This document shows positions 1 to 60,801 of a stretch of DNA of 60,801 nucleotides, piece by piece. The notes below the pieces were generated by a model, which did no database searches, was not told the origin of the DNA, and was given only the letters and a program-made list of their open reading frames with translations. Every line of letters begins with the position of its first letter. Position 1 is the stretch's first letter. Source of the DNA: an uncultured Spirochaetaceae bacterium (GTDB taxonomy: Bacteria; Spirochaetota; Spirochaetia; Sphaerochaetales; Sphaerochaetaceae); contig CALXKJ010000013.1 of the NCBI GenBank assembly GCA_944388955.1, positions 1-60,801 on the forward strand, written 5' to 3'. The translations under genes were made by a program, and so were the position numbers.

Positions 1-69
1 TATGGGAAGAAGATTCTTGTGCTCAAAGGCGCAGCTTCCAATCTCAATAGCTTCTATGGTGAGAGATAA
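1..69 (+). CDS. rplD: 50S ribosomal protein L4, C-terminal end (partial)
   Basis: The first 22 codons from the window edge form an open frame ending KKILVLKGAASNLNSFYGER then TAA, eight bases before the L23 gene. The sequence itself is too short to prove identity. L4 is inferred because rplD directly precedes rplW in the conserved S10 operon order. The rest of the gene lies outside the window. Confidence 0.6.
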   Translation, partial: YGKKILVLKGAASNLNSFYGER

Positions 70-77
70 GGAGAAGA

Positions 78-383
78 ATGATGAGAGCAGATAGGGTAAT
101 CATTGAACCGATTCTCAGTGAGAAGTCGAATCTTGTTCGCGAAGGTGAGTGCAAGAAGTACACATTCCGTGTCGATCCTGCAGCTAACAAGTTCGAGATC
201 ATGGCAGCTGTTAAGGAGACATTCAATGTTGAGTGCACAAAGTGCAACGTGATGAATGTCAAAGGCAAGCCAAAGTTCTCCAGAGGTAAGGGCGGCTACA
301 TTAAGGGCTATACCCCATCCTGGAAGAAGGCAATCGTAACTCTGGCCAAGGGTGAGTCAATCCAGGCCATTGAGAGTGTATAA
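78..383 (+). CDS. rplW: 50S ribosomal protein L23
   Basis: L23 (101 aa) binds 23S rRNA at the polypeptide exit tunnel and docks trigger factor and SRP. The N-terminal [11 protein letters not shown] stretch and the basic [13 protein letters not shown] loop are family hallmarks, and length is normal. The start is ATGATG after a GGAG, so translation may begin at 78 or 81. It is co-transcribed with rplD and rplB in the S10 block. Confidence 0.96.
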
Positions 384-397
384 GGAGATTAAGGAAA

Positions 398-1222
398 ATG
401 GCTCTTAAGACATATAAACCAAATACTCCTGGTCTCCGCCAGAGGATCGTCCTTGTACGCTCCGAGATTACGGCAGACAAGCCGGAGAAGTCACTTACAA
501 AGAATCTCCATAAGCATGCTGGCCGCGATACATTCGGTCGCGTAAGTGTACGTCGCCGTGGCGGTGGTCATAAGCGTGCATACAGAATCATTGATTTCCG
601 CCGTGACAAGTATGGTGTTCCAGGCGTTGTCAAGACGATTGAATATGATCCGAACAGAAGCGTTAATATCGCACTTGTTTTCTACAAGGACGGTGAGAAG
701 CGCTACATCCTCGCTCCAAAGGGAATTGCAGTAGGAACAACAGTCGTTTCAGGACCAGCAGCTCCGCTTACAGTGGGCAATGCTCTTCCTCTTAAGAATA
801 TTCCGCTTGGTATGACAGTACACAACGTCGAGCTCAATCTCGGTCGTGGCGGACAGCTTGTACGCTCTGCTGGACTTGGTGCTGATGTTGTTGCTAAGGA
901 AGGTGACTATGTCACACTCCGCCTGCCTTCGGGTGAGATGAGAATGGTTTTCGGCGAGTGCTACGCAACAATCGGTGTGCTCGGCAACGAGGATCACATG
1001 AATATTTCTCTTGGTAAGGCTGGTGCTTCAAGACACCTTGGCAGAAGACCAAAGGTCAGAGGTGTTGTCATGAACCCAATCGACCATCCACATGGTGGTG
1101 GTGAAGGCAAGACAGCTGCGGGACGCCATCCGGTGACACCGTGGGGCAAGCCGACCAAGGGTGGAAAGACACGCTCGAAGAAGAAGCCGTCTAACAGATT
1201 CATCGTCAAGAGACGCAAGTAG
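398..1222 (+). CDS. rplB: 50S ribosomal protein L2
   Basis: L2 (274 aa) is a primary 23S rRNA binder needed for subunit association and peptidyl transfer. The C-terminal signature [20 protein letters not shown], with the invariant histidine, is intact and the tail is strongly basic ([12 protein letters not shown]). The length matches the family. It lies 14 bases after rplW and 12 bases before rpsS in the same operon. Confidence 0.98.
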
Positions 1223-1234
1223 TAGGAGTAGAAA

Positions 1235-1507
1235 GTGGCAAGGTCAATCAAGAAAGGCCCTTTTATTGAAGAGAAGCTTCTCAAGAGGGTCATGGAAGCA
1301 AATAAGACTAATCAGAAGCAGATGATCAAGACCTACTCACGTAGCTCTACAATCATCCCTGAGATGGTCGGACAGACAATCTCTGTGTATAACGGCAAGA
1401 CTTGGGTTCCTGTCTACGTGACTGAGAATCTCGTAGGTCACAAGCTCGGTGAGTTTGCACCTACCCGCATTTTCCGTGGTCACGCATCCGACAAGGCGGC
1501 TAAGTAA
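1235..1507 (+). CDS. rpsS: 30S ribosomal protein S19
   Basis: S19 (90 aa) sits in the 30S head and contacts S13 and the A-site tRNA. It begins [16 protein letters not shown] and contains the conserved [14 protein letters not shown] and [10 protein letters not shown] segments. The start codon is GTG, placed after a GTAGGAG Shine-Dalgarno. No ATG lies nearby in frame, so the non-ATG start is well supported. Confidence 0.97.
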
Positions 1508-1520
1508 AAGGTAGAAAGCA

Positions 1521-1877
1521 ATGGAAACTAAGAAAGGTTATAAAGCAGTTGCCAAGTATCTTCTGGTATCTCCTTCAAAAGTACGCCCGGTAGCGGATCT
1601 TGTCCGCGGCAAGGGATACACGGAGGCGGTTGCCATTCTCGAGGCAATGCCGCAGAAGGGTGCAAGGCTCATCCTTAAGGTTCTTAAGTCCGCTGGTGCC
1701 AATGCACTTAACCAGAACAGGATGATGGATGAGGATTCCCTCTATGTCTCCGAGCTTAAGATCGATGACGGTCCAAGGCTCAAGAGGGTATGGCCGCGTT
1801 CCCATGGAAAGCGCGATATCCTTCTAAGGAGGATGTCTCATATCACTGTCGTAGTTGACGAGAAGGTGGGAAGATAA
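1521..1877 (+). CDS. rplV: 50S ribosomal protein L22
   Basis: L22 (118 aa) lines the exit tunnel with its extended hairpin loop. Family signatures visible are [15 protein letters not shown] near residue 20 and [21 protein letters not shown] at the end, the loop that macrolide-resistance mutations alter. The stop codon overlaps the rpsC start as TAATG, indicating translational coupling. Confidence 0.97.
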
Positions 1878-2587
1878 TGGGCCAGAAAGTTAATCCAATC
1901 GGACTTAGATTAGGTGTAAACAAGACTTGGGAGTCCAAGTGGTATGTCGATCCAAGGGAGTATATGGATACACTCCATGAGGATCTTAAGCTCAGGAAGG
2001 CACTTCTTGCCGCACCTGAGGTATCTGGAGCTGAGATAAGCGATGTTGAGATTATCCGCAAGCCAGGACGCATTACACTCGTTGTCGGTACAGCGAGACC
2101 AGGCATCATCATCGGTGCAAAGGGTGCTAATGTTGAGAAGCTTTGCGAGAAAATCCAGAAGCTTACAGAGAAGAAAGTCCAGATTAAGATCCGTGAGATC
2201 AAGAAGGCAGAGTGCGACGCTCAGCTTATCGCTCAGAGCATTGCCCGCCAGCTTGAGAACCGTGGCGCTTTCAGACGTGCAATGAAGAATGCAGTCTCAA
2301 GAGCAATCAACGGTGGTGTTCAGGGAATCAAGATCCAGTGCTCAGGTCGTCTCGGCGGAGCTGAGATGAAGAGAACGGAATGGATGAAGGAAGGACGTGT
2401 ACCTCTTCATACTCTCCGTGCTGACATCGACTACGGAACAGCTACAGCAAACACGACATTCGGCTGCATCGGAGTCAAGGTATGGGTCTTCAATGGTGAG
2501 ATCTATGATCATGGCAAGGCTGAGGATGAGACTGTCGGAACGCTTGTAAAGAAGAAGACAGCTGAGACAGCTGAGGCAAGGAGCTGA
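1877..2587 (+). CDS. rpsC: 30S ribosomal protein S3
   Basis: S3 (236 aa) forms part of the mRNA entry channel. It starts [13 protein letters not shown] and carries a type II KH domain with the GXXG loop in [15 protein letters not shown], followed by the C-terminal S3 domain ([16 protein letters not shown]). Its ATG shares a base with the rplV stop. A short acidic/alanine tail ([11 protein letters not shown]) extends past the core. Confidence 0.98.
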
Positions 2588-2591
2588 GAAA

Positions 2592-3008
2592 ATGCTTAGT
2601 CCTAAGAGAATAAAGTTCAGAAAGAAGCAGCGTGGTGAGCGTCACGGCGTTGCGCACAGAGGTAACACTCTTGCATTCGGTGAGTACGGACTTATGGCTA
2701 CTGAGCCCAGGTGGATCACGAACCGCCAGATTGAGGCTGCCCGTGTTGCGATGACTCGTCACGTAAAGCGTGGTGGCAAGGTATGGATCCGCATCTATCC
2801 TGATATGCCGTACACAAAGAAGCCTGCTGAGACAAGGCAGGGTAACGGAAAGGGAAGCCCTGAGGGATGGGTAGCTGTTGTAAAGACAGGTGCAATCATG
2901 TTCGAGATGGGCGGTGTTGATGAAGCACTTGCGAGAGAGGCTCTTGAGCTTGCTGCATCAAAGCTCCCGATCAAGACGAAGTTCGTCGTCCGCTCGGAGA
3001 TGGAGTGA
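2592..3008 (+). CDS. rplP: 50S ribosomal protein L16
   Basis: L16 (138 aa) helps position the acceptor arm of A-site tRNA. The start [15 protein letters not shown] and the internal [14 protein letters not shown] motif are typical, and length is standard. Only four bases separate it from rpsC and three from rpmC. Confidence 0.97.
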
Positions 3009-3011
3009 GTT

Positions 3012-3224
3012 ATGAAGAAGTCTTATAAGAATCTCAGCTATAAAGAGATGGAAGCAGAGCTTGCCAAGCTCAGAAAAGAGTTGATTGATCTCAGATTGCA
3101 GAAGGTTCTCAGTCACCTTGACAACCCGATGCGTCTCAGGACAATCAGAAGGGATATCGCCCGCCTCAATACACGCATCCACGCTGTGGATATCGGTATT
3201 GCTGAGAATGGCGGAGATAAGTGA
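3012..3224 (+). CDS. rpmC: 50S ribosomal protein L29
   Basis: L29 (70 aa) is a two-helix protein beside L23 at the tunnel exit. The sequence is helix-rich with [15 protein letters not shown] and a second helix [17 protein letters not shown], both expected for the family. Its TGA stop overlaps a possible GTG start for rpsQ. Confidence 0.95.
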
Positions 3225-3238
3225 GAGAGGCACGGAAG

Positions 3239-3490
3239 ATGGAAGCAAATAAGAAGAAAATGACAGGAATCGTCGTAAGCGATAAGATGGACAAGACCAT
3301 TGTTGTCGAGATTACGAACAGAACCCTTCATCCGATCTACAAGAAGTACGTTGTCTCCACAAAGAAGGTAAAGGCTCATGATGAGAATAATGATGCCCAC
3401 TTCGGAGATACAGTTCGCGTAGTCGAGTGCCGCCACCTCTCTAAGGATAAGTGCTGGCGCCTCGAGGAAATCGTCGAGAGAGCACGTTAA
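3239..3490 (+). CDS. rpsQ: 30S ribosomal protein S17
   Basis: S17 (83 aa from this ATG) is an OB-fold primary 16S rRNA binder. The core [16 protein letters not shown] and the later [19 protein letters not shown] match the family. The ATG at 3239 is preferred because family members begin a few residues before the first beta strand. A GTG at 3221 that overlaps the rpmC stop would add six residues and cannot be excluded. Confidence 0.95.
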
Positions 3491-3501
3491 GGAGAATCGC
3501 C

Positions 3502-3867
3502 ATGATACAGATGCAGACTTATCTTAATGTCGCAGATAACAGCGGTGCAAAGCGTGTGCAGTGCATCAAGGTTCTCGGCGGCAGCCACAGATACGTTGCC
3601 GGAGTAGGTGACATCATCGTCGTGGCAGTCAAGGACGCTCTCCCGAACGGAGCCATCAAGAAGGGCGATGTTCTCAAGGCAGTAGTAGTCCGCACTAAGA
3701 AGGAATACCGCAGACCTGACGGTACCTATATCAGGTTCGATGACAACGCATGCGTAGTCATTGATGCCAACAATAACCCACGCGGTAAGCGTATCTTCGG
3801 GCCAGTCGCGAGAGAGCTTCGTGACAACTATATGAAGATCGTTTCACTTGCACCGGAAGTGTTGTAG
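3502..3867 (+). CDS. rplN: 50S ribosomal protein L14
   Basis: L14 (121 aa) is a beta-barrel protein at the subunit interface. It begins [20 protein letters not shown] and has the family signature [20 protein letters not shown]. The frame is open upstream into rpsQ, but the ATG at 3502, after AAGGAGAATCGCC, gives the standard protein length. Confidence 0.97.
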
Positions 3868-3876
3868 GAGTTCTGT

Positions 3877-4176
3877 ATGAGACTGAAGAAGAATGACACA
3901 GTCAGGATCATTGCCGGAAAGGATAAGGGCCTTGAAGGCAAGATCATCCAGATCGATCCAAAGTCGGAGAGAGTTGTTGTCCAGGGCCGCAACATGGTTA
4001 CAAAGACCATGAAGAAGAGAAACCCGCAGGACAAGGGTGGAATCATGGAAGTCGAAGCTCCGATTCATGTTTCCAATGTACAGCTCGTATCCAAGGGCGG
4101 AGTATCCAGAGTTGGATACAAGATTGAGAACGGAAAGAAAGTCCGTTACGCAAAGAAGACAGGAGAGGTGCTCTGA
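3877..4176 (+). CDS. rplX: 50S ribosomal protein L24
   Basis: L24 (99 aa) is an early assembly protein with an N-terminal KOW motif, seen here as [20 protein letters not shown]. The middle [20 protein letters not shown] is also conserved. It is followed by rplE after a single base, so the two are tightly coupled. Confidence 0.96.
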
Positions 4177-4177
4177 T

Positions 4178-4738
4178 ATGGCAGAAGAGAAGTTTGTACC
4201 GAATTTCAAGAAGAAGTATCTTGAGACAGTTGCACCTCAGCTTATGAAGGATTTTGCTTTCAAGTCCACGATGCAGATTCCAAAGCTTGAGAAGATCACT
4301 GTTTCCGTTGGTGTTGGTGAAGCAACAACAAACAAGAAGCTTCTCGATGCTGCTGTTAAGGAACTTGAGCAGATTACCGGTCAGCATGTCGTAAAGACAA
4401 AGGCTAGAAAGTCCATTGCTAACTTCAAAGTCCGTGAAGGCCAGGAGATTGGTGCGATGGTTACACTCAGAGGAGACAATATGTGGTACTTCCTCGAGCG
4501 TCTCATCTGCATTGCTCTTCCTCGTGTTAAGGACTTCAGAGGTGTCAATCCAAACGCTTTCGATGGCCACGGGAACTATTCACTCGGAATCACTGAGCAG
4601 ATAATCTTCCCAGAGATTGACTATGACAAGATCGAGAGAATCAGCGGTCTGAATATCGCTATCGTCACGACAGCTCAGAACGATGAGCAGGGCTATGCTC
4701 TTCTCAAGGCTCTCGGCATGCCGTTCGCTGCAAAGTAA
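4178..4738 (+). CDS. rplE: 50S ribosomal protein L5
   Basis: L5 (186 aa) binds 5S rRNA and contacts P-site tRNA. Recognisable segments are [34 protein letters not shown] and the C-terminal RDFRGVN...[10 protein letters not shown] region. The frame is open upstream inside rplX, but the ATG at 4178 lies one base after the rplX TGA, gives the family length, and follows the GGAGAGG within rplX. Confidence 0.97.
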
Positions 4739-4749
4739 GGAGCTTATAG

Positions 4750-4935
4750 ATGGCAAAGACGTCACTTATCGTAAAGTCAAGAAAGGAGCCTAAGTTCTCC
4801 ACACGCAGGTACCACCGCTGCCGTATATGCGGTCGTCCTCGTGGATATATGCGCCAGTTTGATATGTGCAGGATCTGCTTCAGGAAGCTGGCTAGCGAAG
4901 GCCAGATCCCTGGCGTAACGAAGTCGAGCTGGTAG
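4750..4935 (+). CDS. rpsN: 30S ribosomal protein S14, zinc-binding type
   Basis: S14 (61 aa) of the short zinc (C+) form binds in the 30S head. The four ligands are two CxxC pairs, CRIC and CRIC, spaced by [12 protein letters not shown]. The zinc-free long form seen in enterobacteria is absent here. The start [12 protein letters not shown] follows an AAGGAG sequence. Confidence 0.97.
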
Positions 4936-4946
4936 GAGTTGAGAGT

Positions 4947-5345
4947 ATGGCAGTTAGTGATCCAATTGCAGATATGCTGACTAAGATCAGAAATGCTAGT
5001 CAGGCAAAGCATGAGAAGGTTGATATAACAGCCTCCAATCTTAAGCTGCAGATCATCAAGATCCTTAAGAACGAAGGCTTTATCAAGAATTTCAAGAAGG
5101 TCACAAAGGATGACATCACATATATCCGTGTCTTCCTTAAGTACACAGACAATCAGTCTCCTGTACTTCATGGCCTTAAGCGTATCTCCACACCTGGTCG
5201 CCGTGTTTACTGCGGTTACAAGGATATGCCATCCGTTTACAACGGAATCGGTGTAGTGGTTGTCTCTTCTTCGACAGGTGTCATCACAGGCAAGAAGGCT
5301 AAGGAAGCCAGAGTCGGTGGTGAAATCATCTGCACGATCTGGTAA
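4947..5345 (+). CDS. rpsH: 30S ribosomal protein S8
   Basis: S8 (132 aa) is a primary 16S rRNA binder and often the translational repressor of the spc operon. Conserved stretches are [13 protein letters not shown] at the N-terminus, [12 protein letters not shown] and [15 protein letters not shown]. The start follows GGAG and length is standard. Confidence 0.97.
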
Positions 5346-5356
5346 GGAGCGATAGA

Positions 5357-5899
5357 ATGTCCAGAATAGGTAAGCTTCCGGTTCAGATCCCGGAGAAGGT
5401 AACCGTTACTGTAAATAATGGCCATGTGGCTGTGACAGGTCCAAAGGGAAGCCTTGAGCTCCAGACAAGACCTGAAGTCACTGTAGAGGTTAAGGATAAC
5501 GAAGTTGTTGTCACAAGGCGCGATGATGAGAAAGAGTCAAGAAGCTATCATGGACTTTATCGCCAGCTGATCAGAAACATGATCACGGGTGTAACAAGTG
5601 GCTTCCAGAAGGTTCTCCTCATCAACGGAGTTGGCTATAGAGCAGAGGTAAAGGATAACATCCTTACACTCAACCTTGGTTACTCCATGCCGATTGAGTA
5701 CATCATCCCAGAAGGAATCTCCATTGCAGCTGATGGGCCAGCAAAGCTCACAATCAGCGGAATCAGCAAGGAGAAGGTTGGTAAGTGTGCAGCTGAGATC
5801 CGCTCCCTCAGGGGACCTGAGCCGTACAAGGGCAAGGGAATCAAGTACGAAGACGAGACTATCCGCCGCAAGGTTGGTAAGTCCGGTGGCAAGAAATAA
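5357..5899 (+). CDS. rplF: 50S ribosomal protein L6
   Basis: L6 (180 aa) has two related domains and lies near the factor-binding site. Visible motifs are MSRIGKLPVQIPEKV, GPKGSLELQ, INGVGYRAEVKDN, and the C-terminal signature RGPEPYKGKGIKYEDE. The protein ends KVGKSGGKK as in most family members. Confidence 0.98.
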   Translation: MSRIGKLPVQIPEKVTVTVNNGHVAVTGPKGSLELQTRPEVTVEVKDNEVVVTRRDDEKESRSYHGLYRQLIRNMITGVTSGFQKVLLINGVGYRAEVKDNILTLNLGYSMPIEYIIPEGISIAADGPAKLTISGISKEKVGKCAAEIRSLRGPEPYKGKGIKYEDETIRRKVGKSGGKK

Positions 5900-5913
5900 G
5901 GCGGTTTAGAGTT

Positions 5914-6273
5914 ATGAACAGAATGATCGATAAGAATAGAAGGCATGCCAAGAGGAAGGCTCATATCAGAAAGAGAATCTCGGGCACAGCCTCAAGACCG
6001 AGAATGACTGTTTTCAGAAGCAACTATCATATGTATGTCCAGATCATCGATGATACAGTAGGTCATACATTGGTCTCTGCCTCTACCGTAGAAGCCGATC
6101 TCAGAAATCTCAAGAACACAGTCGCCGATGCTGAGAAGCTTGGTGAGATTGCGGGAAAGAGACTTCTCGAGAAGAACATCGATTCCGTGGTTTTCGACCG
6201 CAATGGATATATCTATCATGGAATCGTGAAGAGCATCGCTGACGGCGCTAGAAAGGCCGGAATCAAGTTCTAG
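5914..6273 (+). CDS. rplR: 50S ribosomal protein L18
   Basis: L18 (119 aa) binds 5S rRNA with L5. The basic N-terminus ([16 protein letters not shown]) precedes [20 protein letters not shown], then the C-terminal [20 protein letters not shown]. Start is the ATG after GGCGG; a second ATG four codons in is possible. Confidence 0.96.
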
Positions 6274-6283
6274 GGAGAGCGGT

Positions 6284-6787
6284 ATGGAAAGAAAAGACAG
6301 AGAAGTAAAAGACGGGTGCATCGAGAAGCTCGTCAAGCTCAACCGCGTTGCCAAGGTCGTTAAGGGTGGTAGAAGATTCTCATTCTCCGCTCTTGTAGTA
6401 GTAGGCTATGGCGATGGCCGTGTTGGCTACGGCTTTGGTAAGGCAAACGATGTCACCGATGCTATCAGAAAGGCAACGGATAAGGCTAAGGCACATCTTA
6501 TCACCGTTCCTCTCAAGGGAAGCACTATTCCTCACGACATCACAGGCAAATTCAAGAGCGCAAGCGTTCTTCTCCGCCCAGCTGTTCCTGGTACAGGTGT
6601 TAAGGCTGGTGGAGCTGTCCGCCTCGTATGTGATGCCGCTGGAATCAGAGACATTCTTTCGAAGTCTCTTGGTTCAAGGAATGGAATCAACACAGTCAAG
6701 GCTACATTCGATGCTCTCGAGCATATGTATGATGCCGCAGCTGTTGCAAAAGGCAGAGGCAAGACTCTGAAGGAAATGTGGAGCTAA
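6284..6787 (+). CDS. rpsE: 30S ribosomal protein S5
   Basis: S5 (167 aa) helps maintain decoding accuracy and forms part of the mRNA channel. The double-stranded RNA-binding-like domain is clear ([36 protein letters not shown]), followed by the C-terminal [20 protein letters not shown]. The stop lies five bases before the rpmD ATG. Confidence 0.98.
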
Positions 6788-6789
6788 TC

Positions 6790-6972
6790 ATGAAACAGAT
6801 CAAGATCACACTCGTAAAGGGACTTGCAGGAACACTTCCAGCACAGAGAGCTACTATCAAGGCTCTCGGGCTGGGAAAGATTTCCAGCTCTGTAGTCCGC
6901 AACGCGGATCCAATCAATCTTGGAATGGTCCGCACAGTTCAGCACCTTGTTAAGGTCGAGGAGGTCCAGTAA
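6790..6972 (+). CDS. rpmD: 50S ribosomal protein L30
   Basis: L30 (60 aa) is a small bacterial large-subunit protein. KQIKITLVKGLAGTLPAQRA and LGMVRTVQHLVKVEE match the family. The ATG at 6790 follows the GGAG that ends rpsE and gives the usual 60 residues; an earlier in-frame codon would add four unneeded residues. The stop shares a base with the rplO start (TAATG). Confidence 0.95.
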   Translation: MKQIKITLVKGLAGTLPAQRATIKALGLGKISSSVVRNADPINLGMVRTVQHLVKVEEVQ

Positions 6973-7403
6973 TGGCACAGATTGTCAAACCACAGGGAGC
7001 AACAACCCGCAAGACAGTAGTTGGCCGTGGCAATGGCTCCGGTATCGGACGCTCCTGCGGACGCGGTCATGATGGACAGAACAGCCGCTCTGGCGGTGGT
7101 GTCCGTCTCGGATTCGAAGGCGGTCAGATGCCACTTTACAGACGTATTGCACGTCGTGGCTTCTCCAACTATCCGTTCAAGATTGAGAGACAGGCTATCT
7201 CCCTCTTTGCTCTTGATGCAGCATATGAGGAAGGTGAGACAGTTTCCGATGCAACACTCCGCGATAAGGGACTTATCAAGGGGACAGCTGAGGCTAAGAT
7301 TCTCGCTGACGGAGAGATTACAAAGAAGCTCACTGTGGAAGGTGTGAAGATTTCAGCTTCTGCAGCCGAGAAGATCAAAGCCGCCGGCGGTGAGATAAAG
7401 TAA
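6972..7403 (+). CDS. rplO: 50S ribosomal protein L15
   Basis: L15 (143 aa) is a late-assembly protein with a glycine- and arginine-rich N-terminus, seen as VGRGNGSGIGRSCGRGHDGQ, then GFEGGQMPLYRRIARRGFSN. The C-terminal globular domain ends VKISASAAEKIKAAGGEI. It is translationally coupled to rpmD and precedes secY by 12 bases. Confidence 0.96.
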   Translation: MAQIVKPQGATTRKTVVGRGNGSGIGRSCGRGHDGQNSRSGGGVRLGFEGGQMPLYRRIARRGFSNYPFKIERQAISLFALDAAYEEGETVSDATLRDKGLIKGTAEAKILADGEITKKLTVEGVKISASAAEKIKAAGGEIK

Positions 7404-7415
7404 AGAAGGGATAGA

Positions 7416-8717
7416 ATGGCAAACACTCTGGTCGACATGTTCAGAATGAAGGATATCAGGAAGAAGATCTTCTTCACTTTCGTCATCCTCGCGGTGACGA
7501 GAATCGGAGCTTCTCTTCCTATCCCGGGCGTGAATCCGGGAGCTGTCCTCAGCTATTTCGAGTCTAACTCGAATTCCTTCACCGAGTATCTGAACTTCTT
7601 CTCCGGTGGTGCTTTCGCTAACTTCTCTATTTTCATGCTAGGGGTCATGCCGTACATCAGCACGCAGATTATCATTCAGCTGCTGATGCTCGTCGTCCCC
7701 TCGCTGAAGAAGCTGGCGCAGGATCCTCAGGGCTCAAAGAAGATTCAGCAGTATACTCGTTACGGCACTATCCTCGTTGCAGCAATCCAGTCTCTTGCGG
7801 CATCAATGTATGCCAGAAGCATTCCTGGTGCGCTTGCAATCGGTACGGTTCCATTCACGATTGTATCAATCATCACAGTCACAGCTGGCTCAATGCTCAT
7901 GGTATGGCTTGGTGAGAAAATCACTCAGCATGGAATCGGCAATGGAATATCTCTGCTGATCTTTGCAGGCATTGTGGCTCGTATCCCATCTGCATCATAT
8001 ACAATGGTAACAAGTGTTGCTCATGGTCTCATGAATCCTGTTGCAATCATCGTTGTTATCATCATGTTCTTCTTCGTTGTTGCTCTTGTTGTATATGAGG
8101 AGAAGGGACAGAGAAAGATTCCTGTTCAGTATGCACGCCGCGTTGTTGGAAGAAAGATGTATGGCTCTCAGAGCTCATATATCCCGTTCAAGATCAATCC
8201 ATCGGGAGTTATTCCGGTCATATTCGCATCTACGCTGCTTTCGTTCCCTCTTCAGCTTGGATACAATTCATCCATCGGCTGGCTCAGGGCAGTTGCGGAC
8301 TTCCTTAATCCTCAGGGTGCACCGTATCTTATTATCTACACCCTCCTGATTATTGCATTCGCATTCTTCTATACGCAGGTAACGCTCAATCCAGTGGAGA
8401 TGGCGAAGAATATACGTGATAATGGCGGATCAGTCCCGGGCGTAAGAAACGAGAAGCTCGAGGAATACCTTACGAAGGTGCTCAATCGCATAGTCCTTCC
8501 AGGTTCCCTCTTCCTTGCTTTCATCGCACTTATCCCGACTCTGATACAGATGTTCTTCTCATTCCCGTCAAATGTTGCTATGCTTTTCGGCGGCACATCG
8601 CTTATCATTCTCGTCGGTGTAGACCTCGAGACAATGAGACAGCTTGATGGAATGATGAAGATGCACCACCACGATGGATTCGTGGATGCCAGAAAGCGCA
8701 GATTCAAGAAATTCTGA
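7416..8717 (+). CDS. secY: Preprotein translocase subunit SecY
   Basis: SecY (433 aa) is the channel subunit of the Sec translocon. About ten hydrophobic segments are visible. Signatures include [16 protein letters not shown] after the first helix, [38 protein letters not shown] in a cytoplasmic loop, and the conserved [14 protein letters not shown] and [12 protein letters not shown] loops. The position between rplO and rpmJ is typical, although adk, map and infA, which often follow secY, are missing. Confidence 0.98.
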
Positions 8718-8731
8718 TAGGAGTTTTCGAA

Positions 8732-8845
8732 ATGAAAGTCAGAGCAAGTGTAAAACCTATTTGCGATAAGTGCAAAGTTATCAGACGTGCTGGTGTTGTA
8801 CGCATTATCTGCGAGAACCCAAAGCACAAGCAGAGACAGAAATAA
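8732..8845 (+). CDS. rpmJ: 50S ribosomal protein L36
   Basis: L36 is a 37-residue zinc-ribbon protein of the large subunit. Translation from the ATG gives [20 protein letters not shown] and continues to NPKHKQRQK before TAA. The zinc ligands are the CDKC pair, the later Cys and the final His, the zinc-binding form. A GGAG lies 8 bases upstream. It sits between secY and rpsM, its usual place. Confidence 0.96.
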
Positions 8846-8858
8846 TTAGGAGGCCATG

Positions 8859-9224
8859 ATGGCACGTATAGCAGGTGTTGACCTGCCTAATAAGGCAGTA
8901 AAGATCGCACTGACATATATCTACGGAATCGGAAGGGTTTCCGCAATGCAGATCTGTCAGAAGACCAATATCGATCCGGATGTCAGGATCAACTCCCTCT
9001 CAAGCGATGATCTCGCTCTTCTGAGAAAGGTCATTGAAGAGGAGTATAAGATCGAGGGTCATCTCCGCACTGAGGTAGCTCTCAATATCAAGAGGCTGAT
9101 GGATATCGGCTGCTACAGAGGTCTGAGGCACAGGAAGGGACTTCCTGTCAGAGGTCAGAGAACCAAGACGAACGCTAGGACCAGAAAGGGCAAGAAGAAG
9201 ACCGTCGCCAATAAGAAGAAGTAA
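8859..9224 (+). CDS. rpsM: 30S ribosomal protein S13
   Basis: S13 (121 aa) lies in the 30S head and contacts both tRNAs and L5. It starts [20 protein letters not shown] and holds the conserved [20 protein letters not shown]. Two ATG codons are adjacent. The second, at 8859, is chosen because it has better spacing from AGGAGG and matches the family N-terminus. Confidence 0.97.
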
Positions 9225-9238
9225 GGGCAGGTGTAAAG

Positions 9239-9616
9239 ATGGCTAACGTAAAGAAGAAGACAAAGAAGACCGTACTTGAAGGTAATGTCTACATTCAGGC
9301 AACTTTCAACAACACGATCATCACAGTTACTGATCTTGCCGGAAATGCTATTTCCTGGGCATCGGCAGGAATGCTTGGATTCCGCGGTGCAAAGAAGTCT
9401 ACGCCATATGCTGCACAGACAACATGTGAGACAGCTGCAAAGAAGGCAATGGACTTCGGTCTCAGGGAAGTCAATGTATTCGTTAAGGGACCTGGTGTTG
9501 GCCGCGAAAGCGCAATCAGAACTCTTGGTGTACTTGGACTTAAGGTCCGCTCTATCAGAGATGTCACACCAATCCCGCATAATGGATGCAGACCGCGCAA
9601 GACTCGCCGTGTCTGA
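9239..9616 (+). CDS. rpsK: 30S ribosomal protein S11
   Basis: S11 (125 aa) forms part of the 30S platform. Conserved segments are [32 protein letters not shown], and the C-terminal [18 protein letters not shown]. The usual downstream partner rpsD is absent and rpoA follows directly after 39 bases. Confidence 0.97.
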
Positions 9617-9655
9617 TTGATTCCGGCTCTAAGAGCTGCATAATAAGGAGCGATA

Positions 9656-10717
9656 ATGGCTAGAAAAAATCTTCTCAAGGGATTCAAGAAACCCGCGGGA
9701 ATCATATCCGATCACACTGTCTCAACAGCTGATTATGGCAAGTTCGTCGCCTATCCATTTGAGAGAGGCTTCGGAACGACGGTTGGCAACACGCTCCGCC
9801 GCGTCCTCCTTTCCTCAATCCAGGGATATGCTGTGACTGCAATCCGCTTCACGACATTCGGAGCATCCGATTCACGCGAGGCACATATGGTCACATCTGA
9901 ATTCGAACCGCTCAGAGGTGTGAAGGAAGATATCAGTGATATCATTGCGGCCATTAAGAAACTGCAGATCTCAATGCCTGAGGATTCAGAGGGCACTGTC
10001 ATCACTATCCCGTGCAAGGGACCTGGTGTAATAACCGGTAAGGATTTCGAGCGCGACCAGGTTGTCGTGACGAATCCGGATCTCCCTATCTTCACGATGA
10101 TGGAAGACTGTGACCTCGAGATGGAAGTGCAGATTGATCTCGGAAGAGGCTATGTGCCATCTGAGCTCAATGAGAAGTACTCCGAGGAGCCGGGCACGAT
10201 TGCAATCGATGCTTTCTACTCACCGGTCAAGAGAGTCAAGTACTCTATTGAGCCGACAAGAGTAGGCCAAAGGAATGATTACGAGAAGCTTACACTCGAA
10301 ATCACGACAGATGGCACTATATCACCTGAGAATGCTCTTGGTGAGGCTGCAAAGATCATAAAGGAGCATTTCACGATTTTCATCAATTTCGATGAAGGTC
10401 AGGTGTGCACGACTGAGGAAGTCGATGAAGAGGAAGAGAGGCTCAGGAAGCTTCTTGATACTCCAGTCGAGGAGCTCGAGCTTACAGTTCGCTCATCCAA
10501 CTGCCTCAAGAATGCTGGCATCAAGACAATCGGTGATCTTGCAAGGAAGACTGAAGATGAGATTGCCAAGACGAGGAACTTCGGTAAGAAGTCGCTCTCG
10601 GAAATCAAGGACAAGCTCAAGGAGTGGGGCCTTACGCTCGGCATGACAGACTTCAGTGTATTAAAGACGTCTATCAAAGTTCCAGAGAACAAGGAAGTAG
10701 AGAACAATGAAGCATAG
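9656..10717 (+). CDS. rpoA: DNA-directed RNA polymerase subunit alpha
   Basis: The alpha subunit (353 aa) nucleates core polymerase and its C-terminal domain binds UP elements and activators. The N-terminal domain shows [20 protein letters not shown]. The alphaCTD (about residues 270-330) shows the helix-hairpin-helix stretch [20 protein letters not shown] and [14 protein letters not shown]. An acidic linker [11 protein letters not shown] joins them. The 3' end overlaps rplQ by 11 bases. Confidence 0.98.
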
Positions 10718-11123
10718 GATCGGATTCAATGCGCTTTCTCGCAAGTCAAGCGAGCGCAAAGCGTTAAAGCGCAATATGGTCACATCATTCTTCAGATATG
10801 AGAGAATTGAGACCACAAAGGCAAAGGCTCTTGAAGTCAGAAAGATGGCCGAGAAGATGATCACAAGGGCAAAGGAGGATTCGGTTCACAATCGCCGTAT
10901 CATTGCCCGCGACATCTATGATGAGGCTGTTGTAAACAAGCTCTTCAAGGAGATCGCACCTCTCTATACAGAGAGAAATGGTGGTTACACCAGAATCCTC
11001 AAGACAGGAAATAGACTTGGGGACGCAGCTGAGATGGTAATCCTTGAACTTGTCGAGAAGACAAAGAAGGAAGACAAGGCTGCAGAGAAGAAGGCTAAGA
11101 AAGCCGCAAAAGCTTCCAACTGA
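10707..11123 (+). CDS. rplQ: 50S ribosomal protein L17
   Basis: L17 (138 aa) closes the alpha operon. The N-terminal half is standard ([40 protein letters not shown]). The C-terminal tail is a lysine/alanine-rich extension ([19 protein letters not shown]) beyond the core fold. It starts inside the end of rpoA and is followed by an intrinsic terminator. Confidence 0.97.
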
Positions 11124-11161
11124 TTGTTTCCAGGAAGCGAAAGACAGGCATAACGCCTGAA

Positions 11162-11187
11162 GCCGTCACTGAGTGTGGCGGTTTTTT
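11162..11187 (+). terminator. Intrinsic terminator after the ribosomal operon
   Basis: A stem CCGTCAC / GTGGCGG with one U-G wobble and a TGAGT loop is followed directly by six T residues. It lies 40 bases after the rplQ stop and upstream of the rny promoter, so it should end the S10-spc-alpha transcript. Confidence 0.85.
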
Positions 11188-11244
11188 GTTTTCTATGGGC
11201 TTTCCCTGCTCTTTCATACAATTCATGCCTTTCTTGTATTAATA

Positions 11245-11273
11245 TTGACAGCACTGTTCTATTATCCAATAAT
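11245..11273 (+). promoter_or_regulatory. Sigma-70-type promoter for rny-ymdB
   Basis: A perfect TTGACA (11245-11250), a 17-base spacer and AATAAT (11268-11273, five of six to TATAAT) lie 37 bases upstream of the rny ATG and downstream of the ribosomal terminator. It is one of the best promoter matches in the window. Confidence 0.75.
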
Positions 11274-11309
11274 CAAATATTATTGTTTCATAAGGAGGAA
11301 TGATTTCAT

Positions 11310-12839
11310 ATGGCAGTTATTATTTCCCTCCTATGTCTGATTGCTGGTATTGCAATAGGTTTTGTATGCCGTTGGATATATGCTAAATCAAAGCTCACAT
11401 CAGCAGAGCAGAACGCTCAGAGAATCAGCGAAGATGCTGTATCGAAAGCGGAAGCTCAGGCGAAGGAGATAGAGCTTGAGGCCCGTGACAGGCTGCTTCA
11501 GGAACAGCAGCAGCAGGAGCGGGAAGCACGTGAAAGGCGATTTGAACTGCAGAAATCCGAGCGAAGGCTTCTGCAGAAAGAAGAGAATCTTGATCGTAGG
11601 CAGCAGGAACTTGAAGCTATAAAGCGACAGCTGGGAGAACGTGATGAGGCTCTGAAGCTAAGAGAGAAAGCGGTAGAGGAAAAGCATACGCAGCTTACTT
11701 CTGAACTTGAGCGTGTTGCGGCGATGACCCGTGATGAAGCGAAGAATGTGATCATCGAGGAGATGAAGCAGGACGCCGAGCGGGATGGACAGATATATAT
11801 CAACAAGATAGAGCAGGAAGCTCAGCTTCAGGCTGATAAAGTTGCGCGTGATATCATCGTGACATCCATCCAGCGCCTTGCAACTGAAGTCTCCGGAGAG
11901 ATAACAACATCTTCTGTCTCTCTTCCAAGCGATGAGATGAAAGGCAGGATAATCGGGCGCGAAGGCAGGAATATCAGGACGCTGGAGACGCTCACCGGTG
12001 TTGATATCATCATAGATGATACTCCAGAAGCGGTTGTAATCTCATGCTTTGACCCCGTAAGGAAGGAAATCGCGAGAGTCGCGCTCGAGCGTCTTGTCCA
12101 GGATGGCCGAATCCATCCGGCACGCATCGAGGAGATGGTCAACAAAGTTTCACGCGAAGTCGGTAGAATCATCGTCGATGAAGGTGAGAAGGTCGTCTTC
12201 GATCTCGGTTTCCATAATATGGGACCTGAACTTGTGAAAGCGCTTGGACGCCTTCATTTCAGGACAAGCTATGGACAGAATGTACTTCTTCATTCAAAGG
12301 AAGTTGCCATTCTCAGCGGCATGATAGCCTCTGAAGTCGGAGCTGACCCGGAAATCGCCAAGCGTGGCGGACTTCTGCATGATATAGGAAAAGGTGCTGA
12401 GACTGAAAGCGAAGCTAACCATGCAGAGCTTGGTGCGGAGCTTGTTAAGAGACTTGGTGAGGATCCAAGGGTCGTCAATTGTGTACTCGCGCACCATAAT
12501 GATGTCGAGCCATCATGTCCTGAGGCGATTATCGTACAGGTCGCTGATGCTATTTCCGCGGCTCGGCCAGGTGCAAGACGCGAGAGTCTTGATAACTACA
12601 TCAAGCGCCTTGAATCACTGGAGAATATCGCAAAAGGCTTTGATGGCGTTGATAACGCATTCGCTATCCAGGCTGGACGTGAGCTGCGTATTATGGTCAA
12701 TAGCGACACTGTTACAGATGATAGCGCGAAGAAGATAGCTCGTGGTATTGCGGACCGTATTGAAGCTGAGCTGAGATACCCTGGCAAGATCAAAGTGACT
12801 ATCATCCGCGAGACAAGAGTCGTGGAGTACGCTAAATGA
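11310..12839 (+). CDS. rny: Ribonuclease Y
   Basis: RNase Y (509 aa) is a membrane-anchored endoribonuclease that initiates mRNA decay. The order is classic: an N-terminal membrane helix (VIISLLCLIAGIAIGFVC), a long charged coiled coil to about residue 190, a KH domain with GRIIGREGRNIRTLE near residue 215, and an HD domain with the metal-binding LLHDIGKG. A GGAGG lies 11 bases before the ATG and an in-frame stop lies just upstream, so this start is secure. It shares four bases (ATGA) with ymdB. Confidence 0.96.
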   Translation: MAVIISLLCLIAGIAIGFVCRWIYAKSKLTSAEQNAQRISEDAVSKAEAQAKEIELEARDRLLQEQQQQEREARERRFELQKSERRLLQKEENLDRRQQELEAIKRQLGERDEALKLREKAVEEKHTQLTSELERVAAMTRDEAKNVIIEEMKQDAERDGQIYINKIEQEAQLQADKVARDIIVTSIQRLATEVSGEITTSSVSLPSDEMKGRIIGREGRNIRTLETLTGVDIIIDDTPEAVVISCFDPVRKEIARVALERLVQDGRIHPARIEEMVNKVSREVGRIIVDEGEKVVFDLGFHNMGPELVKALGRLHFRTSYGQNVLLHSKEVAILSGMIASEVGADPEIAKRGGLLHDIGKGAETESEANHAELGAELVKRLGEDPRVVNCVLAHHNDVEPSCPEAIIVQVADAISAARPGARRESLDNYIKRLESLENIAKGFDGVDNAFAIQAGRELRIMVNSDTVTDDSAKKIARGIADRIEAELRYPGKIKVTIIRETRVVEYAK

Positions 12840-13618
12840 AAGATACGCTTCGTGTCCTGATGATAGGTGATGTCTCAGGCAGTGCGGGGATGGGAGCTCT
12901 TTTTATAGGGCTCTCTTCTCTTATAAAGGAAAAGAAAGCAGATTTCACGATAATCAATGGGGAGAATGCCGCAGGTGGGTTTGGTATCACGCGTGAGGAT
13001 TATGCGTCAATCAAGAAACTTGGCGCTGATGTCATAACAAGTGGTAATCATATCTGGCAGAAGGATGAGATTCTCCCTCTTCTTGATTCATCTGATGATA
13101 TACTCCGTCCTATCAATTATCCCGATCCATGCGTGGGAAAAGGCTGGACGATAAAGAAGAAGGGCAGTATCTCAATCGGCGTTATAAACGCTCAGGGCAG
13201 AATCCAGATGTCTCCGATTGATGACCCGATGAAGCGGGTAGATCAGGCTGTGCGGGAGATAAGGAAGACAACGCCTCTCATCTTTGTTGATTTCCATGCG
13301 GAAGATACTGTTGAGAAAGAAGCTTTCGCTTTTTATTTTGATGGGAAGGTGAGTGCTGTTTCAGGAACGCATACGCATGTGCAGACTGCGGATGAGAAGA
13401 TTCTTCCTAAAGGTACCGCTTATATAACCGATCTCGGGCTTACAGGTGTGACTGATGCAGTTATCGGCTCAGATCCTGCAAAGTCAATTGAAAGACAGCT
13501 TACCCAGCTTCCGATAAAAAGCGAGGTGGCTTCGGGAGACGCGCATATACAAGGTGTGGTTATTGAAGCAGAGATAAGCACAGGCAAGGCGATCTCAATC
13601 GAGAGATTCACTTTCTGA
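12836..13618 (+). CDS. ymdB: YmdB-family metallophosphoesterase
   Basis: This 260-aa protein belongs to the YmdB/TIGR00282 family of calcineurin-like phosphodiesterases, which in Bacillus hydrolyse 2',3'-cAMP and affect biofilm decisions. Metal-site motifs are visible: GDVSGSAGMGAL at the start, NGENAAGGFG, SGNHIWQKDE, VDFHAEDTVEK and the GTHTHVQTAD histidines. It is coupled to rny by an ATGA overlap, the common arrangement. Its 3' end overlaps the convergent gene at 13595 by 24 bases. Confidence 0.93.
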   Translation: MKDTLRVLMIGDVSGSAGMGALFIGLSSLIKEKKADFTIINGENAAGGFGITREDYASIKKLGADVITSGNHIWQKDEILPLLDSSDDILRPINYPDPCVGKGWTIKKKGSISIGVINAQGRIQMSPIDDPMKRVDQAVREIRKTTPLIFVDFHAEDTVEKEAFAFYFDGKVSAVSGTHTHVQTADEKILPKGTAYITDLGLTGVTDAVIGSDPAKSIERQLTQLPIKSEVASGDAHIQGVVIEAEISTGKAISIERFTF

Positions 13619-14119
13619 CAGCTTTCCACTAATCATGAATCGAATGGCTTTGAAAGGATATGAGAGGGCAATTGTCCTCTCTATTTCTTCATATGCTCTC
13701 TTTCCGGCATCCTTCATTTCTTCTGATAAATCTATGTAGATGTATCCGCCTTTTTCCGAAATGCCTATCAATGATGTGCCTTCCGGTATGAATGATACAA
13801 GCCCATTTGCCAGATCCTCATCATCTGGCTGCAGTAGCGCAGCTTCCGCTGCCAGATGGAGCGTGTCACGGTTCAGAACAGGAATCTGCACATTGTCTTT
13901 CACCGGGCCAGATGCGGAGTATAGGATACGAGGCAGTGTGATTGACAATCCTTCATCCTCGCCCTTCATATAGAGCGCTATATGCTCCATCAGGCTGAAT
14001 TTCTCGATAATCAATGGAATCCGATAATATCCAAGCACAGAGACCAGAACTATGAGGATTATCAGTAAAACCGAGAAAATGACACGGTAGCGTATTCTGC
14101 TTTCCTTTCCTTCGTCCAT
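13595..14119 (-). CDS. Membrane-anchored GerMN-domain-like protein
   Basis: This 174-aa protein has one N-terminal membrane helix (about residues 13-32) and an extracytoplasmic domain. The segment LVSFIPEGTSLIGISEKGGYIYIDLSEEM resembles the GerMN (sporulation/germination-type) domain, in which a polypeptide binds or modulates cell-envelope components. No catalytic residues are evident. Family assignment is by general pattern only. There is no Shine-Dalgarno; a TAGAAT hexamer ends exactly six bases before the ATG, so the mRNA may be leaderless. It runs convergently into ymdB. Confidence 0.6.
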   Translation of the reverse strand: MDEGKESRIRYRVIFSVLLIILIVLVSVLGYYRIPLIIEKFSLMEHIALYMKGEDEGLSITLPRILYSASGPVKDNVQIPVLNRDTLHLAAEAALLQPDDEDLANGLVSFIPEGTSLIGISEKGGYIYIDLSEEMKDAGKRAYEEIERTIALSYPFKAIRFMISGKLSESESLD

Positions 14120-14125
14120 AACAGT

Positions 14126-14131
14126 ATTCTA
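14126..14131 (-). promoter_or_regulatory. Putative -10 element placed for a leaderless start (GerMN-like gene)
   Basis: On the minus strand TAGAAT (five of six to TATAAT) is followed by ACTGTT and then the ATG at 14119. Transcription starting six to seven bases downstream would begin at the ATG. No good -35 is seen at 17 bases, so support rests on the -10 and on the recurrence of this arrangement. Confidence 0.45.
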
Positions 14132-14238
14132 CATTGATTGCCATCAACATGCCACAGTAAGCCTTTCAGGCGGAAAGCCTGCTTGCTTGACATCAAGTTG
14201 CATGATAAGTTGAGAAAAGACAGGGAGTTTTGCTCGTT

Positions 14239-15948
14239 ATGATTGAAAAGAAAGGGCTCGGTGTTTCACCTGGTATCGCTATAGGAAGGATTGAGGTATT
14301 CAGGCATAGTGATATCACAATCTCCCATGAGACTTCAGATAATCCGCAGCTTGAGAAGGAGGCCTTCGAAAGAGCTTCTCGTTCTGTTATCGAGGGGCTT
14401 GAGGCAATAAATACAGATAACAAAGTCGAGAAGGACATCATGCTTGTCCATAAAAGCATGATAAAGGACCCGGAATTCAGAAGTCTTGTCTATGAGAATA
14501 TAGAAAAAAGGAAATACAACGCGTCCTGGGCAGTGGAGACAGCTGCTGAGAAGTTCATAACGCTTCTGGAGACAAGCGGCAGTGAATACTTCCGTGAGCG
14601 CGCGGATGATCTGAGATATATCGAGCGCCTTCTTCTGACAGCTCTTTCAGGAATGGTCTCATCGCTCTCTGTTTCAGAGGAATGCATTATCGTGGCAGAT
14701 TACCTGATGCCATCGGAGATATTCGAGCTCAATACAGCCTCAGTAATGGGAATCTGCCTTGATTCAGGCGGACGCACAAGCCATGTCGCGATTCTCGCTC
14801 ATTCACTTGGTATTCCCGCTATCCTCGGTCTGGGAGACATCTCTTCCTACGCAGTCGATGGCGATATGATAGCCATGGATGGTAAGACAGGTGAGGCTGT
14901 CCTAAGTCCGGATGAGGATGTGCTGCACCTTTTCAGGATGCACAAGAGCGCGGAGATGAGGGCTGAGAAAAGCCTCAGAAGCACGGCTCTCCTTCCTGCG
15001 GAGACCACTGATGGCGTCAGGATAAAGCTTCTTGGCAACATAGAAGGAATGGAAGCTATCCCTCAGGCTATCTCTGCTGGAGCCGAAGGCATAGGTCTTT
15101 TCAGGACAGAGTTCCTCGCTTTGCACAAGGATCTATACACCGATGAGGAAAAGAAAGCGAGCATATACAGGGAAGTCGCGAAAGCAATGGGTGGGTATGG
15201 TCCTGTCATATTCCGTACATATGACCTTGGCGGCGATAAGATAGCTGATGGCATGAAGACGGATGAGGAGAATCCTGTGCTCGGATGGCGCGCTGTGAGA
15301 TTCTGCATGGCGAGAAAGGATATCTTCCGCTCGCAGCTCATCTCGATTCTCAAAGCTTCCGCTGTCTCTGATTCTGTCATGCTCATGTTCCCGATGATTT
15401 CCGGTTCTGAAGAGCTTAAGGAAGTGCTTTCATTCCTGAATGACGTAAAGTCAGAATGCAGGGAGAAAGGAATAGCGTTCAACGAGAATATGAAGATCGG
15501 CACCATGATTGAGATCCCTTCTGCGGCTATCACGGCTGATATCATCGCCGATTATGTCGATTTCATGTCGATAGGCACGAATGATCTTGTGCAATACACA
15601 ATAGCTGTCGATAGAGGCAATGAGCGTATCTCTCACCTTTACAGGCCGCTTCATCCCGCAGTTCTGAGGCTCCTCAGGAATGTAATCGAGGCGGGCAATA
15701 AACGGGGAATTCCCGTATCGATATGCGGAGAGATTGCAGGCGATGCAGATATCGTGCCTCTGCTTATAGGAATGGGCTTCAGGACGCTTTCCATGGCTTC
15801 CCATTCGATACTTGAAGTCAGAAAGCGTATACGTGGACTTTCGCTATCTAGTTGCGAGAAGCTTGCCGATAGGCTACTCTCTTTGCCAGATGCGACATCA
15901 ATAGAGAAGGAGCTTAAGGATTTTACCGATGGAAAAACTCGATATTAG
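14239..15948 (+). CDS. ptsI: Phosphoenolpyruvate-protein phosphotransferase (PTS enzyme I)
   Basis: Enzyme I (569 aa) takes phosphate from PEP and passes it to HPr in the cytosol, energising sugar uptake. It opens GLGVSPGIAIGRI, carries the phosphorylated histidine in GGRTSHVAILAHSLGIPAI, the PEP-binding GIGLFRTEFL and GTNDLVQYTIAVDRGN motifs, and the catalytic cysteine in VSICGEIAGD. ATG 14239 is preferred over an upstream TTG because a GGGAG is spaced correctly. No ptsH or EII gene is nearby. It overlaps der by 20 bases. Confidence 0.96.
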   Translation: MIEKKGLGVSPGIAIGRIEVFRHSDITISHETSDNPQLEKEAFERASRSVIEGLEAINTDNKVEKDIMLVHKSMIKDPEFRSLVYENIEKRKYNASWAVETAAEKFITLLETSGSEYFRERADDLRYIERLLLTALSGMVSSLSVSEECIIVADYLMPSEIFELNTASVMGICLDSGGRTSHVAILAHSLGIPAILGLGDISSYAVDGDMIAMDGKTGEAVLSPDEDVLHLFRMHKSAEMRAEKSLRSTALLPAETTDGVRIKLLGNIEGMEAIPQAISAGAEGIGLFRTEFLALHKDLYTDEEKKASIYREVAKAMGGYGPVIFRTYDLGGDKIADGMKTDEENPVLGWRAVRFCMARKDIFRSQLISILKASAVSDSVMLMFPMISGSEELKEVLSFLNDVKSECREKGIAFNENMKIGTMIEIPSAAITADIIADYVDFMSIGTNDLVQYTIAVDRGNERISHLYRPLHPAVLRLLRNVIEAGNKRGIPVSICGEIAGDADIVPLLIGMGFRTLSMASHSILEVRKRIRGLSLSSCEKLADRLLSLPDATSIEKELKDFTDGKTRY

Positions 15949-17479
15949 AAATAAAGCCGATATAGATACCGCACTTCCTCTTATCTCGATAATAGGGCGT
16001 CCAAATGCTGGGAAGTCCACGCTTTTCAACAGGCTCATTGGAAAGCGCCGTGCTATCACAGACCCAACGCCTGGTGTTACCCGCGATCCAATCCCTGAGC
16101 GCTGGCTCCTTGGCAATAATCCAGTGACTCTTGTCGATTCAGGCGGAGTTAAGCTTGATAAGGATGGCCTTGATTTCGCTGTTACAGACAAATCGCTGTC
16201 GCTCCTTGATATAAGCACAGCAATCATCTTCCTTATGGATTGCACGGAAGTGACTGCTGAGGACATGATGCTTATCGAGCGACTGCGTCCCTATACCGAT
16301 AAGGTTGTCCTGACTGTCAATAAAGTAGATGACCCAAAAAGGGATGACCTTGTGTGGAATTTCTTCTCCTATGGTTATCAGAGGGTAGTGGGAATCTCAG
16401 CAGCGCATGGTCTTGGAATCGAGGAGCTTGAGGATACGCTTCTGGGGATGCTCGACCTTGAAAGGCAGGAAGAAGAGCCGGAAGAACCTGACAGCATAAA
16501 AATCGCGATTCTCGGCAAGCCTAATACAGGGAAATCCACGCTGATGAATCTTCTCACAGGCCGTGATATATCCATCGTCAGTCCGATAGCCGGTACTACA
16601 AGGGATGTCATGAGGGGTACATTCGAGTATAAAGGCACTGACTATACTGTTCTCGATACAGCTGGAATCAGACGCAAATCGAAAGTCGAGGAGGATGTTG
16701 AATACTACTCCGTGAACCGCGCGATCAAGACTATAGATGATGCGGATGTTGTCCTTCTCATGGTCGATATCAACGAAGGCATAACAGATCAGGACAAGAA
16801 AATAGCAGACCTTATCGTCAGAAGAGGCAAGGGTGTCATTATCGTTCTCAATAAGATGGATCTCCTTTCAGGTGTGCCGAATGAGATAGAAGCGATAAAA
16901 GACAGAGTGCGTTTTCTCTTCCCGATTCTCTCATTCGCGCCTCTGATGCCGATTTCGGCGCTGAAAGGCATTGATATCGGAAAGCTTCTCGATATGGTAT
17001 GGAGTGTCTGGAGACAGCTTAACAAGCGTGTTGATACATCTGTGCTCAACAGCGCACTGAAGGAGTGGACGAAGGATAATGAGCCTCCTCGCGGCGCTGA
17101 GGGGCATTTCAAGGTGCTCTATGGCACTCAGGTCAGCTCAGCTCCTGTACGTTTCCTCTTCTTCGTCAATCGCGTGCACGCTTTCCCCGAAGCATATATC
17201 TCATATCTCAAGAATATGATCCGCCGTGATTTCGGCTTCACATACATTCCTGTGGAGATATCACTGCGCGAGCGCAAGCGCAATCCTAGCCTCAACGAGA
17301 AAGGCCCAGACAGGACGGAGCGTCAGATCCAGCGTGTCATGAACGCATCCAGCGGCAAGAAGAAGAGCGGCGCGAAGGGCACTGCGAATAAGCCAGGTGG
17401 GGCTGCCCGCCGTGGAAAGGCCAGAGAAAGAGCTGAGACTATTGTACGCAATAGCAAGCAGAAGAGAGGAAAACGCTGA
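15929..17479 (+). CDS. der: Ribosome biogenesis GTPase Der (EngA)
   Basis: Der (516 aa) is a double GTPase needed for 50S maturation. The two P-loops are GRPNAGKST (near residue 23) and GKPNTGKST (near residue 196). Each G domain has its own DxxG (DSGG, DTAG) and NKxD (NKVD, NKMD) motifs, and a KH-like domain follows. The C-terminus is a long lysine/arginine-rich tail, longer than in most homologues. Translation starts inside the end of ptsI, after AAGGA. Confidence 0.96.
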   Translation: MEKLDIRNKADIDTALPLISIIGRPNAGKSTLFNRLIGKRRAITDPTPGVTRDPIPERWLLGNNPVTLVDSGGVKLDKDGLDFAVTDKSLSLLDISTAIIFLMDCTEVTAEDMMLIERLRPYTDKVVLTVNKVDDPKRDDLVWNFFSYGYQRVVGISAAHGLGIEELEDTLLGMLDLERQEEEPEEPDSIKIAILGKPNTGKSTLMNLLTGRDISIVSPIAGTTRDVMRGTFEYKGTDYTVLDTAGIRRKSKVEEDVEYYSVNRAIKTIDDADVVLLMVDINEGITDQDKKIADLIVRRGKGVIIVLNKMDLLSGVPNEIEAIKDRVRFLFPILSFAPLMPISALKGIDIGKLLDMVWSVWRQLNKRVDTSVLNSALKEWTKDNEPPRGAEGHFKVLYGTQVSSAPVRFLFFVNRVHAFPEAYISYLKNMIRRDFGFTYIPVEISLRERKRNPSLNEKGPDRTERQIQRVMNASSGKKKSGAKGTANKPGGAARRGKARERAETIVRNSKQKRGKR

Positions 17480-18156
17480 TGGGATATGCCGTGGAGCATG
17501 GAATAAAGCTTCTTGCTTTCGATATCGATGGGACGCTATACCCCAAAAGCGCTATGACGAGACGGCTTGTTTCAGCCTCTCTTCTTCATCTGCCATTTGC
17601 TATTAGATACAATTCGATGAGGCAGAAGATGAGAGCTGACACAGGTTATTCTGTCCCTCCTGAACGGGACCTTTCATCATTTCAGGCCAGACAGGCGGCT
17701 ATTATGGGAATGGATGCGGAGTGCTTCAGAAGGAAAGAGGAAACTGTTTTCAGAAAGCCATGGGATAAATCTTTTTCCACTATAAAACCGTTCCCCGGTG
17801 TCAGGGATGCCCTTCAGAGAGCAAAGGATGAGGGCTTTGTGCTTGCAGCTCTCTCTGATTTTCCTCTCCTTCATAAGCTTGAGGCCCTTGGTGTCTCGGA
17901 TCTCTTTGATTTCAAAGTCTCGGCGGAAGACTATGGTGCACTCAAGCCATCGGCATCTCCTTTTATGCGTATGCTTGATGATCTTGGCTTCTTGCCCAAT
18001 GAGGCTCTCTATACAGGTGATAGCCGCAGCAAGGATATAGATGGCGCGAAAAACGCAGGTATGCACACGGCTCTTATTTCCGATTCAATGAAAACATATG
18101 ATAATGCAGATATAATCTTTAAGAACTGGGACGAGTTCTCTCGTGTAGTTCTCTGA
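17479..18156 (+). CDS. HAD-superfamily hydrolase
   Basis: This 225-aa protein is a subclass I HAD phosphatase. Motif I is AFDIDGTLY with the nucleophile and acid/base aspartates, motif II is ALSDFP, the motif III lysine is in GALKPSASPF, and motif IV is YTGDSRSKDIDGAKNAG. The helical cap between motifs I and II suggests a C1 cap. The substrate cannot be told from sequence. The start overlaps the der stop as TGATG, so it belongs to the same operon. Confidence 0.88.
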   Translation: MGYAVEHGIKLLAFDIDGTLYPKSAMTRRLVSASLLHLPFAIRYNSMRQKMRADTGYSVPPERDLSSFQARQAAIMGMDAECFRRKEETVFRKPWDKSFSTIKPFPGVRDALQRAKDEGFVLAALSDFPLLHKLEALGVSDLFDFKVSAEDYGALKPSASPFMRMLDDLGFLPNEALYTGDSRSKDIDGAKNAGMHTALISDSMKTYDNADIIFKNWDEFSRVVL

Positions 18157-18169
18157 GGAGGATTGGTTC

Positions 18170-20014
18170 ATGGAAATTTCGCAGATGATTCCCTTCGGGA
18201 TTCTCATCATCCTGATATCTTTCGTAATAAACCTTATTGTTGTTCTCATCGTCAGGAAAACTTTCCGCAATGACAAGATGTCCAAGATGATTGTCATGCA
18301 GCAATCGGCCTTCCGTACAGAATCAGCCTCGACGCTTGATAGGATGCGTGTGACGGCCAGAGAATGCGAGGAGAAGGTGAATGTCTCCACAAACCAGGCT
18401 GGCGATATGGTCCATCAGATCAGCGAATCGCTGAAAACGCTCTCTGATTACCAGGAGGATCTTACAGCGCTTCAGAGCGTATGTGCTGAGTATAAGCTCG
18501 CGCTTGAGAAGCTCCGCATATCGACAGACCAGGCAGAAGCGAGGATATCTGCCGTGCAATCAGAGGTCAGGAAGGTCGAATCAGTCAATGACCGCATGGA
18601 TATCTTCCGCGTCGATGCTGAGCGCACGATGAATCAGCTTCAGGACCTCAAGGCAGAGTATGTAAGGCTTGTCGCAGCTACGCAGGAAAGTCTCAAGAGC
18701 GCTGCAGATAACCAGAGAGCAGATAACGAGGATATGCTATCGTCCTTCTCTTCGCAGATGGAGAGAACAAAGGAGCAGTTCTCGCAATATGTCTCTTCGG
18801 AGCGTGCTGAATTCAAGGCTTTCGCCGATGATGAGATGAAGAAAGCAGAGGATCAGGCAATCGATATCGAGAACAGACGTGATGAGATAGTTTCTTCAAT
18901 TGATAAGAGCAAAGCCTCTCTTGAATCTTTCAGCCGCGAGATATCCAACCAGCTCTCGGCTATGAAAGCTGACCTCTCTGTTCTTATACAGTCGGCGGCT
19001 GACGAGATTGAGAAGCATAAGAATGCTCTTTCTGATAATGTCACATCGCTTGGCGGCAAGGTTGATGAAATCATCGCTGAGAGAAAAACCCAGATTGAGT
19101 CCATGATTTCAGACAAGAAGAATGAGATTGAAGCCTCAATCACGGATGCTGATAGCTCGATAAAGCACAGCATAGATTCATTCAATGAGCTTTTCAAAGG
19201 CGAGAATGAGAAGATAAAGGCGGCTATCGAGTCATTGGAGAAGACCCGCAGCGAAACCGGAAGCCTCATAGACGATACGATAGCGGAAGCGATGAGGAAT
19301 ATCGAGAGCGCGCGTTCACTGCTTGATTCAGACAGGATGTCTTTCATCGCCTCCTCACGGGAATCACTTGCGGAAAGCTTCTCCGAAATGCTTGGTGATG
19401 TCAGCGAGCGCTATGAGCGCATAAAGAGCGATGCGGATGCGCTTGTTGACGCAATCGTCGCAAAGACAGCGGAGACAAGGGAGACTATCACGCTTCTATC
19501 CCAAGGGGAACAGGAGAGAATCCAGGATGCTATCGAACGTCTGCAGGAGCTGGACAGGAAGGTAAAAGCTTCCGAGGAACAGCTGACAAAACTTTCTGAG
19601 ACAATCACGTCAACACGCGAGGAGCTATTCTCCGCACAGAAGGAGAGAAGCCGTCTCGATGGTGATATCGATGAGCGGAATAAGACGCTTGAGAAGCTCA
19701 ATGACGATATGCAGAAATCAAAGAGCGCGAGAATCAGCGAGGAAGCTGCGCTTGTACGTCTGAGACTTCAGATCTCAAATCTCGAGAAACAGCGAAAGGA
19801 TGCTGAACGCAAGGCGGAGGAAGCCACACCTGACGACACTTCCGCTGTTACTGCAGAAGAAACGCCTTCTGAGATAAAGCTTGCTGATGAAGAGCCGATT
19901 CCGCCGGAAGAGCCGAAGAAAAAGAAGCCTGAGGAGATGATTGAGGAATTTCCTGATGATATCTTCACCGGAGAGGTCGAGGAAGTCGAATTCTCTGATG
20001 ACGATGAGATATGA
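18170..20014 (+). CDS. Membrane-anchored SpiroCoCo-like coiled-coil protein
   Basis: This 614-aa protein has one N-terminal membrane helix (FGILIILISFVINLIVVLIV) and then almost 500 residues of heptad-like, charged, glycine- and proline-poor sequence, i.e. a very long coiled coil. It ends in an acidic, proline-containing tail (EEPIPPEEPKKKKPEE). The layout matches the spirochaete-restricted SpiroCoCo coiled-coil family; function is unknown there. It follows the HAD gene by 13 bases with a GAGGAGG Shine-Dalgarno. A structural or cell-shape role is only a guess. Confidence 0.7.
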   Translation: MEISQMIPFGILIILISFVINLIVVLIVRKTFRNDKMSKMIVMQQSAFRTESASTLDRMRVTARECEEKVNVSTNQAGDMVHQISESLKTLSDYQEDLTALQSVCAEYKLALEKLRISTDQAEARISAVQSEVRKVESVNDRMDIFRVDAERTMNQLQDLKAEYVRLVAATQESLKSAADNQRADNEDMLSSFSSQMERTKEQFSQYVSSERAEFKAFADDEMKKAEDQAIDIENRRDEIVSSIDKSKASLESFSREISNQLSAMKADLSVLIQSAADEIEKHKNALSDNVTSLGGKVDEIIAERKTQIESMISDKKNEIEASITDADSSIKHSIDSFNELFKGENEKIKAAIESLEKTRSETGSLIDDTIAEAMRNIESARSLLDSDRMSFIASSRESLAESFSEMLGDVSERYERIKSDADALVDAIVAKTAETRETITLLSQGEQERIQDAIERLQELDRKVKASEEQLTKLSETITSTREELFSAQKERSRLDGDIDERNKTLEKLNDDMQKSKSARISEEAALVRLRLQISNLEKQRKDAERKAEEATPDDTSAVTAEETPSEIKLADEEPIPPEEPKKKKPEEMIEEFPDDIFTGEVEEVEFSDDDEI

Positions 20015-20032
20015 GTCTCTGCCCGTTTATGT

Positions 20033-20061
20033 TTGACAGTTTATGCACCCTTTATTATTTT
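20033..20061 (+). promoter_or_regulatory. Promoter for grpE
   Basis: TTGACA (20033-20038) is followed after 17 bases by TATTTT (20056-20061). Ten bases after TTGACA begins CCTTTATTAT (20049-20058), and the same box at the same spacing recurs before dnaK. This suggests a shared promoter type for the chaperone genes. Confidence 0.6.
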
Positions 20062-20072
20062 TCATTGGGTGC
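20045..20072. repeat. Inverted repeat overlapping the grpE promoter
   Basis: GCACCC (20045-20050) and GGGTGC (20067-20072) form perfect six-base arms around 16 bases, and the -10 lies between them. It could be an operator. It is not the HrcA CIRCE element, whose nine-base arms are separated by nine bases. Confidence 0.4.
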
Positions 20073-20123
20073 TGATTGCATTCTATGAAAAAGAAAAGAA
20101 AAAACAAATCAAGAGGTGCCGTG

Positions 20124-20702
20124 ATGGCAGACGAGGAAAAGAAAGAGAATATTGCTGAAGAAGAGAAGCTTGCTGAGGAAGCAGCTTCTTCTGAAACAGG
20201 GGAAACAGAGGATAGCGTAAGCGAGCTGGATGAGCTCAAAGCCAAAGTCAAAGAGCTTGAAAACCAGCTTCTGGATGCAAAAGACAAGGCCCTGAGAGAG
20301 GCAGCGGAGACTGAGAATTACAAGAAGAGACTCCGCGCAGACAAGGAGAGTGCCGTAAAATTCGCCAATGAGGCTTTGATTAAGGACCTTCTGGATCCTC
20401 TCGATAATTTCTCACGTGCAATTGAGGCGGCGGAGCAGACAAAGGACTTCGACAAGATGCGCGAAGGCGTAGTAATGGTCGAGGATCAGATTCAGACTAT
20501 CCTGAAGAACAACTGGGGACTTGAGGTTTATTCACCTGAAGGTGAGGATTTTGATCCATCAGTCATGGAAGCCTGCATGGTTCAGGAGCAGGATGGTCTT
20601 GATAAGGAGAAAGTCCTTCAGGTCTTCATGAAAGGCTACAAGCTTCATGGCAAAGTCGTGAGAGCCGCAAAGGTAATGGTCGGCAAGCCAAAATCGAATT
20701 GA
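20124..20702 (+). CDS. grpE: Nucleotide exchange factor GrpE
   Basis: GrpE (192 aa from this start) releases ADP from DnaK. An acidic disordered N-terminus precedes a long helix (LDELKAKVKELENQLLDAKD) and the beta-wing domain with the signature HGKVVRAAKVMVGK near the end. ATG 20124 follows AAGAGG with good spacing. An in-frame ATG at 20085 would add a lysine-rich leader unlike the family. No hrcA lies upstream. Confidence 0.93.
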   Translation: MADEEKKENIAEEEKLAEEAASSETGETEDSVSELDELKAKVKELENQLLDAKDKALREAAETENYKKRLRADKESAVKFANEALIKDLLDPLDNFSRAIEAAEQTKDFDKMREGVVMVEDQIQTILKNNWGLEVYSPEGEDFDPSVMEACMVQEQDGLDKEKVLQVFMKGYKLHGKVVRAAKVMVGKPKSN

Positions 20703-20727
20703 CGATTACAGGCGCCTTTATTATCTT
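20699..20727 (+). promoter_or_regulatory. Promoter for dnaK
   Basis: TTGACG (20699-20704), overlapping the grpE stop, is followed after 17 bases by TATCTT (20722-20727). Ten bases after the -35 begins CCTTTATTAT (20715-20724), identical in sequence and position to the grpE promoter. dnaK can therefore probably be transcribed apart from grpE. Confidence 0.55.
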
Positions 20728-20732
20728 AACGC

Positions 20733-20751
20733 TGGATGTATAAGACATCCA
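20733..20751 (+). repeat. Hairpin in the dnaK leader
   Basis: TGGATGT-ATAAG-ACATCCA gives a perfect seven-base stem with a five-base loop just downstream of the predicted dnaK transcription start. It has no T-run, so it is not a terminator. It may stabilise the 5' end or act as a regulatory structure. Confidence 0.4.
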
Positions 20752-20783
20752 TACTTAATGAAATTATTTGGAGATGACATAAA

Positions 20784-22712
20784 ATGGGAAAGATTATTGG
20801 TATAGACCTTGGTACAACAAATAGCTGCGTAGCTGTGATGGAAGGCAACGAGCCTGTGGTTATCGCTAACAGCGAAGGTGATAGAACGACTCCATCTGTC
20901 GTTGGCTTCACTGATACCGATCGTCTTGTGGGTAAGCCTGCAAAGAACCAGATGGTAACAAACCCGGAGAATACAGTTTATTCAATCAAGAGATTCATGG
21001 GCCGCAAGTTCCATGAGGTTTCCGAGGAAATCGGCATGGTGCCTTACAAGGTGGTCTCAGGTGCTAATGACGAGATAAAGGTTTCAGTCAGAGGTCACGA
21101 GTATTCACCTCAGGAAATCTCAGCAATCGTTCTTCAGAAGATGAAGAAGACAGCTGAGGATTATCTTGGCGAGCCAGTAACAGAAGCTGTTATTACAGTT
21201 CCTGCTTACTTCAATGACGCACAGCGCCAGGCCACAAAGGATGCTGGACGTATTGCAGGCCTTGAAGTGAAGAGGATCGTCAATGAGCCTACAGCGGCAG
21301 CACTCGCATATGGCTTCGGAAAGGATAAGTCAGACAAGGAAGAGACAATCGCTGTCTACGACTTCGGTGGCGGTACATTCGATATCTCGATTCTTGAGCT
21401 TGGCGATGGCGTATTCGAAGTAAAGTCAACAAATGGTGATACACACCTTGGTGGTGATAACATCGATCAGGTCATCATCGACTGGATGGTAGCTGAGTTC
21501 AAAAAGAATAACGGTATCGACCTTTCAAAGGATAAGATGGCTCTTCAGAGACTCAAGGAAGCTGCAGAGCAGGCGAAGATCGTGCTTTCTTCTTCTACTA
21601 CTACGACAATCAATCTGCCGTTCATCACAGCAGATGCGACAGGCCCGAAACACCTGCAGATGGAGCTCACGAGAGCTAAGTTCGAGCAGATGATTGCTCC
21701 TCTTGTTGAGAGAACAAGAATCCCGTGTGAGAACGCGCTCCGCGATGCTGGCATTACAGCTTCAGGCGTCGATGAGGTCATCCTTGTCGGTGGTTCATCG
21801 AGAATCCCATGCGTACAGGCGCTTGTAAAGGAGCTTTTCGGAAAGGAGCCTCATAAGGGAGTAAATCCTGATGAAGTTGTTGCGGTAGGTGCTTCAATTC
21901 AGGGTGGTATTCTCAAAGGCGATGTTAAGGATGTTCTTCTGCTTGATGTTACTCCGCTTTCACTCGGTATCGAGACACTTGGCGGTGTATGCACAAAGCT
22001 TATAGAGAGAAACACGACTATTCCTACAAGGAAGAGCCAGATTTTCTCCACAGCAAGCGATGGACAGACAGCTGTATCAATCCATGTTCTCCAGGGAGAG
22101 CGTGAGCTGGCGTCCCAGAACAGGACACTTGGTACATTCAACCTCGAAGGCATTGCACCAGCTCCGCGTGGAGTACCTCAGATTGAAGTCACATTCGATA
22201 TCGATGCAAACGGCATTGTCCATGTTTCTGCAAAGGATCTTGGAACAGGCAAGGAGCAGAAGATCAGAATTGAGTCTTCATCAGGTCTTTCAGAGCAGGA
22301 AATCGACAGAATGGTAAAGGATGCCGAGGCCCATGCTGCTGAGGATAAGAAGGCAAGGGACACAATCGAGGCAAAGAATAATGCCGAGAGCGTGGTCTAT
22401 GCTACAGAAAAGGCACTCAAGGATTACGGCGACAAGATTTCCTCTGATGAGAAGGCGAAGATTGAGAGCGCAGTACAGGAATTAAAGGATGCTCTTGCAA
22501 ATGCTAACGCAACTGCGGAGGAGCTGAAGTCGAAGACAGAGAAAGTCCAGCAGGCTTCTATGGAGCTTGGGCAGAAAGTCTACGAGAGTGCTCAGCAGCA
22601 GAACCAGACCGCAGGCGGCGCATCATCCGCAGGTCCTGATACATCATCTTCTGCAAGCCAGAATCATGGGGATGATGGCACGATGGATGCGGATTACGAA
22701 GAGGTCAAGTGA
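20784..22712 (+). CDS. dnaK: Molecular chaperone DnaK (Hsp70)
   Basis: DnaK (642 aa) is the ATP-driven Hsp70 chaperone. It begins [20 protein letters not shown], has the second phosphate-loop signature [16 protein letters not shown], the connect motif with [14 protein letters not shown], the linker [15 protein letters not shown], and the substrate-binding domain to the helical lid. The low-complexity tail ends in the acidic DADYEEVK expected for DnaK. It lies between grpE and dnaJ. Confidence 0.98.
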
Positions 22713-22735
22713 TATCGGCTTCAGTGTAGTCAGGG

Positions 22736-22766
22736 AAAGCAGCATGGAATCTTTCATGCTGCTTTT
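22736..22766 (+). terminator. Hairpin terminator or attenuator between dnaK and dnaJ
   Basis: AAAGCAGCATG and CATGCTGCTTT form an 11-base perfect stem with an eight-base loop (GAATCTTT), ending in TTTTC. It lies 24 bases after the dnaK stop and 21 before dnaJ. It would lower dnaJ expression relative to dnaK or act as a 3' stabiliser. Confidence 0.65.
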
Positions 22767-22786
22767 CTGCGGTTAAGGGGTTTATC

Positions 22787-23908
22787 ATGGCTAAGAGAGA
22801 TTATTACGAAGTACTGGGTGTATCAAAGACAGCCACAGAAGAAGAAATAAAGAAAGCATATAGGAAGATAGCGCTGCAGAATCATCCTGATACTCATCCG
22901 AATGACAAGGATGCTGAGGAAAGATTCAAGGAAGCCAGCGAGGCATATGAGGTGCTCTCCGATCCGAAGAAGAGAAGTGCTTATGACCAATTCGGTTTCA
23001 GTGGCATGAATGATTTCCAGGGTGGAGCTGCTGGCAACTACTCCAATGTCTACCGTGATTTCTCAGATATCTTCGGCGGCATGGGCGGCGGTTTCTCTGA
23101 TTTCTTCTCATCCTTCTTCGGAGGCGGCGGAAGACAGTCTCAGGGCGGGTCTTACGCAGAGCAGGGTGCATCTCTCAGGTACAATCTCACTATTGATTTC
23201 TCAGAAGCTGTCAAAGGATGCAAGAAAGAGATATCCTTTGCGCATAAAATCAAATGTGACACATGCTCAGGAACAGGAGGAACCGGCAGGAAGACATGTC
23301 CCACATGCCATGGCTCAGGGCGTGTCACAAGCGGAGGCGGCTTCTTCCAGATGTCGTCAACATGCCACACATGTTCAGGTAAGGGCTATGTGATTGAGAA
23401 GCCATGCTCTACGTGTCGTGGAACAGGTACCGTGAACAAGACAGAGAAACTCATGGTCACGATTCCGGCAGGTGTAGATAATGGCGCGAGGATGTCACTC
23501 AGAGGCAAAGGCGATGCAGGGCTAAATGGTGGTGCAGATGGTGATCTTGTCATCTTCATCACAGTCCGGCCAGACAAGTACTTTGTCAGGGAAGGTAATG
23601 ACGTCTATCTCAAAATCCCTGTATCGATAGCTCAGGCTTCTCTAGGCGCATCCATATTCGTGCCTACTGTCGATGGAGAGAAGCTCAAGGTGGATATTCC
23701 ACAAGGCATACAATCTGGTAAGATGCTTCGTGTAAGAGGCAAGGGCATACCAGTTCTCCGTTCATCTCAGCGTGGTGATATGTATATACAGATAGTCGTT
23801 GAGACACCGAAGAGGCTCTCTCTGAAGGCAAAGAGGCTGATGAAAGAGCTTATGGAGGAGATCAAGGAGACAGATAGTCCAGAGCCTATGGAGTTCAGCA
23901 ATGGGTGA
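22787..23908 (+). CDS. dnaJ: Chaperone protein DnaJ (Hsp40)
   Basis: DnaJ (373 aa) stimulates DnaK ATPase and delivers substrates. The J domain holds the HPD motif ([11 protein letters not shown]). A glycine/phenylalanine-rich region follows, then four zinc-finger repeats ([36 protein letters not shown]) and the C-terminal substrate domains. It is a type I DnaJ of normal length. It overlaps rlmB by eight bases. Confidence 0.97.
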
Positions 23909-24641
23909 GAAAGTTTATGGGCATCACGCTATAGAAGAAGCGCTTAAGAAAGCCGGAATGGGCTCCACGCTCTATGTACAGCGTGGCAGCAAAGCAGTTG
24001 AGAATCTTGTCATGGCGGCAAAGCTTACTGGGAAAGTCGCAGTGAAGAAGTTATCCGCAGAGGAGCTCTCACGCATGATGCCTGATGCTGATTTACGAGG
24101 TGCCCTTCTGGATCTTGGGGGACCTAGGCGGGGTGCATCGAGACTTAAGGAAATCAGCGTGGAGGATTTCTGCAGCAGCCTGAAGGAAGATGATGAAGCA
24201 CTTGTGCTGATTCTTGATGGAATCACGGATCCTCATAATCTTGGTGCCATTCTCCGCTCTGCGGATCAATTTGGGGCGGATCTCGTTCTGATACCGGAAA
24301 GACGCTCCGTTCAGGCCAATGAGACTGTTGTCAGAGTCTCTTCAGGAGCTGCGCAGTATGTTCCGCTATCTGTCGTGACGAATCTTTCCCGTGAGATAAA
24401 GACTCTCAAGGATAACGGATTCTGGATTTACGGTGCGGATATGGCTGGAGAGAACAGTTATGAGACCAGATTTGCGAAGAAGAGCGCTATAGTCATGGGC
24501 TCGGAAGGCAGCGGAATATCACAGCTGGTGAGGAAAAACTGTGATTATATCGTTTCCATCCCGATGCAAGGACATATAGACTCCCTGAATGTCTCTGTCG
24601 CGGCAGGAATCCTCCTGTATGAGTTCAGAAGACCAAAATAA
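23901..24641 (+). CDS. rlmB: 23S rRNA (guanosine-2'-O-)-methyltransferase RlmB (TrmH/SpoU family)
   Basis: This 246-aa SPOUT enzyme transfers a methyl group from SAM to a ribose 2'-OH. The N-terminal substrate-binding domain ([14 protein letters not shown]) and SPOUT motifs [26 protein letters not shown] and [16 protein letters not shown] are all present. Assignment to RlmB rather than another TrmH paralogue rests on the N-terminal domain and length. Its terminator lies inside the convergent purD-like gene. Confidence 0.88.
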
Positions 24642-24645
24642 GCAA

Positions 24646-25908
24646 TCAGCTTGAGAAATAGGCATTCCCTATATCATCTCTATACCAGAGATTGGGGAAT
24701 GCTTTTCTTTTTATCGTCTCATATGCCTGCCTGTTCGCCTCTGCGAGATTCTGGGCTTTTCCAACAACTGTTATATTTCTTCCACCTGTTGTTGTCGGTA
24801 CTCCATCTATATTCTGGATTGCTCCGCAGAATACGATAGGACCTTCATCAATCGGCTCAAGGAATGCATTTGTCAGTCCTTCAACTTCCATTCCAGTCAC
24901 TGGATACATCGGGTAGCCGGGGGAGGCAAGCACTACGGCGACTGTGCTTTCATCAGTTGTTTCTATATTCAGCGAGCCGACACTGTCGTTCTCCATCGCC
25001 TTGAGAATCTCGATGATATCTGTCTTGATGATGGGTATCATCGCCTGAGCTGACGGATCATTGAAACGCACATGGTAATCAACAAGATAAGGCTCTCTTT
25101 CCGGCGTTATCATCAGCGAGAGCGTCAGAATCCCTTTATATGCCAGATTCTCCACCTGAAGACCATAGAGCGTCGGATTGATTATCTTCTCGATAATCCT
25201 GTCCTTTATTTCCTCGATGATCGGCACAGGGCATATAGCGCCCATGCCTCCCGTCGGTGTCGTATCATCTGAAGACTTTCTTGTGTAGTCACTTGTAACA
25301 GGAAGAAGCGCGTAGCCGTTTCTGTCCAGCAGAAGCGAGCAGCTTGCGGGTGTTCCAGAGATAAAGCCTTCAAGAAGCACCGGTCCTTTCTTGAAGAGAA
25401 TCCTCGCGTAGTCAAGAAGTGCATTGGTGTCATTGGATGAGAGCATTATCCTTGATGGGGATATCGAGTTGCTCTTGATTATGAAGTACTCACCTTTATG
25501 GCGCAGGAGATATTTTTCCAGTCCTTCGATATCAGCAAAGAGAGAGGAACGTGGAACCTGGATATTATGCCTGGAGGCAAAAGCCCTGGAGAATGCCCTG
25601 TCACCTTCAAGCTTTATTGAGCCTTCCGGCGCGCCGAATGTCTTGATTCCATGCTCATTAAGATATCTGACAACGCCTGTGAAGAGAGGGGCTTCTGTTC
25701 CTATGAACACAAAGTCTATGCTGTGTTTTCTGCATGCCTCATAGACAGATACAGGATCTGATGGGTTTACATCGGAAAGGTTGATGGCAAATCTTCCTGT
25801 CGCAAGATTGCCAGGTGCAACAAAAAGCTCTGATATATAACAGCTTTTGCTGAACCACCAGGCAACAGCATGATCCTTGGCTCCGGAACCGAGCAGCAGA
25901 ACTCGCAT
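24646..25908 (-). CDS. PurD-like ATP-grasp protein, degenerate
   Basis: This 420-aa protein aligns over its full length with phosphoribosylamine-glycine ligase (PurD): GSGAKDHAVAW at the N-terminus, GTEAPLFTGV, PTGGMGAICPVP and a C-terminal YRDDIG. Key positions differ. The ATP-binding loop usually KADGLAAGKGV reads KSNSISPSRIM, the conserved QDHKR reads SDYTRK, and the metal-site EFN.RFGDPE reads VDYHVRFNDPS. It may have lost ligase activity or changed substrate. No other purine genes are nearby. A GGAG precedes the ATG. Confidence 0.75.
   Translation of the reverse strand: MRVLLLGSGAKDHAVAWWFSKSCYISELFVAPGNLATGRFAINLSDVNPSDPVSVYEACRKHSIDFVFIGTEAPLFTGVVRYLNEHGIKTFGAPEGSIKLEGDRAFSRAFASRHNIQVPRSSLFADIEGLEKYLLRHKGEYFIIKSNSISPSRIMLSSNDTNALLDYARILFKKGPVLLEGFISGTPASCSLLLDRNGYALLPVTSDYTRKSSDDTTPTGGMGAICPVPIIEEIKDRIIEKIINPTLYGLQVENLAYKGILTLSLMITPEREPYLVDYHVRFNDPSAQAMIPIIKTDIIEILKAMENDSVGSLNIETTDESTVAVVLASPGYPMYPVTGMEVEGLTNAFLEPIDEGPIVFCGAIQNIDGVPTTTGGRNITVVGKAQNLAEANRQAYETIKRKAFPNLWYRDDIGNAYFSS
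24662..24712 (+). terminator. rlmB terminator embedded in the 3' end of the purD-like gene
   Basis: Read on the plus strand, GCATTCCC (24662-24669) pairs with GGGAATGC (24695-24702), with a nested ATCTCT/AGAGAT stem in between, and TTTTCTTTTT follows. It begins 21 bases after the rlmB stop. The opposite strand of the same bases encodes the last residues of the PurD-like protein. Confidence 0.7.
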
Positions 25909-25975
25909 ATGAATCTCCTTTGATTAAAAAGCTACCATACCGGAAGCTGGAAATCAAAAGAAAAAATGAAAGCTT

Positions 25976-26932
25976 TCAGATTCTGATAAGCGAGAGAGCC
26001 TCTTTGACTTCCTTCTCTGTCAGGGCTTCTCCGATTGCCGCCTTGGCTTTACTGCTGCCGCTGATTCCCTTTATGTACGCCATTAAATGCTTTCGCATCT
26101 CACGGCAAGCCACGTTCTCCCCATAGTAGTCAATCATCAGCCTCAGATGCTTCATTGCTGTTTCTATTCTGGTTATGGTATCAGGAAGATGATAGCTCCC
26201 AGTCTCAATAAAATCCTTTGTTTCGCGGAATATGAATGGATTTCCTATCGCGCCTCTGGCGAACATCACGCCATCAAGTCCGTAGTCATTGATGAGCGAA
26301 ACAGCATCCTCTGGGGTGAACACATCCCCCGAGCCGAACAGTAGAATACCGCTATCTTTGAAATGCTCTGAGAGAAGCCGGAAGGCATTCTTATCAGCAA
26401 CTCCGCTATAGCCCTGAGCTCTCGTTCTTGCATGAAGTGTCAGCATCTCAGCTCCGGCTTCTGCTGCTTTATCAGCGAACTCAAGGAAATTTATCGATGT
26501 GCTATCCCATCCAAGCCGGAATTTCACGGAAACAGGTATATCAGTATGCTTCTTGATAGTCCTGACAATTCTTCCAATCATTTCAGGATTCTGCATAAGG
26601 GCAGATCCCGCACCTGTTTTTACAACTTTAGGCACTGGACAGCCGCAGTTTATATCAATGACAGTCGGATTATACGCCAGAAGATTCTCCATGCACCTTT
26701 CCACTGGATCATCAGATGGTCCGAATATCTGAATGATAAGCCTGTCTTCTCCTGGAAAACGCTCCAGCAGGGCTTTTGTCTTTTCGCCGTCGCGTGCAAG
26801 CCCTTCCGCACTGACCATCTCCGTTACTGCCGCATCCGCGCCTTCTTCCCTTGCTATTTCCCTGAATGCCTTATCAGTATAACCAGCAAGAGGCGCAAGT
26901 ATGAATCTGCCTCCTAAGTTCTCAATCGTCAT
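25976..26932 (-). CDS. dus: tRNA-dihydrouridine synthase
   Basis: This 318-aa flavoenzyme reduces uridines in tRNA D-loops using FMN and NADPH. The TIM-barrel signatures are ILAPLAGYTDKAFR, the catalytic cysteine in DINCGCPVPKVVKTGAGSAL, KFRLGW, HARTRAQGYSG and FARGAIGNPFIF. Which Dus subfamily it belongs to is not clear. No Shine-Dalgarno is seen; TACCAT lies exactly six bases before the ATG, a weak match to the leaderless pattern of other genes here. Confidence 0.92.
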   Translation of the reverse strand: MTIENLGGRFILAPLAGYTDKAFREIAREEGADAAVTEMVSAEGLARDGEKTKALLERFPGEDRLIIQIFGPSDDPVERCMENLLAYNPTVIDINCGCPVPKVVKTGAGSALMQNPEMIGRIVRTIKKHTDIPVSVKFRLGWDSTSINFLEFADKAAEAGAEMLTLHARTRAQGYSGVADKNAFRLLSEHFKDSGILLFGSGDVFTPEDAVSLINDYGLDGVMFARGAIGNPFIFRETKDFIETGSYHLPDTITRIETAMKHLRLMIDYYGENVACREMRKHLMAYIKGISGSSKAKAAIGEALTEKEVKEALSLIRI

Positions 26933-26991
26933 AAGCCGATGGTAGCTTAAGTCTTGCTGAATTGCTATCTATGTGTTAGCTTTTTGAGGAT

Positions 26992-28020
26992 ATGAAGCAG
27001 AAAGCTGCGCACGATGATGACTACGCCTACGTATATGTAATCAAGAACCCATCCTACAATGATATATGCCTTTGTGCCTGGGATAGTGTTCTTTATGCGG
27101 GAACTCCAGTTGTTTATGATACTCGATTTGGTCTGGATCTGGGCATTGTAGTCGGTCCAGCTCCTGTCCCCGGCAGTACTTATAAACCAGGAAGCACTGA
27201 GCCAAGAGGTGCATGCCTCCATTTCCATGGTGAGAAAGATAATGATGGTGAATACAGTCCGGATGAGAATGCTCATCAGTGTGACTCATGTTTCGGCTGT
27301 CAGGTTGTAAAGGAGCCTGAACGTATAAGAGTTGCGGGCGATGTGGATTGGATTGACCATCTCGCCACACCTTCAGAAATGGCCAGATACGCAGAGAACT
27401 CCTCAAAAGAGGAGGAGGCTGTGCGCATATGCAGGGAGAAAATCAGAAAGCACAGCTTGCAGATGAAGCTCGTGACAGCACATTTTCTTTTGGGAGAACC
27501 CAAAGTCATCTTCTTTTTCACCGCTGATGAGCGTGTTGATTTCCGCGAGCTCGTAAAGGACCTTGTATCAGTTTTCAGAATGAGGATTGAGCTGCGTCAG
27601 ATAGGCGTACGTGATGAGTCGAGACTTATCGGTGGGCTTTCTGTGTGTGGACGTGATTATTGCTGTCATCTCATGACACGGGAGATGGAGCCTGTGACGA
27701 TAAAGATGGCGAAAGAGCAGAATCTCTCACTGAATTCTGCCAAGATCTCAGGGCCATGCGGTCGTCTTCTGTGCTGCCTTGCGTATGAGAATGATTATTA
27801 TGTCGAGGAGAAAGCAGGATGTCCGCCTGAAGGGACGAGAATCAAGCTCGATCATGAACTCTGGAGAGTCAGTGAAGTCAATATCCTTTCCAGAAAGATA
27901 ACAATGCAGGCAAGCGAAGGCAGAACGATATCGATACCATTCTCGGAGATTTCATTCAATAGTGCTACTGGCTTCTGGGAAGTCTCTGAGGAGTATCAGG
28001 AGGAATTGTTTTCTACCTGA
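26992..28020 (+). CDS. PSP1-domain protein, RicT (YaaT)-like
   Basis: This 342-aa protein carries a PSP1/RicT domain with the cysteine motifs CGRDYCCHL and CGRLLCCLAYE. In Bacillus, RicT with RicA and RicF forms an iron-sulfur complex that assists RNase Y-dependent mRNA maturation. That is notable because rny is in this window. Additional cysteines (CDSCFGC) sit near residue 100. GAGG lies only two bases before the ATG and an in-frame stop precedes it, so the start is fixed but the ribosome site is unusual. Confidence 0.85.
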   Translation: MKQKAAHDDDYAYVYVIKNPSYNDICLCAWDSVLYAGTPVVYDTRFGLDLGIVVGPAPVPGSTYKPGSTEPRGACLHFHGEKDNDGEYSPDENAHQCDSCFGCQVVKEPERIRVAGDVDWIDHLATPSEMARYAENSSKEEEAVRICREKIRKHSLQMKLVTAHFLLGEPKVIFFFTADERVDFRELVKDLVSVFRMRIELRQIGVRDESRLIGGLSVCGRDYCCHLMTREMEPVTIKMAKEQNLSLNSAKISGPCGRLLCCLAYENDYYVEEKAGCPPEGTRIKLDHELWRVSEVNILSRKITMQASEGRTISIPFSEISFNSATGFWEVSEEYQEELFST

Positions 28021-28033
28021 ATAGAGGTGTAGT

Positions 28034-28732
28034 ATGCAGAGAGCATATAAGGTCACGGATATCGATGAAATGACTTATCAGATAGATGAGGAAGGGGTTC
28101 GTTTCTTCCTTCTTGAAGGGAAAGAGAGGGCTCTTCTCATCGATAGTGGCATGATGATTCATGATGCCAGAGAAATAGCTGAAAGCATTACTTCACTTCC
28201 TGTCATGCTCATAAACACGCATGGGGATATAGACCATATTGGAAGCAATGATGAATTCGATTCTTTCCTCATGAATCCGGCAGAAGCATCGAATTACTAC
28301 AATACCCAGAAGAGAAACGGGGCAATCATACCTGTAGAAGATGGGGATAAGATTGATCTTGGAAAGAGAAGCCTTGAGATAATCTCGATACCAGGACATA
28401 CACCAGGAAGCATTGCTATTCTTGATGAGGAGAGAAGGTACCTTTTCAGCGGCGATCCTGTTCAGGATGGAATGATATTCATGTTTGGTGTTCAGCGTGA
28501 AATGCATGCTTATCTTCTGAGTCTTCTTAAGCTGGAGAAAGAAAAAGACAGATTCGATAAAATCTTTCCCTCCCATGGCTCTTGTCCGATAAGCACAGAC
28601 TATATAATGAAGCTTCACGATAAGGCAGAGGCTCTCATGAATGGAAAGATAGCCGGTAGTGATTTCTCCATTCATGGTATTGCCGTAAAACGGTATGACA
28701 CTGGCATCGCCACATTCCTTCTTGACAAGTAA
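28034..28732 (+). CDS. MBL-fold metallo-hydrolase
   Basis: This 232-aa protein has the metallo-beta-lactamase fold signatures: NTHGDIDHIGSN (metal-binding HxxxDH), IPGHTPGSIAIL and LFSGDPVQDG. It is probably a cytosolic zinc hydrolase of the glyoxalase II-like group; substrate unknown. It follows the RicT-like gene by 13 bases with a GGTG site and is likely co-transcribed. Confidence 0.85.
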   Translation: MQRAYKVTDIDEMTYQIDEEGVRFFLLEGKERALLIDSGMMIHDAREIAESITSLPVMLINTHGDIDHIGSNDEFDSFLMNPAEASNYYNTQKRNGAIIPVEDGDKIDLGKRSLEIISIPGHTPGSIAILDEERRYLFSGDPVQDGMIFMFGVQREMHAYLLSLLKLEKEKDRFDKIFPSHGSCPISTDYIMKLHDKAEALMNGKIAGSDFSIHGIAVKRYDTGIATFLLDK

Positions 28733-28790
28733 TCTTCAGTTTTCGTTGCAATTTTTGAATAGAATTCCAGATTTCTAATCATATTCTGAA

Positions 28791-28819
28791 TTGAATATTA
28801 GCTATATTCACGTCATAAT
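28791..28819 (+). promoter_or_regulatory. Promoter of fic, positioned for a leaderless transcript
   Basis: TTGAAT (28791-28796), a 17-base spacer and CATAAT (28814-28819) form a good promoter. Six bases (CTGATT) separate CATAAT from the ATG at 28826, so transcription would begin at the start codon. No Shine-Dalgarno is present. Confidence 0.65.
28792..28810. promoter_or_regulatory. Palindrome in the fic promoter, candidate operator
   Basis: TGAATAT-TAGCT-ATATTCA has perfect seven-base arms and fills the spacer between the -35 and -10. A further ATATTC at 28781 makes a second inverted pair with GAATAT. A repressor bound here would block polymerase. The Fic protein itself has a C-terminal winged-helix region. 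Confidence 0.5.
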
Positions 28820-28825
28820 CTGATT

Positions 28826-29971
28826 ATGATCAGAAGCCGATTATATCTGTGGCAGAACGAAAACTGGCCTGAATTCCGGTGGGATGCTGAGAAGCTGCTC
28901 TCTCCGATATATGAAGTCAGCCAAGAGGTGTCGTTGCTTCTTGGCCGAATCTCAATGTTTGGGGAAGGTATTAAAACGGAATTGCTCACATCTACTCTCG
29001 AGAATGAAATCATTTCCTCGAATTCCGTAGAGAATATATTGCTGAAGAGGGAAGCAGTACGCTCATCAATCCTTGCTCAGCTCAATATGGACACGGAAGG
29101 GCTGAGTGTTAATGATCACTATTCAGAAGGCGCTGTTAGAATATTATTGGACGCTGTGACAAATTCCGCTGTGCCTCTTACGAAAGAAAGGCTGTGGGGC
29201 TGGCATTCTGATTTATTCCCTTCTGGCATAAGCGATGGCCGGAGAATCCTTACGGGGCAATGGCGGCAGGGACCGATGTATGTAATCTCCGGCAATACTG
29301 GAAAGGAGATTATCCACTTTGAAGCGCCTCCCGCGGAAATGGTTGATGGCGAAATTGATAGCTTTTTGAAATTCGTCAACGAAAATGATGTGAATCCGAT
29401 TATAAAAGCCGCTGTGAGCCATCTATGGTTTGTAACGATTCATCCATTTGCTGATGGAAACGGCAGGATTGCAAGAACTATCACCGAGATGCTTTTAGCG
29501 CGTGCCGATAATTCACCGCATCGATATTACAGTTTCTCTTCCGCAATCATGAAAAACAGAAAAGCCTATTATGATGCTTTGGAATATGCTGAAAAAAGCA
29601 CGATGGATGTCACATCTTTCATTGCTTACTTCATCGAAACAATGAGAGTTGCTGTGGCAGATGCTGAAATGAGAATAGCGAAAACGATTGAGAAGACTCG
29701 TTTCTGGGATAGAATCAGAAGCATTTCCATGAATGAGAGGCAGGTAAAGATGGTGAACAAGCTGGTGGATGGCTTTGAAGGCAGACTTACTGCTGAGAAA
29801 TGGGGCAAGATAACAAAATGCTCACACGCAACAGCCTTGAGGGATATAAATGATCTCATTCAGAAGGGTGTCCTCGAGGAAGATGGCGGGAAAAGCAGGA
29901 ATGCGGGGTACATTCTGAAAAAAACGCAGAGACGGTATTTGGCAGTATTTCGTAATACTGAAATGTATTGA
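28826..29971 (+). CDS. Fic-family protein with N-terminal DUF4172-like region and C-terminal winged helix
   Basis: Fic proteins usually transfer AMP from ATP to target hydroxyls. This 381-aa protein starts with a DUF4172-like segment (YLWQNENWPEFRWD), has an inhibitory-helix motif fitting (S/T)xxxE(G/N) in SSNSVEN near residue 65, and the active-site loop HPFADGNGRIART near residue 205. The last 90 residues (GRLTAEKWGKITKCSHATAL) look like a winged-helix DNA-binding domain. It could autoregulate through the palindrome in its promoter. It is a single gene without a toxin-antitoxin partner. Confidence 0.92.
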   Translation: MIRSRLYLWQNENWPEFRWDAEKLLSPIYEVSQEVSLLLGRISMFGEGIKTELLTSTLENEIISSNSVENILLKREAVRSSILAQLNMDTEGLSVNDHYSEGAVRILLDAVTNSAVPLTKERLWGWHSDLFPSGISDGRRILTGQWRQGPMYVISGNTGKEIIHFEAPPAEMVDGEIDSFLKFVNENDVNPIIKAAVSHLWFVTIHPFADGNGRIARTITEMLLARADNSPHRYYSFSSAIMKNRKAYYDALEYAEKSTMDVTSFIAYFIETMRVAVADAEMRIAKTIEKTRFWDRIRSISMNERQVKMVNKLVDGFEGRLTAEKWGKITKCSHATALRDINDLIQKGVLEEDGGKSRNAGYILKKTQRRYLAVFRNTEMY

Positions 29972-30057
29972 GCCGAAAGCGTGTGTTAAAGCGTGGAAAT
30001 GCTCTGATGAAGCAGAAATGGAAAGATTGGGAGGATAAAACTTTGCAAGGCAAAGTG

Positions 30058-30084
30058 TTGACTCATGATTTTCTTTATGATAAT
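30058..30084 (+). promoter_or_regulatory. Possible promoter for rpsT
   Basis: TTGACT (30058-30063) and GATAAT (30079-30084) are good hexamers but the spacer is only 15 bases. A 7-base hairpin (ACTTTGC-AAG-GCAAAGT) lies just upstream at 30040-30056 and may end the fic transcript, though it lacks a T-run. Confidence 0.35.
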
Positions 30085-30156
30085 TTCTGTAACGCTGTCA
30101 GACGATGACGGCAATTTGATTGTATTAAACGATTGTAATTTCGTTTGGAGGAATAA

Positions 30157-30417
30157 ATGGCTAACAAGTCCGCAGAGAAGAGAGAACGTCAGGAAGCAAA
30201 GCGCCGCATCCGCAATCATGCTGCAAAGAGCAAGGTCCGCACGGCTATAAAGAAGTTCGACGCAGCAGTAGCTGCTGGTGATAAGGCTGCAGCAGCAACA
30301 GCTCTTGCAGAGAGCAACAAGCTTCTTGATAGCGTCGCTGGAAAGGGCATCATCCATAAGAATACTGCAGCAAGAAAAAAGAGCAGACTCGCACACGCTT
30401 TCAATAAGATGGCTTAA
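30157..30417 (+). CDS. rpsT: 30S ribosomal protein S20
   Basis: S20 (86 aa) is a helical bundle that binds the 16S rRNA 5' and 3' minor domains. It starts [17 protein letters not shown] and ends [19 protein letters not shown], both family-typical, and is rich in lysine and alanine. TTTGGAGG precedes the ATG. Confidence 0.96.
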
Positions 30418-30435
30418 TGCTGTTGAGGAGTGTGC

Positions 30436-30750
30436 ATGATGGAAAAACTCACCAAGGCTGCAATTATTGAGAGTCTTCATGGCAAGCTCGGCATCAACAG
30501 AACTGATATCCATTCAGTGATTGACGAGCTTTTTGAGGAAATCAAGGATGGTCTGAAGGACAACCGTGTTATCGAGCTCCGTGGATTCGGCACATTTGAG
30601 GTCAGAATCAGAAAGGGCAGAGAGAAGGCACGTAACCCGAAGACAGGAGATGTCGTTGCCGTTGATAGGCATGGAGTCGCAATCTTCCGCCCCGGTAAGG
30701 AGCTGAAGGATTTCGTCTGGGATATAACATCCGGACCGGAAGAGGAATAA
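30436..30750 (+). CDS. HU/IHF-family DNA-binding protein
   Basis: This 104-aa nucleoid protein has the HU/IHF fold: an N-terminal helical region (LTKAAIIESLHGKLG), the saddle strand IELRGFGTFEVRIRKGREKA, and the DNA-wrapping arm with RNPKTGD. HU-like and IHF-like forms cannot be told apart here. ATG codons at 30436 and 30439 are both possible after GGAG. It sits between rpsT and lnt in one operon. Confidence 0.92.
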   Translation: MMEKLTKAAIIESLHGKLGINRTDIHSVIDELFEEIKDGLKDNRVIELRGFGTFEVRIRKGREKARNPKTGDVVAVDRHGVAIFRPGKELKDFVWDITSGPEEE

Positions 30751-30754
30751 CAGC

Positions 30755-32431
30755 TTGAACGCTGGACATACATCCAAAAGAAGCCTCAGGACCATTGGTT
30801 CTGAGGTTCTTGTTTTAGTTTTATCCGCTTTTATTTATTCATTTGCATTTCCGGGCTTCATGTCTGGGAAGGGAATCCCGTTTATCGCGCTTGTCGTGCT
30901 CATTCCTGTATTCGCAGTAATTAGGAACGCCTCATGGAAGGTTGTTTGGGCTTATGGATTCCTTTTTGAGTTTGTTTTCTATATTACTTTCGCGTATTGG
31001 CTGAAGGGTTTCCATGCTTTGGCGATTATCCTGATTCCTGTCATCAAGGGACTGGAGATGATTCTCTGTTTCCTTGCATTGAAGGCCGCGGATTCATTTT
31101 TCAAACGTACAGGATACTTTGTCCAGACAGTAATCTGGGTTGCTTATGCGTACCTCAGCGAGAACTGGTTCGCCGGATTCCCTTATGGGGATATCGCATA
31201 CGCGCTATATAATTTCAAGCCATTTGTCCAGATTGCAGATATCACTGGTATATGGGGGATAAGCTTCCTCGCAATCCTTCCTCAGCCATTTCTCGGACGT
31301 TATCTTTCTGATTGGCTCAATGGCAAATCAGAGCGTTTCATTCCTTATGTCAGGAAGAACATCGTGTTTGTTGCTCTCTATCTTGTCCTGATTATCGCCA
31401 ACCTTATATATGGCGGGGTGAAAATCGCCGAATGGAGAGGAAAGGAGCCTGATAGAGTCTGGGATGTCGTGGCTGTGCAGCACAACCATGATTCATGGAA
31501 GGGTGGCTATACTACATATCTACATAACTTCAATAACCTGAGAAGGCTTACGCTTGAGGCTATGGCGGAGACAGATCCGGATGCGGTTATCTGGAGTGAG
31601 ACAGCATTTGTCCCTTCAATAGCATGGCACACAGCTTATTCTGTTGAGGGAACCGGTTATGAGCAGACGGCGCGTCTTGTCGATGATTTCGTCTCATTCG
31701 CCGTAGGGCTTGGAATCCCCCTCATTACAGGTAATTCCGAAGGAGTCATTGCAGATCCGTCACTGCCTCCGATTCTTGAAGATGGAAGCACTAACAGGAT
31801 GGATTACAACACTGTAATTCTCTTTGATGACGGTGAGATAAAAGAGACTTACCGCAAGCAGCACCTTGTTCCGTTTACTGAGTATTTCCCATATGAAGAG
31901 GAGCTGCCATGGCTTTATAATCTCCTCCTTGCCAATGATTACAACTGGTGGCTTCAGGGTACAGAACCTGTGGTCTTCGATTCTGACGGCGTTAAATTCT
32001 CAACTCCCATCTGTTTTGAGGATGTCTTTGGCTATCTTTCCGCAGAATTCGTTGCTAATGGTGCAGATCTTATAGTCAATATGTCCAATGATAACTGGTC
32101 CAAGAGAGTGCCTGCTGAAATGCAGCATGCTGCAATGGGCTCCATGAGGGCTATTGAGACCAGAAAATCTGTTATAAGAGGCACGAATAGCGGCATAACA
32201 TGCCTTATCACCCCGGAAGGGACGATACATGATGAGATGGAGCCATTCGCAATGGGATGGAAGCTGTATCATGTTCCTGTTTATACGCATGAAAGCAATG
32301 CTGATACATTCTATGTCAGACATATCGATCTTTTCGGTCATATAGCTGTCTACTCGTCATACGCTCTGCTTGCTATCGGGGCTGTGATGAAAGCTGTGAG
32401 TTTCATAATGAAAAAGAAGGCAGGAAAGTGA
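30755..32431 (+). CDS. lnt: Apolipoprotein N-acyltransferase
   Basis: Lnt (558 aa) adds the third acyl chain to lipoproteins in the inner membrane. Several N-terminal membrane helices precede a nitrilase-like domain with the catalytic triad: Glu in VIWSETAFVPS, Lys in YRKQHLVPFTEYFP and Cys in PICFEDVFG. The start is TTG at 30755 after GAGGAA; no ATG exists before the first helix. It overlaps cinA by four bases. Confidence 0.93.
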   Translation: MNAGHTSKRSLRTIGSEVLVLVLSAFIYSFAFPGFMSGKGIPFIALVVLIPVFAVIRNASWKVVWAYGFLFEFVFYITFAYWLKGFHALAIILIPVIKGLEMILCFLALKAADSFFKRTGYFVQTVIWVAYAYLSENWFAGFPYGDIAYALYNFKPFVQIADITGIWGISFLAILPQPFLGRYLSDWLNGKSERFIPYVRKNIVFVALYLVLIIANLIYGGVKIAEWRGKEPDRVWDVVAVQHNHDSWKGGYTTYLHNFNNLRRLTLEAMAETDPDAVIWSETAFVPSIAWHTAYSVEGTGYEQTARLVDDFVSFAVGLGIPLITGNSEGVIADPSLPPILEDGSTNRMDYNTVILFDDGEIKETYRKQHLVPFTEYFPYEEELPWLYNLLLANDYNWWLQGTEPVVFDSDGVKFSTPICFEDVFGYLSAEFVANGADLIVNMSNDNWSKRVPAEMQHAAMGSMRAIETRKSVIRGTNSGITCLITPEGTIHDEMEPFAMGWKLYHVPVYTHESNADTFYVRHIDLFGHIAVYSSYALLAIGAVMKAVSFIMKKKAGK

Positions 32432-33666
32432 AAGCTGAGATAATCGTTATCGGGACAGAGCTCACGCGTGGGATAATCCAGGATAAGCATGGCATGGTCA
32501 TAAGCCATGAGCTGACTGCAATCGGTGTCCATGTCTCTGAAATCATCGTCCTTCCTGATGATGGCTCGATAGAATCAGTGCTGAAAAAGGCAATCGGTGA
32601 ATCGGATCTTATTATCATCACCGGCGGTCTTGGTCCTACAAGCGATGACATGACAAGGGCTATTATCGCTGAGAGTGCGGGTAAAGCGCTTGTTAGAGAT
32701 GAAGGCTCATGGCAGCTGCTTCTGTCGAAGCTTGGCGATAAAGCTTATGGCGCTAACTCCCGTCAGGCAATGATTCCCGAAGGCTTCAGCATCATTGCAA
32801 ATGCAAATGGTACTGCGCCTGGATTCTATGGTTATAGTGGCAGCACGCTCATTGTTTCCCTTCCCGGACCTCCGAGAGAGATGGATCCGATGTTCTACGA
32901 TTATGTCCTTCCGCTTATAAAGAAAAAGCTGGATCTTCCTGATGCGGAGCGCGACGAATACTCTTCATTCATAACAGCTGAAGCAAAGCTTGAGGATCTG
33001 TATGAGGAAATCGATCCAGAGCTTGAATGGGGTACAAGATTCCAGGATTACCGTATTTCACTCTATGTATCAGGCAAGACGAGAGCTGAAAGATGCAAAG
33101 CAATCGGGAAGCTCTCTGAGAAAGTCGGTAAATACCGCATAGTGGAAGGGGATAGGGATGCCCTTGGGATTCTTATTGATACGCTGAGAAAGCATCACGC
33201 GACAGTCTCAGCCGCTGAGAGCTGTACAGGCGGTCTTATCTCCGAGCTTCTCACATCCCGTCCCGGTTCATCCGAATTCATGGTCGGAGCTGTAACGTCA
33301 TATGCAGCTTCCGCAAAGCATGATGTGCTTGGCGTTTCTGATAGCATCATAAAAGAGCATGGAACTGTATCTGCTGAATGCGCACTTGGTATGGCTGATG
33401 GCGTCAGAAGATTGATGGCCTCGGATTATTCTCTCTCCGTAACCGGTGTCGCTGGTCCTGACACAGATGAAGGAAAAGCAGTAGGGACAGTCTATCTCGG
33501 CTTTTCTGGAAAAGAGAGGACGTCAGTCTCGGTTCTTCTTCCTTTTTCGTCCTGGGGCCGTGATTCAATAAGAAGAAAAGCTGCAGTGAGTGCGATGCTT
33601 CTTCTCGCGAAGTTCATTGAGGGTGAGGACATTCAGGAAATCGTGAAGAGCTGGAAGCATATCTGA
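32428..33666 (+). CDS. cinA: CinA-family protein (nicotinamide-nucleotide amidohydrolase type)
   Basis: This 412-aa protein has the two-domain CinA layout. The N-terminal MoCF-like domain reads EIIVIGTELTRG and IIITGGLGPTSDDMT. The C-terminal PncC domain reads AAESCTGGLISELL and VTGVAGPDTDEGKAVGTVY. The family recycles pyridine nucleotides (NMN deamidase, ADP-ribose pyrophosphatase). The start is GTG, overlapping the lnt stop as GTGA. Confidence 0.93.
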   Translation: MKAEIIVIGTELTRGIIQDKHGMVISHELTAIGVHVSEIIVLPDDGSIESVLKKAIGESDLIIITGGLGPTSDDMTRAIIAESAGKALVRDEGSWQLLLSKLGDKAYGANSRQAMIPEGFSIIANANGTAPGFYGYSGSTLIVSLPGPPREMDPMFYDYVLPLIKKKLDLPDAERDEYSSFITAEAKLEDLYEEIDPELEWGTRFQDYRISLYVSGKTRAERCKAIGKLSEKVGKYRIVEGDRDALGILIDTLRKHHATVSAAESCTGGLISELLTSRPGSSEFMVGAVTSYAASAKHDVLGVSDSIIKEHGTVSAECALGMADGVRRLMASDYSLSVTGVAGPDTDEGKAVGTVYLGFSGKERTSVSVLLPFSSWGRDSIRRKAAVSAMLLLAKFIEGEDIQEIVKSWKHI

Positions 33667-33793
33667 ACATGCATTATGGGTTGTTGACTATTTCTGGGTT
33701 ATGGCAATATCATCAAGGTGACAGAAAGCCTTCATTGAGCAGAAGGCGAATTCATCTAGATACTTTCCATTCTTTATTTTGGAGTAATAATTA

Positions 33794-35587
33794 ATGTCAG
33801 ATTTATTAGATGAGGCGGAGGAACTTGCTGTTCCAGCGCCTGCGGAAGAGAAGCCTCTGAAGAAGAAGCCTGGCCGCCCTAAGAAGACAAAGGCTGAAGG
33901 TGACGAGAAGAAGAAAGTCACTATCAGGCGTAAAGCACGTGTAACAGTGAAGAATACAGCTGACAGACCTCAGCAGGGAGAAAACCAGACTGAGGAGAAT
34001 GCCGTCGCTGCTGATATAAAAGAAGAAAAAACAGAGCAAGCTCATCTTCCGGAAGAGAAACCTGCAATGGCAGCTGAGGAAACAATCTCAGAGACCACAG
34101 ATTCTGAGACTCCGGCTGCTGAAGCCCCGGAATCAAATGAAGATGAGGCAGCACAGGATAATCGCCAGGCACAGGATGGCCGTAAGTATGATGATAGATA
34201 TCATTCCGGACGCCGTGACAAGAGAATGAAAAATGGCAAGAGACGTCCTATGGAGGAGTATCCACCAGAGATAAACCTTGATGAGCACCCGGAGGCGCCC
34301 CAGCTGTTTATCTCTGTTCTCACTGCTCTCCATATTGATGAGCTGAGAGATAGGGCGCGCGAGCAGGGCATTCCTGAGGATGTCATCCTCGATTGCAGGA
34401 AGCCGGAGCTCATAGCCAGAATGCTAAGGCTTCACTCCGCTAATGGCGGTGCGCTTCTTGTTGAAGGCGTTCTTGAGATACTTCAGGAAGGCGGTTTCGG
34501 ATATATCAGATATGGTGTGAACAATTATCTTGCCGGAACTGAGGATGTATATGTCCCTGGCTTCTTCCTGAAGACAATCGGACTCAAGACCGGTGATACC
34601 GTATTTGCCCAGATCAGGGCCCCGAGGGATAACGAGAAGAGTGCCGCAGTCGTGCGTGTTCTCACAGTAAATGGTGAAGAGCCGAAGATGGCGAAAATCC
34701 GTGCTCCGTTTGATACCTTGACTCCGCTTTTCCCGGATGAGAGACTGCATCTGGAGATTGTCGAAGATGGTAAGCCCTCTGATCTCTCAACGCGTGTAGT
34801 CGATCTCTTCTGCCCGATTGGTAAGGGCCAGCGCTCGCTTATCGTTGCACCTCCACGTACAGGAAAGACTGTCCTCATGCAGAAAATCGCCAATGCGATA
34901 ACTGAAAACCATCCGGAAGTGACGCTTATCGTGCTTCTTGTCGATGAACGTCCTGAGGAAGTCACAGATATGAGACGCAACGTCAAGGCTGAAGTTATCG
35001 CCAGCACATTCGATGAGCAGGCCACGCACCACGTGCAGGTTGCTGAGATGGTAATCGAGAAAGCAAAGAGACTCGTTGAATATAAGAAAGATGTCGTAAT
35101 CCTTCTTGATTCAATCACAAGACTTGCCCGTGCGTATAACCAGACTGTACCGGCATCTGGAAAGATTCTCTCAGGTGGTGTTGATTCCAATGCTCTCCAT
35201 AAGCCTAAGAGATTCTTCGGAGCCGCGAGGAATATCGAGCAGGGAGGCTCGCTGACAATCATCTCGACAGCACTCATAGAAACGGGCTCGAGAATGGACG
35301 AGGTCATCTTTGAGGAGTTCAAGGGAACAGGCAATAACGAGATTGTCCTCGATAGGAAGATGGCAGATAACCGTAAGTTCCCGGCTATCAACATAAAGAA
35401 ATCAGGGACACGCCGCGATGATCTGCTTCTGCCTGCTGATGTTCTTTCCCGCGTCTTCCTTCTCCGTTCCGCTTTCGGCAATCTTGACGATGTTGACATG
35501 TCAGTCGCTCTCATTGACAAGATGAAGAAGACAAACAATAATAAGGAGTTCCTCGACTCGATGAATTCACCATCGACGCTGAGGTAA
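33794..35587 (+). CDS. rho: Transcription termination factor Rho
   Basis: Rho (597 aa) is the hexameric RNA helicase that ends transcription. After a long charged N-terminal insertion (about 170 residues, [10 protein letters not shown] basic then acidic) come the RNA-binding domain ([16 protein letters not shown]) and the ATPase with Walker [11 protein letters not shown] and Walker [17 protein letters not shown]. The extension makes it much longer than the 419 residues of E. coli Rho. A GGAG lies nine bases before the ATG. Confidence 0.96.
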
Positions 35588-35595
35588 TAAAGATA

Positions 35596-35615
35596 TCCCC
35601 TGTCTGTGAAAGCAG
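35596..35615 (+). repeat. Hairpin between rho and rpmE
   Basis: CTGTCTG-TGAAAG-CAGACGG gives a seven-base stem with one U-G pair in the rho-rpmE gap. No T-run follows, so it is not an intrinsic terminator. A leader role for L31 regulation is possible but untested. Confidence 0.35.
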
Positions 35616-35645
35616 ACGGTATATGCATAAACCGGAGGAAATGAA

Positions 35646-35852
35646 ATGAAGAAGAACATCCATCCTGAATACACACTGCAGGAAATCACATGCTCATGCG
35701 GCAATGTGATCAAGACAAAGTCCACATCGAAGAACCTTCATGTTGAAATCTGCTCAGCATGCCATCCGTTCTTCACAGGTACTCAGAAGCTCGTTGACAC
35801 AACAGGTCGTGTCGAGCGCTTCAACAAGAGATATAACAGAGAGACAAAATAA
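35646..35852 (+). CDS. rpmE: 50S ribosomal protein L31, zinc form
   Basis: L31 (68 aa) bridges the subunits. The zinc ligands are visible as CSCG near residue 16 and CSACHPF near residue 37, so this is the cysteine-containing form. It starts [15 protein letters not shown] after GGAGG, and follows rho as in many genomes. Confidence 0.96.
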
Positions 35853-35869
35853 GCATTATAGAGTCTCAG

Positions 35870-35902
35870 AAATGGCCGGGAATTTCTCGGCCATTTGTTT
35901 TT
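35870..35902 (+). terminator. Intrinsic terminator of rho-rpmE
   Basis: AAATGGCCG (35870-35878) and CGGCCATTT (35888-35896) form a perfect nine-base stem, followed by GTTTTT. The last bases of the T-run are also the first bases of the next promoter's TTGACA. Confidence 0.85.
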
Positions 35903-35930
35903 GACAACGCAAAGCTTTTTCGTATATATT
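35901..35930 (+). promoter_or_regulatory. Promoter for the galactokinase-like gene operon
   Basis: TTGACA (35901-35906), an 18-base spacer and TATATT (35925-35930) lie upstream of the ATG at 35954, with AAAGGTG as ribosome site. The -35 overlaps the end of the rpmE terminator T-run. Confidence 0.7.
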
Positions 35931-35953
35931 ATCCCCGGAAAGGTGTTTACGCT

Positions 35954-37132
35954 ATGAATGGTATAGTCAACGTACACAAATCAGAATTTGGAGAAGATCC
36001 TGAAGTAGTTGTTGAGGTGCCACAGGTCACAACACTCCTTGGTTCTTTTTCTGATTTCTGCTCTGGCTACTCGCTTATGAGTACGAATACACAAGGATTG
36101 AGGGTAGCAATCAGCAAGCGCGAGGATCAGCAGGTTGTTGCATATAATTCCACGAGCCGCGAGCGAAAGAAATTCCAGCTTGCCGCTATTCGCAGCAGAA
36201 AAGAAGATAGATGGTGCTCGGTTATAAAGTCCGTATGCATGATGCTTTCGAGCCTTGAGTTTGCATATTCAGGATTCAATGTGACTATCAAAGGGCAGAG
36301 TGCGATAGCAGATCCACCAGCGCTTACAGCAGCGTTGTCTTCTGGACTCCTTCTTGCACTCAATGAGCTTTTCGGGTTCAGTCTCGATTACAATAAGCAG
36401 ATGCGCCTTGCGTATACATCGAATAAGTATTCCGATACATATAAATCAAGACTCCGCGATCTTGTCACGATATTCACGTCAGAGCGCGGCAAGATGCTTC
36501 TCTTCGATTCAGACTCATGCACATATAAGACTTTTGAATATCCATTCCAGACGGGCGGTAAGGTTGGATCATGGTTCATAGACTGCTCCCTTCCCGCTGA
36601 TGAGCTCTCTGCGGAAGTCGCCATCTTCAGGCAGAATGCGATGAAGGCATTCGCCCTTCTTAAAGCACAGCTCCATGGGGGCGAGAAGCCAAGAGACCTT
36701 ACTCATCGTGATATCGTGCAGAATCATCCTACGATTCCAGAGGATTACAAGAGGATAATCACATTCATACTTGAGGATTCGGCGGCGGCATATAAGTGTT
36801 ACGAAGAGCTTCTCAAAGGTGATGCAGTCGCAGTCGGCAAGATACTCACGACAGAGCAGAGAAATCTCTCAACGCTTGCAGAACTTACATCGCCTGAAGT
36901 CGACTGGCTTGTGAAACGCGGTGCGGAGGCTTCTGGAATCAATGGTATTACAGAGATCTCAGTCGGTATCACAGGCACGCTTGTCGCGCTTGTTGATGAT
37001 GACAACCTCGATGAATACAAAGCCCAGCTCAAGGAGTATGAGCGCATATTCGGTTTCAAGCCAGTTGTCAGGGAGTATATACCATCAGGCGCTATAAAGG
37101 TCATAGGCAAAGATGAATATCCTTTTGTCTAA
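35954..37132 (+). CDS. Galactokinase-like GHMP-fold protein, catalytic motifs degenerate
   Basis: This 392-aa protein matches galactokinase in length and overall pattern but not in its active-site motifs. The sugar-binding motif usually GRVNLIGEHTDYNGG reads VTTLLGSFSDFCSG. The phosphate loop usually GxGLSSSA reads PPALTAALSSG. The catalytic Asp segment (MDQ) aligns to LRD. The third motif reads ISVGITGTLVALV. It is probably a pseudoenzyme or a sugar-binding regulator. It overlaps surE by 20 bases. Confidence 0.65.
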   Translation: MNGIVNVHKSEFGEDPEVVVEVPQVTTLLGSFSDFCSGYSLMSTNTQGLRVAISKREDQQVVAYNSTSRERKKFQLAAIRSRKEDRWCSVIKSVCMMLSSLEFAYSGFNVTIKGQSAIADPPALTAALSSGLLLALNELFGFSLDYNKQMRLAYTSNKYSDTYKSRLRDLVTIFTSERGKMLLFDSDSCTYKTFEYPFQTGGKVGSWFIDCSLPADELSAEVAIFRQNAMKAFALLKAQLHGGEKPRDLTHRDIVQNHPTIPEDYKRIITFILEDSAAAYKCYEELLKGDAVAVGKILTTEQRNLSTLAELTSPEVDWLVKRGAEASGINGITEISVGITGTLVALVDDDNLDEYKAQLKEYERIFGFKPVVREYIPSGAIKVIGKDEYPFV

Positions 37133-37847
37133 TGATGATGGATATAAGGCGGCTGGAATAGCCATACTTGAGAAAGCGCTTGCAGATAAGGGCCACACGA
37201 TATTTGTTGCGGCTCCTGACAGTGAGCAGAGCGGCAAATCCCACTCAATGACAATCAGCGGCGAGATTGCTGTGACTGCATATGGTGAGAGGCACTATCA
37301 TGTAACGGGAACGCCTGCGGACTGTCTTGTCTACAGCCATCGCTCAGCGTTGTTCCCCGTCCATTTCGATGCTGTCATTTCCGGAATCAATCATGGTTAT
37401 AATCTCTCTACGGATGTCATCTACTCCGGAACATGCGCCGCTGCAAGGCAGGCCGCGATGTACGGTATTAAAGCCATAGCAGTGTCATGCGAGGATTACG
37501 ATGAGACTGCGATGCGGAAGCTTGCCTGTTTTCTTTCAGAAAAGCTCGATTATTTCCTTTCAGTTATCCCGGAAGGAGCTTTCATGAATATAAATGCTCC
37601 TCTCTCATTCGACGGCTCGTCATATGAGAAAGCAGGACTTGGCTTCATAGTCTATGATGATAATGTCGAAATCATGGAGGATATGGGGGCGAAGAAGATT
37701 CTTAAGATAACGGGATGCACTCTCATGCATCATCCTTCCTCATCCCCTTATAGAGCAGATCATGAAATATGCAGGGAAGGAAAGGCCTCTGTTTCTATTA
37801 TCAATGTGCTTCCATCATTGAGTGATGCTGCAATGGGGCTTCTTTAA
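37113..37847 (+). CDS. surE: 5'/3'-nucleotidase SurE
   Basis: SurE (244 aa) is a metal-dependent nucleoside monophosphatase. The signature MNILLSNDDGYKAAGI gives the metal-binding aspartate pair, with DSEQSGKSHSMT, TGTPADCLVYS and ISGINHGYNLSTDVIYSGT following. It begins inside the previous gene and ends TAATG into the next, so the three form one translation-coupled operon. Confidence 0.95.
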   Translation: MNILLSNDDGYKAAGIAILEKALADKGHTIFVAAPDSEQSGKSHSMTISGEIAVTAYGERHYHVTGTPADCLVYSHRSALFPVHFDAVISGINHGYNLSTDVIYSGTCAAARQAAMYGIKAIAVSCEDYDETAMRKLACFLSEKLDYFLSVIPEGAFMNINAPLSFDGSSYEKAGLGFIVYDDNVEIMEDMGAKKILKITGCTLMHHPSSSPYRADHEICREGKASVSIINVLPSLSDAAMGLL

Positions 37848-38137
37848 TGAACTGGGAGGCTATATGTTCCCGCTGCGGACTATGCTGTCATGAGAGGACT
37901 GTCTATCCAGATATTGTAGAGATTGATCTCTCATCACCTTGTGAATTCCTCGACAAGGAAACAGGATTATGCAAAGTGTACAGCAATCGTTTTGCAGAAT
38001 GCTCCAGATGCTGCAAGGTAACGCCGCTTGCAGCTATGTTCAGCAGGGCACTTCCTGAAAGCTGCAGCTACGTGGAATGGGCGAGAAAACATCACATAAG
38101 ATTCAGAAGAAGACGAGAGATGACAATCTCATTATGA
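37847..38137 (+). CDS. YkgJ-like cysteine-cluster protein
   Basis: This 96-aa protein has the YkgJ (zinc- or iron-chelating) cysteine pattern: CSRCGLCCHE near the N-terminus, CEFLDKETGLCKVY, and CSRCCKVTPL. The family is thought to hold a metal or iron-sulfur cluster. The spacing just upstream of nifS-nifU fits an iron-sulfur role but does not prove it. Confidence 0.75.
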   Translation: MNWEAICSRCGLCCHERTVYPDIVEIDLSSPCEFLDKETGLCKVYSNRFAECSRCCKVTPLAAMFSRALPESCSYVEWARKHHIRFRRRREMTISL

Positions 38138-38141
38138 CCAG

Positions 38142-38170
38142 TTGACGTGTTCACTCTTGATGGCTACTTT
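38142..38170 (+). promoter_or_regulatory. Possible promoter for nifS-nifU
   Basis: TTGACG (38142-38147), 17 bases, then TACTTT (38165-38170), followed by a GGAG before the nifS ATG. The -10 is weak. No palindrome for an IscR-type regulator was seen. Confidence 0.4.
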
Positions 38171-38187
38171 AGCTACAGGAGTTTTCA

Positions 38188-39360
38188 ATGGATAGAAGAG
38201 TAGTCTATCTCGACAACAACGGTACTACCAGAATGGCAGATGAGGTCATTTCATTCATGCATGAGAATGATGATCTTTATGGCAATGCGTCCAGCATGCA
38301 TACTCTTGGGCGTGAAGCTGCCGCAGGTATAGAATGGGCACGGAATGAAGTCGCTTCACTCATTGATGCTGAGCCAGAAGGCATATATTTCACTTCAGGA
38401 GCCTCTGAAAGCAATAATACAGTTCTCAATATTTTCCGCGATGTTGCTGATAGAGGCGATAAACGCTCCAGGATTGTGACTACTGAAATCGAGCATCCCG
38501 CGACTATCGAGACAGTCAGATACCTCAGGAAGAAAGGCTATAGAATCGATTTATGCCCAGTGGACAGCATTGGAAGGATAAAGCTTGATGAGCTTGAGGC
38601 TTTGGTGGACGATGACACAGCGCTTGTCTCTGTGATGACAGGCAATAATGAATCCGGAACCATACAGCCTGTGAAGGAAGCTGCGGCAATAGCTCATAAG
38701 CATGGCGCATATTTCCATACTGATGCGACACAGGCGATAGGCAAGATTCCTGTGTCTGTTAAGGATATCGGTGCAGATTATCTTTCGCTTTCAGCCCATA
38801 AGTTCTATGGACCGAAAGGAATCGGTGTGCTTTACGCAAAACCGTCTGTCCCTCTTTCGCCATTTGTCCATGGCGGACATCAGGAGAAGGGAATGAGGGC
38901 AGGAACATATAATAATCAGGCGATTCTCGGACTTGGGAAGGCTGCTGAGCTTGCGAGGGAGAATCTCGAAGAAGAGCATCGGAAGCTCTGGCAGATGCGC
39001 ACAGCTCTGAGAAAAGGAATAGAGGAGCGTATTCCTGATGTAATCTTCAATGGCTCTGATGATGAGTCTCTCTGTCTTCCGGGGACGCTCAATGTCTCAT
39101 TTCCAAGAGCAGAAGGTGAGTCTATTCTCCTCTATCTCGACTTCGAGGGAATTGAGGTATCTACAGGCTCTGCATGCGCGACAGGTTCCCTTGAGCCGAG
39201 CTATGTGCTTCTGGCTTCCGGTCTTGATGTCGAGCTTGCTCATGGCTCTGTCAGGTTCTCATTCGGACGCTATAACACGATGGATGATGTTGAATATGTT
39301 CTTGAGAAGCTGCCTCCTATCATCGAGAAGGTGCGCAGCATGAGCACAAGGAGAGTATGA
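38188..39360 (+). CDS. nifS: Cysteine desulfurase (NifS/IscS family)
   Basis: This 390-aa PLP enzyme removes sulfur from cysteine to feed iron-sulfur cluster assembly. It begins VYLDNNGTTRMADEV, has FTSGASESNN, the PLP lysine in SLSAHKFYGPKGIGVLY and the active cysteine in STGSACATGSLEPSY. The neighbouring nifU scaffold overlaps it by four bases. NifS or IscS naming is interchangeable here. Confidence 0.94.
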   Translation: MDRRVVYLDNNGTTRMADEVISFMHENDDLYGNASSMHTLGREAAAGIEWARNEVASLIDAEPEGIYFTSGASESNNTVLNIFRDVADRGDKRSRIVTTEIEHPATIETVRYLRKKGYRIDLCPVDSIGRIKLDELEALVDDDTALVSVMTGNNESGTIQPVKEAAAIAHKHGAYFHTDATQAIGKIPVSVKDIGADYLSLSAHKFYGPKGIGVLYAKPSVPLSPFVHGGHQEKGMRAGTYNNQAILGLGKAAELARENLEEEHRKLWQMRTALRKGIEERIPDVIFNGSDDESLCLPGTLNVSFPRAEGESILLYLDFEGIEVSTGSACATGSLEPSYVLLASGLDVELAHGSVRFSFGRYNTMDDVEYVLEKLPPIIEKVRSMSTRRV

Positions 39361-39971
39361 TGGCAGATAGTTTCATGGCCCAGTGGGTTTATACAGATAC
39401 GGTAAAGGATCATTTCATCAATCCAAGGAATCTCTGGAAGGATGGAGAGGATTTCAAGGCTGATGGAATCGGAGAAGTCGGCTCGCTTGCGTGCGGTGAC
39501 CAGATGCGTGTAGGTATAACAGTCAAAGATGGCAGAATCAGCGATATAAGATGGCTGACATATGGATGCGCTTCTGCAATTGCTTCCACTTCTATGATGA
39601 GCGAAATGGCAAAGGGCATGACGCTTGAGGAAGCTTACCATCTGACGCCCGCCATGATCACAGATAAGCTTGGCGGTCTTCCTGAGCATAAATTCCATTG
39701 CTCTGTTCTTGGCGATAAAGCGCTCAGGGCGGCGATTGATGATTATCTCCTGCGGAATAATATGGAGAATCCATATAAGGGGACTACCGCGAAGATAATA
39801 TGCGAATGCAAGGGAGTTACGGATCATATGATCGAAGATCTCGTGAAGAGCGGCAAGGTAAGCAATTTCGAGGAACTGCAGAAAGAGACAGGTGCCGCTA
39901 CCGCCTGTGGCAAGTGCCGCATGAAGATAATGGAAGAGCTCAACGAGTGTCTTCATATATACGGTAAATGA
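39357..39971 (+). CDS. nifU: NifU-type iron-sulfur scaffold protein
   Basis: This 204-aa protein joins an IscU-like scaffold domain to a [2Fe-2S] BFD-like domain. The scaffold cysteines lie in GSLACGDQMRV, YGCASAIAST and HKFHCSVLGDKA. The C-terminal domain has ICECKGVTDHMIEDLVKSG and ACGKCRMKI. The NifU-C thioredoxin-like domain of full-length NifU is missing. It accepts sulfur from the adjacent NifS. ATG at 39357 or 39360 are both possible. Confidence 0.9.
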   Translation: MMADSFMAQWVYTDTVKDHFINPRNLWKDGEDFKADGIGEVGSLACGDQMRVGITVKDGRISDIRWLTYGCASAIASTSMMSEMAKGMTLEEAYHLTPAMITDKLGGLPEHKFHCSVLGDKALRAAIDDYLLRNNMENPYKGTTAKIICECKGVTDHMIEDLVKSGKVSNFEELQKETGAATACGKCRMKIMEELNECLHIYGK

Positions 39972-40291
39972 TCAGCATATATCTTGAGATGATGAAGGAC
40001 GCCATGTATCCACGAAAGAGTGGCGTCCTTACCAAACGCAATAAGTGTATACGTATAGAGGAGCTTGAGCACTTTTCGGCAGATGAGATAAGGGCTCTCA
40101 GACTGAGACTGCACCTTTCAGCCGGGCTTTTTTCCGAAATCCTCGGTGTTTCAGAAAAGACAATCGAAGCGTGGGAAAGCGGGCATAACGAGCCATCAGG
40201 CCCTGCGCTCAGGCTGATGAACATGCTTCGCCGCTATCCTGATATCCTGACTGAGACCCATACAGTCTACGAAGTCGCGGGCGTTAAATAG
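39968..40291 (+). CDS. Xre-type HTH regulator (NadS/MqsA C-terminal-like)
   Basis: This 107-aa protein carries a helix-turn-helix domain around residues 40-90 (EIRALRLRLHLSAGLFSEIL, GVSEKTIEAWESGHNEPSGP), the layout of NadS- or MqsA-type antitoxins. No toxin gene is adjacent: it overlaps the nifU stop upstream and converges with a kinase downstream. It may therefore be an orphan regulator, possibly of the nif pair. Starts further in (ATGATG at about 39989) are possible. Confidence 0.75.
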   Translation: MISIYLEMMKDAMYPRKSGVLTKRNKCIRIEELEHFSADEIRALRLRLHLSAGLFSEILGVSEKTIEAWESGHNEPSGPALRLMNMLRRYPDILTETHTVYEVAGVK

Positions 40292-41936
40292 CTCCATATA
40301 CAGAACCGCCTATGAATTCCCTGAGAAGGGAATCTTCCGGTACGTATTCAGATGGAATAGGGAATATGAATTCAAGGAAATCCAGAAGACGTTCCGCAGT
40401 AGCATATGCTTCTTTGTTTTCCTTCCCAACAGATCTGAGAAGAGGTATTGCGTATGGTCTCAATACACCTAGCTCATATTCAAGCGCGCTGTTTATCATG
40501 ACGTCCGCATTATTCTGGAATGGGAAGATGTGATTCTTCTCTCCGCGTTCAACAGACGGGAATCTTGATAGTGTCTCCGAGGCATCGAATCCTCTCGTCC
40601 TGTTGTCCCTTATCATGCGCCTGAGTATGCGGTTATCCGTTGTGCTTATCCTAGAGCGTGTGTCGAGATTGACTTCAGTCAGCGCGGAGATATACACGCG
40701 GAAGATGCTCTCTTCAGGAATCGTCCTGGGGATAAGATGCGGATTGAGGCCATGAATGCCTTCAACCACGAGTATCGTATTCTCATCCATCCTCACGCTC
40801 TTTTCTCTGAAAGTCGTTTTCTTTTCCTTGAATGAGAATGACGCGAGGTGGACTTCCTCACCATTCAGAAGCGCCGTAAGCTGTTTCCCGAGAAGATCCA
40901 GATCAAGTGATTCAAGGACCTCATAATCACGCTCACCATTCTCATCCAGCGGTATCTTATCGGTAGTGAGATAGTAATCATCGAGAGATATCTTAAGTGG
41001 TGTATAGCCATCCACTCTCAGCTCATCAGAGAGCTTTAAGGAGAATGTTGTCTTCCCCGAGGATGATGGTCCTGCGATGAATACAGCCTTTACCTTTTCT
41101 CTCTGCTTTATCATCCGGGATATATCTGAAATCCGTCGTCTCTGAAGAGCTTCCGCCAGAAGTATTGTCTTCTGTATCTCGCCACGCGCGATTTTCGCGT
41201 TCAGTTCCCCTATGGAGCTTATACCCAGTATGCTTGCGTATTCCTTGTTCTCTTTGAATACGGAGAACAGGAGGGGGTTATCCGTAAAAGGCAGAAGTGA
41301 ATAAGGACTTCTGCTCTGGGGATATCTAAGAAGAAGCCCATCTTCATATTCCCTCAGCTCCCATAGCTTCAGGTATTTCATAGAAGGCAATAATGGCTCA
41401 TAGTACATCTCGAGACAGGAGCCAAGCTGCGCGAATCGGAATGAGCTGCGATTCATCGTCCTTATAAGCTCAGCTGTCTCCTTCAGCTTATGCTTTGAGG
41501 CGTAATCGAGAGCCTCTTCTTCTGTCAGGTCAACAAGCTCAACAGAGAGGTCTTCTGCTATGGCATCCTTCATGACAGCGATAAGCTTATCTGTGTCTGG
41601 TTTCTCACCATTCCTGTAGCGAAAGTAAAAGCCATCGCCAAGACTGTGCCCGATGATGAGCGAAAGCTCTGGATGAAGCAAGGCGGATGCATAGCTCAGA
41701 AGAAAGCACAATGTTTTCCTGTATGCTCTTTTCCCGAAGGGGGAAATGAGTGGTATTGTTTCCACCTCCGCATTTCCGCCTATCGGCTCCATAAGCGATG
41801 TCAGTCTGCCGTTTACTGATGCAAGGGCTATTGGATTCCTGTCATAGTCCTTCTCGAGACTGAGAATCTGGGAAAGCTTCACAGGAGCATTTGATTCATA
41901 TTTCTTTCCGTCTATGATAAGCGTTACCTGTTTCAT
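40284..41936 (-). CDS. TGS-fused nucleoside (uridine-type) kinase
   Basis: This 550-aa protein combines a ThrRS-like N-terminal half with a P-loop kinase. The first 70 residues look like a TGS domain, then a ThrRS-type second domain (HPELSLIIGHSLGDGFYF). From about residue 285 the Walker A GPSSSGKTTF, DDYYLT and VVEGIHGLNP mark a uridine kinase/phosphoribulokinase fold. The substrate is probably a nucleoside. It has no Shine-Dalgarno; TATCCT stands exactly six bases before the ATG. Confidence 0.88.
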   Translation of the reverse strand: MKQVTLIIDGKKYESNAPVKLSQILSLEKDYDRNPIALASVNGRLTSLMEPIGGNAEVETIPLISPFGKRAYRKTLCFLLSYASALLHPELSLIIGHSLGDGFYFRYRNGEKPDTDKLIAVMKDAIAEDLSVELVDLTEEEALDYASKHKLKETAELIRTMNRSSFRFAQLGSCLEMYYEPLLPSMKYLKLWELREYEDGLLLRYPQSRSPYSLLPFTDNPLLFSVFKENKEYASILGISSIGELNAKIARGEIQKTILLAEALQRRRISDISRMIKQREKVKAVFIAGPSSSGKTTFSLKLSDELRVDGYTPLKISLDDYYLTTDKIPLDENGERDYEVLESLDLDLLGKQLTALLNGEEVHLASFSFKEKKTTFREKSVRMDENTILVVEGIHGLNPHLIPRTIPEESIFRVYISALTEVNLDTRSRISTTDNRILRRMIRDNRTRGFDASETLSRFPSVERGEKNHIFPFQNNADVMINSALEYELGVLRPYAIPLLRSVGKENKEAYATAERLLDFLEFIFPIPSEYVPEDSLLREFIGGSVYGAI

Positions 41937-41955
41937 GGATTAAGGATAACATGAA

Positions 41956-42345
41956 TCAGAAGAGAAGAGGCTGCTCTGGAGAGAAATCCTTCATCTCGTT
42001 GTCAATCCAATGCATGATGACTGAGACGATGTACTCTATCTCATCGTCTGTAAGAGCTTTCCCTTTGTCTATGTGATGCCACTTGTATAGGCAGTTCCGG
42101 CAGCAACAGCCTGTCGCATGCTGAGCTATGAATACAGGATGTCCTTTCATCGGTGTCTGCCTGCCATCATTCAAGGGCGTTTGGGGAGCCAATCTTTCAG
42201 TGATGATTCTTCTCGCGTGATTCATTATCGTATCGCGCCCTTTCTCATAAACATACTGCTTGTCACTGCTTTTTAAAGCGAATCGCGCTCTGAAAGCTGA
42301 TGTGGCGAGCTTTTTATGGAGAACATTCCATTCCTCATCAGTCAT
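41956..42345 (-). CDS. DUF4186-family protein
   Basis: This 129-aa protein shows the DUF4186 pattern: SAFRARFALKSSDK, then HPVFIAQHATGCCCRNCLYKWH, a histidine- and cysteine-rich stretch that probably binds a metal, and a helical C-terminus. The function of the family is unknown. Its 5' end overlaps the open frame of the divergent AOR-like gene, but that gene probably starts later, leaving about 60 bases between them. Confidence 0.7.
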   Translation of the reverse strand: MTDEEWNVLHKKLATSAFRARFALKSSDKQYVYEKGRDTIMNHARRIITERLAPQTPLNDGRQTPMKGHPVFIAQHATGCCCRNCLYKWHHIDKGKALTDDEIEYIVSVIMHWIDNEMKDFSPEQPLLF

Positions 42346-42393
42346 GCTTCATCTCTTATGTCTCAGCATATTCCAAACGCCATTGATTGCAAA

Positions 42394-42399
42394 TATAAT
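42394..42399 (+). promoter_or_regulatory. -10 element positioned for a leaderless start (AOR-like gene)
   Basis: A perfect TATAAT is followed by GTGGGC and the ATG at 42406. A weak TTCCAA lies 17 bases upstream at 42371-42376. There is no Shine-Dalgarno. The arrangement matches the fic, thioredoxin-like and YdeI-like genes. Confidence 0.55.
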
Positions 42400-42405
42400 G
42401 TGGGC

Positions 42406-44076
42406 ATGTGGGTTCTGGTACTTAATCTCGATTCAGAGACTTCTGAACGTGTGGATTATGGAAAGTTATCTGGATTCAGCTTATCTATGCGCCTTCTCTC
42501 TGATTATGAAGGAGAAACACCTATTGTCATCACTTCTCCGTCACAAGAGGCACTTCTCTATCCAGGATCCGCCGTATTCACCATGCTCTTCCATTCGCCT
42601 CTGACAGGAAAGCTGGAGTATGAATATTCCGCGATGGCTCCAGGTTATTCAATGTATCGGCTTGGCTATAGTGCGATTGTGATAACAGGACGCATGAGGA
42701 GACTTGGCATGGTGTATCTCAACGCCGAAGGTGCTGAGTTCGTGAACGCTGAAAGCATGAGCGGCTTTCCATCTGAGAAATTCGAGAGCGCGGCGCGTAG
42801 AAATGTCACTGATGTCTTCCTTTCAATTGGCAGAGCGGGGGAGAATGGCGTGCTTTTCGCTTCAGTTCAGTCTGCGGGACATGAAGCCGCAGCTTCCGGG
42901 CTGGGGTTTGTCTTCGGGGAGAAGAACCTTAAGGGAATATGCTTTCCCGGTTTCCAGCGAAAGGATGACATCAACAACGGCAAGGTGCAGAAACGTTTCA
43001 TGAAGAAGCTTGAAAAGAGCCGCATTGTAAAACGGATGAAAAAAGAAGGCAGCTGCATTTTCATCGATTCAGCGCTCAGAATGGGCTTCCTCCCTGTGAG
43101 AAATTACAGAGAGCGATTCAATCCTCGCGCATATAATCTGGATGGCAAGGCAATGTCGGATGCTTATGGCGTGTTTCCCGATTCCTGCCAGGATTGTCCC
43201 CTTCTTTGCGGAAGAAGGAAATCAACAGGAAGCATGCTCCCATCATGGAAGGAATGTGTGGCGTTCGGAAGCAATATAGGGCTATTCTCACTGGAGAGTG
43301 TCTCACGCGTCGCTGATGCAGTCCGCCGTGAGGGTTTGGGCGTTGAGGATACAGGTGCTCTCCTTGCGTATCTTACAGATGGGAAAGCAGATGCGGATAA
43401 ATGTCTTCATCTGATAACCCAGATGGCAAATGAGAGGATATCGAATGTATATAGGGAAGGCGCGGCGTCTTTCCCGGATGCCATTATAGGTCCCCATTCC
43501 ACGCCAATGATAACAGATCCAAGAGGTGACACCTCCGGTGCTCTTCTTTATTCCTTGGGCTTGAGAGCAGAGTCATCGCCATCTCTTCTTTTTCCTCCTT
43601 CACCGCTTTTTCCAAGAAGTGGGGCCATCATGGCACTGTATGAGGCAATCTATCGTTATGCTTTGGTATCTGAAGGTTATTCGCCTCTTGTCGCGCTTGT
43701 ATCGTGGTGGGGTTATTTCCCGTCCTTTCTTTATCGTTTCCCATTGATTCTCCGTATTGCTTCGCTGCTTTTCAGAGCGTACGGAATGTCAAATGCAGAG
43801 CTTCTATGCAAAGGCTTTGATATCTTCTCCACGCTTATCTCTGAGCCATCAAGGCTTCCTGATAGATTTTCCTCCGATCCTGAAAGTGCGTATCGCGATG
43901 GCCGCACAGTGGAATACACCAAGCTTATCGACAGTTATGAATGCGAGAAGGCTATTGTCCGGAGAATCGTGAAATCGAGAAGAGACAGGATTGAAAGGCA
44001 ATCTGGAAAGAACAGGACGCATGTCGGACCTGATGATGAGCGTGGACGTGAAGGTGACCCTGGATTGGAGAAATAG
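42406..44076 (+). CDS. Aldehyde:ferredoxin oxidoreductase (AOR)-family protein, divergent
   Basis: The 556-aa product aligns along the tungsten/molybdenum AOR family: SPLTGKLEYEYSAMAPGYSM, IGRAGENGVLFASVQSAG, GEKNLKGICFPG, the cluster motif CQDCPLLCG (CxxCxxxC), AFGSNIGLFSLESVSR and TDPRGDTSG. Key cofactor motifs are altered: the N-terminal glycine-rich GRGLA-type loop and the RAAGRGG loop (here HEAAASG) are absent, and the C-terminal half is shortened. ATG 42406 is chosen because family N-termini align there and TATAAT stands at -12; an ATG at 42316 would overlap the divergent gene. The 3' end overlaps the next gene by 142 bases. Confidence 0.72.
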   Translation: MWVLVLNLDSETSERVDYGKLSGFSLSMRLLSDYEGETPIVITSPSQEALLYPGSAVFTMLFHSPLTGKLEYEYSAMAPGYSMYRLGYSAIVITGRMRRLGMVYLNAEGAEFVNAESMSGFPSEKFESAARRNVTDVFLSIGRAGENGVLFASVQSAGHEAAASGLGFVFGEKNLKGICFPGFQRKDDINNGKVQKRFMKKLEKSRIVKRMKKEGSCIFIDSALRMGFLPVRNYRERFNPRAYNLDGKAMSDAYGVFPDSCQDCPLLCGRRKSTGSMLPSWKECVAFGSNIGLFSLESVSRVADAVRREGLGVEDTGALLAYLTDGKADADKCLHLITQMANERISNVYREGAASFPDAIIGPHSTPMITDPRGDTSGALLYSLGLRAESSPSLLFPPSPLFPRSGAIMALYEAIYRYALVSEGYSPLVALVSWWGYFPSFLYRFPLILRIASLLFRAYGMSNAELLCKGFDIFSTLISEPSRLPDRFSSDPESAYRDGRTVEYTKLIDSYECEKAIVRRIVKSRRDRIERQSGKNRTHVGPDDERGREGDPGLEK

Positions 44077-44429
44077 ATTCCATTCTTTTCTTCTATATAT
44101 GGAACATGGGTATGACCTGAAATGAAAAGCTCTCCTTCTGAGAGTGCAAAGTCATGAAAGGATAGTCTGTCTCCATGCGTTATGATGACTTTTCGTCCAT
44201 AGAGTTCCAGCTCTCTCGATATAGGTGGAAATGGTATATTCCCATATTCGTAGAATCTATCACAGTTTCCGCGTACCGCAATAAGCTGTGAGTAGAATGA
44301 TGAATACATCGGATCCGGGCACTGGTCACCTGCGCTGATTATTCCATCAGCATGGTATTCCGCTGCCGCTTTCTCTATCAGCTTCATCCCTTGATAATCA
44401 CCATGTATGTCCGATGTGATGATATGCAT
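43935..44429 (-). CDS. YfcE-like metallophosphoesterase
   Basis: This 164-aa protein is a calcineurin-like phosphodiesterase of the YfcE/MJ0936 type. Metal ligands are in TSDIHGDYQGMK, GDQCPDP, AVRGNCD, ITHGD and SGHTHVPY, ending with NPGSPSRPRSS. The last 47 codons lie on the opposite strand of the AOR-like gene. That section still fits the family (GPTCVLFFPDCLSI), so the overlap looks real. Confidence 0.88.
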   Translation of the reverse strand: MHIITSDIHGDYQGMKLIEKAAAEYHADGIISAGDQCPDPMYSSFYSQLIAVRGNCDRFYEYGNIPFPPISRELELYGRKVIITHGDRLSFHDFALSEGELFISGHTHVPYIEEKNGIYFSNPGSPSRPRSSSGPTCVLFFPDCLSILSLLDFTILRTIAFSHS

Positions 44430-44456
44430 ACGTAGATTTTCCTTTCCTTTGCGTTA

Positions 44457-44485
44457 TTGTCAATGGCCATCTTTGCAGTTAGACT
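44457..44485 (+). promoter_or_regulatory. Promoter for the alpha/beta hydrolase-yihY operon
   Basis: TTGTCA (44457-44462), 17 bases, then TAGACT (44480-44485), ahead of AGAGGAAATT and the ATG at 44502. The reverse strand of the same bases reads TTGACA toward the divergent phosphoesterase gene. Confidence 0.5.
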
Positions 44486-44501
44486 TCGATAAGAGGAAAT
44501 T

Positions 44502-45422
44502 ATGGAAGAACGCTATCTTGAAGGAGCGGATGGCCACAGTATCTTCTTCAGATACTGGCCTGCTGATAACCCGAAAGGGACATTCCATATCAATCATGGA
44601 ATGGCTGAGCATAGTGCGAGATACAATTCCTTTGCAGAGTATCTCAATAAGCTAGGTTTCTCTGTATACGCCCAGGATCATCGTGGACATGGTTTTACAA
44701 TGAGCGATGGAGAGAAGGGATGGTTTTCTGACAAGGATGGCTGGAAAAAGGTGCTTGACGATGCCTATTCCCTCGATAAGCTTATCGCGAGCGAGAACTC
44801 AGGTCTTCCGCATATCCTCTTCGGACATTCAATGGGCTCTTTCATAGCGCGCTGTACACTCTCGGCACACTCTGATGCCTTTGATGCTGCTGTGATATGC
44901 GGTACAGGAGCTTCACAGGGGATTGTCGGGAGAATCGGGATGATGATAGCTTCACATAACGCGAAGAAGAAAGGACGCAATCCCGATCCAATGATGGATA
45001 AGCTTGCTTTCTCTTCATATAACAAGCGCTTCAGAGGTGAAGGAGATTTCGCGTGGGTCACAGCAGATCCTGAGGAGCGGAGAAAGTACATAGAGGATCC
45101 TCTATGCGGCTTTATATGCACGCCATCGTTTTATCGGGATCTTATCATGCTCTCAACGATGGCTAACGACAGGAATGAGGTGAAGCGAATCAGAAAGGAT
45201 ATTCCGATTCTCCTTATTTCCGGCGACGCAGATCCTGTCGGTGGTTATGGAAAAGGCGTTGCCAAAGTGATGAAGCTCTACAAGGATGCTGGAATCAGAG
45301 ATGTGCGGATGGTGCTTTATCCACATGGTCGGCATGAGATTCTCAATGAAAGTGAGCGTGATGACGCCATGAAAGCAATTGCGGACTTCATCAAGGAGAC
45401 AATCGGTGATGAACGCAGATAA
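44502..45422 (+). CDS. Alpha/beta hydrolase, monoacylglycerol lipase-like
   Basis: This 306-aa protein matches the serine aminopeptidase S33/monoglyceride lipase type. The catalytic triad is visible: Ser in FGHSMGSFIAR, Asp in SGDADPVGGYGK and His in YPHGRHEILNE. The oxyanion region reads HGMAEHSARY and AQDHRGHG. It has no signal peptide and should be cytosolic. It overlaps yihY by 14 bases. Confidence 0.88.
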   Translation: MEERYLEGADGHSIFFRYWPADNPKGTFHINHGMAEHSARYNSFAEYLNKLGFSVYAQDHRGHGFTMSDGEKGWFSDKDGWKKVLDDAYSLDKLIASENSGLPHILFGHSMGSFIARCTLSAHSDAFDAAVICGTGASQGIVGRIGMMIASHNAKKKGRNPDPMMDKLAFSSYNKRFRGEGDFAWVTADPEERRKYIEDPLCGFICTPSFYRDLIMLSTMANDRNEVKRIRKDIPILLISGDADPVGGYGKGVAKVMKLYKDAGIRDVRMVLYPHGRHEILNESERDDAMKAIADFIKETIGDERR

Positions 45423-46662
45423 TAAAGAACATCGCAAAATGCGTTTCGGGAGCTTCTGGCTCGATTACTGGCGCTGCCTGCTGCTCGCTATCAGAGGAAT
45501 GGGGCGGGACAATATCTCGATAATGGCATCTGGCATGGTTTATTCAACCCTCATCGCTGTTATTCCCTGCCTGACATTCCTTACAGCATTCCTCTCGGTT
45601 TTCGGTGTCCTGCAGCCATTCATGAATCTCATCGCGATGCTTTTCGAGGATACATTCGGCGCTAATACAGGTCATGAGCTTGTCAGCTACATCCAGCAGT
45701 TCTCCTCGAATGCGATGAGCCTTGGTGTCATCGGTCTTATCTCATTCATAATCACTGGCATATTTCTTGTGAACAAGATATACACGGCTGTCAATCAGAT
45801 ATTCCGCACAAGAGCCACATCAGGAACTGTCAGGCGTTTCACAGCCATTCTCACATTCCTGATTATGGGAGCTTTCATGATAGTCGCGTTATTCGCGCTT
45901 CAGAGCATCGTCAGCAACACTATCATGATTATAGCCATAGGCGACCGTAAAGCTGGTAATTTCTTTGTTTCCATAGGCGGTATGGCTATTATCTGGGTGT
46001 CACTTTTCCTGCTTTATAAGGCGGTGCCTAATACGAAAGTCAGATCCACTTCAGCAAGCATAGGCGCCTCGACAGCTCTTGTCTCTCTGCTTATCGCGAC
46101 AGGTATTTTCCGCTCTATAACGCAGACAATGGTCAGCTATTCCGTTATTTACGGCTCGATGGCGTCTATCTTTATAGCGCTTCTCTATCTTTACATCTGC
46201 TGGTTCATCATCCTCTTCTCGGCAGAGCTGGCATATGTGCATCAGTTCCGTCCGGATAAGACAATCATAATGGGGAGCAGTCAGGCTCCAGCCAGACAGA
46301 TTTCCGAAGCTGTGAACATGCTGCTCATTATTGCTGACAAATACAGGAAAGGTGAGGGCGCGACTGGTCAGAGAGAGCTTTCAAGGCGGCTTGCCGTTCC
46401 TGTGCTCAGGCTTTCTTCATATCTTAATGACCTCGAAGATGCCGCAATAGTGATGGCTGTGAATCCTCAGCGTACGATGTTTGTGCCACGTCGGCCACTT
46501 GATCAGATAAAGCTCCGTGATGTGCTTACCGTTCTCTATGGCGGGCTTCCTGAAAGTGACGAGATAGAGACGATAGGAGAGGCAGTAGCCTCTGATTTCC
46601 TCAATAGCGGACTTGCAAATGCTGATAACCTTACTATAGAGAATCTTCTGGAGAGAATATGA
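45409..46662 (+). CDS. YihY/virulence factor BrkB-family membrane protein
   Basis: The 417-aa product has about six membrane helices over residues 20-290 in the YihY pattern (ASGMVYSTLIAVIPCLTFLTA, ISFIITGIFLVNKIYTAVNQ, YGSMASIFIALLYLYICWFI), followed by a roughly 130-residue cytosolic tail. The family was formerly named RNase BN by mistake and its function is unknown. ATG 45409 follows AAGGAG. The stop overlaps the next gene as ATGA. Confidence 0.87.
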   Translation: MNADNKEHRKMRFGSFWLDYWRCLLLAIRGMGRDNISIMASGMVYSTLIAVIPCLTFLTAFLSVFGVLQPFMNLIAMLFEDTFGANTGHELVSYIQQFSSNAMSLGVIGLISFIITGIFLVNKIYTAVNQIFRTRATSGTVRRFTAILTFLIMGAFMIVALFALQSIVSNTIMIIAIGDRKAGNFFVSIGGMAIIWVSLFLLYKAVPNTKVRSTSASIGASTALVSLLIATGIFRSITQTMVSYSVIYGSMASIFIALLYLYICWFIILFSAELAYVHQFRPDKTIIMGSSQAPARQISEAVNMLLIIADKYRKGEGATGQRELSRRLAVPVLRLSSYLNDLEDAAIVMAVNPQRTMFVPRRPLDQIKLRDVLTVLYGGLPESDEIETIGEAVASDFLNSGLANADNLTIENLLERI

Positions 46663-47111
46663 TTATCGATAAAGAATATGCAGATGACATCATGGATTTC
46701 CCTACAATCCCGATTAAGGACTCGGCTGTGAAGTCGCGTTATACGCTGGATGGTATGGAAATCCGCTATCATAGAGGTCCTGAGCTCCGTGGTGATGACG
46801 TGATGATCTTCACGCCATACGCCGTAACAGTCCATTACAAGGATAAATGCATCTTCTCAGCTTCTATCGAAGAGGACGATCTTCGCTCGTTATCCTCGAT
46901 GCTCGGCGAAAGCATCAAGGAGCTTCAGGCTGAATATGGTGTCAGAGGATTCTATGGAAAACCAATGATTTCCCTCTACGGCAATGGCGAGAAGGAAAGC
47001 CTTGGCCATTATCTTGGCTCGGAAAATGAAGATGATGTAATCAGCTTCCTGCTTTCTCTTGTCTATGACACATTCGATACAGTAAGCGATGCGGAGCTGA
47101 TTACCGACTAA
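46659..47111 (+). CDS. Hypothetical protein
   Basis: I do not recognise this 150-aa protein. It is acidic and has no membrane segment or signal peptide. The middle (HRGPELRGDDVMIFTPYAVTVH) and a helix (DLRSLSSMLGESIKELQAEYG) suggest a small globular cytosolic fold. Its ATG overlaps the yihY stop, so it is co-translated with yihY. It converges with the CcdA-like gene by four bases. Confidence 0.8.
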   Translation: MIIDKEYADDIMDFPTIPIKDSAVKSRYTLDGMEIRYHRGPELRGDDVMIFTPYAVTVHYKDKCIFSASIEEDDLRSLSSMLGESIKELQAEYGVRGFYGKPMISLYGNGEKESLGHYLGSENEDDVISFLLSLVYDTFDTVSDAELITD

Positions 47112-47791
47112 AATCCCAGATATAGCATATAGAGCCCTATAGCAAGTACCGCAAATCCAAGCAATATGCTCAGTGCTTTGCTCACCGCTCTGAATCCTTG
47201 CCTTGTCCCGAGCTTTCTTATAAGGGCTGGCGATGAGCCCAGAGTAACGCTCAGTGCTGTGCATCCGATTGAATACAGGAAGAGAAGGAAACCCCCTCTA
47301 AGTGCTTCTCCACTTTCTGCCGCTATTGAAAGCAGTACGACAAGAACCGGTGTTGAGCATGGAGATGAGAAGATTCCTCCTAGTATTCCAGCGATAAGCG
47401 CTCCAGTATAGCCGCGTTTTCTGTTGATTGCTGCAAGATAGGTCGATGGAATCACATTGATGACACCCCACATCTGCAATGCCATGAGAATCATCAGCAC
47501 GCCAAGGAATATATACCACCATCTTCCAGCATTCCCGATGAGCCTTCCTAGAAGTGCCGCTGCGATACCGAATGATGTGAATGTAAGCGCAGATCCTAAA
47601 GCGTATACAAGTGAGAGTCTGAAGGCTTTTCCCGCCGAGGCCTCCTTTCCCACATAGCCGAGCACGAGCGGTATCTGGGACATCGCGCATGGCGTGATTG
47701 ATGTCACAACTCCTGCGATAAGAGCAAGAAGAGGGGCGAATGCACCGCCAGAGGCTATCGCTTCGGAAAGTGTTTCAAGAATCGAGTCCAT
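47108..47791 (-). CDS. CcdA/DsbD-type transmembrane thiol-disulfide transporter
   Basis: This 227-aa protein has six predicted membrane helices with the two redox cysteines of the family in TSITPCAMSQIPLV and FSSPCSTPVLV. CcdA-type proteins move electrons from cytosolic thioredoxin to extracytoplasmic thioredoxin-like partners. The partner is probably the overlapping gene at 47775. Confidence 0.87.
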   Translation of the reverse strand: MDSILETLSEAIASGGAFAPLLALIAGVVTSITPCAMSQIPLVLGYVGKEASAGKAFRLSLVYALGSALTFTSFGIAAALLGRLIGNAGRWWYIFLGVLMILMALQMWGVINVIPSTYLAAINRKRGYTGALIAGILGGIFSSPCSTPVLVVLLSIAAESGEALRGGFLLFLYSIGCTALSVTLGSSPALIRKLGTRQGFRAVSKALSILLGFAVLAIGLYMLYLGF

Positions 47792-48326
47792 TAGCTTCCC
47801 TTATATCCTCAATCATCGAATCAAGCTGTTCACGTGTAAGCATTCCTTCATGGATTGTCATCGCATGCTCACCTGTGTCCTTGTAGCTGTAAAGAATGTA
47901 ATCTATGGCGCTATCTTCAGGCGGGGTGAATGGCTTGCCGTTTTCAAGGAACACTGCAATTGTAGGTGTGACGCGGATAGGGAAGACTGTGAAGGCTTCC
48001 TCATTCTTCTCCAGATCCATGTATCTGATATCGATATCGTCAATCGTAGCGGAAAGCTCCCTGAGATCTGGAATCATCTTCAGACATGGCTGGCACCAGC
48101 TTTCGCCCATGACGATAACAAGCGGTTTCTCATTTGTTTTGATATCTTCAGGTGAAAAGCCTGTTATTTCCAGCTCTTTGCGGTTTGATTGCTTATCTGC
48201 CGCTGCCGCATCTACGGTGCTTTGCATCTCTGAAATGCTTATTGCTGAGGTTTTCTTCATAACGAAGACACCTGCTATAAGAAGAAGTACAATAAGGATT
48301 ACAACGGCCTTGATGAATCTGTTCAT
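47775..48326 (-). CDS. Membrane-anchored thioredoxin-like protein
   Basis: This 183-aa protein has an N-terminal membrane helix (AVVILIVLLLIAGVFVM) and a thioredoxin domain with the active site ESWCQPCLKM and the cis-Pro region VTPTIAVF. It would face outside the cytoplasm and take electrons from the CcdA-like protein, which it overlaps by 17 bases. There is no Shine-Dalgarno, and TAGAAT stands exactly six bases before its ATG. Confidence 0.87.
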   Translation of the reverse strand: MNRFIKAVVILIVLLLIAGVFVMKKTSAISISEMQSTVDAAAADKQSNRKELEITGFSPEDIKTNEKPLVIVMGESWCQPCLKMIPDLRELSATIDDIDIRYMDLEKNEEAFTVFPIRVTPTIAVFLENGKPFTPPEDSAIDYILYSYKDTGEHAMTIHEGMLTREQLDSMIEDIREANGLDS

Positions 48327-48332
48327 GATGAG

Positions 48333-48361
48333 ATTCTAACATCTGGGCTTATTGCTTTCCA
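48333..48361 (-). promoter_or_regulatory. Promoter of the thioredoxin-like gene, leaderless arrangement
   Basis: On the minus strand TGGAAA (48356-48361), 17 bases, TAGAAT (48333-48338), then CTCATC and the ATG at 48326. The start codon is placed where transcription should begin. Confidence 0.5.
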
Positions 48362-48404
48362 TCGTATTGGAAAGAAAAAGCTCCAGATTCTGGAGCTCAT
48401 GAAT

Positions 48405-49628
48405 TCACGCTGTTGTTGCTATATTCTTCTGGTTTCTTGCCATCACGTCATGATAGAAGGGGACAAGTTCATCCGCATCCATCAGCCGTGGCACCGGATA
48501 AAGCGGATTCGCTTCTTTATCAGCATAGCGTGAAAGCTCAGGAATATCTTCCTCCCTGATGCCTTCAAGCTTCTGAGGTATGTTCATCCTTCTTTCCATC
48601 GCTTCTATGGCATCGATGAAATCAGTGGCTTTCTCTTTATCAGTCTGGCCTGTAATACCTACCTCACTTGCCAGTTCTGCCAGCTTTCTGTAAGCGCTCT
48701 CTCCATAGCTTCTGAGAACATATGGCAGAAGGACTGCATTCGCAAGTCCATGTGGTATATTGTATTTTCCACCAAGAGAATGCGCGACAGCGTGCACGTA
48801 GCCTACATAGGAGATAGTGAAAGCTCTTCCTGCTGAGTAAGCCGCTTTGAGCATGTCACGGCGTGCATCCATATCATTTCCGTTGTTGTATGCTTTCTCG
48901 AGAGAATGGAATATAAGACGTACAGCTTCCTTTGCGTCTGCTCTTGTCTCCTTTGTCGTGGATCTTCCGATATACGCTTCAATTGCATGCGTAAGCGCGT
49001 CGAGGCCTGTTGAAGCAGTAAGATGTGGTGGAAGTGTTTTTGTAACCTCCGGATCCAGTACAGCATAACGCGGTATAAGCGGAAACGAGTTGATAGGATA
49101 TTTGTGGCGTGTATTGCTATCTACGATAACAGATGCAAGCGTTGTCTCGCTTCCTGTTCCAGCCGTCGTCGGTACGGCTATAAGAAGAGGGATTTTCCTC
49201 CATACCTTGATGATTCCCTCCATTTTCGAAAGAGGTTTCTTTGGATAAGCGATACGTGCGCCGACTGCCTTTGCCGCGTCGATTGAGGAGCCGCCTCCGA
49301 AGCCGATGATGGCTTCCGCTCCAGATGAGATGTAGAGGCGTCTTGCCTCCTCGACATTGTCAGTTGTCGGATTTGCTACAGTGCTGTCATATACGGCAAG
49401 ATTGATACCATTCTCCTTAATGAGAGTCTCAAGATTGCTTGTGATTCCCGCTTTTCTGATGCCTTTGTCCGTTACAAGGAGAACGTTTCTGATTCCTTTG
49501 CTTCTGAAAAGTGATGGAAGCTCTGAAATGCCATTCAGAATCTCCGGCTTCCTGTATGGAAGTACTGGAATCGCTATTCTGAAGCATGTCTGGAATGCTC
49601 TACAGTATATTTTCTTCAATGCATTCAT
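48405..49628 (-). CDS. Iron-containing alcohol dehydrogenase
   Basis: This 407-aa protein is a group III (iron-dependent) alcohol dehydrogenase. The NAD(P)-binding GFGGGSSIDAAKAVG, PTTAGTGSE, and the metal-site residues in GLDALTHAIEA, HAVAHSLGGKYNIPHG are present. It probably oxidises or reduces a primary alcohol, or a diol such as 1,3-propanediol or 1,2-propanediol, in fermentation. The ribosome site is weak (AAGG). Confidence 0.92.
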   Translation of the reverse strand: MNALKKIYCRAFQTCFRIAIPVLPYRKPEILNGISELPSLFRSKGIRNVLLVTDKGIRKAGITSNLETLIKENGINLAVYDSTVANPTTDNVEEARRLYISSGAEAIIGFGGGSSIDAAKAVGARIAYPKKPLSKMEGIIKVWRKIPLLIAVPTTAGTGSETTLASVIVDSNTRHKYPINSFPLIPRYAVLDPEVTKTLPPHLTASTGLDALTHAIEAYIGRSTTKETRADAKEAVRLIFHSLEKAYNNGNDMDARRDMLKAAYSAGRAFTISYVGYVHAVAHSLGGKYNIPHGLANAVLLPYVLRSYGESAYRKLAELASEVGITGQTDKEKATDFIDAIEAMERRMNIPQKLEGIREEDIPELSRYADKEANPLYPVPRLMDADELVPFYHDVMARNQKNIATTA

Positions 49629-49651
49629 ATCCGATTAACCTTACCGCGTTG

Positions 49652-49680
49652 AAAATAACAGTAAATCAAGAATGTGTCAA
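49652..49680 (-). promoter_or_regulatory. Promoter of the iron alcohol dehydrogenase gene
   Basis: On the minus strand a perfect TTGACA (49675-49680), a 17-base spacer and TATTTT (49652-49657) stand 23 bases before the ATG. The 111-base gap to the next gene is AT-rich and shared with that divergent gene. Confidence 0.6.
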
Positions 49681-49784
49681 TAATAACAGTTTTTGATAAT
49701 CTGTAAAATCAAAATGCTTTAATATGTGAATCTGAAACCATGAATCTGTTGACATTGAGAGAGATGATGTTTAACAACAATTCT

Positions 49785-51056
49785 ATGGAATTCTCAGACT
49801 TCGGTAACAAGCTTTCGCAGCATTCAGGCATCTTGCAGCTTATGGATGATATTTCACGTCCTCTCCCTCCTGGAGTGAAGGCAAAACCTCTTGGGGGCGG
49901 CAATCCCGCGCGTGTCAGAGAGGCAGAACGCGTTTACAGAGAAGAGCTTGAAAGACTTCTTCAGGATGGAGATAAATTCGAAGATGTCATCGCGCATTAC
50001 GATTCCCCTCAGGGAAGAGTGGGTTTTCTGAGAACAGCTGCTGATTTCTTCCGCAAAGAGTATAGCTGGGATATAACTGAAGAGAATGTCGCGCTCACAA
50101 ATGGCAGTCAGAGCGCAATGTTCTATCTCTTCAATCTTTTCTCTGGAAAGACAGGAAAGGAAGTGAAGAAGATACTTTTCCCCTTGATGCCGGAGTATAT
50201 CGGTTACGCAGATCAGGGGATAGAGAGCGGTACATTCTGCAGCATCCCCTCAAAATGCGTCTATTATGATGATAGGACATTCAAATACACGCTCGATACG
50301 GATGCAGTGAGAAAATATCTTGAAGAGCATGATGACATAGGCGCTATGGCGGTATCGCGTCCGACCAATCCAAGCGGCAATGTACTGCGCGACAGCGAGA
50401 TCAGGACACTTGCAGCTCTGAGCCATGAGTATTCGATTCCACTCATCATCGACAATGCATATGGCCTTCCTTTCCCGGATATCGTCTTCTGTGATGATGC
50501 GGCGCCTATCTGGAATGAGGATATAATCCTCTCGATGAGTTTATCGAAAGTCGGACTGCCTTCAATACGTACGGGTATTGTCATAGCAAAGAAGGAAATC
50601 ATCAAGGCTGTTGGGAATATAAACGCAATCGCGGCGCTGGCGACAGGCTCGTTCGGTCCTGTACTTGCGGAAGATCTGCTGAGGACAGGGAAGCTGACTT
50701 CGATTTCACAGAATGCGATACGTCCTTTCTATAAAGCCAAAGCAGACAAGACTGAAGGATATATAAGAAAGTATTTTGAAGGTACTGATTATTATTTCCA
50801 TAAGATTGAAGGCTCTATATTCTGCTGGATTTATCTGCCGTCACTTACAATCCCGACACTGGATTTCTATTCTATCCTGATGAAGGATGGTGTGGTGACA
50901 GTGCCTGGTGAGTATTTCTTCTTCCCCGAGGAGAATGGAGGTTATCCCCATGAACACTATGATAAGTGTCTCCGTCTCAATTACTCCGGCGATGATGAGC
51001 TTGTGGAAGAAGGCATAAGAATCATTAGCGAGAAGTACAGGGAGTATTCGCGGTGA
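49785..51056 (+). CDS. avtA: Valine-pyruvate aminotransferase
   Basis: AvtA (423 aa from this start) is a PLP enzyme that transfers an amino group between valine or alanine and the matching keto acids. It aligns with the E. coli enzyme from EFSDFGNKLSQHSGI to the end, including LGGGNPARV, LTNGSQSAMFYLFNLF, SRPTNPSGN, IIDNAYGLPFP and the PLP lysine in SMSLSKVGLPSIR. The ATG at 49785 is where homologues begin. ATGs at 49740 and 49764 are in frame but would add an unrelated leader. The stop overlaps the next GTG. Confidence 0.92.
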   Translation: MEFSDFGNKLSQHSGILQLMDDISRPLPPGVKAKPLGGGNPARVREAERVYREELERLLQDGDKFEDVIAHYDSPQGRVGFLRTAADFFRKEYSWDITEENVALTNGSQSAMFYLFNLFSGKTGKEVKKILFPLMPEYIGYADQGIESGTFCSIPSKCVYYDDRTFKYTLDTDAVRKYLEEHDDIGAMAVSRPTNPSGNVLRDSEIRTLAALSHEYSIPLIIDNAYGLPFPDIVFCDDAAPIWNEDIILSMSLSKVGLPSIRTGIVIAKKEIIKAVGNINAIAALATGSFGPVLAEDLLRTGKLTSISQNAIRPFYKAKADKTEGYIRKYFEGTDYYFHKIEGSIFCWIYLPSLTIPTLDFYSILMKDGVVTVPGEYFFFPEENGGYPHEHYDKCLRLNYSGDDELVEEGIRIISEKYREYSR

Positions 51057-52357
51057 AACGCGATGAGAGCAGTTATCTTCATATAATCCTTTCACTCATA
51101 GCATTCAGTCTTCCTCTTATACTCAGCGGAGTTCTTCAGCAGCTTTACAGCTGGGCAGATGCCTTCATCATCGGGAACCATGAGGGCTCTGTGGCTCTTG
51201 CTGCGGTTGGTGCGACAACAGCTATTGTCAATTTCTTTGTCAACGCAATCACAGGCTTCACGCTGGGATTATCGATTCTCTTCGCTCAGAAGCATGGAAG
51301 CGGCAAAGGAGAGGAAATCAGTCCCGTAATGTCATCATTCCTGATTATCTTGGGTTCTCTTTTTGCCATCTTAGCCATTTTGGGGAGTGCTTTCACAAAG
51401 GACATACTTCTTTTTCTGGACACGACAGAGGATACAATCACTCTCGCTGGCGATTATCTGAGAATCATATTCATCGGTATTCCTTTTCTTGCTGTTTACA
51501 ATGTGTATTCTGCGGGTTTGAGGGCTCTGGGAAATAGCAGAGCTCCATTTTATGCAGTTCTTATATCATCAGCGGTGAATGTCATTCTTGATATCATCGC
51601 GGTTGTTTTCCTCGGTCTCAGCGTGAAAGGCGCGGCTATAGCGACAGTCGTTTCACAGATAGCGATGACAATCTTCATAATTATCTACAGCAGACGTTAC
51701 GAAGAACTCCGCTTCTCCGCTGTCAGGAAGGGTACAGGGGAGGGCGTGAAATTCGGGCTTCCTCCGATGATACAGCAGACGATAAGTTCAGCTGGCGGCC
51801 TTGTCCTGCAGAATTTCATGAATGGCTTCGGAACTGCGACTGTAGCCGCAATAACAACGGCATACAGGGTAGATTCCATCATACTGCTGCCTATAATCAA
51901 TCTAGGGTCGGGAATTTCGACATTCACAGCCCAAAGCTATGGAGCTGGAAATAAGGAGCGCACGAAGAGGATAATGCTATCAGGGCTTATGCTGATGGCT
52001 CTTGTATCCATAGTGCTTTCTCTTGCCGTGATTCCTGCTGGAGGTTTTCTTATCAGACTTTTCGGTGCGTCAGAGGAGGCTGTCTCGATAGGAGATGCAT
52101 TCTTCAGACGAATTGCTTCTTTCTATATAGTGTTTGGACTTGCTACAGCTATCAGGGGATACATAGAGGGAATAGGGGATGTTGTCTTCTCAAGTATTGC
52201 CGGTATCATCTCACTCTTATGCAGGATAATCCTCTCTTATCTGCTGGAGCCTTACTTCGGGAATATGGTCATCGCATACGCGGAGATGCTTTCATGGCTT
52301 CTTATGCTTGTGCTCTATATTGCACGTGCAGTCAGAAGCCCGAAGAAGCTATCTTGA
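51053..52357 (+). CDS. MATE-family efflux transporter
   Basis: This 434-aa protein has about twelve hydrophobic helices and the MATE pattern (FSLPLILSGVLQQLYSWADA, IGNHEGSVALAAVGATTAIV, and the second-half GLPPMIQQTISSAGG). MATE proteins export drugs or metabolites with sodium or proton exchange. The start is GTG overlapping the avtA stop as GTGA, so the two are one operon. The substrate is unknown. Confidence 0.9.
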   Translation: MKRDESSYLHIILSLIAFSLPLILSGVLQQLYSWADAFIIGNHEGSVALAAVGATTAIVNFFVNAITGFTLGLSILFAQKHGSGKGEEISPVMSSFLIILGSLFAILAILGSAFTKDILLFLDTTEDTITLAGDYLRIIFIGIPFLAVYNVYSAGLRALGNSRAPFYAVLISSAVNVILDIIAVVFLGLSVKGAAIATVVSQIAMTIFIIIYSRRYEELRFSAVRKGTGEGVKFGLPPMIQQTISSAGGLVLQNFMNGFGTATVAAITTAYRVDSIILLPIINLGSGISTFTAQSYGAGNKERTKRIMLSGLMLMALVSIVLSLAVIPAGGFLIRLFGASEEAVSIGDAFFRRIASFYIVFGLATAIRGYIEGIGDVVFSSIAGIISLLCRIILSYLLEPYFGNMVIAYAEMLSWLLMLVLYIARAVRSPKKLS

Positions 52358-52404
52358 CCTCAAGGCAATCATCGATTGCCCTGAGGAATGAGGATTGTTC
52401 TGGC

Positions 52405-53172
52405 TTATCTGCCATAGACTTCAAGCTGTATGAGAGCCGGGAACGGTGATGGGTCTGATGATTTTATCAGCTTCGATAACTTAAGCGATGATATCGTCTT
52501 TGCAGGGAATGTGATTTCCTGTGGTCCATCTTTCTTCTCGAGTTTCATATCAAGAGTACTGCCATCTGAGAATGTGAATGTCCCCTGATCCCACCATGCA
52601 TCATGTGGGAAATCTGCACGGGTATAGACGATTATCCTATCAATTGTCACAGTACGTCCGAAATCAAGAGTCAGCTCAGCTTCTGGGTCACGGTTTATAC
52701 CCCAGCTGGACCAAGGCCACTCACCATGCCCGTTTGAGGCTACGATTCCGTCAATGGCATTTCTTGCGGCAAATACCGACTCTCCTCTTGTCTCGATGTT
52801 CGCAGACGCATGCGGGTAGAGTGATTTATTCTCATGCGCGTCATATGGGTTGATGGCTATGTTCCGGTAGCCGAGTTCCCATTCGTATGCCTTCCTTGCC
52901 CATAGGAAGTGCCTGCTGCCTTTGAATGCCGCATCATGATAACATGCATGCTTTTCAGCAAAAGGAATCGTGAAATCATATCTGCTTCCATCTGTGTAGA
53001 CCGTGCTTCTTCCGAGTATGGCGTCAAACTGAAGCGTCAGATATCCTTCTCCATCCGGTGTGAATGATATAGTGTCACCTTCTTTGTATTCTTCATTGAA
53101 GACGAGATAGGCTTCGTCTTTTCCTTCTGCGGATGCTATAGTGCAGCCTGCTCTGAGTATTTCTATTTTCAC
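52405..53172 (-). CDS. Discoidin (F5/8 type C)-like carbohydrate-binding protein
   Basis: The 255-aa product ends in a domain resembling F5/8 type C: HASANIETRGESVFAARNAI, DGIVASNGHGEWPWSSWGIN, ELTLDFGRTVTIDRIIVYTR. These domains bind sugars or lipids. There is no signal peptide. The GTG start at 53172 overlaps the heparinase-like stop as GTGA and follows GGAGG, so it is coupled to that gene. Confidence 0.72.
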   Translation of the reverse strand: MKIEILRAGCTIASAEGKDEAYLVFNEEYKEGDTISFTPDGEGYLTLQFDAILGRSTVYTDGSRYDFTIPFAEKHACYHDAAFKGSRHFLWARKAYEWELGYRNIAINPYDAHENKSLYPHASANIETRGESVFAARNAIDGIVASNGHGEWPWSSWGINRDPEAELTLDFGRTVTIDRIIVYTRADFPHDAWWDQGTFTFSDGSTLDMKLEKKDGPQEITFPAKTISSLKLSKLIKSSDPSPFPALIQLEVYGR

Positions 53173-54959
53173 TCTCCTTCCTCCTTTGTGAAGCTTATTG
53201 TCCATGATAGTGGTCCTGAGAGCGTTATAAGCGCTCTGTATATCTTATCAGGCCATGCCATCCTCAGTCTGGCATCTTTTATCTCAAGTGTCTCGACAGC
53301 TGTAGATATCTTACCGCTGAAAGAGGCGCGGAAAGAAGGCCAGATGAGAGCATCCGATGCCCATTCTGGTTTTTCCACTGATATAAGAGAGAGCACGGCT
53401 GGATTGTCAGCGTCATAATCTTCTGTGATTGTAATCGAGCCTTTATCTCTATCAAAAACGGCAGTCCTGATATATTTCCTGAGTCCTTTGCCTTTTTCAT
53501 ATGCGGCGGAAAGATCAAAAGACACCTTCGTTTCATCCATCTGGAGCGTAATAGCATGGAATGCTTTGCCATCATGCTCTTCGAGGGGTGGGAAATTCAC
53601 GAGATTATGGTAAGTGCTTCTCATCGGAAGGAGCGTATATCTTTTATCAGAGAACGTCGTTTTCGTATATGTCTCAACCCCGATATCTATCAGACAGGGA
53701 TTCCCGTCCTTGTAGAGAATGAAGCTTCCTACGTCGTTGTGGTTATGGCTTTCTCCGTTATTTCCACCTTTTATTGCGAATACAATTCCTTTTTCCCTGT
53801 ATATTGCCAGTCCAATGCCCGGAAATGATGTGAAACCGCTTTCATCTTTCTGATATTTGGATTTGCTGGCGTCTATTATCTCTCTGTATTTTGACAATGC
53901 TATGTATTTGTAGAATAGGTTGTATGTGTTGTCACTTTCTTTCCATGATACTGAAGCGAAATCCGAAGCTGCATGATGCATGAGTGCCTGGCTTCCGACA
54001 GCCTTTCCGAAAAGATATTCCCTTGCTCCGAGATGGCCTGCTTTCGGTGAGCAGTCCGCGAAGTTGAGGTAATCATCTGCAGAGATATGCACTTTCTCAA
54101 CATATTCCGCCATCGCTTTGATTTTCGGGTTGCTGAATACCGCAGAGAGCTGATTGCCTGTTGCCAGCGAAATGATATATAAGGAGCCCCATAACGCGAG
54201 AGCTGCGGCATGATAGTATGATGCGCCTTCATCGCAGCCTCCATCATCTGGATATGAGTCGATATACTGATCAAGCGTCGCGATTGCTGTCCTGATTACC
54301 TTTCCTTTTTCTTTCTCTGAAAGCTCCAGAGCTGAGAAAACGGCAAGCAGTACATTCTGTGTGCACCATGGCGACCAGTTGTTCTGATAACCGTCATTTC
54401 CCATCCACCAGAAATGGTCTGTCATGTATGGCTTGAGTATCCTTTCTCGGAGAACATGTTCAGCATCCTTGACGATTATCGGGTCGAGCTTATCTTGGAG
54501 AATTGAAAGCGTGAGCGCGATAATCTCTCCGGTTTCGCACTGGAAGAGATCGAGTATCGGACGCTCGATGAGCGGTGCATCCAGCTGTTCTGTATCCCTT
54601 ATGTATGTATTATGCGCGGGTATTGTCCATGCAGGCTCTGAAATGATTGACCAGAGACCTTCCTCTATATCCTCGATGAATCTTCCATCTCCTGTAACAG
54701 CTTCAGCTATGACAAGATCTGAGAGAGTCCTTCGTTTCTGGAAATAGATATTCTCGAAATTCTTTCGGTTGCCTGTACGCGAGAAATCCCTGTAAAGGGA
54801 TAGAGAAAGATAAGGGAATCCTCCTTTTCTTTCTTCTTCAGCTTTCTCCACAAGCTCTTTTCTGATTTCCTCAGGGATATCCTGAAGAGCTTCGGGAGAG
54901 AATCTGACTCTTTCTATATTTATTGAATGCCCGAGCGCACTGTCTATGAATCTATCCAT
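53169..54959 (-). CDS. Heparinase II/III-family polysaccharide lyase-like protein
   Basis: The 596-aa product has an alpha/alpha-toroid N-terminal region (NNWSPWCTQNVLLAVFSALE, YPDDGGCDEGASYYH) and a beta-sandwich with the family motif GGNNGESHNHNDVGSF. Such enzymes cleave uronic-acid polysaccharides by beta-elimination. No signal peptide is seen, so it may act on imported oligosaccharides. The start ATG at 54959 follows AAGGAGG. The neighbouring carbohydrate-binding gene probably supports it. Confidence 0.85.
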   Translation of the reverse strand: MDRFIDSALGHSINIERVRFSPEALQDIPEEIRKELVEKAEEERKGGFPYLSLSLYRDFSRTGNRKNFENIYFQKRRTLSDLVIAEAVTGDGRFIEDIEEGLWSIISEPAWTIPAHNTYIRDTEQLDAPLIERPILDLFQCETGEIIALTLSILQDKLDPIIVKDAEHVLRERILKPYMTDHFWWMGNDGYQNNWSPWCTQNVLLAVFSALELSEKEKGKVIRTAIATLDQYIDSYPDDGGCDEGASYYHAAALALWGSLYIISLATGNQLSAVFSNPKIKAMAEYVEKVHISADDYLNFADCSPKAGHLGAREYLFGKAVGSQALMHHAASDFASVSWKESDNTYNLFYKYIALSKYREIIDASKSKYQKDESGFTSFPGIGLAIYREKGIVFAIKGGNNGESHNHNDVGSFILYKDGNPCLIDIGVETYTKTTFSDKRYTLLPMRSTYHNLVNFPPLEEHDGKAFHAITLQMDETKVSFDLSAAYEKGKGLRKYIRTAVFDRDKGSITITEDYDADNPAVLSLISVEKPEWASDALIWPSFRASFSGKISTAVETLEIKDARLRMAWPDKIYRALITLSGPLSWTISFTKEEGE

Positions 54960-55061
54960 TCCGACAAAATCCTCCTTTTTCAGCAAACAAAGAGAAAAAA
55001 GATGGAAAACCATCACTTGGATTATAGAACATCCGGGGCTTTCAGATATATAGAGATAATC

Positions 55062-56420
55062 ATGGAAAGAAATCTCACTTCTGGAAGTGTCCTTGGGAAT
55101 GTAGTGCTGTTTTCGCTCCCATACCTTCTTTCGTATTTTCTTCAGACTCTTTACGGGATGGCTGATCTTTTCATAATCGGGCAGTTCGAGGGTGTTGCAA
55201 GTACAACCGCAGTTTCCATCGGCTCTCAGGTCATGCATATGCTGACAGTCATGATAGTCGGTCTCGCTATGGGCTCAACTGTGTCGATAGGTCAGGCTGT
55301 AGGAGGTGGGGATAAAAGGAAGGCAGCGAAGGCAATAGGAAACACTGTAACGCTTTTCATGTTGTTATCTATAGCTCTGACAGTCATTCTTCTCATACTT
55401 GCAGATTCGATAGTATCAGTGATGTCTACACCATCAGAGGCTGTCTCTGGTACTGTGGATTACCTGACTATATGCTTTCTCGGCATACCGTTTATCACGG
55501 CATATAATATCATCAGTTCAATATTCCGCGGAATGGGTGACTCAAAAAGCCCGATGTATTTTATAGCTGTTGCCTGTGCCGCCAATATCATACTTGATTT
55601 CATATTCATGGGAGCGATGCATATGGGCCCTTCCGGAGCTGCGCTTGGTACTGTCCTTTCCCAGGCCATAAGTGTTTGTATCGCATTGGTTTTCATCAGA
55701 AAGCATAGCTCAGGGCTGCACTTAGAGAAATCTGACTTCTATCCGGATAGGGTTATCATGCCTGATCTTCTTCGCATAGGTGTACCAATAGCACTGCAGG
55801 ATGGCTTTATACAGGTTTCGTTTGTTATCATAACAATCATAGCGAACAGGCGAGGGCTTAATGATGCGGCGGCTGTAGGCATTGTCGAGAAGATAATAAG
55901 CTTTCTCTTCCTTGTTCCATCTTCAATGCTGAGTACGGTATCTGCGCTGGGCGCTCAGAATATAGGGGCAAGAAAGCCTGAAAGAGCAAGGATGACACTG
56001 TATTATGCAGTCTTGATCGCTTCTATTTTCGGTATTGTGATTTCACTTATAATGCAGGCTGCAGCAGATTCAGTAGTTGCACTCTTTACCGATGCTTCAC
56101 AGCCTGATGGTGCGGCAGTCGTCAGACTCGGCGGACAATATATGAGAGGTTATGTATGGGACACTCTCTTTGCAGGAATTCATTTCAGTTTCAGTGGATA
56201 TTTCTGCGCAATAGGGAAGTCCCTGCTTTCTTTCCTGCATAACATATGTGCGATAATCCTTGTGAGAATACCCGGCGCTTATATTGCTTCAATGCTTTTT
56301 CCCGATACGTTATTCCCCATGGGACTGGCAACTACTCTCGGATCTTTAGCTTCTGTCATTATATGCTTTATAGCGTTTATGATTCTCAAGCATCGGAATA
56401 CCTTGAAATTCAAGGAATGA
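55062..56420 (+). CDS. MATE-family efflux transporter (second copy)
   Basis: This 452-aa protein has about twelve membrane helices and MATE signatures (LPYLLSYFLQTLYGMADLFI, GMGDSKSPMYFIAVACAANI, VPIALQDGFIQVSFVI). It is only distantly similar to the copy at 51053. ATG 55062 begins at the expected point before the first helix; an in-frame ATG at 55002 would add 20 residues. It diverges from the heparinase-like gene, leaving about 100 bases between starts. No clear promoter or Shine-Dalgarno was found. Confidence 0.87.
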   Translation: MERNLTSGSVLGNVVLFSLPYLLSYFLQTLYGMADLFIIGQFEGVASTTAVSIGSQVMHMLTVMIVGLAMGSTVSIGQAVGGGDKRKAAKAIGNTVTLFMLLSIALTVILLILADSIVSVMSTPSEAVSGTVDYLTICFLGIPFITAYNIISSIFRGMGDSKSPMYFIAVACAANIILDFIFMGAMHMGPSGAALGTVLSQAISVCIALVFIRKHSSGLHLEKSDFYPDRVIMPDLLRIGVPIALQDGFIQVSFVIITIIANRRGLNDAAAVGIVEKIISFLFLVPSSMLSTVSALGAQNIGARKPERARMTLYYAVLIASIFGIVISLIMQAAADSVVALFTDASQPDGAAVVRLGGQYMRGYVWDTLFAGIHFSFSGYFCAIGKSLLSFLHNICAIILVRIPGAYIASMLFPDTLFPMGLATTLGSLASVIICFIAFMILKHRNTLKFKE

Positions 56421-56478
56421 CGCTATTGATATTCTTGCAGATAATTGCTATTTTCTTACAAGTTGTTTCACAACGGAC

Positions 56479-56551
56479 GGGCCTTTAGCTCAGCGGTTAG
56501 AGCAAAGGACTCATAATCCTTGGGTCGTGAGTTCAAATCTCACAGGGCCCA
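56479..56551 (+). tRNA. tRNA with CAU anticodon (Met, or Ile2 after lysidine modification)
   Basis: A complete cloverleaf folds: acceptor GGGCCTT/AGGGCCC (one U-G), D stem GCTC/GAGC, anticodon stem AAGGA/TCCTT with loop CTCATAA, T stem GTGAG/CTCAC with loop TTCAAAT, discriminator A. CCA is not encoded. The anticodon is CAT. The GACTCATAATC anticodon arm and acceptor resemble tRNA-Ile2 (CAU), modified by TilS, more than elongator Met. An initiator is unlikely because the anticodon stem lacks three G-C pairs and position 1 pairs with 72. Confidence 0.93.
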
Positions 56552-56594
56552 TCAACAAACACAGAAGGTGATACAAAGCCTTTTATTGCAAAGC

Positions 56595-56633
56595 AAGGAG
56601 CGGTATTCCAAGGAGCCGCTCCTTATTTATTTT
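56595..56633 (+). terminator. Intrinsic terminator after the tRNA
   Basis: AAGGAGCGG (56595-56603) pairs with CCGCTCCTT (56616-56624), a nine-base stem with a 12-base loop, followed by ATTTATTTT. It lies 43 bases after the tRNA and should end its precursor. Confidence 0.75.
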
Positions 56634-56702
56634 CCTTCAGATCCGCCAGGAACCAGAGGTAAGAGAACTTTCTAGGGAGTAAGTTCAATGTTATATTATA
56701 GT

Positions 56703-56771
56703 CAGGTCGGACACCAAGCCGAACAGGGGCATGTCCCCGCCGTGAAGCCGGAGGAACCTCCGGCAATTTTT
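56703..56771 (+). ncRNA. Candidate small RNA ending in an intrinsic terminator
   Basis: A TATATTAT box (56692-56699) stands just upstream. About 70 bases follow with three hairpins: TCGG/CCGA (56707-56722), GGGG-CATGT-CCCC (56726-56738) and a terminator GCCGGAG-GAAC-CTCCGGC (56747-56764) followed by AATTTTT. No convincing open reading frame is inside. It matches no RNA family I recognise. The -35 is poor. Confidence 0.45.
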
Positions 56772-56992
56772 ATGTAAGGGGATTGTCTTGTCGGTTTTGT
56801 CTATCCTCATAAATAAGGCCAGAATCTGGCTATTGTCTGAAGCCCATCAGCAGCCTAGAACAAGACTTATTCCGGCAACCTCTGTATTTCCTTGGAAGTT
56901 TCAGCCACCCATCTCGGAGTTTTGCCAAATAGTGTGAAAATGATAGAATTTGTTAAGATTTGGCGTCCTATTCTGCAATAAACAGGATTTAC
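56772..56992. other. Intergenic stretch without a recognised gene
   Basis: Between the candidate small RNA and the YdeI-like gene no credible reading frame or RNA was found. A small palindrome GCCAGA-A-TCTGGC sits near 56820. The composition is similar to the coding neighbourhood, so it may be decayed sequence. Confidence 0.5.
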
Positions 56993-56998
56993 TATAAT
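56993..56998 (+). promoter_or_regulatory. -10 element positioned for a leaderless start (YdeI-like gene)
   Basis: A perfect TATAAT is followed by AAGCAT and the ATG at 57005. No Shine-Dalgarno is present. No good -35 was found at 16-18 bases. Confidence 0.5.
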
Positions 56999-57004
56999 AA
57001 GCAT

Positions 57005-57577
57005 ATGGAATATCAGAATGTCCTCGCATTTACCACAAGGCACGAATTCAGGAAGTGGCTTGAAGAGAATTCATATTTAGAATCTGAATGCCATCTTTTC
57101 TTAACGAGAGGAAAGCCTGTGGACAGTGAGCATTTCTGGTATCTCGATGCTGTGGAAGAAGCCCTCTGTTTCGGCTGGATTGATAGCACCATCCGGATGA
57201 TATCAGGAAAGGCCATGCAGCGCTTCTCGCCAAGAAGGGCGACATCAGGCTGGACAGAGCTCAACAAAGAGAGGGTACGAAGACTGGAAAAACTCGGACT
57301 GATGACAGAAGCGGGCAGAGCCGTGCTTCCTCCAATGGGGCAGAAAAGCTTCAACCCAGACAAGGAAGTTGTGGCCGCATTGAAAGCAGCAAGAGTCTGG
57401 TCAAGGTTCCGGACATTCCACCCTTTATATCAGCGTATCAGGCTTTCAAACCTCGCCTTCTGCAAGGTCCGCCATCCCTCTTCTTACGCAAGGATGCTTT
57501 CTCATGTAATAGAAGAGACGAGAAAAGGAAGAATGTATGGCAGCTGGAATGATTACGGCAGGCTCCTGGATTATTAA
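57005..57577 (+). CDS. YdeI/OmpD-associated-family protein
   Basis: The 190-aa product matches the YdeI/OmpD-associated (bacteriocin-protection) family: FRKWLEENSYLESECHLFLT, YLDAVEEALCFGWIDSTIR, RFSPRRATSGWTELNKERV. Its molecular function is unknown; in some bacteria homologues affect peptide resistance. The in-frame TTG at 56960 is rejected because TATAAT stands six bases before the ATG at 57005 and homologues begin here. Confidence 0.82.
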   Translation: MEYQNVLAFTTRHEFRKWLEENSYLESECHLFLTRGKPVDSEHFWYLDAVEEALCFGWIDSTIRMISGKAMQRFSPRRATSGWTELNKERVRRLEKLGLMTEAGRAVLPPMGQKSFNPDKEVVAALKAARVWSRFRTFHPLYQRIRLSNLAFCKVRHPSSYARMLSHVIEETRKGRMYGSWNDYGRLLDY

Positions 57578-57789
57578 CGGGAAGTAATCAACACTCCTTC
57601 TATGAAAGAACAAGCTTGGGAATCTCTCCCGCCCACAGATTCTGGGTCGCAGTAGGCGGTACCGACAACAAGCCTCTCATCAGGTTCTAGCTGGCTTTCA
57701 TCAACGTCTCACGCACATCGGGATAGCATCGTGCCCAAGTGTCATCGTTGTTTCCGAACCCGACACGAACCGCTTTTGCAGTGCAGATG
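57578..57789 (-). other. Decayed coding remnant, origin uncertain
   Basis: On the minus strand two frames read like protein but are broken by a stop and frameshifts: one gives GFGNNDDTWARCYPDVRETL, the other later gives EPDERLVVGTAYCDPESVGG and ends at a TAA near 57574. The first piece faintly recalls the end of a tyrosine recombinase, but I cannot confirm it. No intact gene is here. Confidence 0.3.
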
Positions 57790-57798
57790 TGATATTAT
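57790..57798 (+). promoter_or_regulatory. Extended -10 promoter of the YgiT-like gene
   Basis: TG-A-TATTAT fits the extended -10 form (TGnTATAAT), which needs no strong -35. It lies 36 bases before the ATG at 57835, which has AGGA as ribosome site. Confidence 0.45.
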
Positions 57799-57834
57799 CA
57801 GCTTGTGCCGATTTCAGGACAAGTAGGAAATGAC

Positions 57835-58059
57835 ATGTGCTCTTATTGCCGTGGAAAAGAACTCAAGGAGTCTACAACAACATATGTAGCAGTACTCGGT
57901 GATTATACAATCATCATCAAGAATATTCCTTGTCTGGAATGCGTTCAATGCGGAGAGAAATATTATACCGACGAGGTCATGCAGAATATCGAGAGAATCG
58001 TAACGAAGGCAAAGGATCTCAATAGCGAATTCTTCGTAGCTGAATACAAAGCAGCCTGA
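57835..58059 (+). CDS. YgiT-type zinc-finger protein (MqsA N-terminal domain alone)
   Basis: The 74-aa product has two CxxC pairs, CSYC and CVQC, in the MqsA/YgiT zinc-finger arrangement, then helix YYTDEVMQNIERIVTKAKDL. Full MqsA antitoxins have a C-terminal helix-turn-helix, which is missing, and no MqsR-like toxin lies adjacent. It may be half of a split antitoxin. A decayed copy of the same gene is at 60433-60549. GTG 57805 would add ten residues. Confidence 0.78.
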   Translation: MCSYCRGKELKESTTTYVAVLGDYTIIIKNIPCLECVQCGEKYYTDEVMQNIERIVTKAKDLNSEFFVAEYKAA

Positions 58060-58148
58060 AGGCTAGCTGCTTCAGCTGAATTTAGTCACCCCTGAAAGTT
58101 TCGCCCGTTTGTATCATCAAGATCGTTCAAACACATTAATTTAGTTCA

Positions 58149-58206
58149 CCTAATTGGGTGGGTGCTGACAAAAGAGTTTGCGCCACAAACCACACAGCCA
58201 ATTAGG
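58149..58206. repeat. Long inverted repeat with nested hairpin
   Basis: CCTAATTGG (58149-58157) and CCAATTAGG (58198-58206) are perfect nine-base arms around 40 bases that contain GTTTG-CGCCA-CAAAC (58176-58190). The folded shape resembles a structured RNA leader or a mobile-element end. It lies 19 bases before a terminator. The family was not recognised. Confidence 0.45.
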
Positions 58207-58224
58207 AGCATCCAAGGTGGCTGT

Positions 58225-58264
58225 AACCAAAAGTGTAACTGCTTTTGGTTGCAGTTTTTCTTTT
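58225..58264 (+). terminator. Terminator with a competing hairpin
   Basis: AACCAAAAG (58225-58233) pairs with CTTTTGGTT (58242-58250). An alternative AACTGC (58237-58242) pairs with GCAGTT (58251-58256), directly followed by TTTC, and uses part of the first stem. The two cannot form together. It lies about 165 bases after the YgiT-like stop. Confidence 0.5.
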
Positions 58265-58331
58265 GCTCCATGGAAAGGAGCTAGCGTGAGAGGTCCATTT
58301 CAACTCTATTCTTGACAGTTAAAAGCTAAGG

Positions 58332-58676
58332 ATGGGGCAACAAAAACAGTACTTTATGTACGGTATTGGGGACAAAAGCAAAGAAACTTATCTTTGTACC
58401 AAAAGTATCAATGAACTCAATTCCAAGCCTCAGTATAGTGTAAATGTAAAGGGAGATGCCGCCATGAAAATAGGAAAAGATTTTTCAACAGTGATGCTAT
58501 TGTCATCGATGATAATAATGAGTGGGAAGATCTTTTCAACAATATGCGGCTTCATCTTTTTTCAGACTGTAATGGAGATACAAGAACCGGATATCAAGAA
58601 TCCTCCTATTGATGAGGCTTTTGGGATGCATTTTTCAGAACTTCATCCCGCGGTTTCAGATACAGTTTTCATTTGA
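58332..58676 (+). pseudogene. Doubtful or decayed coding sequence
   Basis: An open frame of 114 codons begins MGQQKQYFMYGIGDKSKETY, but no family is recognised. In the second half another frame gives a more protein-like run (NSDAIVIDDNNEWEDLFNNM) that continues to a stop near 58620. This looks like a real gene broken by a frameshift, or noise. I treat it as a remnant. Confidence 0.3.
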
Positions 58677-58703
58677 CAAATATCAACCGGGGGGAGGTAC
58701 ACT
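58673..58703 (+). promoter_or_regulatory. Possible promoter for the lipoprotein gene
   Basis: A perfect TTGACA (58673-58678) is followed after 19 bases by TACACT (58698-58703). The spacing is long. AGAGG stands nine bases before the ATG. Confidence 0.35.
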
Positions 58704-58725
58704 GACATAAACAGAGGATTTGAGA

Positions 58726-59328
58726 ATGAAGAAGACTGTCATCTCTATCATCGGAATAACAATCATGCTTTTCGCATTCACAGCATGTCGACCTAGTGTG
58801 GGAGAAACTGCACAAGAGATAATTAAAAGTGCTTGGAATGCTGTTGAACATGCAGAAGGCACAGATTTAGGAACAGAAGCAATAGTCAAAGATTCTAATG
58901 GAGATAAGTACCTGTCAGTACTTGTTTCAGAAGGGGTTTTTAAAGATGTCACAGTTTATAAAGATTTCACTATTGGTGATAAAGAATTCAAAGTTGGAAA
59001 ATTATGTGCTAAAGATGATGGTTGGTATAATGAAAGCGATGAACTGGTTTGTACAAACTTCCCATTTTCGGATCTTGGAGATAATTTTAGTCTCGAGGGA
59101 TTTGGAAAAAAGCTTTATCAAAATATAATCATAGATGGAGTAACTATACCTGAGATTATTAGAAGACAGCAAGACGGATACGGTGAAGAAATTAGTTCTG
59201 TTATTACATATGAATTCACTACACCATATAAAGATATAACGAGTATAGAATTTGATGATGGTAATATATATCGTATAATTGGTGGGAAATATGCTGGTGA
59301 ATACTCGGGATTTTCTGTAGGTGAATGA
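58726..59328 (+). CDS. Predicted lipoprotein of unknown function
   Basis: This 200-aa protein has a signal peptide (KKTVISIIGITIMLFAF) and a lipobox FTAC with the cysteine near residue 21, looser than consensus at -3, as spirochaetal lipoboxes often are. The mature part is acidic and rich in beta-strand-like segments; no family is recognised. ATG 58726 is preferred over TTG 58720. The gene is markedly more AT-rich than the housekeeping genes, which suggests transfer. Lnt (30755) would acylate it. Confidence 0.75.
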   Translation: MKKTVISIIGITIMLFAFTACRPSVGETAQEIIKSAWNAVEHAEGTDLGTEAIVKDSNGDKYLSVLVSEGVFKDVTVYKDFTIGDKEFKVGKLCAKDDGWYNESDELVCTNFPFSDLGDNFSLEGFGKKLYQNIIIDGVTIPEIIRRQQDGYGEEISSVITYEFTTPYKDITSIEFDDGNIYRIIGGKYAGEYSGFSVGE

Positions 59329-59358
59329 CATCATCAGATAATGAATAATTATCATTCA

Positions 59359-59389
59359 ACCCTCTCTGAAATATGGGAGGGTATTTTTA
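59359..59389 (+). terminator. Intrinsic terminator after the lipoprotein gene
   Basis: ACCCTCTC (59359-59366) pairs with GGGAGGGT (59375-59382) with one U-G pair and an eight-base loop, followed by ATTTTTAT. It begins 31 bases after the lipoprotein stop. Confidence 0.8.
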
Positions 59390-59850
59390 TGACTTCATAC
59401 CTTCAATTACTTCCATAAAAAGAACAACGGTAACTATGCGGTTTCAAGAAGTTCGCCTCAGAAAGAGATAGGGAAAACCTGTACTTTAAAGACTCTGCTT
59501 TTGTTGTTTCTTTACCAGTTCCTTCACTTCGCAAAAGAATTCAGAAGTGTAAATCATATCAATATTCTTTTAAGAAAATGTTTAGTGTATCTGTGTGTCA
59601 TAAGGGTATACTCCATTGAAATTGCCAGATACAGAGTTCTTAGGAGAATAATATTGTATTCTTTATTATGCTTCTTCATTTGAATACCAGTACTTGCATA
59701 ATCGGCGACAACTGCCTCACTTCAGGTTTCAGAGTTTTCGGAAGAAAAGTTGATTATCGAGATTGCATTTCGTCAATTGCTGGATGCGGATGTATTTAAT
59801 GTTTGAGCTGTTGCATATTCTGCAACTGTTCGATTTGCTTAGCGAATACA
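59390..59850. other. AT-rich intergenic stretch without an intact gene
   Basis: No convincing gene is present in about 460 bases. On the minus strand an open frame starting near 59680 (MKKHNKEYNIILLRTLYLAI) stops after about 41 codons, and a further small frame (MIYTSEFFCEVKELVKKQQK) continues in another phase, so a short gene may have been frameshifted. A GTTGCA-TATTC-TGCAAC hairpin lies at 59810-59826. Confidence 0.45.
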
Positions 59851-59852
59851 TT

Positions 59853-59881
59853 TTGACACAATGCATACTATGTATTACATT
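59853..59881 (+). promoter_or_regulatory. relBE promoter with operator-like palindrome
   Basis: TTGACA (59853-59858), 17 bases, then TACATT (59876-59881). Inside the spacer, ATGCATA-C-TATGTAT (59861-59875) is a palindrome with one mismatched pair. RelB-type antitoxins repress their own operon by binding such sites, so this is the probable operator. Confidence 0.55.
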
Positions 59882-59902
59882 TTAATCAGCAAGGAGAATG
59901 AT

Positions 59903-60136
59903 ATGGCATTGACATCAACGGTAACATTCAGAACGACATCAGAACTGAAAGAACGTGTCGACAATCTTGCCAAGAGGACTAGGCGCAGCTCTGGTTTCTA
60001 TTATAATGTCCTTCTCGAAGATTACCTCTCTGAGATAGAGGATATCTACGATGCTATTGATATAAGCGAAAAGGTCAGGGCCGGAAAAGAAAAGACCTAC
60101 TCATCCGCTGAAATCAGGAAAGATCTCGGTCTATGA
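59903..60136 (+). CDS. RelB/DinJ-family antitoxin
   Basis: The 77-aa product begins ALTSTVTFRTTSELKERVDN, a ribbon-helix-helix DNA-binding domain of the RelB/DinJ type, then an acidic helix (LEDYLSEIEDIYDAIDISEK) that would wrap the toxin. AAGGAG stands six bases before the ATG; an upstream in-frame ATG at 59861 is rejected because it lies in the operator. It overlaps the toxin by ATGA. Confidence 0.85.
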   Translation: MALTSTVTFRTTSELKERVDNLAKRTRRSSGFYYNVLLEDYLSEIEDIYDAIDISEKVRAGKEKTYSSAEIRKDLGL

Positions 60137-60387
60137 GAATCGAATACACAGAAACGGTGAGAAAGCAGCTCAAGAAGCTCGACAAGACCATGCAGAAGAG
60201 AATCCTTGATTATATGGATGAAGTTGGGCAACTAGAGAATCCCAGAAGCAGAGGCAAAGCTCTTGTTGAGAACATGAGAGGTCTGTGGCGTTATCGTGTT
60301 GGAGATTACAGGGTAATCTGCGAGATCCAGGATTCAAAGATTATAATCTCTGTGCTTTAGATTGGACATCGCAAGAACATTTACTGA
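60133..60387 (+). pseudogene. RelE-family toxin with a nonsense codon
   Basis: The frame encodes a RelE/YafQ-type mRNA interferase (IEYTETVRKQLKKLDKTMQK, MRGLWRYRVGDYRVICEIQD) but meets TAG at 60358-60360 after 75 residues. The same frame continues ATT GGA CAT CGC AAG AAC ATT TAC TGA, i.e. IGHRKNIY, which is the normal end of RelE proteins. That tail carries residues equivalent to the catalytic Arg and Tyr of E. coli RelE. The truncated toxin is therefore expected to be inactive unless the stop is read through. Confidence 0.8.
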
Positions 60388-60432
60388 AGTCTAGATTTCG
60401 CCAGAAGAAAAGGGATTCGTTCGTTCATACTA

Positions 60433-60549
60433 TGTGGTGTAGAACTCAAAAAATCTGCATCGTTATATATTCATAAATAAGAATATTCCTATTTCGGATT
60501 GAAGTTTGTATGTAAAGAAGTGTTACACTGACGGGGCATGCAGAATATC
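60433..60549 (+). pseudogene. Decayed copy of the YgiT-like zinc-finger gene
   Basis: The bases align with the intact gene at 57851-57990: AGAACTCA (60441), AAGAATATTCCT (60479-60490) and ATGCAGAATATC (60538-60549) recur in order. Relative to the intact copy there is a 23-base deletion between the first two blocks and a 1-base deletion between the second and third, so the frame is lost. The similarity ends at the tnpB stop region, where an insertion element joins. Confidence 0.7.
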
Positions 60550-60552
60550 AAG

Positions 60553-60801
60553 TCAACAACCTTCAGGCAAGCCTGAAGGCTTGGACGTGAGTGTTTTCTC
60601 CACAGGCTCCGTTTCCGGTCTGCCTGTGGCACTCCATCCATGCGGCTGATTGACTGCAGCCTGCCCGGATTGCATGACCCGGGTGATGTAGTTGTCGCGG
60701 ATGTTGATGGCGGCATTCGTATCAGCATGCATATTATTGCCGCAATGCCTGCATATGTATCTGTTCCCTTTCCTTGAAGCCTTGTCTATCGTCTTGCACA
60801 C
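60553..60801 (-). CDS. tnpB: IS200/IS605-type transposon TnpB (OrfB), C-terminal part
   Basis: The last 82 codons of a TnpB/OrfB gene run in from the window edge. The zinc-ribbon and third RuvC motif are visible (YICRHCGNNMHADTNAAINI), followed by a short tail. TnpB proteins are RNA-guided nucleases carried by these elements. The N-terminal part lies outside the window. Confidence 0.85.
   Translation of the reverse strand: MCKTIDKASRKGNRYICRHCGNNMHADTNAAINIRDNYITRVMQSGQAAVNQPHGWSATGRPETEPVEKTLTSKPSGLPEGC
60560..60579. mobile_element. Right-end hairpin of the IS200/IS605-type element
   Basis: CCTTCAGGC-AA-GCCTGAAGG is a perfect nine-base stem with a two-base loop, lying within the last codons of tnpB. 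Subterminal hairpins of this kind mark the ends of IS200/IS605 elements and form part of the TnpB guide RNA. The element boundary should lie within a few bases on the lower-coordinate side, close to 60550. Confidence 0.65.

What the first reader, a model, noticed from the sequence alone, without database searches (positions are those of the whole stretch)
20033..20727. grpE and dnaK share one promoter design, TTGAC[AG]-N10-CCTTTATTAT
Both promoters have the same ten-base box at the same distance from TTGAC, and no CIRCE element or hrcA is present. The grpE copy is also flanked by GCACCC...GGGTGC. This could be a heat-shock promoter class or operator specific to this lineage.
Basis: seen in the sequence. 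Interest (0 to 1): 0.5.

Follow-up and report, generated by a model that had tools for sequence, protein, structure and literature searches.

The report
Chaperone promoters with leader hairpins
In a gut spirochaete in which the usual heat-shock switches were not found, the genes for the chaperones GrpE and DnaK each have their own conserved but essentially ordinary promoter, and their messages tend to begin with a small RNA hairpin whose letters differ between species while the pairing is kept.

Summary
The shared sequence is real and conserved. The window belongs to a Candidatus Ornithospirochaeta-like spirochaete. TTGAC-N14-TTRTTANNTT occurs 88 times in 48 genomes of the genus (7 for the reversed control), and 78 of these lie at grpE or dnaK. 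The "CCTTTATTAT box" is not a separate operator: it is the end of a 17-bp spacer plus part of the -10 (TATTTT/TATCTT), so both promoters are TTGACN-N17-TANNTT. tRNA, tmRNA and other genes of the same genome use -35/-10 pairs of that kind, so no heat-shock sigma is required. Two features set chaperone genes apart. (1) dnaK, clpB and many grpE promoters have TTAT just before the -10, where other promoters have TG. (2) Predicted transcripts of dnaK, grpE, clpB and groES often begin with a short hairpin whose pairing is kept while its letters change. groES does not share (1); hsp20 has a sigma-54-like promoter. hrcA was found in 0 of 139 family genomes, and no CIRCE in the loci examined. The GCACCC...GGGTGC flank is not conserved; its right half is the left arm of the grpE leader hairpin. 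Best explanation: sigma-70 promoters feeding 5'-hairpin mRNAs; the regulatory step is inferred, not shown.

The parts
20033..20061 (+). grpE promoter: -35 TTGACA (20033-20038), 17-bp spacer ending TTAT (20052-20055), -10 TATTTT (20056-20061)
   Evidence: Exact sequence. 36 of 48 genus genomes match TTGAC-N14-TTRTTANNTT at grpE. Scores 16.0 without and 13.4 with the four bases before the -10 on a matrix of 27 stable-RNA promoters of the same genome.
20049..20058 (+). CCTTTATTAT copy 1: spacer end plus the first part of the -10
   Evidence: The box alone is at chance in the genome (13 against 11), and its CC is not conserved in relatives.
20067..20083 (+). grpE leader hairpin GGGTGC-TGATT-GCATTC (two G-U pairs); an extended form 20063-20087 pairs CAT with the ATG at 20085
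   Evidence: The strict scan (at most one G-U) does not count this copy. Of 46 grpE leaders in the genus, 27 pass the strict scan against 7.9 expected.
20085..20702 (+). grpE (lysine-rich start MKKKRKNK; another possible start at 20121)
   Evidence: ORF list; NCBIfam GrpE models, the best at 133.1 bits, just under its cut-off of 137; a GrpE match in all 48 genus genomes.
20699..20727 (+). dnaK promoter: -35 TTGACG (20699-20704, overlapping the grpE stop codon), spacer ending TTAT (20718-20721), -10 TATCTT (20722-20727)
   Evidence: Exact sequence. 42 of 48 genus genomes match the motif at dnaK. In other genera, 27 of the 39 examined loci with dnaK have a TTGAC-N16-19-TANN[TA]T upstream of dnaK.
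20715..20724 (+). CCTTTATTAT copy 2
20733..20751 (+). dnaK leader hairpin TGGATGT-ATAAG-ACATCCA (7 bp), starting 6 nt after the -10, where the transcript is expected to begin
   Evidence: In the genus 41 of 47 dnaK leaders have such a hairpin against 8.3 expected; stem letters covary in a chosen subset.
20784..22712 (+). dnaK; its Shine-Dalgarno GGAG at 20770 lies outside the hairpin
   Evidence: NF001413, TIGR02350
22787..23908 (+). ORF next downstream, dnaJ by its sequence (read by eye, no family scan)

Best explanation
grpE and dnaK are each served by their own promoter of the primary sigma factor (RpoD, sigma-70 type), TTGACN-N17-TANNTT. With clpB they form a recognisable set in which TTAT stands before the -10 instead of the TG that is usual in this genus. 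Their transcripts, and those of many groES genes, begin within a few bases of a short stem-loop. In a family without HrcA, and without a CIRCE or RpoH in the sequence examined, I think the common regulatory handle is the 5'-end stem-loop acting in the RNA (protecting the message from 5'-end decay, or tuning its stability with temperature), on top of a strong promoter active at all times. Shown by sequence: the promoters, their conservation, the tetrad, the hairpins and, on chosen subsets, their covariation. Inferred: use by RpoD, the start sites, and any effect on stability or heat response.
For: Motif conservation: 88 hits in 48 genomes against 7 reversed, 78 of them at grpE or dnaK. In four grpE promoters the spacer is 18 rather than 17 (L075, L077, L080, L082), as expected of a promoter rather than an operator. 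Housekeeping likeness: tRNA and tmRNA promoters of the same genome are mostly TTGAC/TTGCC/TTGAT-N17/18-TANNNT. On their matrix grpE and dnaK score 16.0 and 12.8 without the four bases before the -10, against a median of about 12 for the 27 training promoters themselves. Tetrad: TTAT in dnaK 40 of 47, clpB 15 of 18, grpE 24 of 42; TG within these four bases in dnaK 2 of 47, clpB 0 of 18, against 23 of 27 stable-RNA promoters and 15 of 19 and 14 of 15 promoters of two control genes. Hairpins: dnaK 41 of 47 (8.3 expected), grpE 27 of 46 (7.9), groES 14 of 26 (3.6), clpB 14 of 18 (3.5). After removal of similar leaders: 22 of 27, 16 of 31, 7 of 13, 10 of 13, with 0, 0, 1 and 0 of 1000 shuffles reaching these. 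In the next 36 nt downstream the same scan finds 0 of 47, 0 of 46, 0 of 26 and 0 of 18. Covariation on chosen subsets: dnaK 4 of 4 and grpE 3 of 3 pairs changed on both sides, 0 of 500 shuffles reaching the covariation score. Other leaders: 79 of 398 upstream windows and 7 of 36 other predicted promoters (8 of 37 counting dnaK itself). No HrcA.
Against: No transcript data: start sites are taken from the -10. The hairpin idea came from looking at these same leaders, so the tests are post hoc. Shuffles ignore relatedness: a window 200 nt upstream of the dnaK leaders, inside grpE, gives 27 of 47 in the same scan, and one 100 nt upstream of the grpE leaders 17 of 46. The subsets for the covariation counts were chosen by me, nearly all from leaders with visible hairpins, which favours pairing; two further measures, the number of changed pairs (grpE 82, dnaK 23 of 500 shuffles as high) and of pair types (332 and 373), are not or hardly beyond chance. 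Two of three MAFFT alignments gave no consensus fold; the grpE pairs were then named by me. The window's own grpE hairpin has two G-U pairs and fails the strict scan. Six dnaK leaders of the genus have none in the strict scan (L065, L077, L079, L080, L081, L085). Outside the genus 11 of 27. hsp20 is not convincing: 10 of 20, but 8 of 20 in two upstream windows, and 20 of 1000 shuffles reach the clustered count. clpB scores low on the housekeeping matrix (8.1, below 26 of the 27). grpE has TG in 17 of 42, so the tetrad is not strict. The dnaK -35 overlaps the grpE stop codon, which explains part of its conservation. The 27 stable-RNA promoters were picked by eye.
Confidence: 0.52

Rival explanations
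1. A dedicated heat-shock promoter class read by an alternative sigma, most likely the ~295-aa RpoS-like sigma encoded beside groES, with TTAT before the -10 as its signature.
For: The tetrad TTAT separates dnaK, clpB and many grpE promoters from TG promoters. In 42 of the 44 genus genomes with groES this sigma gene lies close by and divergent (hand count). Its best NCBIfam model is RpoS, under the cut-off. In two loci of another genus (L286, L306 of g16) grpE and dnaK both have TGAG at this place. clpB fits the housekeeping matrix poorly.
Against: -35 and -10 of grpE and dnaK fit the housekeeping matrix. groES itself, beside the sigma gene, does not have TTAT (0 of 30). A sigma-54-like promoter lies upstream of the sigma gene in 25 of 30 loci, so its supply may be conditional, whereas dnaK and grpE need constant supply. 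RpoH models score below their cut-offs.
Confidence: 0.2
2. The box or the flanking repeat is an operator for an unknown repressor of the chaperone genes.
For: Conserved sequence around the -10 in the genus; no HrcA to do the job; inverted repeats just after the -10.
Against: The repeats differ between species and between grpE, dnaK, clpB and groES, so one protein could not read them as DNA letters. The GCACCC/GGGTGC flank is not kept. The spacing varies by one base as in promoters.
Confidence: 0.1
3. Ordinary strong sigma-70 promoters, the leader hairpins being only generic mRNA stabilisers without a role in stress; the heat response, if any, lies elsewhere (for example the sigma-54 system at hsp20).
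For: Same evidence for housekeeping likeness; the sigma-54-like promoter of hsp20 offers another stress route.
Against: Hairpins are at background in other predicted leaders of the genome (7 of 36) but common in four chaperone genes, and the tetrad differs from other promoters.
Confidence: 0.18

Closest known systems
Primary sigma (RpoD/sigma-70) promoters with -35 TTGACA and a TANNNT -10
   Same: -35 TTGAC, spacer 17 (or 18), -10 TANNTT, a place expected for a transcript start; the same kind as tRNA promoters of the genome
   Different: TTAT rather than TG before the -10; -10 TATTTT/TATCTT rather than TATAAT
RpoH (sigma-32) heat-shock promoters (CTTGAA / CCCCATnT, recalled)
   Same: Serve grpE, dnaK and clpB; a particular sequence just before the -10
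   Different: No CCCCAT, -35 is TTGAC, and neither of the two sigma proteins scanned passes the RpoH cut-offs
HrcA-CIRCE
   Same: An inverted repeat near the start of dnaK and groES transcripts, which could form a stem at the mRNA 5' end
   Different: No hrcA, no CIRCE letters, stems are shorter and differ between genes and species
5'-terminal stabilising stem-loops such as that of E. coli ompA (recalled)
   Same: Short stem-loop at or very near the predicted 5' end, sequence free to vary, outside the Shine-Dalgarno in dnaK
   Different: Here found on several chaperone genes of one lineage; no stability data

Membership tests
Primary sigma-70 promoter | -35 TTGACA-like and -10 TANNNT separated by 16-18 bp | tested here: met
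   Both sites 17 bp; scores 16.0 and 12.8 on a matrix of 27 stable-RNA promoters; conserved in the genus
Primary sigma-70 promoter | Used by RpoD holoenzyme; start site 6-8 nt after the -10 | not testable with these tools
   Needs transcript mapping or run-off transcription
RpoH (sigma-32) regulon | An RpoH sigma in the genome | tested here: inconclusive
   PF04542 finds three sigma genes in this genome. The two larger ones score below the RpoH cut-offs; the ~186-aa one was not scanned; the assembly is 95.61% complete
RpoH (sigma-32) regulon | CCCCATnT-type -10 (recalled consensus) | tested here: not met
   -10 regions are TTATTATTTT and TTATTATCTT
HrcA-CIRCE regulon | hrcA gene | tested here: not met
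   0 of 139 family genomes, positive in 7 of 14 control genomes
   0 in the window at up to 3 mismatches; 0 of 178 loci at up to 4 of 18, one strand scanned, the element being its own reverse complement
RNA thermometer | Stem covers Shine-Dalgarno or start codon and opens with heat | tested here: inconclusive
   dnaK: Shine-Dalgarno at 20770, stem ends at 20751, not covered. grpE: the extended stem reaches the ATG at 20085. Opening with heat not tested; no Rfam thermometer match at 19900-20900 up to E = 1
5'-terminal stem-loop of mRNA | Stem near the predicted 5' end, commoner than in controls | tested here: met
   dnaK 41 of 47, grpE 27 of 46, groES 14 of 26, clpB 14 of 18, against shuffles and other leaders; downstream windows 0
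5'-terminal stem-loop of mRNA | Stem kept by compensatory changes | tested here: inconclusive
   dnaK 4 of 4 and grpE 3 of 3 pairs with changes on both sides and a covariation score no shuffle reached, but on subsets of 11 and 16 leaders that I chose; larger or unchosen alignments gave no fold
5'-terminal stem-loop of mRNA | Effect on message stability | not testable with these tools
   Needs half-life measurement

The most novel reading that the evidence does not exclude
A spirochaete family without HrcA, and in the sequence examined without CIRCE or RpoH, runs its chaperone genes through RNA: grpE, dnaK, clpB, groES and perhaps some hsp20 messages, made from two kinds of promoter (sigma-70 and sigma-54), begin with a freely evolving 5' stem-loop that sets message life or translation with temperature, together with a TTAT-marked subclass of primary-sigma promoters.
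Probability: 0.22. Interest if true: 0.7.

Novelty: new variant of a known kind. Interest (0 to 1): 0.4.

Why it matters
How bacteria without HrcA, CIRCE and RpoH control chaperones is little known to me from general knowledge. This lineage gives a comparative case: the promoters look ordinary, but chaperone transcripts share a predicted 5'-end structure, common across 48 genomes although its letters change. If the structure controls message life, heat-shock control here is largely post-transcriptional. The result also gives the general promoter form of an uncultured gut spirochaete genus (TTGAC-N17/18, often TG, TANNNT), which helps to read its other genes.

Tried and rejected
Rejected: the ten-base box as a stand-alone operator (at chance by itself; CC not conserved). 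Rejected: the GCACCC/GGGTGC flank as an element. Rejected: CIRCE. De novo promoter discovery by EM on 209 upstream regions of the genome gave a weak, over-fitted model and was dropped in favour of stable-RNA promoters. RNAalifold on MAFFT alignments of 21 dnaK and 16 grpE leaders gave no structure, in my view because stems change register; a chosen subset of 11 dnaK leaders gave 4 pairs. Rfam near the site gave only a snoRNA-like match far under its gathering score. hsp20 hairpins are weakly supported. Literature searches (9 of 10 allowed) showed no paper on heat-shock promoters of this family in their listings; two of them returned nothing. I saw passages of one paper, PMC8762339, on Chlamydia; all other papers were seen only as search listings. 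Not done: lon, htpG and rRNA promoters, and a genome-wide search for RpoN (a motif scan of the fetched sequence found no RpoN box and one sigma-54-activator-like motif, in L216). The hairpin scan needs at least 5 bp with 2 or more G-C and at most one G-U; the window's own grpE hairpin fails it.

Full report
What was checked. Both copies of TTGAC[AG]-N10-CCTTTATTAT are exact at 20033-20058 and 20699-20724 on the + strand. In the whole genome (2,116,308 bp, 33 contigs) the pattern with TTGAC has only these two exact matches. The ten-base box alone occurs 13 times against 11 for the reversed control. The first copy precedes grpE and the second precedes dnaK. The -35 of the second overlaps the stop codon of grpE.

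Where it comes from. Relatives by GrpE in the named collection include Candidatus Ornithospirochaeta stercoravium (80% identity) and stercoripullorum (78%) and uncultured Spirochaetaceae (up to 81%). The genus set of the genome search holds 48 genomes including this one, and all 48 have a GrpE match.

Conservation. I read the DNA upstream of grpE and dnaK in the 48 genomes. The conserved form is TTGAC-N14-TTRTTANNTT: 42 of 48 at dnaK and 36 of 48 at grpE (one search counts 39 at grpE with a slightly looser form). One grpE locus (L064) is cut by a contig end. Others have the same elements with an 18-bp spacer (grpE of L075, L077, L080, L082) or one changed base (grpE of L047, L052; dnaK of L086, L088, L089, L090). 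L085 has more distant variants and L091 neither. A search of the 48 genomes finds 88 matches against 7 for the reversed pattern. By position 78 of the 88 are at grpE or dnaK. Of the other 10, one (G047, C9:193, at a contig end) looks like the grpE promoter missing from the cut contig; this was not verified. In the family (139 genomes, 22 genera) 84 genomes have a match. In genus g2 all 16 genomes have one, and 12 of 16 have a pair flanking grpE. In g16 none of 26 genomes has one.

What the box is. Aligned, the elements are -35 TTGACN, spacer 17 or 18, -10 TANNTT. CCTTTATTAT is the last bases of the spacer plus TAT of the -10. Stable-RNA promoters of the same genome are of the same kind. From tRNA and tmRNA leaders I picked 27 promoters by eye; one search lists 40 tRNA genes, and leaders at contig ends, inside tRNA operons or without a readable promoter, and those without a fetched locus, were dropped. 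They give -35 mostly TTGAC or TTGCC and -10 TATTTT, TAGATT, TAATAT and the like. On the matrix of these 27, without the four bases before the -10, grpE scores 16.0, dnaK 12.8, groES 14.0 and clpB 8.1; the median of the 27 themselves is about 12. So the hexamers of grpE and dnaK are those of the primary sigma; clpB fits less well.

What differs. The four bases before the -10 are TTAT in dnaK 40 of 47, clpB 15 of 18 matches in 30 loci, and grpE 24 of 42; TG occurs in them in 2 of 47, 0 of 18 and 17 of 42. Stable-RNA promoters have TG there in 23 of 27, and two control protein genes in 15 of 19 and 14 of 15. groES has TG in 20 of 30 and TTAT in 0 of 30. In two g16 loci (L286, L306) grpE and dnaK both have TGAG at this place.

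The hairpins. I looked for a perfect stem of 5 bp or more starting within 14 nt after the -10: dnaK 41 of 47 (8.3 expected from dinucleotide shuffles), grpE 27 of 46 (7.9), groES 14 of 26 (3.6), clpB 14 of 18 (3.5), and hsp20, measured from its sigma-54-like element, 10 of 20 (1.8). The denominators are leaders in which the promoter pattern was found, from 48, 48, 30, 30 and 30 loci. After removal of similar leaders: 22 of 27, 16 of 31, 7 of 13, 10 of 13, 4 of 12; the shuffles reached these 0, 0, 1, 0 and 20 times in 1000. Background: 79 of 398 windows upstream of genes of the genome, and 7 of 36 other predicted promoters with a leader of at least 30 nt. Other windows of the same loci: 0 of 47, 46, 26 and 18 in the 36 nt just downstream for dnaK, grpE, groES and clpB. 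But 27 of 47 in a window 200 nt upstream of the dnaK leaders, inside grpE, and 17 of 46 in one 100 nt upstream of the grpE leaders, show that relatedness alone can give high counts. For hsp20 two upstream windows give 8 of 20, so its hairpin is not convincing.

Covariation. On 11 dnaK leaders chosen by me, all four pairs show changes on both sides and 0 of 500 shuffles reach the covariation score. On 16 chosen grpE leaders, with three pairs named by me, the result is the same. The choice favours pairing, and the counts of changed pairs (23 and 82 of 500 shuffles as high) and of pair types (373 and 332) are hardly or not beyond chance. Two larger alignments gave no fold. In other genera 11 of 27 dnaK leaders have a hairpin (2.6 expected): 5 of 7 in g16, 2 of 6 in g2, none of those examined in g12, g14 and g21. 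The window's dnaK hairpin is TGGATGT-ATAAG-ACATCCA, 20733-20751. Its grpE hairpin, GGGTGC-TGATT-GCATTC at 20067-20083, has two G-U pairs and fails the strict scan.

No known heat-shock switch was found. hrcA: 0 of 139 genomes. CIRCE: none. Sigma genes found in this genome by PF04542: RpoD (803 aa), a sigma of about 295 aa beside groES, and one of about 186 aa. The ~295-aa protein matches the RpoS model best, below its cut-off, and RpoH models more weakly, also below. hsp20 has a sigma-54-like promoter, in this genome TTGGCACGCTTGTTGCA (20 of 30 loci fit the pattern). A similar element precedes the ~295-aa sigma gene (25 of 30 groES loci; that the next ORF is the sigma was recognised by eye, not tested in each). 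RpoN itself was not searched for genome-wide; a motif scan of the fetched sequence had no RpoN box, which is no evidence of absence.

How it most likely works. Shown: two conserved promoters of the primary-sigma kind, a shared tetrad, and leader hairpins that are commoner than in the controls and whose letters vary. Inferred: RpoD reads them; transcripts start at the hairpins; the hairpins act as RNA. They differ in letters between grpE, dnaK, clpB and groES, which speaks against one DNA-binding repressor. The likeliest role is control of message life at the 5' end. For dnaK the ribosome site lies about 19 nt beyond the stem, so a classical thermometer is unlikely there. For grpE an extended stem reaches the ATG at 20085, so it is possible there.

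Verdict. The reading as a separate heat-shock box is mostly wrong, since it is a primary-sigma promoter, but a weaker form (a TTAT subclass for grpE, dnaK and clpB) stands. The leader hairpins are the more interesting result and went beyond the finding. No paper on heat-shock promoters of this group turned up in the listings of my searches, which cover open-licence papers only. Odds were lowered slightly (best explanation 0.55 to 0.52, novel case 0.25 to 0.22) after the added control.

Noticed in passing
G000 contig C4:30466-30771 (L345) and hsp20 loci L337-L366: hsp20 genes of the genus have a sigma-54-like promoter (in this genome TTGGCACGCTTGTTGCA) instead of a sigma-70 one; 20 of 30 loci fit the pattern.
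   Followed up: partly
G000 contig C17:19646-21007 (L151, L216): A ~295-aa RpoS-like sigma gene lies divergent from groES, in this genome with a small ORF between, in 42 of the 44 genus genomes with groES (hand count), and has a sigma-54-like element upstream in 25 of 30 loci. This recalls the RpoN-RpoS cascade of Borrelia (recalled).
   Followed up: partly
L296, L297 (genus g22 of the family): dnaK of these two genomes has TTGGCACGC-N3-TTGCA upstream, a sigma-54-like promoter, and no TTGAC-N16-19-TANNWT was found there.
   Followed up: no
L151:902-916 and L151:942-955 (between the sigma gene and groES): GGGTCACAATGACCC, an inverted repeat, and a second GGGTCA...GACC nearby.
   Followed up: no
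L266 (G000 contig C8, about 107000): RpoD is long, 803 aa, with a long acidic stretch near its N-terminus.
   Followed up: no
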